A stretch of DNA of 36,597 nucleotides, from NCBI GenBank assembly GCA_034717215.1, contig JAYELD010000084.1, forward strand, positions 1 through 36,597. The letters run 5' to 3'. Under the pieces are notes generated by a model, which saw only the letters and a list, made by a program, of their open reading frames with translations, had not been told where the DNA came from and searched no databases. Below, piece after piece: positions 1 to 36,597 of the stretch; within the stretch, counting starts at the first letter, position 1, and the number at the start of each line of letters is the position of its first letter. Made by a program: the position numbers and the translations under genes. The DNA is from Caldisericota bacterium. GTDB lineage: Bacteria > Caldisericota > Caldisericia > Caldisericales > Caldisericaceae.

Positions 1-364
1 TTTTGTATTCCTCCATTCCTTTATCTGTCAAATGATAAATATATTTGGGATGCTTTCCTTTTGTGTTCCATTTACCAATTATAAACCCCTCTTTCTTAAA
101 ATTGCTCAACAGCGGATAAATAATTCCGGGGTTAGGAACCCAGGTATTATTTACTGCATCGGCTAATGCTTTTATAATTTCTTGACCGTAACGATCTTTC
201 TTGCTTAAAAGGTACAACACGTAAAATGGGAGAAATCCAGTCACAGTAAAAAATGAAACGACAAACATGTTAAAATCAGGATTCTTCATCAATCTTTTTA
301 TGCGAAAATATTTACAATGCTCCATTTTAATCTCTTTCATTAATTTAATTATTTTTTTCTCCAC
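1..364 (-). CDS. PadR-family transcriptional regulator, 5' part only
   Basis: The gene is read on the minus strand and cut by the left edge, so only about 120 N-terminal residues are visible. After a lysine-rich leader, the stretch LPFYVLYLLSKKDRYGQEI is followed by VPNPGIIYPLLSNFKKEGFI, then a wing with KGKHPKYIYHLTDKG. This is the PadR winged-helix pattern, with its characteristic 'G.IYP.L..L...G' helix and 'Y.LT..G' wing. Start choice: GTG at 364 has an AAAGGGG ribosome binding site about 11 nt upstream; ATG at 340 is an alternative with weaker support. PadR proteins are usually repressors that bind inverted repeats near their own and divergent promoters. The divergent neighbour is a multi-pass membrane protein, a common kind of PadR target. 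The effector-binding C-terminal helix lies outside the window, so the inducer cannot be guessed. Confidence 0.8.
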   Translation of the reverse strand, partial: MEKKIIKLMKEIKMEHCKYFRIKRLMKNPDFNMFVVSFFTVTGFLPFYVLYLLSKKDRYGQEIIKALADAVNNTWVPNPGIIYPLLSNFKKEGFIIGKWNTKGKHPKYIYHLTDKGMEEYK

Positions 365-387
365 TTCTTTCTTCACCCCTTTCAAGA

Positions 388-418
388 TATATAATTATAT
401 ATTATATGAAATTATATA
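388..418. promoter_or_regulatory. Inverted repeat between padR-like gene and membrane-protein gene
   Basis: TATATAATT (388-396) and AATTATATA (410-418) are exact 9-base inverted arms separated by 13 bases. They lie in the roughly 130-bp divergent intergenic region, where PadR-type repressors normally have their operator. The region is extremely AT-rich, so chance palindromes are likely. Binding is inference. Confidence 0.35.
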
Positions 419-431
419 CAAACTCAAGCGT

Positions 432-458
432 TTGAAAAAAACTTTATTCAGATATAAT
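432..458 (+). promoter_or_regulatory. Candidate promoter for the membrane-protein/uvrA unit
   Basis: TTGAAA (432-437) and a perfect TATAAT (453-458) are separated by 15 bases, somewhat shorter than the 17-base optimum. The site lies about 40 bp before the membrane-protein start and next to the inverted repeat at 388-418, so a bound repressor could interfere with it. Confidence 0.45.
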
Positions 459-496
459 TTACTTGCGTTAAATAAATAATGAAAGGGAATTTTATA

Positions 497-853
497 ATGG
501 AAGAAATGGAGAAGATTTTGCCACAAAAAAGTAAGACACTTGCAAGACACATTTTTGATTGGCGCTTTATACTGGAAGTTGTAGTTGCTGTTGTGTTTCG
601 TGTTCTATACAGTTCATTTTTAAGCAGCCTGTGGAGCATTCTTTATGCTAAAATGCCTTCCAGCAGCACAGCTGATGTTTTGATGATGTTTTTTGATTTT
701 CTTTTTATTGCCTTAACTCTTACGGTATTGTTTTTTTATCGAAAAAAAGGAAACAAGGAGGAATCTTTATTTAACATTATTCATCCTTGTTTTATTTGCT
801 GCACTCAATGGAGCATCAAACTGGCTTACTATTGGGGCAGCTCAGACTTTTAA
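497..853 (+). CDS. Multi-pass membrane protein, N-terminal part (frameshifted gene)
   Basis: The start is ATG 497, with GAAAGGGA eight bases upstream; ATG 479 in the same frame has no such site. The product begins with a short polar N-terminus, then hydrophobic segments around residues 24-45 and 60-83, ending in a basic YRKKG loop. After about residue 88 this frame loses membrane character and terminates at 853. The frame that starts near 759 instead continues with membrane segments without a break, so both pieces almost certainly belong to one protein of about 311 residues. The switch needs one base fewer; the obvious places are T7 (731-737) and A7 (742-748). With A6 the junction reads [15 protein letters not shown], a plausible basic cytoplasmic loop between helices. 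I do not recognise the family. Confidence 0.6.
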   Translation: MEEMEKILPQKSKTLARHIFDWRFILEVVVAVVFRVLYSSFLSSLWSILYAKMPSSSTADVLMMFFDFLFIALTLTVLFFYRKKGNKEESLFNIIHPCFICCTQWSIKLAYYWGSSDF

Positions 854-1433
854 GAATTTTCTTGGTTATGTAAGGGTTTTTACAAATCTTTCATTTGTAG
901 GTCTTTTTATAGCAACTGCGCAGGTTGTAAAGATTTCGGAAAACGAAAAATCTTTTTATGGATTGATACTTATGAACTATGCGCTTATCATTTTAGGTTT
1001 ATTTATAGCAAATCCTATCATTATTCGCTTATCACAAAATGCTAATGGGCAATATTTGGCATATTTTGTCTATTTTCTTGAGGCAGTTGTGGTGTATTTT
1101 TTCTTTGCGTACGTTCCGTATTTTTTATCTGTAGATGATTCTTGGAAAGGTGTCTACCACGGTTTTATTTATTCATTTAAGAAATTTTTCACCACTTTAG
1201 TTTTTTCTGTTTCTGCTGCATTTATTATCTATTTTTTAGTCGGGAAATTGATGACAGTAGGTGGCAATGTGGCTCAGGGGTATTGGTATCCTGTAATTTT
1301 CTCTGCACTTTATTTTCTTAATCTATTTACCCTTGCTGCATTTTTTGTTATTATAACTTATATTGCAAAAGAAGAATCCGGCAAAGCTATACGTGAAGAA
1401 GTAGAAATTAATAAAATTGAAGAGGATGGATGA
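759..1433 (+). CDS. Multi-pass membrane protein, C-terminal part (frameshifted gene)
   Basis: This frame is open from before 759 to TGA 1431-1433 and encodes about five or six hydrophobic segments ([98 protein letters not shown]). It ends in an acidic cytoplasmic tail. It continues the gene that starts at 497 after a one-base shift. An independent start could only be TTG 963 or ATG 972, which would cut into a helix-rich region and have no good ribosome binding site. The stop overlaps the uvrA start (ATGA, 1430-1433), so it is likely cotranscribed and translationally coupled with uvrA. Function is unknown. The gene may be a pseudogene, a phase-variable gene, or affected by a sequencing error. 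Confidence 0.6.
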
Positions 1434-4252
1434 GCGACGAAATATACATAAAAGGGGCATGTACACATAACCTGAAAAATATATCATTACATATACCACG
1501 AAATAAATTGGTGGTTATTACGGGGGTGTCGGGCTCTGGAAAGTCGTCCCTTGCATTTGATACGCTTTACGCTGAAGGACAGAGACGGTATGTCGAATCA
1601 CTTTCTGCTTATGCGCGGCAGTTCATCGGCGTAATGCAAAAACCTGATGTAGATTATATTAAGGGACTTTCGCCCGCTATCGCTATTGACCAGAAGAGTG
1701 GGAGCAAAAATCCACGCTCAACAGTGGGAACGATGACAGAGATATATGATTATCTAAGGCTTCTTTTTGCAAGGATTGGCATTCCGCATTGCCCTAATGA
1801 CGGTACGCCTATAAAAAAGCAGAGTAGCGATGAAATTGTAGAGCAGATTTTTGGGAAAGCGGAAGGCGAAAGAGTAGAGATCCTTGCACCTGTTGTGAGG
1901 GGGAGAAAAGGAGAACACAAAGCCCTTTTTGAAAAGCTTCTCAGAAAGGGATTTGCAAGGGTAATGGTGGACAATATTACCTACTCATTGGATGAAAATA
2001 TTTTAATGGATAAGAACAAAAAACATAGCATAGACATTGTGGTGGACAGGGTAAAAGTTACAAATGAGGAGCAATCAAGAATTGCTGATTCGGTAGAGCT
2101 TGCACTTTTAGAGGGGGATGGAATTGTAAAAATTGTTCCGCATGAGGGAGAAGAATATCTTTTTTCAGAAAAACTTGCTTGTCCTAAATGTGATTTTAGC
2201 ATGGAAGCGATTGAGCCACGGTTTTTTTCTTTTAATAGTCCATACGGTGCTTGTCCTGAATGTGGGGGATTAGGTTTTAAGATTGAACCTGATCCAGGGC
2301 TTATTATAAAAGACTGGAATAAATCCCTTGCAGAGAGGGTAATATTAATACCCGGTTTTAGGGGGATGGATACATTTTCGTATCAGGTTATTTTGGATAC
2401 TGCACGAGCAAATGACATTGATATTTTTAAACCCCTCAAGGAATTTAAGGAAGAGGAACTTAATATAATTCTGTACGGCCCGGATCGCAAGGTACCGGTA
2501 CATTTTGTAAATAAAGAAGGAAGAAGTTATGAGTTTAATGTAAAATTTGAAGGTGTTATTCCGTTGCTTATAAGAAGATACAATGAAACTTCATCGGAGG
2601 GGATGCGTGCGGAGTATGCAAAATTTATGCAAAGAATTGAATGTCCGGTATGCAATGGAAAGAGGTTAAAAAAAGAAGTACTTGCCGTTACCATACAGGA
2701 AATGAATATTGCGGACATTACGTCTCTTCCTATCGAAAAATCGTATCGGTTTTTTAGAGAAATGGCAAATAAGTTAACAAAACAGGAGAAAATAATATCG
2801 CATCAAATATTAAAAGAAATAAAAGACCGGTCAAAGTTTTTATTGGATGTAGGTCTTGGCTATCTCACATTGGACAGGGCTTCAGCTACTCTTGCCGGTG
2901 GCGAAGCACAGAGAATACGCCTTGCAACACAGGTAGGGTCTAAACTTGTTGGCGTGCTGTATGTTTTAGACGAACCCTCCATTGGCCTTCATTCCAAAGA
3001 TAATGAGAAACTGCTTAATACCCTGAAAGAGCTGCGTGACCTTGGCAATAGTGTGCTTGTTGTCGAGCATGACGAAAAGACAATTCGTGCTGCTGACTAC
3101 GTCATAGATATGGGACCGGGAGCCGGGGAAAAGGGTGGATATATTGTTGCAACAGGGCCTTTAACAAATATATTAAATGAGAAGAGGTCCCTTACAGGTA
3201 AATATTTAAGGGGAGAATTAAAGATACCTGTTCCAAAAAAGAGAAGAAAAGGCAATGGCCAATACCTTACACTTGTTGGAGCAAGTGAACATAATTTAAA
3301 AGATATTACAGTGCGTTTTCCACTCCATACATTTACTTGCATTACTGGCGTGTCTGGTTCTGGAAAAAGCACTCTGATACAGGATGTATTGTGGAGGGCA
3401 TTAAGGAAAAATTTGTATCGTTCTCACGAGCAACCCGGTAAATATAAGGAACTAAAAGGTGCAGAGTTTGTGGATAAGGTGGTTATCGTAGACCAGTCGC
3501 CTATTGGACGTACGCCTCGTTCTAATCCTGCTACATATACAGGTGTTTTTACGCCAGTAAGAATGCTTTTTTCGTCACTTCCGGAATCAAGAGCAAGGGG
3601 GTATAAGCCCGGGAGGTTCAGCTTTAATGTGAAAGGTGGGCGGTGCGAAGCGTGTCGAGGGAATGGATATATAAAAGTTGAAATGCAGTTTTTACCTGAT
3701 GTATATGTGCCTTGCGAGGTATGCAAAGGTAAGAGGTATAATAAAGAAACACTTGAAATTCATTATAAGGGAAAATCTATTGCAGATGTTCTGGATATGA
3801 CTGTAAGAACGGCATTGGAATTTTTTGAAAATATTCCTCAAATAAAGCGCAAATTAGCATTTCTCGATGATGTAGGCCTTGGTTATATAAAATTGGGGCA
3901 ATCTGCACTGACGCTTTCTGGTGGAGAGGCTCAGAGAGTGAAGCTTGCTTCGGAACTTCAGAAGAAGGGCACCGGCAAAACAATTTATTTTCTTGACGAG
4001 CCCACTACTGGTTTGCATTTTGCCGATATCCATAAACTTATTGATGTACTGAACCGGCTTGTTGATAAAGGTGACACGGTTATTATTATTGAACATAATT
4101 TAGATATAGTGAAATCAGCTGATTATATTATTGATTTGGGTCCGGAAGGTGGGGAAAAAGGCGGGTATGTTGTTGCAGAGGGTACACCGGAAGAGATAGC
4201 AAATAACTCTAAATCTTATACAGGAATGTACTTGAAAAATATTCTTGGATAG
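1430..4252 (+). CDS. uvrA: Excinuclease ABC subunit A (UvrA)
   Basis: UvrA is the damage-recognition ATPase of bacterial nucleotide excision repair; it dimerises and loads UvrB. The 940-residue length is normal. Walker A GVSGSGKS is at 32-39 and a second GVSGSGKS at about 640. ABC signatures are LAGGEAQR (about 487) and LSGGEAQR (about 828), and the Walker B motifs are [10 protein letters not shown] and [10 protein letters not shown]. Two CxxC...CxxC zinc modules are present (from Cys251, and from about residue 739: CEAC...CEVC). ATG 1430 overlaps the upstream stop and has AGAGGA six bases before it. The gene ends only two bases before the stop of a convergent gene, so its transcript probably runs to the terminator at 4651-4681. 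All catalytic motifs look intact. Confidence 0.98.
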
Positions 4253-4254
4253 AT

Positions 4255-5427
4255 TTATCTAATTATATTAAAAAGTAACAGTGTTCTATTTAGTAAGTAC
4301 AAAAACAGCACGATAAACACGATACCCGTCCAGAGTTTTATCGTTGCAATGCGATTTGTGAACCACTCGGTTATTTTTTCTGATGTTGTTCCTCTGTACA
4401 CTATATACACGATGACGACAAGAGGAAGAATAAACATAATATTGTACAGGATGAGGTAAAGGGTTGCTTTTACTTTAAATGCGGGGATGCTGTATATGTA
4501 AACAATAGTTGGCAAGTATGTCTGGCCTGTGCAGGAAAACGATACAATTGAAACAGGAAAAGCAACAAGAAATGAAAAGATAGCAATACCTTGTACTTTA
4601 GGGTTACGCAAAAGGGAATGAATTGTCTTTTTTTCCGTGTGAGAAAGTTGAAGGGCCATATTTTTTAAATGGCCCTTTTTTGCTTTTATGTAGTCTCCGA
4701 TGGTAATAGTTGCAAGAATAAGTGTTATTATGGCTGTCACAAGGTATACCCATTTTGCAATTTCATTAAAGTATTGCCACTCTGATATGATTTTGAAAAG
4801 CCCTATGCCAAGCAAGAAGTATGAGAGGCCAAACCCAAGTATAAAAGATAGCCCAACGGATAGAATATTTTTTTTTGTTTTGCTTCTGAGAAGGAGAAAA
4901 GAGATAAAAAAGACAAGCACGGAAAAAGCACAGGGATTATATCCATCGATAAAACCTGCTCCCAATATGGCAAACACACCAAATTTTTGAAAGAGTTCTA
5001 TGAGGTAATTGTTGCCTCCGCTATTTGTCTGAAGGACATTTTCAATAAATTCAGTTTCTTCTATGTTGTAGCTTTTGATTATTCCTTCTAATTTTTTTGT
5101 GATTTCTTCCCTGGTGAGAAATGTTTCTCCGACAAAAACGGAAGGGGCAATATTTCTCTTATTTTCAGGGACTTTGTACTCTTTATTAAAGTGGGCGAGC
5201 AGTTCCTTGTTTTTATCGTCAGATAAAGAAAATTCTTTAACTTCTATTTCGGGGTAGATCTCTTTTAACGCTTCAAGGTAATGCCGTGTAATTTCGCACT
5301 CCTCGCATCCCGGGGCGGAAAAATATATAATGGGAATCCCCTTTTTTCCGTTTGCTACAAGTGGAAAAGAGAGGAGCAAGATGAATACTAAAACAAGTAC
5401 AAAAGCAAAATGTTTTCTATATGTCAC
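4255..5427 (-). CDS. Thioredoxin-fold/CcdA (DsbD-type) fusion membrane protein
   Basis: A signal peptide or first helix (1-27) precedes an extracytoplasmic thioredoxin/glutaredoxin-like domain with CEEC at 41-44 and VPENKRNIAPSVFVG as the cis-Pro region. A DsbD/CcdA transmembrane domain (about 145-390, six or so helices) follows. Its two expected transmembrane cysteines are visible: NPC at 164-166 and SCTG with Cys299. CcdA/DsbD proteins pass electrons from cytoplasmic thioredoxin across the membrane; here the acceptor thioredoxin fold is N-terminal rather than C-terminal as in DsbD. The start is GTG 5427, overlapping the upstream stop (GTGA), with only a weak ribosome binding site, so translational coupling is likely. 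It is the last gene of the operon 8535 to 4255. The probable job is to reduce the partner proteins encoded upstream. Confidence 0.85.
   Translation of the reverse strand: MTYRKHFAFVLVLVFILLLSFPLVANGKKGIPIIYFSAPGCEECEITRHYLEALKEIYPEIEVKEFSLSDDKNKELLAHFNKEYKVPENKRNIAPSVFVGETFLTREEITKKLEGIIKSYNIEETEFIENVLQTNSGGNNYLIELFQKFGVFAILGAGFIDGYNPCAFSVLVFFISFLLLRSKTKKNILSVGLSFILGFGLSYFLLGIGLFKIISEWQYFNEIAKWVYLVTAIITLILATITIGDYIKAKKGHLKNMALQLSHTEKKTIHSLLRNPKVQGIAIFSFLVAFPVSIVSFSCTGQTYLPTIVYIYSIPAFKVKATLYLILYNIMFILPLVVIVYIVYRGTTSEKITEWFTNRIATIKLWTGIVFIVLFLYLLNRTLLLFNIIR
4651..4681 (+). terminator. Intrinsic terminator for uvrA, inside the convergent CcdA-fusion gene
   Basis: AAGGGCCAT (4651-4659) pairs with ATGGCCCTT (4669-4677) across a 9-base AT-rich loop and is followed by a T-run to 4681. 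The orientation fits transcripts leaving uvrA, which has no terminator of its own before the opposite gene begins. On the minus strand the hairpin is not followed by T residues, so it should not stop the CcdA-fusion transcript. Confidence 0.7.
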
Positions 5428-7451
5428 GGAGTATTGATCTTAATAGATCTTGTGTTTGAGTCCCAATTTACAGTAAAACCAAATGTTTCTGCGACGAAGC
5501 GCAGCGGCACAAATGTCCTGCTTTCTTTAATAATGGCAGGTTGATCAAGCTCAACGGGTGTACCGTCTATATAAGTTGTACTGTTTCCTATCTGCAACTT
5601 GATCTCTTTACCGCTTATCTGTATTGTTACTTCCCTTTTTTCTCCATCCCAGCTTACTTTCCCTCCTAAGAATTCAGTGACAAACCTGACAGGTATAAGG
5701 GTTCTATTTGAATTTTTGTCAATAAATGGAGCAACGTCCATTTTCTTTTGCTCATTGTTTACAAGTGCTGTATAGCTGTCTACTGTAAAAACAACCTCAA
5801 AAAGAACAGGGTCATAAATCACAGTTATTGTTTTTTCTGCGCTCTTTTTTGATAAAGGATAGATGGCTTTTACTTTTATGGGTATGAGGCTGCCTTTGAT
5901 TTCTGGTACAAAAGAGTAGGTAAATTCGCCATTATTTGATACGTTTACTTTTTTATTGTTGATGTAGACATCGGTATTGTATGGTGAAACGTTGCCAATG
6001 ACAGTGATTTCTTTTGTTTTAATTGTGTTCCATTCACCTGGCGATGTGACGCTTAACATTGGCACTGTTGTATCAAGAATTATTGTAATTGTTTGGTATG
6101 TTTTATTCCCCGCAATATCAGTTGCAGAAATGTTGATTTTATTTTCTCCAAGAGCTAACATAACCTCTTTTGCAAATGTCAAATCATCCTTTACATTTAC
6201 AAATCCTTGCATTATAGAGAGTTGTGCAGCTTCGCTTAATGTTCCGTAGATGAGTATTGATTCATCTCCAGTGTAATAGGGGTCATCTCCGGGGAATTCT
6301 ATATTAATTATAGGAATTGTTGTATCTACCTTAAATTCTTCAGATTTTTCTTCCTCGATATAGGTATTTGTTTTACTGTAATAATATAGCGTATGGATGC
6401 CCTCTGGAATTTGGAATGGATCTGCATATTCGGAATAAGTTCCTTCGTCCAATTTATAGAATGTTGTAATTGTTTCTGAAGTGTTTGTTTCCCCGGTGAG
6501 TGTTATTTCAGGTTTTGTTTTGTAATAATTATTGTACCCATCTGGCGAGAGAGGATTTGTTGTAATCTGGGTAAAAACAATATACTGCGACTTTATTTCA
6601 AATTCTGTTTCCACAGGTTCCGGTTCGCTGTCTGTCCATACATTTAATGTGTAGATGCCTTTTTCCGGCGGATTTTTTAAGCCAAAACCTCCATCTATCT
6701 TAATAGTGGTATCTCTGTTTTTATTGATAGAGTATGCAAGAGTGATAGTCATTATGTTCTCCTGGATGGATACATCTCTAATCTCTTGCCCGTTTACCGC
6801 GATGTTATTTTTATGAGGAACGCTTGGAAAAGCAGTTCCCGAGGGAAACTGAATGTATATATTCTGGCCATTATATAAATTTCCTTTTTCTCCTGTGGTG
6901 AAAGTGATGTTGTATGCTCCAATGAGGCTGCTTGCGCTCGGTGTTGCTGCGACTTCAAGATTTTGTATTTGTGTTGATGTGATTTCGTATTCATTTGATT
7001 GCATTTTACCCTGTTTTGTTGTCCAGAGGGTTAAACTATACAATCCCGGTGTTTTAGGGTTCCATATGTTTGCCTGACTCTTTATCTCGACATTTACTGT
7101 TTCCCCTGCTTTAATTGTTATTCCGCCGGGGATTTCAAGATACATTGTATAGGGAATATCACTCATTTTTCCTACACGAGCTGGTTTATAGTTGTTTATA
7201 AGGAAATATTCAAGGTGCCAGTTGTGGGGGCAACTGCAGGGAAGTGTTGTTCCTTCCGGAAATTTAATAAAAATGTCATCTTTTCCGCCTATAAGGTCTG
7301 TGGTTGTGACGAAACTTATGCTATACGCTGCAATGGAATCTCTGAGTGAGGGGTTTACCGTTACGGTAACCAAAGAATCGGCGCGGGCATTCATTGTGAA
7401 GATGGGCATTAAAAAAAGTACACTTATTAAAACTATAATAATTTTTTTCAT
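5424..7451 (-). CDS. Secreted multidomain protein with copper-amine-oxidase-N-like C-terminus
   Basis: A clear signal peptide (1-25, ending NARADS) is followed by two related beta-rich repeats (about 26-165 and 166-290) that share 'P....SLI.AY.I.F.T...L..G..I.I.FP.GT'. Next come an OmpL47-like region (TTFYKLDEGTYSEYADPF, about 325-375) and two Ig-like modules with DTTIPII/DTTVPML linkers. The C-terminal 120 residues match the copper amine oxidase N-terminal-like domain, seen as LIPVRFVTEFLGGKVSWD and FVPLRFVAETFGFTVNWD repeats. That domain in Firmicutes-like bacteria is usually a non-catalytic cell-surface module. The first repeat carries CSCPHNWH (Cys72, Cys74, His76, His79), absent from the second repeat. 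The gene starts one base after the stop of the CGGC protein, whose last codons supply the GGAGGA ribosome binding site. It overlaps the CcdA fusion downstream. A role as redox client or scaffold of its neighbours is inference. Confidence 0.8.
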   Translation of the reverse strand: MKKIIIVLISVLFLMPIFTMNARADSLVTVTVNPSLRDSIAAYSISFVTTTDLIGGKDDIFIKFPEGTTLPCSCPHNWHLEYFLINNYKPARVGKMSDIPYTMYLEIPGGITIKAGETVNVEIKSQANIWNPKTPGLYSLTLWTTKQGKMQSNEYEITSTQIQNLEVAATPSASSLIGAYNITFTTGEKGNLYNGQNIYIQFPSGTAFPSVPHKNNIAVNGQEIRDVSIQENIMTITLAYSINKNRDTTIKIDGGFGLKNPPEKGIYTLNVWTDSEPEPVETEFEIKSQYIVFTQITTNPLSPDGYNNYYKTKPEITLTGETNTSETITTFYKLDEGTYSEYADPFQIPEGIHTLYYYSKTNTYIEEEKSEEFKVDTTIPIINIEFPGDDPYYTGDESILIYGTLSEAAQLSIMQGFVNVKDDLTFAKEVMLALGENKINISATDIAGNKTYQTITIILDTTVPMLSVTSPGEWNTIKTKEITVIGNVSPYNTDVYINNKKVNVSNNGEFTYSFVPEIKGSLIPIKVKAIYPLSKKSAEKTITVIYDPVLFEVVFTVDSYTALVNNEQKKMDVAPFIDKNSNRTLIPVRFVTEFLGGKVSWDGEKREVTIQISGKEIKLQIGNSTTYIDGTPVELDQPAIIKESRTFVPLRFVAETFGFTVNWDSNTRSIKINTP

Positions 7452-7452
7452 T

Positions 7453-8535
7453 CTATTCTCCTCCTAAAAATTCTTTTATATTTGATAATGTTTCTCTTGT
7501 TGGTTCGCACGGTCCCCTGTAAAAAAGGGTAAGATCTTTATCAACAAGGGCAATGTAAGGGGAAGCATCTATTTTTAGTTGTTTTGCAAGAGCTCTATCA
7601 GTGTCTTGTATTATGATAGTCCCTTCAGGGAGCTGGTCTCCTATTTTGTGCGCATCCTCGAGGGTATCGCTAAACGAGAATACAAGAAATTTTGTATTCG
7701 AAGTGTCATATTTTTCAATTTCATTTGCAATTCTTTTAACAGAAGTAACACATCCTCCGCAATGCGGGTTACCGCCTATAAGGATAAGCTTGTAATCTTT
7801 TAGCTGGCTCAGGTCAACAGTTTCTCCGTTAATATCGTCTGTTTCTATTGACTCAATCTTTATACCTTTTTCTGCAAATGTGAATTCATCTTTTGAAATT
7901 TTATCATACTCAGTTACTCCATATTTTTCTATATAAAAAAGGCTCATCGCCTCTTTTACTTTATTTTTTATGAGCAGTGCCGTGTTGCTGTCATTTGTAT
8001 AAACACCATCGACTTTAAGAATGAATTGATTAGCACTTTTTCCCTCAAATGCATCAAAAAATTTATCAAAATCTATACCTAACGTGAAATATGTTGGCTT
8101 GAACGGTTTTAACCCAAGCACATTAAGCTCATCGTCTATAATGAGCAGCATATATGCTTTTTGTGAAATTTTTGAAGATTTTTCGCTGTCAGGATTATCA
8201 ATGACTATAATGGCCTCTTTTGCTACTATTTCTCCGTCTTTTTCTAGGTCTTCTACCGCGAAGCTGTCTGCGATGCGGAGCGCATTTGAAAGCGCACGCG
8301 GATTGGATACACCCGGGATATACCCGAATATTTCTTCTCGCGCTTCATCTTTTGAAATAGTCTTTGTGTATTGCGAAAAACTATTTGTTTTTAGAATCAA
8401 AACTGTAATAATTATTGCTGCCACAATTATTGCGGAAACAATAATAATGGGGCGAATATTACTTTTATTTAAAGTTTTTTTGCTAACCTTTGTCTTTTTT
8501 CTCTCTTTTTTTCTTCCATCTCTTGCTTTACTCAT
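7453..8535 (-). CDS. Membrane-anchored TlpA-like thioredoxin-fold protein with RnfG/FMN_bind-like middle domain
   Basis: A very basic cytoplasmic N-terminus (1-28) and one transmembrane helix (about 27-48) anchor an extracytoplasmic region. The C-terminal domain (about 230-360) has NPHCGGC with Cys259/Cys262, a DASPYI cis-Pro at 326 and the alternating strands of TlpA/AhpC-type thioredoxin folds. The middle (about 60-205), including FDAFEGKSAN and KVDGVYTNDSNTALLI, has the layout of FMN_bind domains of RnfG/NosR-type proteins. It lacks the canonical SGAT flavinylation motif, so this part is tentative. AGAGGTGATAG precedes ATG 8535. It is the first gene of a coupled three-gene set with the secreted CSCPH protein and the CcdA fusion, which implies transmembrane thiol transfer. 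It may share the promoter of the kinase gene upstream, 59 bp away. Confidence 0.75.
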   Translation of the reverse strand: MSKARDGRKKERKKTKVSKKTLNKSNIRPIIIVSAIIVAAIIITVLILKTNSFSQYTKTISKDEAREEIFGYIPGVSNPRALSNALRIADSFAVEDLEKDGEIVAKEAIIVIDNPDSEKSSKISQKAYMLLIIDDELNVLGLKPFKPTYFTLGIDFDKFFDAFEGKSANQFILKVDGVYTNDSNTALLIKNKVKEAMSLFYIEKYGVTEYDKISKDEFTFAEKGIKIESIETDDINGETVDLSQLKDYKLILIGGNPHCGGCVTSVKRIANEIEKYDTSNTKFLVFSFSDTLEDAHKIGDQLPEGTIIIQDTDRALAKQLKIDASPYIALVDKDLTLFYRGPCEPTRETLSNIKEFLGGE

Positions 8536-8594
8536 CTATCACCTCTAATAAATTGGTTTAAAAAATAGTTTGAATTTAAATTAATACTCAATTT

Positions 8595-9083
8595 TTACAT
8601 TTTATAGCCAAATTTTCTTAGGAGTTCTTTTCTTTTTTTAATATCTTCCTCTGTTTCAATACCTTTAGGACTGATACCATCAACAACGCCCAAAATCGCT
8701 CTTCCCTGCTCTGTTTCTCCTATGACTACTTCCAGCGGGTTAGAACTGGCAACGTATATGCAACAGACTTCCTGTATATTTTTTATTGCATTTAGCACAT
8801 TAATCGGGTACGCATCTTTTAAAAAAATGATAAAGACATGACCTGCGCCTATTTTATATGCGTTTTTTTTGGCAAGTTCTATAAGGTTTTTATCATTTCC
8901 CGCCCATCTGATCAGTGCATCACCTGACGCTTCTACAAAACCTATGCCAAATTTAATTGTTGGCGTGGACGCGATAAGTGCTTCATATAAATCTTCTACT
9001 GATTTTATAAAATGCGTTTGGCCAATGATTGTATTAAGGTCTTCGGGCTTGTCAACTTTTATAATTTTAATCTTTAAATCCAT
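8595..9083 (-). CDS. Adenosine-specific kinase (AK_N family, PF04008-like)
   Basis: The 162-residue product shows the conserved pattern of the small 'adenosine specific kinase' family: [45 protein letters not shown], a [20 protein letters not shown] stretch, and [15 protein letters not shown] near the end. The family is known mainly from archaea and some thermophilic bacteria; its name comes from structural work and the physiological reaction is not firmly settled. The start is ATG 9083 with GGAGG five bases upstream; an upstream in-frame TTG would overlap that ribosome binding site. A consensus promoter lies at 9112-9139. The downstream thiol-redox genes are 59 bp away on the same strand and could be cotranscribed. 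Purine nucleoside salvage would fit the 5'-nucleotidase and the nucleoside ABC transporter elsewhere in the window. Confidence 0.85.
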
Positions 9084-9111
9084 ATATCCCTCCAAGCAAT
9101 TAACTTTTAAT

Positions 9112-9139
9112 AGTATAGTAAGGGGGGCATTGTTGTCAA
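9112..9139 (-). promoter_or_regulatory. Sigma-70-type promoter for the adenosine-kinase gene
   Basis: Read on the minus strand, a perfect TTGACA (9139-9134) and TATACT (9117-9112) are separated by 16 bases. This places transcription start near 9105 and gives a 5' leader of about 20 nt containing GGAGG. It is one of the best promoter matches in the window. Confidence 0.75.
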
Positions 9140-9273
9140 CTGCACATAATACTCTCTGACAGGATCTGTAAAGTATGACACTTAAATACGTTAGAAAATT
9201 TTATTTTTAAAAAAGTTTTTTTCTATTAAACTATATATAAGTATTTCATTAAAATATGAAAAGGAGGAAAGAA

Positions 9274-9606
9274 ATGAAAAAGACGGATGAATTTGATGTA
9301 AATGATGTCCAAGAAAATAAGGTGTTTGCAGCACTGAGTTATCTTGGTATCCTTGTGCTTATTCCATTGCTTGTCAAAAAGGACAGTAAATTTGCTATGG
9401 AGCATGCAAAACAGGGTCTTGTGTTGTTTATAATAGAAATGATCTTATGGGTTATTAATTTTATTCCTGTTCTTGGCCAGATTTTATGGATTGTAGTGGG
9501 TATTATTCTTTTTATTGTGAGTTTAATGGGACTGATTTATGCGCTTCAAGGAAAGTTCTGGAAAATTCCATTTGTTTATGATTGGGCACAAAATTTCAAA
9601 CTTTAG
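9274..9606 (+). CDS. Small membrane protein, DUF4870/Tic20-like
   Basis: The 110-residue product has an N-terminal polar segment, then 'NKVFAALSYLGILVLIPLLV' and 'FAMEHAKQGLVLFIIEMILW', and two further hydrophobic segments (VINFIPVLGQILWIVVGIIL, FIVSLMGLIYALQG). The 'A.LSY.G.L.LIP.L..K...F...HA.QGL.LF' pattern is typical of DUF4870/Tic20-type small four-helix membrane proteins, widespread and of unknown function in bacteria. The start is ATG 9274 with AAGGAGG seven bases upstream. It is a single gene between a divergent promoter region and the nucleotidase, with about 240 bp before the next gene. The AT-rich leader contains a TATATAA stretch near 9233 that could be its -10 element. Confidence 0.75.
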   Translation: MKKTDEFDVNDVQENKVFAALSYLGILVLIPLLVKKDSKFAMEHAKQGLVLFIIEMILWVINFIPVLGQILWIVVGIILFIVSLMGLIYALQGKFWKIPFVYDWAQNFKL

Positions 9607-9784
9607 GATAAAATTCTACAGGTAAAAAAGATTTCCATTTTTTTATAAATATATTTCTCTTGCCTTGGTGGTGCCTGCAACTCTTTTTATTGTGCCTTCA
9701 AATAAATTGCTTATTGTAGTGCAGTTTGCTCCTGATTTTATTAAATGCGGGATATTTTTTAAAATTTTTTAAGAAGTTGCATGT

Positions 9785-9812
9785 TTGAAATTTTTTTATA
9801 TGGGAGTAATAT
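9785..9812 (+). promoter_or_regulatory. Candidate promoter for the 5'-nucleotidase gene
   Basis: TTGAAA (9785-9790) and TAATAT (9807-9812) are spaced by 16 bases, which would start transcription around 9819, about 30 nt before the ATG at 9849. The -10 match is moderate. Confidence 0.4.
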
Positions 9813-9848
9813 TAAGTACCAGAAAATCACAAAAGGAGGGTGAAAGAA

Positions 9849-11489
9849 ATGAAAGAAAGTAAAATTGCAAAGAATCTGTTGATTTCACTTATTATTGTTG
9901 TAATGGTATTCTCAATTACAATGTTCAGCGGTTTTATTCCTCGTTTACAAAAAGTTACAATCCTCACAACATCTGATTTTCAGAGTCAAATTGCACCATA
10001 TACAACAAAAGTGGTTATTGGAGGCGAGCAGCAGAAAATCGAGGTGGGTGGCGCTGCGCGTGTTGCAGGACTCGTAAAGTATTTAAAGAAGAGAAATGGG
10101 AATGCAAGCACATTATTTCTTACATCAGGAGATGATTTTATTGGACCAGTATTCAGGGCGTTTGGAGGTATCCCTACTACATTTTTGTGGGATCAAATTG
10201 CAACTGCATGGTGTCTAGGAAACCACGAATTTGACCTTGGCCCCGAGACACTTGGCAATGCATTGGATTATGCAACGATGCCTGTACTTGGTGCGAATAT
10301 GGATGTTTCTCAGGAACCAGCCCTTGCTGGAAAAGTTCAGCCGGACATGATAAAGATGGTAGGCAACATCAAAATAGGGATCTTTGGTCTTATGACACCA
10401 AATCTTCCTATAATTTCAAGCGTAGGGAAAGTAACGGTAGATGGAGATCTTGAGGCGATTGCAAGAAGTGAAGTAGCGAAATTGAAGAGCCAGGGCGCTG
10501 ATATTATTATTGCTGTTACCCATATTGGCTTAGATGTGGATAAAGATATCGCGTCAAAGGTTGATGGTATTGACGTGATTGTTGGTGGACATTCACACAC
10601 GCTTATGGAAGTTCCAGCTGAAGTTGTAACGCCAAATGGAGGAACAACAATTATTGTTCAGGATGGCGCGAAAGCAGCCTATCTTGGAGAGTTGAATCTT
10701 TATATTGGCAGACGAGGCATTGATCATTTTAAATGGAATTTACATCTTTTGGATGAAAATGTTCCGACAGATCCATTTACTGAAAAAATGGTTGATTACT
10801 TTATGAATCAGATGCCACCCCCAGAAAAAGTAGGAGAATCACTCATTGATCTTGATGCAAGGAAAATAACTGTAAGGAAAATGGAAGCAGAAATTGGAAA
10901 CCTATTTACAGATGCAATGTGCGAATCAGTTGGCACAAAGATTGCAGTAACCAATGGTGGAGGTATTAGAGGAGACAAGATTTATCCTAAGGGAGAGATT
11001 ACTACAGCGACGATTACAGAGATGCACCCATTCGGAAATTCCATTGTTGTTGTAAATCTTACAGGAGCACAGCTTAAAGAGGTTCTTGAGAGAGGTGCAG
11101 CTGCTCTTCGTTCGGTAAACGATCCGAGAGACCCATCAACAATAGGATCAGGCTCATTCTTGCAGATAGCTGGCCTTAAAATAACAATTGACATAAGTAA
11201 AACACCTCAGCAGCTGAGCAGTGATAATACGAGCATAGTCGTCCCGGGAGAAAGAGTTACCGAGGTGCTTGTAAACGGTGAGCCGCTTAATATGGATAAG
11301 ATTTATGAAGTCGCAGTGAACGACTTTATTGCAGCAGGAGGAGATGGGTATCTGACTCTAAAAAATCTACCGGATGCTGATAAAGATTTTACATATGTAT
11401 ATCTGACAGATGCGCTTAGTCGCTACATTGAGAATCATACGCCAATTTCACCGGAAGTTGAGGGAAGGATTACTATTTTAGGAGAATAA
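9849..11489 (+). CDS. Secreted or membrane-anchored 5'-nucleotidase (UshA/metallophosphatase family)
   Basis: The product has 546 residues. An N-terminal signal anchor or signal peptide (about 8-30) precedes a calcineurin-like metallophosphatase domain: TSDFQ at 42-45, SGDDFIG, GNHEFD, THIGLD and GGHSH. The C-terminal nucleotide-binding domain has AEIGNLFTDA, TNGGGIRGD, HPFGNSIV and NDFIAAGGDGY. The family hydrolyses nucleoside 5'-phosphates, and sometimes UDP-sugars, outside the cytoplasm. In E. coli UshA the first motif supplies Asp41 and His43, and Gln254 follows the GGHS motif; here Gln takes the first position and His the second. The start ATG 9849 lies nine bases after AGGAGGG; a GTG at 9840 abuts that site. 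It is monocistronic, ending in a terminator at 11514-11543. Products could feed the nucleoside transporter at 31509-36361. Confidence 0.9.
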   Translation: MKESKIAKNLLISLIIVVMVFSITMFSGFIPRLQKVTILTTSDFQSQIAPYTTKVVIGGEQQKIEVGGAARVAGLVKYLKKRNGNASTLFLTSGDDFIGPVFRAFGGIPTTFLWDQIATAWCLGNHEFDLGPETLGNALDYATMPVLGANMDVSQEPALAGKVQPDMIKMVGNIKIGIFGLMTPNLPIISSVGKVTVDGDLEAIARSEVAKLKSQGADIIIAVTHIGLDVDKDIASKVDGIDVIVGGHSHTLMEVPAEVVTPNGGTTIIVQDGAKAAYLGELNLYIGRRGIDHFKWNLHLLDENVPTDPFTEKMVDYFMNQMPPPEKVGESLIDLDARKITVRKMEAEIGNLFTDAMCESVGTKIAVTNGGGIRGDKIYPKGEITTATITEMHPFGNSIVVVNLTGAQLKEVLERGAAALRSVNDPRDPSTIGSGSFLQIAGLKITIDISKTPQQLSSDNTSIVVPGERVTEVLVNGEPLNMDKIYEVAVNDFIAAGGDGYLTLKNLPDADKDFTYVYLTDALSRYIENHTPISPEVEGRITILGE

Positions 11490-11513
11490 GAGTAAGTACT
11501 TAAAGTTTTGTAT

Positions 11514-11543
11514 AAAAGGTCTCCCGAGAAGGGAGGCCTTTTT
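11514..11543. terminator. Bidirectional intrinsic terminator between convergent genes
   Basis: AAAAGGTCTCCC (11514-11525) pairs with GGGAGGCCTTTT (11531-11542) through twelve positions, one of them U-G, around the loop GAGAA. T residues follow on the plus strand and a shorter T-run follows on the minus strand. It lies between the stop codons of the nucleotidase (11489) and the oligopeptidase (11567). Confidence 0.9.
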
Positions 11544-11566
11544 GATTGCAACCATTTAGAATTAAA

Positions 11567-13153
11567 TTAAATTTTTTCTTTCAATTGATTTGCAAGGTGC
11601 ACCGGATTTAGTGTTTCGCCTGTCACGCGCGTGAGAAGCTCGTTCCAGCGATATAGTGAGCCTGGTTTAAATATTTTTTCATCAAAGAATTTTCCCACGT
11701 TTTCACTAAGAATATTTTCTGAAATGTTTTTTGTAATGTGGTGGTGCATCTGCGAAGCCATCATCTCTCCCAACAGATAATTATGGTAGTAGACAGGCGC
11801 TATTCCAAAGTGTATTTTTGCCGACCAATCGGGATATCCTTTTCTCTCGTTTGGAATATTTAAATGCTGAAGTTCTCTAACGGTATTGTACCAGAGCTCA
11901 TTCAGGTCTTTTCTGTCTGGATTTTGATAAAGTTCTTTTTCAAAGAATACAAATGTCATAACCCATCGAGCTGTGATCATAAGCTGGTTTCTCATTAGGC
12001 GTTTCATTTTTTTTGATATTTCTTCGTATGTTTTATCATCTATTCCTGTAAGTTTCTGATACCATTGTGCGTCCCTTGACATTCTGCCAAAGAACATTGC
12101 AACAGCTTCTGTTGTAAAGATGTGAGCAGGACCCCGTAGAGTAAAAGGCAATTTTCTGTTAATGTATTTGTCATAAATAGCGTGACCGTATTCGTGGAGC
12201 ATTGTTTCCTGTGAACTTATATTTGGCCGTATGTTGGCTAATACCCTTACATCGCCTGCTTTGTCAACAGATAGTGTGAATGCATGTTGGTTCTTTCCTT
12301 TTCTTTCATAGAGATCCGAACGTTTAAGGATGTCCGTTATGTCGAGCCCTATGGAACTGTACGTGTTTTTAGTAAGCTCGACAAGATCTTTATCTTTTAA
12401 CAAGGAGTCATAATCAAATCCATCAACTTCTGGTGCTTCTTGAAACCACAAATCGGAGTAGTGCCATGGCATGAGTTCTGATTTTTCTGAATTGAGCTTC
12501 TTTGAGAGTGTAGTATCAATTTCATCTTTTATATCTGCAAAGAGGGAATCTGTTTCCTCTTTAAACTCGTGAAATATGTTATGAATTTCTTTTGTTGAGA
12601 GTTCTTGAAGGTCCATCATCATATCATAATAGTTTGAAAAGCCTAATAGTTTTGCATTTTCGTTTCGTAATTTGATGAGTTCTATGATGCGGTAGGCCAT
12701 TTCTTTTCCAATTTCTTTTCCTGCTAACCATGCTTTTTTCCGTAATTCTATGTCAGTGCTATTTTTGAGAATATTGTCAATTTCATTATTAGATACTTCT
12801 TTCCCATCAATTTTTGCACGAAAGTTTGCAAAAAGCGATTCGATTTCAACCTCTTTTTTTACAGTTTCCTGGATCTTTTCTTCAGGTAATTGATTTGGAA
12901 GCATTGAGTCGTATAGAAGTTTTATTTCTCTTTTTTCTACTTCCGAGAGAGATTCGTCAGATTGTGCTTTCTTTACAATTTCAAATCGGTTTTTATCGGA
13001 AAGATACATCCTCATTTCTATTTCTGTTTTTTCTACTTCTTTTCCGTATTCTTCTTTGCCTGTTGTTGCAAGATTCCAGTATGCCAGGGCTGTATGTTCC
13101 CACATTCTCTGGATATTGCTGTTTATTTCTTCAAGGAATATTTTAATATTCAT
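11567..13153 (-). CDS. Zinc metallo-oligopeptidase of the M2/M3 superfamily
   Basis: The 528-residue cytoplasmic protein has no signal peptide and is mostly alpha-helical. The gluzincin motif HEYGH is at 320-324, with the third zinc ligand Glu349 in FTTEAVAMFFG. The N-terminal AYWNLATTGKEEY and the middle segment IELIKLRNENAKLLGFSNYYD resemble both angiotensin-converting-enzyme-like M2 peptidases and M3 oligoendopeptidases, so the exact family is left open. These enzymes cleave short peptides. The length is a little short for M3 (usually 560-600) and normal for bacterial M2. AAAGGAG lies eight bases before ATG 13153, with a good promoter at 13190-13217. It is monocistronic, and a dipeptidase gene lies divergently next to it, which suggests shared use in peptide breakdown. 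Confidence 0.85.
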   Translation of the reverse strand: MNIKIFLEEINSNIQRMWEHTALAYWNLATTGKEEYGKEVEKTEIEMRMYLSDKNRFEIVKKAQSDESLSEVEKREIKLLYDSMLPNQLPEEKIQETVKKEVEIESLFANFRAKIDGKEVSNNEIDNILKNSTDIELRKKAWLAGKEIGKEMAYRIIELIKLRNENAKLLGFSNYYDMMMDLQELSTKEIHNIFHEFKEETDSLFADIKDEIDTTLSKKLNSEKSELMPWHYSDLWFQEAPEVDGFDYDSLLKDKDLVELTKNTYSSIGLDITDILKRSDLYERKGKNQHAFTLSVDKAGDVRVLANIRPNISSQETMLHEYGHAIYDKYINRKLPFTLRGPAHIFTTEAVAMFFGRMSRDAQWYQKLTGIDDKTYEEISKKMKRLMRNQLMITARWVMTFVFFEKELYQNPDRKDLNELWYNTVRELQHLNIPNERKGYPDWSAKIHFGIAPVYYHNYLLGEMMASQMHHHITKNISENILSENVGKFFDEKIFKPGSLYRWNELLTRVTGETLNPVHLANQLKEKI

Positions 13154-13189
13154 TTTATTCTCCTTTCTTTAGATATATTTTTATAGCTT

Positions 13190-13217
13190 ATTCTATTTTT
13201 TTAAATTTTCAAGTCAA
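13190..13217 (-). promoter_or_regulatory. Promoter for the M2/M3 peptidase gene
   Basis: On the minus strand TTGACT (13217-13212) and TAGAAT (13195-13190) are separated by 16 bases. They lie about 40 bases upstream of the start codon at 13153. Confidence 0.6.
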
Positions 13218-13293
13218 GTAAAAAATGCTATTTTTTATTTCCAATAATTTTTTTTGTTTTTAATTTGTGTTTTTATTAGTGTCATAAAAACTA

Positions 13294-13321
13294 TTGATAA
13301 AAAAGCTGTTAACAGTAAAAT
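13294..13321 (+). promoter_or_regulatory. Promoter for the PepV-like dipeptidase gene
   Basis: TTGATA (13294-13299) and TAAAAT (13316-13321) are separated by 16 bases. The expected transcription start is at about 13328, just before the GGAGGTGA ribosome binding site at 13329-13336. This supports ATG 13340 as the genuine translation start. Confidence 0.6.
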
Positions 13322-13339
13322 GCATTGTGGAGGTGATAA

Positions 13340-14670
13340 ATGGAAAATTTTATAGAAAAGAATAAAGATGGTTTGAAACTGTGAGAGAGATACTGAAAAT
13401 TAGAAGTGTGGAGCAGAAAGCAACAGAAAATGCTCCATTTGGCGAAGGTGTGAAAGCAGCGTTGCAGCTTGCTCTTGCAACTGGTGAGGAAATGGGGTTT
13501 AAGGTAAAAAACCTGGATAATTACTCTGGTTATGTTGAGTACGGAGAAGGAAAAGAATTAATAAGCGTTCTGGGGCATCTTGATGTTGTTCCGGAAGGGA
13601 ATGGGTGGGACTATCCGCCGTATGGTGCAGAAATTCACGAGGGTAAACTTTACGGGCGTGGCACAAGTGATGACAAAGGGCCTATAATGGCAGCTTTATT
13701 TGGCCTGTATGCAATAAAAGAAATGAGAATTCCCTTAAAAAAGAGGGTGAGAATTATTTTTGGTACCAATGAGGAATCAAACTGGAAAGGGATTAACTAT
13801 TACAAGAGTGTTGAGAAAGAGCCTCTTATTGGTTTTACTCCGGATGGCAATTTCCCGGTAATTAATAGTGAAAAAGGAATACTGAGGATTACCCTGTTAA
13901 AAAATTTTGCATTTGATAATACAGATATCACTGTTAAGGGAGGAGAGCGGGCTAATATGGTTCCAGATTATGCAGAAGCAGTGTTAAATCAGAAAATGAT
14001 AAAACAGATTCAAAACATTCCAGAAGGTATTTCCATTTCAGAAAACAAGATTATTGCAAAGGGTAGGTCTGCTCATGCAGCGAAACCATGGCAGGGAGAA
14101 AATGCAGTAGCGATACTTTGTGAAGTATTATCACAGGTAAGTATGAGCGAGGACGTAAAGTCTATTATACAGTTTGTTTCTGATAAAATTGGAAAGACTT
14201 TTTACGGTGAAAAAATCGGAGTAGAAAGAGATGATAAACTTTCGGGTAAACTCACACTGAATCTTGGTGTGCTGAATATTGACAAAAAACACGGGGAAAT
14301 GCTTATTGATATACGTTATCCCGTTACCGATAAACTGGAGAGAATCGTTGATAATATTAAAAGGGAAGCAGAAAAATATGGTATTTCGATTGGAAAGATA
14401 TTTAGTTTGCCGCCTCTTTTTGTTGACGAGAAAGAGCCACTTGTGCAAAGACTAATTAGTATGTATGAAGAAGAAACAGGGGAAAAAGGATGTGCAATGG
14501 CTATCGGGGGCGGGACTTATTCGAGAATAATGGATAAAGGCGTTGCTTTTGGGCCTGTGTTTCCCGGAGTAAAACCGGTAGAACATGAGGCAAATGAATA
14601 TATAAGTATTGATAATCTTGTAAAGCTTGCCAAGATTTACGCAAAAGCGATACAAAGACTTGCAGAATAG
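13340..14670 (+). CDS. pepV: M20-family dipeptidase, PepV-like, with a frameshift near codon 11
   Basis: The main frame encodes a PepV/Sapep-type zinc dipeptidase: GHLDVVPEGNGW and GRGTSDDKGP supply zinc ligands, NEESNWKG the catalytic glutamate region, FTPDGNFP the lid junction, and AIGGGTYSR...EHEANEYI the C-terminal metal site. The only good start, ATG 13340 with GGAGGTGA, opens the peptide MENFIEKNKDGLKL and stops at TGA 13382-13384. The family N-terminus (..KDGF/LETVREILKI) continues in the frame one base back, so one base seems missing around GGTTTGAAA (13370-13378); GGTTTTGAA would restore it. The alternative, initiation at GTG 13381, lacks any ribosome binding site and drops the first helix. 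The rest is intact and 429 residues long. It overlaps or abuts the glycosylase gene downstream. Confidence 0.85.
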
Positions 14671-15499
14671 CATACAGATTTCTGTTTCAGGTAATTTTTC
14701 GCTTCATAAGACTTTGTTGTGTGGCCAGATCTTTAGAGTATTTGAAATAGAGAATGGGTTTATTGTTCCATTTAATCGGTCTCTTTTGAAACTTTTGCAG
14801 AAAAAAAATAAAATACATTGCATTTCATACGGGAAGTCTGTTTCCCAAGCGGAAGTAAAAAAATTTTTAGGAATAAATGACGACATCGATAGCATTAATG
14901 GAGCGCTTACAAGAAAAGAAGCAAAATTTTCACAGATTATTCAGTACGGGAAAGGGTTAAGAATCATGCGGCAAAATCCGTATGAAACAACGATTTCGTT
15001 TCTCTTCTCCATACAGAGCTCTATTCCTGTTATTAAACGTAGATTAAATCTTCTTTCCGAAATGGTTGGCGAAAAGATAAGAGTAGATGGGACGATGTAT
15101 TATTTTTTCCCTGGGAGTGAAGCTTTAAGAAATTTGGATGTTCAAAGTGTGAAAAAATTGCATCTTGGATTTCGAGAAAAATGGTTTGTAGATTTCGTTC
15201 AAAATTATGATGAAACTTTTTTTTCTCATATCTTAAAAAAAAGTTTTGAGGAGAAAGAAAAAAAACTTCTTGGCATTAAAGGTGTTGGGAAAAAAGTGGC
15301 TCACTGTATTTTACTTTTTTCTATGAGCGAGCTTTCAGCATTTCCCGTGGACGTGTGGATTAAAAGGGGTATGTATGAGTTATTTGAGGTGAAGGGAAGC
15401 AGTAAAAAGATTACCGAAACAGGAAGGGGGATGTTTGGCAAATATGCAGGGTATGCTCAGGAGTATTTGTTCTATTATTTGCGTAATTATTCTAAGTAG
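14660..15499 (+). CDS. OGG1-family 8-oxoguanine DNA glycosylase/AP lyase
   Basis: The product is about 279 residues. The N-terminal beta domain has SVSGNFSLHKTLLCGQIFRV, the OGG_N pattern. A helical HhH-GPD domain follows with MRQNPYETTISFLFSIQSSI, the hairpin GIKGVGKKVAHC and catalytic Asp in FPVDVWIKR. In OGG1 the hairpin motif is GVGTKVADC, with the lysine acting as Schiff-base nucleophile; the equivalent lysine is present here. The enzyme would excise 8-oxoguanine opposite cytosine. The start is uncertain: TTG 14660 overlaps the pepV end by 11 bases and gives the expected N-terminal length; TTG 14627 is possible; neither has a strong ribosome binding site. Coupling to pepV translation is likely. 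The gene ends directly at the promoter of the 6S-like RNA. Confidence 0.85.
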   Translation: MQNSIQISVSGNFSLHKTLLCGQIFRVFEIENGFIVPFNRSLLKLLQKKNKIHCISYGKSVSQAEVKKFLGINDDIDSINGALTRKEAKFSQIIQYGKGLRIMRQNPYETTISFLFSIQSSIPVIKRRLNLLSEMVGEKIRVDGTMYYFFPGSEALRNLDVQSVKKLHLGFREKWFVDFVQNYDETFFSHILKKSFEEKEKKLLGIKGVGKKVAHCILLFSMSELSAFPVDVWIKRGMYELFEVKGSSKKITETGRGMFGKYAGYAQEYLFYYLRNYSK

Positions 15500-15527
15500 T
15501 TGAAATTTGTTTATAAAGTGGTAAAAT
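15500..15527 (+). promoter_or_regulatory. Promoter of the 6S-like RNA
   Basis: TTGAAA (15500-15505) begins immediately after the upstream stop codon, and TAAAAT (15522-15527) follows after 16 bases. Start is predicted at about 15534, the first G of the RNA's closing stem region. Confidence 0.6.
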
Positions 15528-15533
15528 ATATTT

Positions 15534-15705
15534 GGAACCCTGCGGAGTGCGTGTTAAACTTGGCGATTTAAGCCAACACTAAGCGTAGGGAAGTGGATGT
15601 GTGCTGAAAGTTGAAACGCTTCGGTGTTTCCCGGAAGTACATATGAAACTTCCACCTGTCCGATGGACTTCAAAATCTGTTAAGCCACGGCTTCTGCGGG
15701 GTAAA
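15534..15705 (+). ncRNA. ssrS: Structured non-coding RNA, probable 6S RNA (SsrS)
   Basis: The segment is about 170 nt and has its own promoter. A long closing stem forms between 15537-15553 (ACCCTGCGGAGTGCGTG) and 15686-15702 (CACGGCTTCTGCGGGGT), with only two mismatches besides G-U pairs. Inside are a hairpin TTGGC/GCCAA (15560-15576), a 3'-side hairpin GTCC-GAT-GGAC (15658-15668), a distal arm with GGAAGT/ACTTCC (15589-15594, 15648-15653) and ATGTGT/ACATAT (15597-15602, 15639-15644), and an apical UUCG hairpin (GAAACGC...GTGTTTC, 15613-15630). A long rod with a central bubble and this size match 6S RNA, which binds sigma-70 RNA polymerase as an open-promoter mimic. It lacks the SRP core motif and tmRNA ends. 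The identity is inferred from architecture, not from an alignment. Confidence 0.55.
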
Positions 15706-15720
15706 TTGATGGAGGTAAAA

Positions 15721-16176
15721 ATGACATCTTTGATTATAGCAGTGTGGGGATTGCTGATAGTAGCGACTGTGGGAGTCGTAGTTATGTTGGTTTTTATTTT
15801 TAAAATGAAAAAATCGACAGAAAAAATGCTCAATGAGACGGAAAATCTCATTAAGAAAGTTGAAGAGCAGATAGATAATCTTGGTAAGAATCTTAACGAA
15901 ACTACAGAAAACACAAAGGATGCTACGTTTCACCTTAAAAATGCACTAAAAAATATGGAGAAAATAAGCAAATTTATAAACTTGGCAACGCCATTTGCAA
16001 CTGTATTGCTTGTTATGCAGGGTTTTATAAAAAAAACTGATTCAAAGCAGAGCAACATACTTGGCAAAATGATAAATGTAGGAAAGTTCCTTGTTGCTGT
16101 ACAACAAGGATTTTTAGTAGCTAAAAAGATTTCATCTAACAAAAAAGGAGGTATTGCGAATTATGGAAGAAAATAG
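15721..16176 (+). CDS. DUF948-like membrane-anchored coiled-coil protein
   Basis: The product is 151 residues. One N-terminal transmembrane helix (about 3-27, LIIAVWGLLIVATVGVVVML) is followed by a long amphipathic helix with heptad spacing and many Asn/Lys/Glu (KKSTEKMLNETENLIKKVEE), then a second hydrophobic stretch (LATPFATVLLVMQGFI). This is the layout of DUF948 proteins, which frequently sit beside YtxH genes. The start is ATG 15721 with GGAGG nearby; longer in-frame readings would run back into the structured RNA and are rejected. It overlaps the YtxH-like gene by 14 bases. Function is unknown; a cell-envelope stress or structural role is usually assumed. Confidence 0.75.
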   Translation: MTSLIIAVWGLLIVATVGVVVMLVFIFKMKKSTEKMLNETENLIKKVEEQIDNLGKNLNETTENTKDATFHLKNALKNMEKISKFINLATPFATVLLVMQGFIKKTDSKQSNILGKMINVGKFLVAVQQGFLVAKKISSNKKGGIANYGRK

Positions 16177-16402
16177 GACAAGTTCATTTCTTAGTGGATT
16201 GTTTTTGGGTGGGATGACTGGATTTATCCTTGGTGTTTTGTTTGCACCGCGAGCTGGAGTTGAAACCAGAGAATTGCTTAAAGAAAAAGGGCAAGAGATT
16301 GAAATGAAAGTGAAAGAAGTGACTGATGAAGTAAAAGCAAAAGGGCGAGACATTTTAACGGGAAGTGGAGTGGAAATTCAGGAAGAAAGCGGAGAGAGTT
16401 AA
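16163..16402 (+). CDS. YtxH-family small membrane protein
   Basis: The product is 79 residues. A glycine-rich N-terminal transmembrane segment FLSGLFLGGMTGFILGVLFA is immediately followed by PRAGVETRELLKEKG and a charged helical tail. 'G...G...G.L.APKSG.E.R' is the YtxH/general-stress signature. The start is ATG 16163 with AAGGAGG eleven bases upstream (16145-16151), inside the end of the DUF948 gene; TTG 16154 is too close to that site. The pair is cotranscribed and the two tRNA genes follow 35 bp later with no terminator in between, so tRNA transcription may partly come from here. Confidence 0.8.
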   Translation: MEENRTSSFLSGLFLGGMTGFILGVLFAPRAGVETRELLKEKGQEIEMKVKEVTDEVKAKGRDILTGSGVEIQEESGES

Positions 16403-16437
16403 TTAAATTCTTCACATTTTCGTGCAATAAAATATAC

Positions 16438-16511
16438 TGGGGAGTCGTCTAATGGCAGGACGGGGGATTCTGGATCCCTTAATGATGGTTCGAATCCATC
16501 CTTCCCAGCCA
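16438..16511 (+). tRNA. tRNA-Gln (anticodon CUG)
   Basis: The tRNA is 74 nt including an encoded CCA. The acceptor stem TGGGGAG pairs with CTTCCCA and the discriminator is G. Anticodon stem GGGGA/TCCCT encloses the loop TTCTGGA with anticodon CTG. The T-arm contains GGTTCGAATCC. The first pair is U1-A72, the determinant that bacterial GatCAB amidotransferase is known to read on Glu-tRNA(Gln). The mature 5' end overlaps a TATACT, so transcription must start further upstream. Confidence 0.95.
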
Positions 16512-16514
16512 AGT

Positions 16515-16589
16515 GGCGTAATAGAACAGCGGTTAGTTCGGGGGGCTCTCAATCCCCAGACCAGGGTTCAACTCCCTGTTACGCTGCCA
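16515..16589 (+). tRNA. tRNA-Glu (anticodon CUC)
   Basis: The tRNA is 75 nt with encoded CCA, starting three bases after tRNA-Gln. Acceptor GGCGTAA pairs with TTACGCT, giving G1-U72 as the terminal wobble pair; the discriminator is G. D-stem GAAC/GTTC; anticodon stem GGGGG/TCCCC around loop CTCTCAA with anticodon CTC; T-stem CAGGG/CCCTG around TTCAACT. A short T-run follows directly without an obvious hairpin. Confidence 0.93.
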
Positions 16590-16669
16590 TTTTTATTTAA
16601 TGAGGATTGCCTGGTTATTGTTTTATAGGCCGAAAATGCTGTTTTCTAACAAAAAACATATAAATTAAA

Positions 16670-17713
16670 ATGAAAGTAGGAATTATAGGATTACCAAGAG
16701 CAGGTAAAACAACTCTTTTTAAAGCGCTAATAAGAAAAGAGGTCTCAATATCTTTTGAAAAACCCAATGTAGGAAGCGTGAAAGTCATTGACTATGAACT
16801 TGACAAACTTTCTTCTGTATTTCACCCCAAAAAGACAACTCCGGCAGAGATTAACTTTGTAGATATTCCCGGAATACCTGTCGGCATTGAAAACAAAAAA
16901 AGGAGAACCGAGATATATACATCGATAAGAATGGTTGATGCTCTTGTCGAAGTTGTTGATGGTTTTTCTGATTTGCGAGATATGGAGTCCTCTATAAAGG
17001 AGTTTGACGCAGACCTTATAATAATGGATCTTGACGTGGTCGAAAGGCGCTTAGATCGCTTAAGAAAAGAGAAAAGAGATTCTGAAAAGGAAAGGGAAAA
17101 AACAGTTCTTGAGAAGTGTTTTAGTATATTGAACAGCGAAAAACCTTTAAGAGATGCAGAATTATCAGAAGAAGAAAAACATGATATAAAGTCATTTGAA
17201 TTCTTTACACTGAAACCAATGCTTTATGTAATAAACATTTCTGATGATAAAATTGAGAAAAGAGATGAAACAAGAGAGTTTTTTGTTAAGGAGTTTTCCG
17301 GAGAACATTTTATATTTATTGTTATGCCCGTTAAGCTCGAGCTTGAATTATCAGAGCTTTCTGAAGATGACAAAAAGGAATTTCTTTCTTCATATGGGTT
17401 AGAAAAGCAAGCTCTGCCTGAATTTATTGATGCAGCGTATGCTCTGCTAAATTATGAAACGTTTTATACTGTCGGCGAAGATGAAGTAAAGGCCTGGACG
17501 ATTACAAAAGGCACGAATGCAAGGAACGCAGCAGGAAAAGTGCATTCTGACATTGAAAGAGGATTTATAGCGGCTGAAGTTATTGCATTTGAAGAATTTG
17601 AAAAGGTTGGATTTTCACTGAAAGAGGCCAGAGAAAAAGGCATCCTCAGAATTGAAGGGGAGCATTACATTGTAAAGAACAAAGAAATTGTGCATTTTAG
17701 ATTTAACGTGTGA
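16670..17713 (+). CDS. YchF/Obg-like ATPase, divergent
   Basis: The 347-residue P-loop protein has Walker A GLPRAGKTT at 7-15, switch region FVDIPGIPVG, a helical insertion rich in Lys/Glu (about 125-165), VINISD as the base-recognition motif and a C-terminal TGS domain with FYTVGEDEVKAWTI and GKVHSDIERGFIAAEV. YchF proteins bind ribosomes and hydrolyse ATP rather than GTP. The usual Walker A is GLPNVGKST and the usual switch is DIAGL, so this belongs to a diverged branch. No ribosome binding site precedes ATG 16670; instead TATAAA (16659-16664) lies five bases before it. The N-terminus MKVGIIGLPRAG fits the family exactly, so the start is secure. It stands alone between the tRNAs and the cyclase gene. 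Confidence 0.8.
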   Translation: MKVGIIGLPRAGKTTLFKALIRKEVSISFEKPNVGSVKVIDYELDKLSSVFHPKKTTPAEINFVDIPGIPVGIENKKRRTEIYTSIRMVDALVEVVDGFSDLRDMESSIKEFDADLIIMDLDVVERRLDRLRKEKRDSEKEREKTVLEKCFSILNSEKPLRDAELSEEEKHDIKSFEFFTLKPMLYVINISDDKIEKRDETREFFVKEFSGEHFIFIVMPVKLELELSELSEDDKKEFLSSYGLEKQALPEFIDAAYALLNYETFYTVGEDEVKAWTITKGTNARNAAGKVHSDIERGFIAAEVIAFEEFEKVGFSLKEAREKGILRIEGEHYIVKNKEIVHFRFNV

Positions 17714-17841
17714 CGTACTGTAAGTTCTTTATACAATTATTTTGATTAATAAATATATTTTTGAAAATATGTATTATTAAATTTTTTAAAATTGTATTAC
17801 AATTTATTCAATGAAAGAAAAAATTGCGGAAGAGATGTAAC

Positions 17842-19599
17842 ATGGAAAGAAATGTTAATTTTCTTAACGCTTTTCGTAAGTCAAAGAAGCAACTTTCTGA
17901 AGAGTGGACGCGTATAGAAGTGTGGAAAAGAGTGCAAAAATCCATTGCAGTGCTAAAGATATTTTTCGAAGTGCATGGTCTTGCAATACTAATGGGTGTA
18001 ACGTCTACTGCGCTTATATCACTCTTTATGCAAATTGATTATTTTACTTATGGAAGTTGGTTTTATAAAAGAATGAACACATTTGTTGGTGCTCTGTTCT
18101 ATTTAACTGTTTTGGTTTTTTTCGTTATGCTCTTGCTTGTTATTGTACAGATAGATAGAGAACGAGTATCAAGAATTGAAAAATTAGAGGAATTAAAACA
18201 AATGGATATAGTTACAAACACAATCCGGCAAATATCAAAAAATCTATCTTTTAATGAAAAAATTAGGATTGCACTAAAAACTATAGAAAAGTATTTGGAT
18301 ATCAAAAAATCCATTATTTATATGGTCGAAAATAACAAATTGAAATCAATTTATAAAAGGGGCATCTCAGCAAAAGAAGAAAAAGAGATTAAAAACGCTA
18401 TCCATAGAAAAAATAGTATAGGATATAATATACGGCTTTACAAACTACACGGGACAAATTATTATTATGCGGCACTAAAAACGAGGAAACCGTTTTCAGA
18501 ATCACAGAAAAAATTCATATTGCGCTGTGAAAGAAATTTCTTTAAGATTCTGGAAAGTGATAAACTTTTTGATTCAACACTTGAAAGCAGGGAAAAGAAG
18601 GAAGCGATAATTGAAAAGTATAAACATTTTCATGACCTCACATCGGAACTTCAAAATGCCTGGACAATCGAAGAATTGTATTGGAAATTAGTCGCCGCGA
18701 TTCCTGGATATTTTCGTGTACAATCAGCATCAATTATTGATGTTTCTCATCCCCAAAAGGAGTGGAGTTTTTTAGCGTTGCATAATATACCCAACCATGT
18801 TGCAAAGGTAGTGGAAAAGAAAATAAAGAACCCTGGTTTTTCAGGCAATTTAATGGAGGTTAAAGATAATAAAAAAGTACTTTACATAAAAGATACAAGA
18901 AAGTATAAGGAAGGATGGGTCAATGTTGAGGGCATTCCTCTTTCCTGTATTGGTGTGCCCATCTTTGTAGACGGGGAGGTCGCTGCAATTATAAATATAG
19001 ACGGCTATCATCAAGATGGTTTTACTGAAGAAGATATTGTTTTTGCAAATGCTCTTTCAGATGTAGTAAGTGGAATTGTACAAAAAATGGTTTCTCTTGA
19101 AAAAATGAAATTGTTGTCTATTAAAGATCCGTTAACTTCCATTTACAACAGAAGAGAATTTGATATAAGGTTTAAAGAAGAGATGGAAAGAGTCAGAAGA
19201 CACAGAAGGCCATTAAGTGTTGTTATAACAGACATTGACAGGTTTAAGAAATGCAATGATACATTTGGCCATCTTGAAGGGGATAGACTACTTATAGAAT
19301 CTTCTAAAATTATTTCTTCCTCGATCCGATTGAGCGATGTACTATTTAGATTTGGAGGAGATGAATTTGTTTTATTGTTTCCTGAAACAGCAAGCGCGCA
19401 AGCAGCAAAAGTTTTAAAGAAAATTATGATAAATTTAAAAAAGCTTGTTAGGCCTGATGGACATCACGTCACTATGTCTTTGGGCATAGCGCAGTACAGA
19501 GATGGAGATACCTTTGAAACACTGTTAGGGAGGGCTGATAAAGGCATGTATAAGGCAAAAGGGAGTGGAGGAAACTGCATTTGCGGAATAGAAGATTAA
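17842..19599 (+). CDS. Membrane diguanylate cyclase with GAF-type sensor domains
   Basis: The product is 585 residues. A polar N-terminus is followed by two transmembrane segments (about 45-65 and 78-103), a coiled stretch, one or two GAF-like modules (about 115-230 and 250-400; the second has 'GVPIFVDGEVAAIINIDGY') and a C-terminal GGDEF domain from about 415. The active motif GGDEF is at about 504-508, with FRF before it. RLSD lies exactly five residues upstream, the inhibitory I-site spacing, so c-di-GMP feedback inhibition is expected. DPLTSIYNRREFD and TDIDRFKKCND complete the cyclase signature. The start is ATG 17842 with GGAAGAGATG upstream; TTG 17824 is possible. It is monocistronic and its stop is 26 bp from a convergent gene. 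Confidence 0.9.
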   Translation: MERNVNFLNAFRKSKKQLSEEWTRIEVWKRVQKSIAVLKIFFEVHGLAILMGVTSTALISLFMQIDYFTYGSWFYKRMNTFVGALFYLTVLVFFVMLLLVIVQIDRERVSRIEKLEELKQMDIVTNTIRQISKNLSFNEKIRIALKTIEKYLDIKKSIIYMVENNKLKSIYKRGISAKEEKEIKNAIHRKNSIGYNIRLYKLHGTNYYYAALKTRKPFSESQKKFILRCERNFFKILESDKLFDSTLESREKKEAIIEKYKHFHDLTSELQNAWTIEELYWKLVAAIPGYFRVQSASIIDVSHPQKEWSFLALHNIPNHVAKVVEKKIKNPGFSGNLMEVKDNKKVLYIKDTRKYKEGWVNVEGIPLSCIGVPIFVDGEVAAIINIDGYHQDGFTEEDIVFANALSDVVSGIVQKMVSLEKMKLLSIKDPLTSIYNRREFDIRFKEEMERVRRHRRPLSVVITDIDRFKKCNDTFGHLEGDRLLIESSKIISSSIRLSDVLFRFGGDEFVLLFPETASAQAAKVLKKIMINLKKLVRPDGHHVTMSLGIAQYRDGDTFETLLGRADKGMYKAKGSGGNCICGIED

Positions 19600-19624
19600 T
19601 AAATAGAATAACAGCTAGGCAGGG

Positions 19625-21088
19625 TTAAAATTCTTTAAACATTTCAACCATTACTTCTCTTTTTTCTCCATCCCAACTTACTTTTGCGCCAAGATTTTCT
19701 GAAATAAATCTGACAGGGACGAATGTTCTTGAATCTTTTATAAACGGGGAAGTATCCATTTGAATTCCAGTGCCGTTTTTGAAAAGCGTAGTGCTATCTA
19801 TAACAAATTTAATAGAAATGTATTTAAGAAAAGGACCTAAAAAAACAGTGTCACCAAACAACGGGACAAAATCTTGTTGTTTCATAGTAAGTGCAATAGA
19901 GCTTTCTTTGCCACTATTTATTTTTATATTTGCAATTATTTCCTCTTGTGGCACTGGTTTTGAAGAGAACGTCCAGTCCCCCATTGAAAATAATGGAAAT
20001 CTAAATAGTATAGCTCCTTCCCCGTATTGAAAGGCATAAAAAAGTTCTTTTTCAGTTTCTTCACTGCTTATATTGAAAGGATTTACGGCAGTATAAACAG
20101 GAATATTTGTAAGATCTGATTTGAGGGTTTTGATTACAAGCGTGGCGTAGCTTGAGTTTTCTTGTAGTGATGAGAGATACACCATTGGTGCGATAAAATC
20201 AAATCCTGAAAAAGTAGTTGAAAGCTGGCCAAAATTTACAACCTGGTAAGTCAGCGAGTCAGAAATTTTTTCTGCCTTTTCTGTTGTCTTGTACCTGAAG
20301 CCTCTTGCAACCATAAAAGCGCCAACATTAATGTTTGGCTGAATTGATTTTATATACTCCTTTACAATGGAAGCTTCATCTTTTACGAGGTTATTTCTTA
20401 AATTTATCCACCTTACTACATCTTCGTCTTCCTGTTCATATGCTTCAAACAGACTTTTCCAATCAGCAGGATTTACAAAAGTTTTGTATGCAATGTTTTT
20501 TACTTTGTTTGTATCTATACCATTTTCTTGTGCATATTGCATAGAAGCATTAGAAAAATCATAACTTCCGTTAGGAAATCTAATATAATCAAGAGATACT
20601 CCGTCGATGTCGTATTGCAACAATTCATCTAAAAAATGTTTTATGTAGTCCAGATAGACGCTGCTTAAAAGTGATACATAGTAATTGTTTTTTGAGCCGT
20701 TTATATGTTGCATCAATTCTTCTTGATGAAGAAAACCAAAATTTTTGTCCATAAAAACTGGAAAATAAGTAAAAACTTTGATGTCATTATAGTGCGCTTC
20801 ATTGATTAGTGTTCCTAAAATATCGCTTTCTACCGGGAGAAATTCGCTTTTATAAAATACTCTGCCCTGTGGGTTTTTGACGAGGAGAAAAATTGTATTA
20901 TAACCGTATTCTTTGAGTGTCAGGACAACCTCTTTTGCCCCGAGTTTTTCGATGTCTTCTCCACGAACACAGATTCCTTTCATTTTTTGCTCAGGGGTGC
21001 TATTGGCTTTCGCAATATAAATTGTTTGAAAAACGAGAAACAAAATAAGTATTAGTATGGATAAACGTTTTAATCGATTGCAATTCAT
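19625..21088 (-). CDS. Secreted GHL10-type glycosyl hydrolase-like protein with C-terminal copper-amine-oxidase-N-like repeat
   Basis: The product is 487 residues. A signal peptide (about 1-28, ending AKANS) precedes a TIM-barrel of the glycosyl hydrolase-like 10 family: [48 protein letters not shown] (the diagnostic barrel strand with acidic residues), [10 protein letters not shown]. The last 60 residues hold a shortened copper-amine-oxidase-N-like unit ([31 protein letters not shown]). This is nearly the same wording as in the surface protein at 5424-7451. GHL10 proteins are thought to act on cell-wall or surface polysaccharides; the substrate is unknown. ATG 21088 overlaps the gatB stop (ATGA), making it the last gene of the operon that begins at 27382. 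Confidence 0.8.
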
Positions 21089-22530
21089 TGCTTCATCTTG
21101 TTAAGTGCTTCCGTAAGGAGTTTGTTTGCAATTTGAGGATTTGCTTTTCCTTTTGTTTTTTTCATTACTTGTCCTGCAAGGAAGCCAAGTATCTGGGTTT
21201 TTCCAGCGAGGTAACGCGAAACAGCTTCTGAGTTTTCTCTCAGGACTTGTTTCACAATTTCTTTTATTTTATTTTCGTCTGTTATTTGGATTAATCCCTT
21301 TTCTTCTACAATCTTTTTTGGAGATTTTCCTGTTTTTAGCGATTCGGCTATGATTTCTTTTGCTATATTTTTTGAAATTATGCCTTTTTCCAAAAGTGAA
21401 AAAAATTCTATGAATTTTTTCTTGTCGAAACCAATTTCGCTTATTGTTTTTTCTGTTTCATTGAGAAATTTCATGATGCTCCCCATAAGAAAATTTGCAA
21501 CTTCTTTCGGCTTGCCTGTCGCTTTTGCAATTGATTCAAAATAATCTGCGAGTTCATTGGATGATGCGATTTCATAAGCATAAGTATTGCTTAATGAATA
21601 TTGTTTGATGAACCGTTCTTCTTTTTGTACAGGAAGTTCAGGTAAACTGTTTTTTATATCTTCTATAAATGTTTCATTTAAAAGAAGCGGTGGAAGGTCT
21701 GGTTCGGGAAAGTATCTGTAATCGTTTAGTTCTTCTTTGGTTCTCATTGATTTTGTTATCCCTGTTTTTTCGTCAAAATGTCTTGTTTCATGAACAGTTT
21801 TTTCTCCATTTTTAAGCATTTCTGTCTGCCTTTTAATTTCATATTCAAGCGCTTTTCGTATGCTACGGAATGAATTGAGATTTTTAATTTCCACTTTTGT
21901 GCCCATTGTATTGCTTTTTGAGAGGGACACGTTAACATCACATCGCAGAGCTCCTTTTTCCATATCTCCGCTTGAAACGCCCAAATATCGCACTGTTTTT
22001 CTGAGAAGCACAAGAAAATGATATGCTTCTTCAGCTGTTTCAATATCAGGATATGTAACAATTTCCATTAAAGGTACGCCGGACCTGTTAAAATCAATAT
22101 AAGAATATGTGGATTCTGTAATATCGTCTGTATGGATCGATTTTCCAGAGTCTTCTTCTATATGCCCTCTCTGGATACTAATTTTCTTTTTTCCTTTTTC
22201 TGTCTTTATTTCAAGGAAGCCTTCACTTGCAATTGGGATTGTATACTGGGTGATCTGATATCCTTTTGGCAAATCCGGGTAGAAATAGTTTTTTCTGTAA
22301 AAAGTTGATTCTTTGTTTATTTTCATATTTAGGGCAAGTCCCAATTTTATACCGTATTCAATGGCTTTTTCATTTAGAACGGGAAGTGCACCCGGGAGAC
22401 CCAAACAGACAGGGCAGATATGCGTATTAGGTTTTTCGCCAAACTGTGTAGAACATCCACAAAACAATTTTGTTTTTGTGTCAAGCTGTATGTGTATTTC
22501 AAGGCCTATTGTTGGTTTATATTCGTTCAT
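21085..22530 (-). CDS. gatB: Aspartyl/glutamyl-tRNA amidotransferase subunit B
   Basis: GatB is the kinase and amidotransferase subunit that activates misacylated Glu-tRNA(Gln) or Asp-tRNA(Asn) and transfers ammonia delivered by GatA. Visible: [19 protein letters not shown], zinc site CGCSTQFG...[40 protein letters not shown] and the C-terminal YqeY-like tail ([20 protein letters not shown]). From ATG 22530 the length is 481, normal for the family. An upstream in-frame ATG 22560 overlaps the gatA stop and would add ten untypical residues. Order gatC-gatA-gatB, all on the minus strand, inside one operon with ligA. Confidence 0.97.
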
Positions 22531-22552
22531 TTTTTCTTCTCTCTCATGCCAC

Positions 22553-23968
22553 TTATCCATTTTCTACAGCATATGCAATTTGCAAGAGCTCTTTTTCCTT
22601 GAACCAGCTTCCTATTAGCTGCATTCCAATGGGAAGTCCGTTTTTATCATTTCCGTGGGGGACAGAGATTGCAGGTAGTCCTGCAAGGTTTACAGGTATT
22701 GTAAAAATATCACTCATATACATTTCAAGGGGGTTTTTCTTCTCCCCCAATTTGAAGGCTGTAGTAGCTGTTGTGGGAAGAAGTAACGTATCTACTGCTT
22801 CAAATGCTTTTTCAAATTCATTTGCAAGAATTTTTCTTACTTTTGAAGCTTTTAAGTAATATGCATCATAATATCCTGCAGATAGTGCAAATGTGCCGAT
22901 AAGAATCCTCCTTTTTACTTCTTCTCCAAATCCTTCTGTGCGTGTCAATTCGTATGTGCTTGTAAGATTCTTTCCTTGAACAGTTAATCCGTATCGTACT
23001 CCATCAAAACGGCTAAGGTTAGATGAGGCTTCTGACGGAGCAATAATGTAGTACGCGGGAAGTGCATATTTTAGATGCGCAATGGATATTTCTGTTATGG
23101 TAGCACCAAGTTTAACGAGAGTGCTTATTGTTTTTTTGAGTTCTTCTTTTATTTCATCCTGTATATCAAAATCCATTACTTCTTTTATTATGCCAATTCT
23201 TTTACCTTTTATTTCTTTTCCTAAAAGTTTTGTATAGTCTTCTTTTTTAATATTGACAGATGTTTCGTCATGCGGATCAAATCCTGCAATTGTGTTTAAC
23301 ATTATGGCACAGTCTTTTACATTTCTTGTAAGAGGGCCAATTTGATCAAGCGATGATGAAAAAGCAATAAGGCCGTACCTTGAAACAAGCCCGTATGTTG
23401 GCTTTAACCCTACAATACCACAAAATGCGGCAGGTTCTCTTACTGAACCCCCAGTATCGGATCCAAGTGCTGCTAATGCTTCTTCGCTTTTTACCGAAGA
23501 TGCAGAACCTCCGGAAGACCCACCGGGAACGTAATCATAATTTACGGGGTTGTGCGTGGGGAAAAAAGACGAATTTTCATTTGAGGAGCCCATTGCAAAC
23601 TCATCCATATTCGTTTTGCCTATAATGATAGCATTTTCTTCTTTTAATTTTTTAACAATTGTCGCGTTGTACGGAGATATATACCCTTTTAATATTTGTG
23701 ATCCTGCTGTTGTTTCGCAGTTCTTTACGTTTATATTATCTTTTACGGCAACAGGCACACCGAAGAGAAGCCCCTTTTTTTCGTTCATTTTATCAAGTTT
23801 TTCTGCTTGTTCCAGTGCTTTTTCTATATCCAAATGGATAAATGCTTTAATATTTTTTTCTTTTTCATAAATATTTTTAGCATAATTTTCAATTACTTCT
23901 CTTGTAGTGATTTCTTTATTCTTAAGCTTGTTGATAAGGTTGGATATTGGCAAGCTGGTAATTGTCAT
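22553..23968 (-). CDS. gatA: Aspartyl/glutamyl-tRNA amidotransferase subunit A
   Basis: This is the glutaminase subunit of GatCAB, an amidase-signature enzyme. The Ser-cisSer-Lys triad is visible: Lys76 in VAVKDNI, Ser151 in GGSSGGSAS and nucleophile Ser175 in [10 protein letters not shown]. The product is 471 residues from ATG 23968, with AGGTGA five bases upstream and one base after the gatC stop. A GTG nine bases further upstream overlaps gatC and is less likely. The C-terminus ([26 protein letters not shown]) is complete. Confidence 0.97.
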
Positions 23969-23969
23969 G

Positions 23970-24248
23970 TTATTCACCTATAATATGTTTAACTCTATAA
24001 AAATTTTCACGGGCAAGCGTTTTGTTCTTTTCAAGATCTTCTTTATGAAGGCCATTTTTTGCTTCATCTTTTCTTAAAAAAAGATGTGCCTCTTTTGTGT
24101 ATATCTGTGGTTCCACATTTTCAGTGTTTACTTCTTTCAATATTTCAAAGTAGTGAATGATTTCTTCTAGATCATTAAGTATTGTCTCCTTTTCTTTCTC
24201 TTTTAGTTTTAACGCAGCAAGTTTTTCAATTTTATCTATATCAACCAT
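23970..24248 (-). CDS. gatC: Aspartyl/glutamyl-tRNA amidotransferase subunit C
   Basis: The 92-residue product is the small clamp subunit that wraps the GatA/GatB interface. Typical features are IEKLAALKLKEKE near the start, ILNDLEEIIHYFEILKEVNT in the middle, VEPQIY, and the C-terminal LARENFYRVKHIIGE. ATG 24248 lies two bases after the ligA stop with GGGAG upstream. Its position between ligA and gatA implies cotranscription of DNA ligase with the tRNA-modifying complex. Confidence 0.95.
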   Translation of the reverse strand: MVDIDKIEKLAALKLKEKEKETILNDLEEIIHYFEILKEVNTENVEPQIYTKEAHLFLRKDEAKNGLHKEDLEKNKTLARENFYRVKHIIGE

Positions 24249-24250
24249 AT

Positions 24251-26278
24251 TTATCTCCCAGTGATAAGCTTTTGGAATTCATCTTCACTTATTATTTTTA
24301 TTCCTAATGCTTTAGCTTTTTTATATTTACTGCCCGGGTTTTCCCCGGCAACAACAATCGTTGTTGCTTTAGTAACAGTTTCAAGTGCCTCTCCCCCTAA
24401 ATTTTTCACAATATTTTGTGCTTTTTCACGCGAAAAATTTTTAAGAGTACCTGTGAAAACAATTTTTTCTCTCTTTAATGGCAAATTCTGTGTTTTTATT
24501 TCTTCCTCTTCCATTTTTATGCCTGCTGCTTTTAACTTTCTTAAAATTTCTATATTTTGATTTGAGGAGAAGAATTTCTTTATACTCTGTGCAGTAATCG
24601 GACCTATGCCTTCTATTGCAAGAGTTTCGTCTTCTGTTGCGGCTTTGAGTGCATCAATGCTTTTAAATGTTTTTGCTAGCAGATTCGCAGTGTATTTTCC
24701 TACCTGAAATATGCCAAGTGCATAAATAAGATTTGATAGGTTTTTATTTTTGCTCTGTTGAATGTTTCGTAATATTTTTTCTCCGAGTGTTTCTCCCATT
24801 CTTTCGAGTTTCAGAAGATCTTCCTTTTTAAGATAATAGAGATCGGAATAGTCGGATATTATTTTTTTGTCTACCAGCTGATCGATAATTTTATCTCCCA
24901 GTGCATCTATATCCATTGCATTTTGCGAAGCAAAATGTATAATGCGTTCTTTTACTTGCGCAGGGCAGGATACATTAATGCATCTTGTTGCTGATTCTCC
25001 TTCGAGTCTTACCGCAAGGTCACCACAAACAGGGCACTTATCCGGCATTTTAAAGGGTTGCGTATTTTGTGGGCGCTTCTCCTTTAGTATTTTTACTATT
25101 TCAGGTATTACCGAACCTGCTTTTCGTACAACGATATTGTCATTTATTCTTATATCCAATCGTTTAACCTGGTCTTCATTATGCAGCGTAGCGCGAGATA
25201 CAGTGCTACCTTCAAGTTTAATCGGGTTGAAAACAGCAACTGGAGTGAGGATTCCTGTTCTGCCAACCTGTACAATGATGTTTTTCACAGTAGTTTCTGT
25301 TTCTTCTGGTGGAAATTTATATGCAATTGCCCATTTTGGTTCATGCGATGTTGTTCCTAATTTTTTTTGGAGTGTTATCTCATTTACTTTTACTACTATG
25401 CCGTCGGCTTCAAATGGATAGTCATTCCTATGATTCTTGTAATATTCACATCGTTCTATGGCTTCATTTATTTCACTGCAAAGAGCAGCTTCCGGGCTTG
25501 TTTTAAATCCAAGTTTTTTTAAGGATTCAAGAATCTCTAAATGTGTTTTGAAACTGATACCTTCTATTTCTCCTATGCCATATGAAATCATCTGGAGTTT
25601 TCTCTGTGCTGTAATGTGTGAATCTAGCTGTCTTAGTGAACCTGCTGCAGCGTTTCTCGGATTGGCAAAAGGAAGCTCACCATTTTTTTTTCTCTCTTTA
25701 TTTAATTCTTCAAAATCCTTTTTGTACATAATTACTTCTCCTCGAACTTCTATGATAGGGGGAATAGTATTGCCAAATAACTTTAATGGTATGTTTTTTA
25801 TTGTCTTTACATTTAAAGAGACATCTTCTCCGCTTACTCCGTTTCCGCGTGTTGCGCCTTGAACTAATATGCCATTTTCATAACGAATTGATATAGCGAG
25901 TCCATCCATTTTAAGTTCAGTCACATATTGAAATATCTCTGTCTTTAGTTCTTTTTTTATACGCTTGTCAAAATTTATTAAATCTTCGTTGTTAAATGCA
26001 TTTCCGAGCGACAGCATAGGTATTTTATGTTGCACTGTTTTAAATTCTTTAAGTGGAGGTGCTCCTACGCGTTGTGTCGGAGAGTCAGGTGATATAAGGG
26101 AAGGGAATTTTTTTTCAAGTGCAATGAGATCTTGAAACACCTGGTCATATTCGCGATCTAAAATTTCGGGTTCGTTGCGTGTATAATACAGATAATTATG
26201 ATGTTGAATGGTACGCCGCAATTTTTTTATGAGGTCTTTTGCCTCTTCATAACTGACAGCAGAAATGTCTATTTTCAT
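24251..26278 (-). CDS. ligA: NAD-dependent DNA ligase
   Basis: The 675-residue product has normal length and full domain order: Ia domain (HHNYLYYTRNEPEILDREYD), adenylation domain with the catalytic lysine in ELKMDG (Lys123) and GATRGNGVSGEDV, OB fold (IIVQVGRTGILTPVAVF), four-cysteine zinc finger (CPVCGD...CINVSC), HhH repeats (GIGPITAQSIKKF) and a C-terminal BRCT domain (KIVFTGTLKNFSREKA, GENPGSKYKKAKALG). It seals nicks in replication and repair. ATG 26278 follows the stop of the propeller gene by three bases, with no proper ribosome binding site, so translation is probably coupled. Confidence 0.98.
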   Translation of the reverse strand: MKIDISAVSYEEAKDLIKKLRRTIQHHNYLYYTRNEPEILDREYDQVFQDLIALEKKFPSLISPDSPTQRVGAPPLKEFKTVQHKIPMLSLGNAFNNEDLINFDKRIKKELKTEIFQYVTELKMDGLAISIRYENGILVQGATRGNGVSGEDVSLNVKTIKNIPLKLFGNTIPPIIEVRGEVIMYKKDFEELNKERKKNGELPFANPRNAAAGSLRQLDSHITAQRKLQMISYGIGEIEGISFKTHLEILESLKKLGFKTSPEAALCSEINEAIERCEYYKNHRNDYPFEADGIVVKVNEITLQKKLGTTSHEPKWAIAYKFPPEETETTVKNIIVQVGRTGILTPVAVFNPIKLEGSTVSRATLHNEDQVKRLDIRINDNIVVRKAGSVIPEIVKILKEKRPQNTQPFKMPDKCPVCGDLAVRLEGESATRCINVSCPAQVKERIIHFASQNAMDIDALGDKIIDQLVDKKIISDYSDLYYLKKEDLLKLERMGETLGEKILRNIQQSKNKNLSNLIYALGIFQVGKYTANLLAKTFKSIDALKAATEDETLAIEGIGPITAQSIKKFFSSNQNIEILRKLKAAGIKMEEEEIKTQNLPLKREKIVFTGTLKNFSREKAQNIVKNLGGEALETVTKATTIVVAGENPGSKYKKAKALGIKIISEDEFQKLITGR

Positions 26279-26281
26279 CTC

Positions 26282-27382
26282 TTAATAGATAAAAATTAAT
26301 TTGTTTCCATCTATAATAAAAATCAGATCTTCTTTGTTGCTAAGGTAAACTGACGGGATAGAATCAGATGGGAACAGATATTTTAAAATCTCCTTGTTAT
26401 CCTTAATTAATGAGATATAGTATATATTTTTTTTATCCTTTTCTGAGAGGCTTTTTTTATAAAAGCAGAGCTGGGTATCATTATTTGATGAAAAATTAAA
26501 GGCAGAGAAACCTAATTTTGACATTTTGTTACGTTCTTTGCCATTTTGATCAAAGGTGATGAATTCATTTTCTGTTGCAAATGTGACGAGGTTATTGTGC
26601 AGAGAAATATTATTGATTTTACTATATAACAACACTTTTGTGACAGATTGAAGATCAGCGCTGTAGAAAAACACTGGAATTGATGAATCTTCTTCTCCAG
26701 ATAGCATAAATCCTGCTACTATACTGTCTCCTATAAAATAGCCAAAGATAGAGTGAAAATTCCATTTCTCAGTCTCTATTATAGCGCTGTTTTCAACCAT
26801 ATCTTCGTTAATGAGGTAAATCTCTCCTCTTTCGCCAGCAAAAAGAAGTTTTCCGCTATCGGAAATATCTATTTGTGAGGACTCACCAAGATCGGGTATT
26901 TCTTCCTTGAACAACGTTTTCCCTGCTTTATCTATTGTAACAGCTATGTATGAAAGATCCGTGAGTGATTGGTACACAAGTTTTATATTTCCATTTGAAA
27001 GAAACTTTCCTTTTATTCCTATATAATCTTCCAATTCCTTTTTTAAAACTTGTTTACCTTCTTTGTTAAACATGTAGAAATTTACCCCGGCAACAATTAG
27101 CATCTCTTCTTCAGTGTTTTCGCTTATATTAAAAATAGAAGAATCAATTTTTGTTTCCCACTGTATCTCCCCTTGCGTATTCAGTGCAATAATTTTTCCA
27201 CCATGAGTACAAATGATGACAGTGTCTCCCAAATTTGCTAATCCAGCAATGGGTGTGTTTGTTTGCAGTATATCTTTTTTTATAATGCTGCTCTGCGTTG
27301 TTTGTATGTATTTAATTAGCGAATAAGCGATACCGGTAGCAAATAGAACTAATACCAAAACAATTATTATTTTTTTTCTCAT
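26282..27382 (-). CDS. Membrane-anchored beta-propeller (PQQ-like repeat) protein
   Basis: The product is 366 residues. One N-terminal transmembrane helix or uncleaved signal (about 4-27) is followed by an all-beta region with repeated blade motifs such as GGKIIALNTQGEIQWETK, NFYMFNKEGKQVLKKEL, KAGKTLFKEEI and GEIYLINEDM. These are PQQ/WD-like propeller blades of the type found in BamB-like and DUF5711-like proteins. It is probably an extracytoplasmic binding scaffold; no catalytic residues are recognisable. It is the first gene of the ligA-gatCAB-GHL10 operon. No ribosome binding site precedes ATG 27382; the promoter at 27391-27419 puts the transcript start about two bases before the ATG, so the mRNA is probably leaderless. 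Confidence 0.65.
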   Translation of the reverse strand: MRKKIIIVLVLVLFATGIAYSLIKYIQTTQSSIIKKDILQTNTPIAGLANLGDTVIICTHGGKIIALNTQGEIQWETKIDSSIFNISENTEEEMLIVAGVNFYMFNKEGKQVLKKELEDYIGIKGKFLSNGNIKLVYQSLTDLSYIAVTIDKAGKTLFKEEIPDLGESSQIDISDSGKLLFAGERGEIYLINEDMVENSAIIETEKWNFHSIFGYFIGDSIVAGFMLSGEEDSSIPVFFYSADLQSVTKVLLYSKINNISLHNNLVTFATENEFITFDQNGKERNKMSKLGFSAFNFSSNNDTQLCFYKKSLSEKDKKNIYYISLIKDNKEILKYLFPSDSIPSVYLSNKEDLIFIIDGNKLIFIY

Positions 27383-27390
27383 TGTGTTTT

Positions 27391-27419
27391 ATTCTACAAG
27401 TAACGTGTCTTTTTGTCAA
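27391..27419 (-). promoter_or_regulatory. Consensus promoter of the ligA-gatCAB operon
   Basis: On the minus strand TTGACA (27419-27414) and TAGAAT (27396-27391) have the optimal 17-base spacing. Transcription should start at about 27384, and the ATG begins at 27382. An exact 7-base palindrome (AAGTAAA-T-TTTACTT, 27436-27450) lies 16 bases upstream of the -35 element. Confidence 0.75.
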
Positions 27420-27604
27420 CAGTTGCTGAGTAAGAAAGTAAATTTTACTTAATTCTACTTCATATGCCGGAATATTGATTTCTGGAATCAAACGCTAAAA
27501 ATTTTTTTACTTTTTTAATTTTAGGAAAATATTTTATTAAAATTATATCTTTATTAAAAAAAAATTAATGTTATACTAAATTTTATGCAAAGGAGGAGAT
27601 TACT

Positions 27605-29044
27605 ATGCAGGAAATAGTTGAAAGCGCGCTTTTTGCAGCAAAGAGAGCCGGTGCCTCTTATGTTGATATACGGTCTATCCAGAGAGAGGAAGAAGACATT
27701 ACCACGAAAAATGGTGCAGTCGATGCAATAAAACACACTGGTTCCAAAGGGTTTGGAGTGAGAGTTATTGCAAATGGTGGATGGGGTTTTTCATCTTCAT
27801 TTATAGCTACCCCAGAAGAAGGAGAAAGAGTGGCAAATGAGGCTGTCCAAATTGCACTTGCGAGCAGTAAGACAAAGTTAGAAGATGCAAAAATGAGTGA
27901 TTCAAAAGTTTATCAAGACAGAGTGCCGCAACCAGTCAAAATTGATCCGTTTGAGATGCCTATTACAAAGAAAATTATGATTCTTCTTGAAGCAGATAAG
28001 GCAATGAACGTTCAGGGTATCGTTGTGAGAAAAGGATCTATGCACTTTTCAAAAGAGTGGAAAACTTTTGCATCATCTGAAGGAGCATACATAGAACAGG
28101 AGAGAATTGTTAGTGGCGCAGGAATATCAGTTGTTGCAACTGATGGAAAAGAGATGCAGGTGAGAAGTTACCCTAACTCATTCGGCGGTGACTATCAGAG
28201 GAAGGGGTTTGAATTTATTGAAGAAATGGACCTTGTTTCTCACGGTAAAGAGATTGCAGAGCAATCCATAAAGCTGCTTTCGGCAAAGCAGTGTCCTTCT
28301 GGTACGATGGATATTGTATTGGGAAGCCCGCAAATGGCTTTGCAGATTCATGAATCAGTAGGGCATCCTACCGAACTCGATAGAGTGCTTGGAGAAGAAG
28401 CATCTTTTGCTGGCACTTCATTTCTTACAACGGATAAACTTGGTACATTTAAATACGGGTCTGATATAGTGAATATTACTGCTGACGCAACAATTCCAAG
28501 AGCTTTAGGAGGATTTGCGTATGATGACGAAGGCGTTAAAGCGAAAAGGGTTTATCTTGTGAAGAATGGAATATTTGTGGGATATCTTAATTCGAGGGAG
28601 ACGGCTGCTAAATTAGATCTTGAGGTTATGGGCGCGATGCGTGCGGACAATTGGAATAAAATGCCTATCATAAGGATGACAAGTATTAATTTAGAGCCAG
28701 GCGATAAAACATTTGATGAATTGATTAAGGGTATTGACCACGGTGTTTTGATGGGAACAAATAAAAGTTGGAGCATTGATCAAAATAGACTGAATTTTCA
28801 GTTTGGCACTGAGATAGGATGGGAAATTAAAAATGGAAAGATCCAGGAAATGGTAAAAAATCCCACTTACACAGGAATTACTTATGAATTTTGGCGAAAA
28901 TGCGACGGCATAGCAAACAAGGATTTTTGGCATGTTTGGGGCGTACCAAATTGTGGGAAAGGGGAACCAGTGCAGGTGATGCAGGTGAGTCATGGTACTG
29001 CTCCGGCACGTTTCAGAGATATACAAGTAGGGGTGTTGAAATGA
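27605..29044 (+). CDS. tldD: TldD metalloprotease subunit
   Basis: The product is 479 residues. TldD carries the zinc site of the TldD/TldE heterodimer, which degrades unfolded peptides and processes some ribosomally made peptides (microcin B17) and antitoxins. The HExxxH motif is visible as HESVGH at about 248-253, followed by PTELDRVLGEEASFAG. The N-terminal GASYVDIRSIQREEEDITTKNG, C-terminal GVLMGTNKSWSID and QVSHGTAPARFRDIQVGV are family features. ATG 27605 has AAAGGAGGA eight bases upstream, and a TATACT at 27572-27577 is a likely -10 element. Its TGA overlaps the tldE ATG. No small precursor-peptide gene is evident next to it. Confidence 0.95.
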   Translation: MQEIVESALFAAKRAGASYVDIRSIQREEEDITTKNGAVDAIKHTGSKGFGVRVIANGGWGFSSSFIATPEEGERVANEAVQIALASSKTKLEDAKMSDSKVYQDRVPQPVKIDPFEMPITKKIMILLEADKAMNVQGIVVRKGSMHFSKEWKTFASSEGAYIEQERIVSGAGISVVATDGKEMQVRSYPNSFGGDYQRKGFEFIEEMDLVSHGKEIAEQSIKLLSAKQCPSGTMDIVLGSPQMALQIHESVGHPTELDRVLGEEASFAGTSFLTTDKLGTFKYGSDIVNITADATIPRALGGFAYDDEGVKAKRVYLVKNGIFVGYLNSRETAAKLDLEVMGAMRADNWNKMPIIRMTSINLEPGDKTFDELIKGIDHGVLMGTNKSWSIDQNRLNFQFGTEIGWEIKNGKIQEMVKNPTYTGITYEFWRKCDGIANKDFWHVWGVPNCGKGEPVQVMQVSHGTAPARFRDIQVGVLK

Positions 29045-30375
29045 TTGGGAAAGAAAGAGTGTTGGATATATTAGAAAATGTGATTTCTCTGTCCAGTGCT
29101 GACCAAACTGAAGCCTTATTTATGGGAGAAGAATCTTACTTGACAGGTTTTGCTAATAACTATATCCACCGAAATGTTGGCGGGAAAGATTGCAGTCTTT
29201 CCGTGAGAGTTGCAATTGGAAAAAAGGTTGGTTCTGCGATTGTAAATAGTTTTTCGAAAGATGCTATTAAAAAAGTCGTTCGCAATGCAATTCTTATTGC
29301 AAAGAACCAGAGAGAAAATCTTGATTTTGTCTCATTCGCAAAACCGGAAAAAAGAAAGGATAAAGATTTTTTCGTGGAGGCAACAGCTAATTGTACTCCA
29401 GAGTTTAGGGCAGAGTATGTAAGTAAGATATTAAGTAAAACAAAAGCGAAAGGGTTTATTGGTTCAGGCAAATTCGAAACAAATGCGTTAGAAGTTGCAG
29501 TAGCAAATTCCTTAGGTGTGGAAAGATATACAAAATTAACGGTAAGCACACTAAAAAGCGTTGTGTTAACAGATACCTCAAGTGGTTACTCAGAGTATTC
29601 TTCTGTTGATGTTAATGAAATTCCCCTTAACGATATTATTCGAGAGAGCGTTGAGATTGCAGAAAAGAGTCAAACCCCTGTATCAATTGAGCCAGGGAAG
29701 TATGAAGTAATTCTTACGCCATATGCACTTGCAGATTTAATAGGAAGCCTTAGCTATATTGCATTAAACGCAAGAGCGATGAACGAAGGTATGAGTTTTC
29801 TCATCGGGCAGATTGGCAAAAAGGTAGTTGGCGAAAACGTTACAATGTATGATGATGGTTTTTCTCAGGAAACAATTTCTCTTCCATTTGATTTTGAGGG
29901 TGTGCCAAAGAAGAAAGTGATGTTCTTTGATAAAGGTGTTGCTAAAGGTGTTGTGTATGACACGCTTTCGGCATATAAAGAAGGAAAAAAATCGACCGGG
30001 CATTCGCTTCCTCAGCCGAGCCAGTACAGTCCATACCCAATGAACCTTATTATGGAAGGCGGCGAGAGCAGTAAAGAAAAAATGATTTCTCATGTGAAAA
30101 AAGGACTTTATGTCCAGCGATTTTGGTATACCAATCCAATGGATCCAAGGAATACTGTTATTACAGGGATGACAAGAGATGGATTATTTCTTATAGAAAA
30201 TGGAAAAATCACAAAGCCTGTCAAAAATATGCGTTTTATTGAAAACATTGCAACTGCGTTAAACAACGTCCTGGAATTAAGTAAGGAGCGAAAAATCATT
30301 TATGATATGGCATCTGTTACCGCGCCGTACGCGCGGATAAAAGATTTTACTTTTACAGGCAAAACCGAATTTTAG
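29041..30375 (+). CDS. pmbA: TldE/PmbA protease subunit
   Basis: The product is 444 residues from ATG 29041, which overlaps the tldD stop (ATGA) and has AGGGGTG upstream. It is the catalytically inactive partner of TldD and, as expected, lacks HExxxH. Recognisable features are YLTGFANNYIHRNVGG, SLSVRVAIGKKVGSAIVN, the ALADLIGSLSYIALNARAMNEG region, GVVYDTLSAYKEGKKSTGH, and NLIMEGGESSKEKMI with WYTNPMDPRNTVITGMTRDG towards the end. Longer in-frame readings into tldD are artefacts. An AGGAGG right at its stop serves the phosphofructokinase gene, so the three genes form one unit. Confidence 0.93.
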   Translation: MIGKERVLDILENVISLSSADQTEALFMGEESYLTGFANNYIHRNVGGKDCSLSVRVAIGKKVGSAIVNSFSKDAIKKVVRNAILIAKNQRENLDFVSFAKPEKRKDKDFFVEATANCTPEFRAEYVSKILSKTKAKGFIGSGKFETNALEVAVANSLGVERYTKLTVSTLKSVVLTDTSSGYSEYSSVDVNEIPLNDIIRESVEIAEKSQTPVSIEPGKYEVILTPYALADLIGSLSYIALNARAMNEGMSFLIGQIGKKVVGENVTMYDDGFSQETISLPFDFEGVPKKKVMFFDKGVAKGVVYDTLSAYKEGKKSTGHSLPQPSQYSPYPMNLIMEGGESSKEKMISHVKKGLYVQRFWYTNPMDPRNTVITGMTRDGLFLIENGKITKPVKNMRFIENIATALNNVLELSKERKIIYDMASVTAPYARIKDFTFTGKTEF

Positions 30376-30385
30376 GAGGTAACTG

Positions 30386-31411
30386 ATGAAGAGGTACGGG
30401 GTTTTATGTGATGGTGGAGATGCACCCGGCATTAATGCAGCGATCAGAGCAATTGCACGCGAAGCATTTGAAAAAGACGATGAAATGTTAGGTTTTATAG
30501 ATGGTTTTATTGGCTTGATAAAAAATGATGTCAAAATTATTACAAAAGATGTGGTTTCAGGCATTTTGCCTCTCTCCGGGTCTGTACTGGGAATCTCTCG
30601 TATTAATCCATTTAAGGATCCAAAGAACGTCCAGACAATTAAGGAAAATTTTAAGAAAAATTCGTTAACTCTTTTAGTGATCATTGGTGATAGAGATACG
30701 GTAGATATAGCTAAAAAGTTTTCTGACGAAGGCATTCCTTCTATTGTAATACCAAAAACAATAGATAACGATGTATATGGCACAGATTTTGCTATAGGGT
30801 TTGATACTGCCGTAACCACAATTAGCTCTGCATTGGATAACCTTCACGCTACTGCATCAGTACACCATCGAGCAATGATTGTTGAAACAATGGGCAGAGA
30901 AACCGGATGGCTCGCTTTATTTGGAGGAGTAGCAGGTGGAGCAGATTATATTATTATACCTGAAATTCCTTACAAGTTGGAAGAAGTTGCAGCACATCTC
31001 GCGAAAAGGAAAAAAGAAGGTAAAAATTTTAGTATCGTGGTAGTAGCTGAAGGAGCTTCTCTTCCAGGAGGAAAAACTAAACAAAAGGAGTATGATGAAT
31101 TTGGGCATCCAATAAATAGTAAGAAAATGGTAGGTTACACAATTATGGAAGAACTTGAAAAACTTACTCACATTAAAACTCGTACGACTGTGCTTGGATA
31201 TATACAGAGAGGTGGTATACCTACAAATACTGACAGAATTTTAGCAACAAGACTTGGGGCAGCTGCAACAGAGTTTGCAGATAAAGGTAAATTTAATGGG
31301 CTTGTAGGGATTTGCGGAAGGGATATTGTGTTTAATCCTCTTAAAGAAGTTGCTGGGAAAATACATAGTGTTGACCTGGAATTTTATAGGTTAGCTAAAA
31401 TCTTTTTTTAA
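30386..31411 (+). CDS. pfkA: 6-phosphofructokinase family, PPi-type signature with altered nucleotide loop
   Basis: The 341-residue product phosphorylates fructose 6-phosphate in the family's normal role. Motifs: DGGDAPGINAAIRA (phosphate loop), GISR (Arg72 equivalent), PKTIDNDV (catalytic Asp127/129; Lys at position 124), MGRETGWLAL, VAEGAS and GYIQRGGIPTNTDRILA. Lys124 rather than Gly is the marker of pyrophosphate-dependent or mixed-substrate PFKs. The loop that reads GGDGS in ATP enzymes and GGDDT/S in PPi enzymes reads GDRDT here: Asp104 (PPi type) is kept, but Asp103 is Arg and the second Gly is Asp. Substrate use and activity are therefore uncertain. The start is ATG 30386 with AGGAGG, directly after tldE. 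Confidence 0.88.
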   Translation: MKRYGVLCDGGDAPGINAAIRAIAREAFEKDDEMLGFIDGFIGLIKNDVKIITKDVVSGILPLSGSVLGISRINPFKDPKNVQTIKENFKKNSLTLLVIIGDRDTVDIAKKFSDEGIPSIVIPKTIDNDVYGTDFAIGFDTAVTTISSALDNLHATASVHHRAMIVETMGRETGWLALFGGVAGGADYIIIPEIPYKLEEVAAHLAKRKKEGKNFSIVVVAEGASLPGGKTKQKEYDEFGHPINSKKMVGYTIMEELEKLTHIKTRTTVLGYIQRGGIPTNTDRILATRLGAAATEFADKGKFNGLVGICGRDIVFNPLKEVAGKIHSVDLEFYRLAKIFF

Positions 31412-31450
31412 GCACAAACAACCGCACCTTGAAAAATTATATTAATAAAC

Positions 31451-31479
31451 TTGACAGGGCAATAAATATAAATTATAAT
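31451..31479 (+). promoter_or_regulatory. Perfect sigma-70 consensus promoter for the nucleoside ABC transporter
   Basis: TTGACA (31451-31456) and TATAAT (31474-31479) are both perfect and 17 bases apart. The predicted start is about 31486, leaving a 5' leader of only about 23 nt, enough for AAAGGAGGAG but too short for a riboswitch. Strong, probably constitutive expression is expected. Confidence 0.85.
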
Positions 31480-31508
31480 TTAATCATATCATTGAAAGGA
31501 GGAGTAAA

Positions 31509-32675
31509 ATGAGAGTTAAAAAGTTGTTGGCATTATTACTTGTTGTAGTAATGGTTGGGGCAGTATTTGTAGGATGCGCTCCAGCAGAAGAAGAACCGCC
31601 AGTTGAAACGATTAAAATTGGACTTGTGACAGATGTCGGCGGAAGAGGCGACAGGTCGTTTAATGACTCTGCCCTTCGTGGTTTAGAAACATGGGCAGGA
31701 AAAGTGAAGTATGTAAAAGGTGGTGGGTACGAGCCAATCTCAGATGCAGAGTTTAACGCGAGTATCCCAGGAGACCTCAAAGACAAGAACATTCAGACAT
31801 TAGGTATCTCTGCCATGGTTCTTGAGTCAAAAGATAAAAAAGATTATATTCCAAACATTGCAACGCTCGTTGAGCAAGAGGGATGTGATCTTGTCATTGG
31901 TGTAGGATTTATGCTTGCAGGTGCAATTGGTGAATCTGCTGTGAAATATCCCGATACAAAGTTTATGTTGATTGATGCGCCTCCTGTGGATGAAGATGGG
32001 AACATGATAGACCCGCCAAATGTCGTAGGTTATCTATTTAATGAGCATGAATGCGGATTCCTTGTTGGAGCAGTTGCGGCATATGCAACAGAAGCTGGCA
32101 AAGTTGGCTATATTGGCGGAATGCCAATTCCTCCAGTGTTAAGATATGAAGCTGGTTACCTAGCTGGTTTAAAGACAATAGATCCAAGTATTGAGATTAT
32201 TGGCCAGTATACTGGCAGCTTTACAGAACCTGCGTTAGGAAAGAGTGCTGCAGAGTCTCAAATTAGCCAGGGCTGTGATGTATTATTCCATGCTGCAGGT
32301 GCAACAGGAAACGGAATGTTCCAGTCAATCTGCGAAAGAGGAGCACCTTACTGGGGTATTGGCGTTGATGTAGATATGGGCCTTGACGAGAATCTTTGTC
32401 CTCCTAGAACACTTACTTCTTCTTTGAAACATGTAGATTATGCAACGTATCTTGCAATTAAAAGTGTTGTAGAAGATACATTCCACAGTGGTCTTATAAC
32501 AATGACTTTAAAAGATGGTGGTGTGGGCTATGCTCCGGACCATGTGGCAGATGCACTTACTCAGGATCAAATTGACAAGGTTGAGCGTTTAAGAGAAATG
32601 ATGATAGATGGTATTTTTGAAGTTCCAACAGATCCACCTGACGTAGATAATTGGACCCCTCCAACTGATTTTTAA
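31509..32675 (+). CDS. BMP-family nucleoside-binding lipoprotein
   Basis: The product is 388 residues. The signal peptide ends in a lipobox VGC (Cys22 or so) followed by an acidic linker. The BMP/Med domain begins KIGLVTDVGGRGDRSFNDSA and contains FMLIDAPPVD, HECGFLVGAVAAYAT, KVGYIGGMPIPPVLRYEAGY and DVLFHAAGATGNGMFQ. These periplasmic-type binding proteins (BmpA, TmpC, YufN) bind purine nucleosides and hand them to the ABC permease encoded downstream. AAAGGAGGAG precedes ATG 31509. A strong terminator immediately downstream separates it from the ATPase gene, so this protein should be made in excess over the membrane parts. Confidence 0.93.
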   Translation: MRVKKLLALLLVVVMVGAVFVGCAPAEEEPPVETIKIGLVTDVGGRGDRSFNDSALRGLETWAGKVKYVKGGGYEPISDAEFNASIPGDLKDKNIQTLGISAMVLESKDKKDYIPNIATLVEQEGCDLVIGVGFMLAGAIGESAVKYPDTKFMLIDAPPVDEDGNMIDPPNVVGYLFNEHECGFLVGAVAAYATEAGKVGYIGGMPIPPVLRYEAGYLAGLKTIDPSIEIIGQYTGSFTEPALGKSAAESQISQGCDVLFHAAGATGNGMFQSICERGAPYWGIGVDVDMGLDENLCPPRTLTSSLKHVDYATYLAIKSVVEDTFHSGLITMTLKDGGVGYAPDHVADALTQDQIDKVERLREMMIDGIFEVPTDPPDVDNWTPPTDF

Positions 32676-32696
32676 TAATAAGAGAAAATGAACTTA

Positions 32697-32728
32697 TACA
32701 GGGTGGAGTAATTCCACCCTGTATTTTT
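32697..32728 (+). terminator. Intrinsic terminator/attenuator inside the transporter operon
   Basis: TACAGGGTGGA (32697-32707) pairs perfectly with TCCACCCTGTA (32713-32723) over an 11-bp stem around GTAAT, followed by five T residues. It lies between the binding-protein gene and the ATPase gene. No clear new promoter is visible in the 14 bases before ATG 32743, so downstream genes depend on read-through. Confidence 0.9.
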
Positions 32729-32742
32729 AATGAGAGGTAAAG

Positions 32743-34266
32743 ATGAAGGCATTAGAAGTTAAGAACATTGTTAAACAGTTTCCAGGCGTTCTTGCAAATG
32801 ATAGCATAAGTCTTTCCGTAAATAAAGGAGAAATTTATGCTATCGTAGGGGAAAACGGGGCAGGGAAATCGACTTTAATGAAAATTGTCTATGGATTATA
32901 TACTGCAACATCAGGCGAAATTTTCGTATTTGACAAGAAAGTCGATATTAAAACTCCCCATGAGGCAATTAACTTAAAAATTGGTATGGTACATCAGGAA
33001 TTTATGCTTATACCCCGTTTCACTGTGACGCAGAATATTGTGTTAGGCGATGAACCCAGCAAAGGAATAGTTTTTGACTGCAAGAAGGCGTTAAATGAGG
33101 TAAAGGAGTTGTCCGAGAAGTTCGGGCTAAAAGTGGACCCGGCAGAAAGAGTGGCAAATCTTCCTGTTGGTATCCAGCAAAGGGTTGAAATACTAAAAAT
33201 ACTGCGAAGAGGGGCAGAGATACTGATTTTTGATGAACCTACCGCAGTGCTTACTCCAGAAGAAACAGAAGATTTGTTTAAAACTTTAATGAAATTAAAA
33301 AAGAACGGTAAAACAATTATATTTATTTCCCATAAACTCAAGGAAGTAATGGCTATTGCGGATAGAATTGCTGTTTTAAGGCGTGGAAAATTACAAGGAG
33401 TTGTGGAAAAAGGAAAAACAAGTGAAGTAGAGCTTGCACGAATGGTTGTTGGTAGAGATGTTGTATTAAAAATTCCAAAAGCCAGGGCAAAGGTTGGAGG
33501 AACGGTAATTTCAGTTCGCGATCTTACGGTAAAGAGTAAAAGAGGAATTGTAGGGCTAAAAGGAGTTTCTTTCGATGTTCGTGCAGGTGAAATTGTTGGC
33601 ATTGCTGGAGTAGAAGGAAACGGGCAAGCAGAATTAGTAAATGCATTGATTGGTTTTACTCGTCCCGTTAAAGGCACTATTACATTTGATGGCGAAGAAG
33701 TTAGAGTAATTACTCCGTTTAACATAAGAAAGAAAGGGATGGCATACATTCCTAAAGACAGGAAAATGAGAGGCCTTGTACTGCCTTTTAGGTCAAGAGA
33801 AAATATTATTATGGGTCAGCATACTCTTTATCCATTTTCAAAAAATGGGGTACTAAATAACATTGAAATAGACAAGTTTGCAACAAAAAAATTGGAAGAA
33901 TTTGATGTAAGACCAAGGAATATACACACAAAAGCCAGGAACCTTTCGGGAGGGAACCAGCAAAAACTTATTCTTGCCAAAGAAATGTCTATGGAACATA
34001 AGTTTCTTCTTGCTTCTCAGCCTACGAGAGGGCTGGACATTGGTGCTATGGAATTTGTATATCATAAGCTCATAGAAGAGAAGGAAAGAGGTATGTCGAT
34101 ATTATTAATTTCTCTTGAATTGTCAGAAATTATGGGTCTTTCAGACAGGATATTAGTGCTGTACAACGGAGAAATTGTTGGAGAGACAACACCGGATAAA
34201 ACAACTGAAGAAGAATTAGGCCTTATGATGCTCGGATTGAAAAAGCAGAAGAGGGTAGCACAATGA
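32743..34266 (+). CDS. Nucleoside ABC transporter, duplicated ATPase subunit
   Basis: The product is 507 residues with two ABC cassettes, as in the sugar/nucleoside type (RbsA, YufO). First cassette: Walker A GENGAGKST, signature-like LPVGIQQRVEIL, Walker B ILIFDEPTAVLTP. Second cassette: degenerate Walker A (GVEGNGQAE), canonical signature LSGGNQQKLILAKEM, and LLASQPTRGLDIGA, in which the usual Walker B Asp-Glu is replaced by Ser-Gln. One-sided degeneration is normal in this subfamily. It energises import of nucleosides bound by the BMP lipoprotein. GAGAGGTAAAG precedes ATG 32743; its stop overlaps the first permease start. Confidence 0.93.
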   Translation: MKALEVKNIVKQFPGVLANDSISLSVNKGEIYAIVGENGAGKSTLMKIVYGLYTATSGEIFVFDKKVDIKTPHEAINLKIGMVHQEFMLIPRFTVTQNIVLGDEPSKGIVFDCKKALNEVKELSEKFGLKVDPAERVANLPVGIQQRVEILKILRRGAEILIFDEPTAVLTPEETEDLFKTLMKLKKNGKTIIFISHKLKEVMAIADRIAVLRRGKLQGVVEKGKTSEVELARMVVGRDVVLKIPKARAKVGGTVISVRDLTVKSKRGIVGLKGVSFDVRAGEIVGIAGVEGNGQAELVNALIGFTRPVKGTITFDGEEVRVITPFNIRKKGMAYIPKDRKMRGLVLPFRSRENIIMGQHTLYPFSKNGVLNNIEIDKFATKKLEEFDVRPRNIHTKARNLSGGNQQKLILAKEMSMEHKFLLASQPTRGLDIGAMEFVYHKLIEEKERGMSILLISLELSEIMGLSDRILVLYNGEIVGETTPDKTTEEELGLMMLGLKKQKRVAQ

Positions 34267-35411
34267 AAGATGTATTAAAAAGGGTTGTTTTTGGGAAAAG
34301 AGAAAAATATTGGTGGATGAATGCTTTAGTTCCTTTAGTTTCTATTTTACTTGCATTTATTGTAGGAGCGATTTTTATAAAAATTACGGGTAGGAGTCCA
34401 GTTGTTGCATATAAATTATTGTTTGGGGCATCAGGTTTGTTTCCTGGTCCTTACTGGAAAAGCCATTTTGCAGAAATGCTTATTGCTTCTTCTATGTATA
34501 TCGCGACTGGTTTTGGATTTGCAATTGCTGCAAAAGGAGGCCTGTTTAATATCGGGGCAGAAGGCCATTTTATTGTTGGTGGCATTGCTGCTGCTTACCT
34601 TGGATATGCAAAGCCATTTGCGGGTTTACCAAAATTTATTCATTTGCCTCTTATTATTGTGGGTGTTATGCTTGCAGGAGGTATTTGGGGGGCCATTGCA
34701 GGATACTTAAAGGCAAAACGGGGCATACATGAGGTTATTACGACAATTATGCTGAATTGGATTGCCTTATATCTTATTGAGGCGTGGCTTGTTATTGGCC
34801 CTATGGAAGCAGCAGTTGAAACAGGTATTTCAGGTACGCCATATATCAGTTTGTCCGCCAAATTGCCCAAAATTCTTCCCCCAACACGGCTTAATATCAG
34901 TATTATCATTATCCTGGCAGTGACGTTTTTAATTTGGTATTTGTTTTATAAAACAACATTTGGATATGAAATACGTACTATGGGCCATACATTAATTTTT
35001 GGTATGGAGGCCCCAAAAGCAGCTGGAATAAATGTTGAGAGAAGAACTATTCAAACGATGTTTATCGCAGGTGCTGTTGCAGCGCTAGGCGGTGCATTTA
35101 TGGTGTTAGGCGTTCTCTTCCAGTATCCTCCTATATTTGAAGGAGGATACGGATTTGATGGAATTGCTGTTGCTTTGATTGGTCAGAATGAACCGTTGGG
35201 AGTTGTACTTGCAGGCATATTAATAGGAGCGTTAAGAACAGGTGCTACTACTGTTCAACTTGCCCATATCCCAAAAACATTTCCTTCTATTATAGAGGGT
35301 TTTACTGTTGGATTTATTGCTCTCCAGATGCTTATAAGGTATTGGATTATGAAACTTATACAGGGAAGGAAAAAATCTGTTCAAACTGAAATGGGAGAAG
35401 ACGCAAAATGA
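34263..35411 (+). CDS. Nucleoside ABC transporter permease 1 (YufP-like)
   Basis: The 382-residue membrane protein has about nine or ten helices of the BPD_transp_2 (LivM/RbsC-like) fold. Features: a basic N-terminus, MNALVPLVSILLAFIVGAIF, GGLFNIGAEGHFIVGG (the conserved 'N.G.EG' loop), KRGIHEVITTIMLNWI (the EAA-like coupling loop), GHTLIFGMEAPKAAGIN and GGYGFDGIAVALIGQNEPLG. The start overlaps the ATPase stop (ATGA) and the end overlaps the second permease, so all three are translated together. The C-terminal KLIQGRKKSVQTE is cytoplasmic. Confidence 0.92.
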   Translation: MKDVLKRVVFGKREKYWWMNALVPLVSILLAFIVGAIFIKITGRSPVVAYKLLFGASGLFPGPYWKSHFAEMLIASSMYIATGFGFAIAAKGGLFNIGAEGHFIVGGIAAAYLGYAKPFAGLPKFIHLPLIIVGVMLAGGIWGAIAGYLKAKRGIHEVITTIMLNWIALYLIEAWLVIGPMEAAVETGISGTPYISLSAKLPKILPPTRLNISIIIILAVTFLIWYLFYKTTFGYEIRTMGHTLIFGMEAPKAAGINVERRTIQTMFIAGAVAALGGAFMVLGVLFQYPPIFEGGYGFDGIAVALIGQNEPLGVVLAGILIGALRTGATTVQLAHIPKTFPSIIEGFTVGFIALQMLIRYWIMKLIQGRKKSVQTEMGEDAK

Positions 35412-36361
35412 ACAGCAATATTCCTTTTTTAAATGCTTCTATTGCGCAGGCATTAGATTATACTGCTCCCATTCTTTTTGCTGCTTTAGGTGGCGTAATG
35501 TCTGAAAATGCAGGTGTTGTGAATATCGCACTCGAAGGAATGATGCGATTTGCTGCTTTTTTTGGCGTGTGGGGATCGTTTGTATCTGGTAATGCCTGGG
35601 TTGGGTTACTCTGGGGCGTTGGGATTGGTATTGTGCTCGGTGCTTTACATGCGTATATTACGGTTAAATGGGCAGGCGATCAGATTATTTCTGGTGTGGC
35701 AATTAATGTTATGGCAATGGGTATGATCACATATCTCCTCGAATCAATTTTTAAAACGACAGGTTATTCTCCGCCAGTAGCCTATTTTGGGGCTCCAGCT
35801 AGCAAAATACACCTCGCGTTTCTTAAAGATATTCCTATTTTAGGTGCGTTTGCTGAGCTTACAATACTTATCTGGCTTGCGCTAATTTTAGTTGTTGTCT
35901 TACATTTTGTTTTATACCACACAGTACTTGGGTTAAGGATTCGTGCTGTTGGAGAAAATCCTCATGCAGCAGAAACCTTGGGAGTAAATGTATTTAAAAT
36001 AAAATGGTTTGCTGTAATTTCCGGTAGTGTTCTTGCAGCATTTGGAGGTTTAGCGCTTTCACTGGGGACACTGTCTTCGTTTACTAACTCAATGGCTATG
36101 GGAAAAGGTTTTATTGGGTTGGCTGCTATGATTTTTGGTAAATGGACACCTTTTGGCGCGCTTGGCGCGATACTTATTTTTGCTGGCGCACAGGTACTGC
36201 AGTTATTCATGCAAGGGACAGCAACTGGGTTTGCAAAGTTAATTCCACTGGGATTCTACCTTTCTCTTCCGTATATGTTAACAATTGGTGCATTGATCGG
36301 TGTTGTCGGAAAAGCAGTTGGTCCTGCTTCAGATGGCGTACCTTATAAAAAAGAAAGTTAG
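35408..36361 (+). CDS. Nucleoside ABC transporter permease 2 (YufQ-like)
   Basis: The 317-residue membrane protein of the same fold as its neighbour is shorter at the N-terminus. Features: ALGGVMSENAGVVNIALEGMM, WAGDQIISGVAINVMAMG, LGLRIRAVGENPHAAETLGVN (coupling loop) and MAMGKGFIGLAAMIFGKW. It pairs with permease 1 to form the heterodimeric channel. It is the last gene of the operon, followed after 27 bp by an intrinsic terminator. The ATGA overlap with the previous stop supports coupled translation. Confidence 0.92.
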   Translation: MNSNIPFLNASIAQALDYTAPILFAALGGVMSENAGVVNIALEGMMRFAAFFGVWGSFVSGNAWVGLLWGVGIGIVLGALHAYITVKWAGDQIISGVAINVMAMGMITYLLESIFKTTGYSPPVAYFGAPASKIHLAFLKDIPILGAFAELTILIWLALILVVVLHFVLYHTVLGLRIRAVGENPHAAETLGVNVFKIKWFAVISGSVLAAFGGLALSLGTLSSFTNSMAMGKGFIGLAAMIFGKWTPFGALGAILIFAGAQVLQLFMQGTATGFAKLIPLGFYLSLPYMLTIGALIGVVGKAVGPASDGVPYKKES

Positions 36362-36387
36362 TTAATCTATATTTTGGGACGATTTAG

Positions 36388-36422
36388 TGCCTGATTTTAT
36401 TAAAAGACATCAGGCATTTTTT
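36388..36422 (+). terminator. Intrinsic terminator of the nucleoside transporter operon
   Basis: TGCCTGAT (36388-36395) and ATCAGGCA (36409-36416) form a perfect 8-bp stem around a 13-base AT-rich loop, followed by six T residues (36417-36422). The reverse orientation lacks a T-run, so it serves the plus-strand operon rather than the convergent gene. Confidence 0.85.
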
Positions 36423-36597
36423 ATGGTAACAGGAATAAAAATAAATCTTTTCCGTCTGTTTTATAATCTGAATTTAAATCGGAAAAACTATTAAATCCTT
36501 TGTCCATGTAAGTTTTGCCAAAATTGTCTATAAGAATTTCTAAATCATTGCTATCTACACGCTCATCCATGTTAATGTCTCGTATATCATATCCATT
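36421..36597 (-). CDS. C-terminus of a dockerin-like (EF-hand repeat) protein, cut by the right edge
   Basis: Reading the minus strand from the edge, 58 codons end at TAA (36423-36421). The segment shows two calcium-loop repeats, DINMDERVDSNDLEIL and DLNSDYKTDGKDLFLF, separated by about 20 residues. The spacing D-x-N-x-D-x-x-V/T-D-x-x-D-L is that of dockerin type I modules, which also occur at the C-termini of non-cellulosomal secreted proteins. The remainder, including any catalytic domain, lies outside the window. The gene converges on the transporter operon and its stop overlaps the terminator T-run. Confidence 0.6.
   Translation of the reverse strand, partial: NGYDIRDINMDERVDSNDLEILIDNFGKTYMDKGFNSFSDLNSDYKTDGKDLFLFLLP

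Follow-up and report, generated by a model that had tools for sequence, protein, structure and literature searches.

Conserved linkage of a predicted extracytoplasmic thiol-reducing relay to a secreted dicysteine protein, its candidate client, in Caldisericaceae

Why would a secreted protein be encoded between two membrane-bound proteins of the kind that hand electrons to thiols outside the cytoplasm? This question is raised by three genes on a 36,597-nt stretch of DNA (contig C84, hereafter the window) from a 1.49-Mb draft genome of the Caldisericaceae, a heat-loving, little-studied bacterial family. An earlier note on this DNA had described a thioredoxin-fold protein with a CGGC site (here TLPA), a secreted surface protein (SURF) and a CcdA-type conduit with a CEEC site and the membrane cysteines Cys166 and Cys299, and had proposed that the system reduces or metallates the protein in the middle. 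The three open reading frames, the single base between TLPA and SURF, the 4-nt overlap (GTGA) between SURF and the CcdA-like gene and the positions of all four cysteine sites proved exact in the sequence (Table 1).

Table 1 Features of the operon and its upstream neighbor in the window
Feature	Position (nt)	Strand	Basis
Adenosine-specific kinase gene, with which the transcript may begin; outside the proposed mechanism	8595..9095	(-)	PF04008; adjacent in nine genomes; promoter-like site upstream
TLPA, RnfG-like + TlpA/ResA-like, membrane-anchored, 360 aa	7453..8535	(-)	ORF, Pfam, AlphaFold2, Foldseek, hydropathy
TLPA membrane anchor, residues 30-48	8392..8448	(-)	hydropathy
TLPA RnfG/FMN_bind-like domain, ~residues 62-214, without [S/T]GA[S/T]	7894..8352	(-)	hhalign; AlphaFold2
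TLPA thioredoxin-fold domain, ~residues 227-354	7474..7857	(-)	PF08534/PF00578; ResA fold matches
TLPA CGGC active site, residues 259-262	7750..7761	(-)	sequence; C259 and C262 invariant, 25 sequences
AGGAGG, SURF ribosome-binding site within TLPA 3' end	7460..7465	(-)	sequence
SURF, secreted Ig-like/stalk protein, 675 aa, likely client	5424..7451	(-)	ORF, Pfam, AlphaFold2
SURF Ig-like domain 1, ~residues 27-159	6975..7373	(-)	AlphaFold2 pLDDT 91; beta-sandwich fold matches
SURF dicysteine C72-S-C74	7230..7238	(-)	invariant in 16/16 operon copies and Cryosericum orthologues
SURF Ig-like domain 2, ~residues 160-289, without cysteine	6585..6974	(-)	AlphaFold2; fold matches
SURF Glucodextran_B-type domain, residues 384-460	6072..6302	(-)	PF09136 E 4e-15, two stretches
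SURF Cu_amine_oxidN1 stalk domain, residues 564-672	5436..5762	(-)	PF07833 E 3.7e-44
CcdA-like conduit (predicted) with fused Grx-like domain, 390 aa, GTG start	4255..5427	(-)	ORF, Pfam, alignment, hydropathy
Grx-like domain, residues 33-103	5119..5331	(-)	PF00462 E 7e-4, just under cut-off; PDB glutaredoxins/thioredoxins by profile
CEEC site, residues 41-44	5296..5307	(-)	both Cys invariant, 24 sequences
Cys166, core helix 1 (NPCA)	4930..4932	(-)	invariant; aligned with CcdA SPCV
Cys299, core helix 4 (SCTGQTYLPT)	4531..4533	(-)	invariant; aligned with CcdA TPCVG

We first consider whether the three genes belong together. The gene-neighborhood analysis that the earlier note had put forward as its check finds them adjacent, with order and strand kept, in 16 of 16 Caldisericaceae genomes with spanning contigs, that is, in the window and in 15 others from nine genera, three of which have one outer gene cut by a contig end. 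In genome G014 the contig stops partway through the CcdA gene, and no match to CcdA was obtained in G013. Since the triplet is present in all 15 other spanning genomes, the genes do not lie apart in relatives, which was the finding that the earlier note had named against itself. The flanks differ among the genera while the triplet stays intact: downstream lie UvrA, glutamate-dehydrogenase-like, radical-SAM-like and other genes (names partly assigned by eye), and upstream nine genomes have the adenosine-specific kinase and the remainder have other genes. TLPA and SURF are spaced by -8 to 56 nt in all 16 copies, some of these values being uncertain because gene starts were taken from the longest open reading frames. 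Thus, the three genes form a conserved unit, beyond chance.

In the window, the kinase gene lies 59 nt upstream of TLPA on the same strand and is preceded by a promoter-like site (9139-9112, 11/12 match), so that the operon transcript may start one gene earlier. The promoter and terminator scan, in which matches were no more frequent than in shuffled sequence, gave no terminator-like site on the minus strand within the operon.

In Cryosericum, which represents a second family, the genes for the TLPA-like and CcdA-like proteins are neighbors and a gene for another secreted protein comes directly after them; in a third family they are neighbors without SURF. The nearest named relatives of the CcdA-like protein (88-93% identity) come from Caldiserica/Caldisericota metagenome genomes, the next from Caldisericaceae and Caldisericum. 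Among distant Grx-CcdA-like relatives from Chloroflexi, Poribacteria, WOR-3, Omnitrophota and others, profile search, clustering and inspection by eye found no SURF beside the gene and varied contexts instead, including thioredoxins and DUF1573-like proteins. In several other phyla, fused Grx-CcdA relatives adjoin or themselves carry a DUF1573-like domain, as judged by eye (L142, L183, L184 and others).

TLPA has, by hydropathy, a Lys/Arg-rich start and a single membrane helix, followed by two domains on the outside. The C-terminal domain adopts a TlpA/ResA-type fold as judged from Pfam (PF08534, Redoxin, and PF00578, both above cut-off), a PDB profile search, the AlphaFold2 model (pLDDT 86) and Foldseek, with ResA as the top fold match. 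C259, C262 and P326 are invariant in 25 sequences from the three families. The active site reads CG[GSAT]C throughout and the Pro of CxPC, the usual TlpA/ResA active site, is absent, a residue that is typical of these proteins and not defining. Fold, CxxC, conserved Pro loop, membrane anchor and outside location all agree with a TlpA/ResA protein. The N-terminal domain, as judged from profile comparison, is homologous to RnfG/FMN_bind: hhalign against the RnfG-type FMN_bind domain of the same class gave a probability of 84% (P 7e-6, 124 columns), compared to 0.2-0.3% for three control alignments. This domain was resolved by profiles, as Foldseek with the whole TLPA model matched the thioredoxin half and returned no match for the N-terminal domain. 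The motif [S/T]GA[S/T], which receives FMN (PMC8238504), is missing from the alignment of this domain in all three families, and we therefore do not claim FMN binding for TLPA.

The CcdA-like protein consists, by hydropathy, of a signal or anchor helix, a Grx-like domain that the charge pattern places outside, and about six further helices that make up the core. The CEEC pair, C166 and C299 are invariant in 24 sequences from the three families. C166 and C299 fall within predicted helices or at their edges and supply the one redox cysteine each in helix 1 and helix 4 that characterizes the DsbD/CcdA core. Its alignment to a canonical CcdA profile runs from end to end and pairs the two cysteines of each, but the match is weak (probability 8.6%, E 0.004, 205 columns), and no DsbD/CcdA model of Pfam matched it, DsbD_TM (PF02683) giving no match at E<1 and, when searched against the genomes, picking up the separate canonical CcdA alone; for these reasons we call it CcdA-like and not a Pfam member. 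The earlier term CcdA-type conduit thus holds for the alignment and the two cysteines but not for membership by the Pfam DsbD model, whereas the N-terminal thioredoxin fold assigned to the conduit is supported by the profile match to glutaredoxins and thioredoxins, which was also the sole match in the PDB search with the whole profile. By analogy to CcdA, the protein is a candidate transmembrane electron conduit.

A canonical CcdA (PF02683) is also encoded in 12 of 12 Caldisericaceae genomes tested, once as a weak partial match, and was found in none of the genomes tested from Cryosericum and the third family. It shares with the CcdA-like protein the six-helix core and the single cysteines in helices 1 and 4, but it lacks the Grx-like domain, carries SPCV and TPCVG in place of NPCA and SCTGQTYLPT, and has another gene context, its gene lying beside rbfA where the neighborhood was read. 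In the window's genome (G000:C47, L229:7933-8613) and in G010 (L231:6479-7393) it stands directly before rbfA-like and DHH-type phosphoesterase-like genes, and no thioredoxin-like gene was seen near it in either.

The fold match to ResA and the classical pairing of CcdA with ResA raise the possibility that TLPA acts as ResA in cytochrome c maturation (system II), with the CcdA-like protein as its donor. We consider this almost certainly wrong, as a search of 31 genomes from the class, in which the controls were positive, found no ResB (PF05140), and SURF contains no CxxCH. DsbB and VKOR were likewise not detected in the 31 genomes, where positive controls worked, and the lack of all three argues against cytochrome c maturation. 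Both this pathway and DsbB- or VKOR-type oxidation were rejected, as no genes for them were found.

The middle protein carries an N-terminal signal sequence by hydropathy and the copper-amine-oxidase-N-like domain that had been noticed earlier, PF07833 scoring 149.5 bits against a cut-off of 24.2. Its description as a surface protein stands as far as secretion is concerned, but no membrane or surface anchor was found in SURF, so that its position at the surface is what we infer. The envelope of the Caldisericum group has been described as diderm-like, with LPS doubtful (PMC7203096). SURF contains two cysteines in total, C72 and C74, both in one loop of the first Ig-like domain and absent from the earlier note. 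The pair is present as CxC or CxxC in 16 of 16 operon copies, down to ~38% identity, and Cryosericum orthologues have CxxC at the same place, SURF being encoded ~12 kb from the relay there where both share one contig (G022, G026, G034). SURF is a member of a large family, its own genome containing 30 stretches that match. Among 59 aligned repeat rows of paralogues and relatives, a sample in which some genes are represented more than once, the Cys pair at this site is confined to SURF orthologues. A PDB sequence search with the SURF N-terminus returned nothing significant, and no correlation was seen between the TLPA active-site type (CGGC versus CGSC/CGAC) and the SURF motif (CxC versus CxxC).

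Another secreted stalk protein, glycosyl-hydrolase-like (PF02638, PF07833), is encoded elsewhere in the window (19625-21088, minus strand). The first 4 nt of its gene overlap the last 4 of a gatB-like gene (21085-22560, minus strand; identified by eye), and for this reason the secreted protein looks translationally coupled to tRNA amidotransferase genes. In G009, a similar glycosyl-hydrolase-like gene adjoins the CcdA-like gene in convergent orientation.

The loop could also be read as a metal site for Zn, Fe or Cu, which the relay would reduce for metal binding, the metal being what the client needs. Up to four ligands may be available, six operon copies reading CxxC-x4-CxxC and most others CxC with a nearby His, and TlpA of Bradyrhizobium reduces the Cys pairs of copper sites in ScoI and CoxB prior to metallation (PMC6696091). 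However, the first Cys pair alone is invariant, while additional ligands are variable or absent (G011, Cryosericum copies), and Cu_amine_oxidN1 is a stalk domain, the catalytic copper domain of copper amine oxidase giving no Pfam match in SURF. We therefore regard a metal site as unlikely, if worth keeping in view. Copper metallation as suggested by the stalk domain's name was rejected. In the earlier proposal that the protein is reduced or metallated, the second half finds no direct support, with just two possible ligands invariant, whereas reduction is reasonable, if indirectly so, because the triplet is conserved as a unit, its two outer proteins are built like an extracytoplasmic thiol relay and the middle one carries an invariant dicysteine.

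SURF is not the only secreted protein with a Cys pair at this relay. A second stalk protein of ~540 residues shares its stalk domain with SURF and has, in addition, a beta-propeller-like part and a HYDIN-like Ig domain, and its Cys pair is present in 19 of 19 sequences that cover the site. Its gene directly follows the CcdA-like gene in Cryosericum (L047-L051, L055) and directly precedes TLPA in G010 (L042:5194-6837), a single-contig Caldisericum genome of the same genus as MAGs named Caldisericum exile; in the window's genome it is unlinked to the relay (G000:C20:27775-29388). Full-length orthologues of the second stalk protein were found only in Caldisericaceae and Cryosericum. Full-length Cys-bearing clients were detected in these two families alone, both of which have the relay, a co-distribution that at family level amounts to few independent events. 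A third secreted protein, large and with 13-24 cysteines including CxC, is encoded downstream of the propeller gene in Cryosericum (L121:10301-14452, L122:10421-14611, L047:2-3679), and in the window's genome it lies in a surface-protein cluster (L233:13730-16000, G000:C148).

Such neighbors could indicate a general-purpose relay for many secreted thiols, with SURF co-transcribed for other reasons and its dicysteine no specific substrate. Further Cys-containing stalk proteins are indeed linked in Cryosericum, the third family retains TLPA and the CcdA-like protein without SURF, and in the genomes tested from these two families, which lack canonical CcdA, the pair must cover all work of this kind. 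Because the third family keeps the relay without either Cys client, the relay must serve at least one further purpose in that family. Yet SURF stays between the relay genes throughout Caldisericaceae while the flanks vary, and its sole invariant cysteines are missing from the sampled paralogues, which makes an unspecific association quite unlikely in our view. The word dedicated, by which the earlier note had characterized the client, fits the position of SURF throughout Caldisericaceae but not the relay-linked second protein in Cryosericum and one Caldisericum genome, nor the relay of the third family, which has neither.

What sequence and predicted structure show here is that the three genes are conserved in linkage, that the proteins have an anatomy compatible with the topology, that the cysteine sites are invariant, that the sampled paralogues lack the pair, and that Cys-bearing clients and relay are distributed together. 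The direction of electron flow, each single transfer, the dicysteine as substrate and the role of the reduced client are transferred from the DsbD/CcdA-TlpA system, an established reducing scheme. On this basis we favor, with moderate confidence, an operon that encodes an extracytoplasmic thiol-reducing relay together with its secreted client, in which the reduced dicysteine of SURF is the functional state. Cytoplasmic thioredoxin would reduce the membrane pair Cys166/Cys299, which would pass electrons to CEEC in the Grx-like domain, fused to the conduit and facing outward, and from there to the CGGC site of membrane-anchored TLPA. TLPA would in turn keep Cys72/Cys74 of the co-translated SURF reduced. 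The propeller protein may be tied to the same relay in Cryosericum and the one Caldisericum genome. Weighing against this reading are the third family, whose relay has neither Cys client, the canonical CcdA that Caldisericaceae genomes encode elsewhere, the missing correlation between TLPA active-site type and SURF motif, and the small number of independent events at family level.

SURF could instead be a redox-active terminal part that hands electrons from its dicysteine to an outside acceptor, e.g. a sulfur compound. The exposed CxC/CxxC loop, the RnfG-like ancestry of the TLPA N-terminal domain and the description of Caldisericum as a respirer of sulfur compounds (PMC7203096) would fit, but Pfam detects no catalytic domain in SURF, the flavinylation motif of TLPA is lost and no acceptor or terminal enzyme is linked. 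This appears very unlikely to us. The same holds, as an extension, for a thiol-based extracellular electron line in which the Rnf-derived thioredoxin hybrid, fed by the Grx-CcdA-like protein, would charge exposed dicysteine loops on SURF and the propeller protein, making these redox-active outer parts and no passive clients, e.g. towards sulfur compounds.

For the favored relay-and-client reading there is a precedent in which CcdA and a TlpA-like protein reduce a surface partner encoded in the same operon (PMC3914529). The etrx1 operon of Streptococcus pneumoniae encodes CcdA1, a thioredoxin lipoprotein (Etrx1) and the surface protein MsrAB2, which is reduced by the thioredoxin, and thus shares with the Caldisericaceae operon the three genes, the CcdA conduit, the membrane-bound TlpA-like thioredoxin on the outside and the surface client (PMC3914529). 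The pneumococcal client is a methionine sulfoxide reductase, in contrast to an Ig-like stalk protein for which Pfam gave no MsrA or MsrB match, and in Caldisericaceae a Grx-like domain is fused to the conduit and an RnfG-like one to the thioredoxin. The statement of the earlier note that the arrangement is not a standard one therefore needs narrowing: a three-gene operon of conduit, thioredoxin and client is known, while the type of client and the two fusions differ. In Bradyrhizobium, a membrane-anchored TlpA likewise reduces Cys pairs of secreted targets, but ScoI and CoxB are copper proteins of an oxidase and share no three-gene operon with it (PMC6696091), whereas the Caldisericaceae operon has no oxidase context. 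A link between thiol and flavin relays is shared with the flavinylation clusters of DsbD, thioredoxin-like, DUF4266 and DUF3570 proteins (PMC8238504); however, the operon proteins gave no such Pfam match, the RnfG-like domain lacks the flavinylation motif and the CxC belongs to a large Ig-like protein, where it sits in a loop. No description of a TLPA-SURF-CcdA operon was found in the literature searched, a scope that left out most subscription journals. New with respect to the known operon are thus the Ig/stalk client with a dicysteine loop and no recognized enzyme domain, the Grx fusion and the RnfG-like fusion.

What an extracytoplasmic reducing relay acts on is usually discovered singly, protein by protein. 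The Caldisericaceae operon presents a relay and its likely target as a single translated unit, down to the individual residues, in a bacterial group that has received little study and in which DsbB, VKOR and ResB went undetected. The fusion of RnfG-like and TlpA-like domains ties flavin to the thiol branch of extracytoplasmic electron transfer. Taken together, the operon turns into a direct and testable question whether a CcdA-type relay in these bacteria would be kept for holding a non-enzymatic secreted protein reduced, and why.
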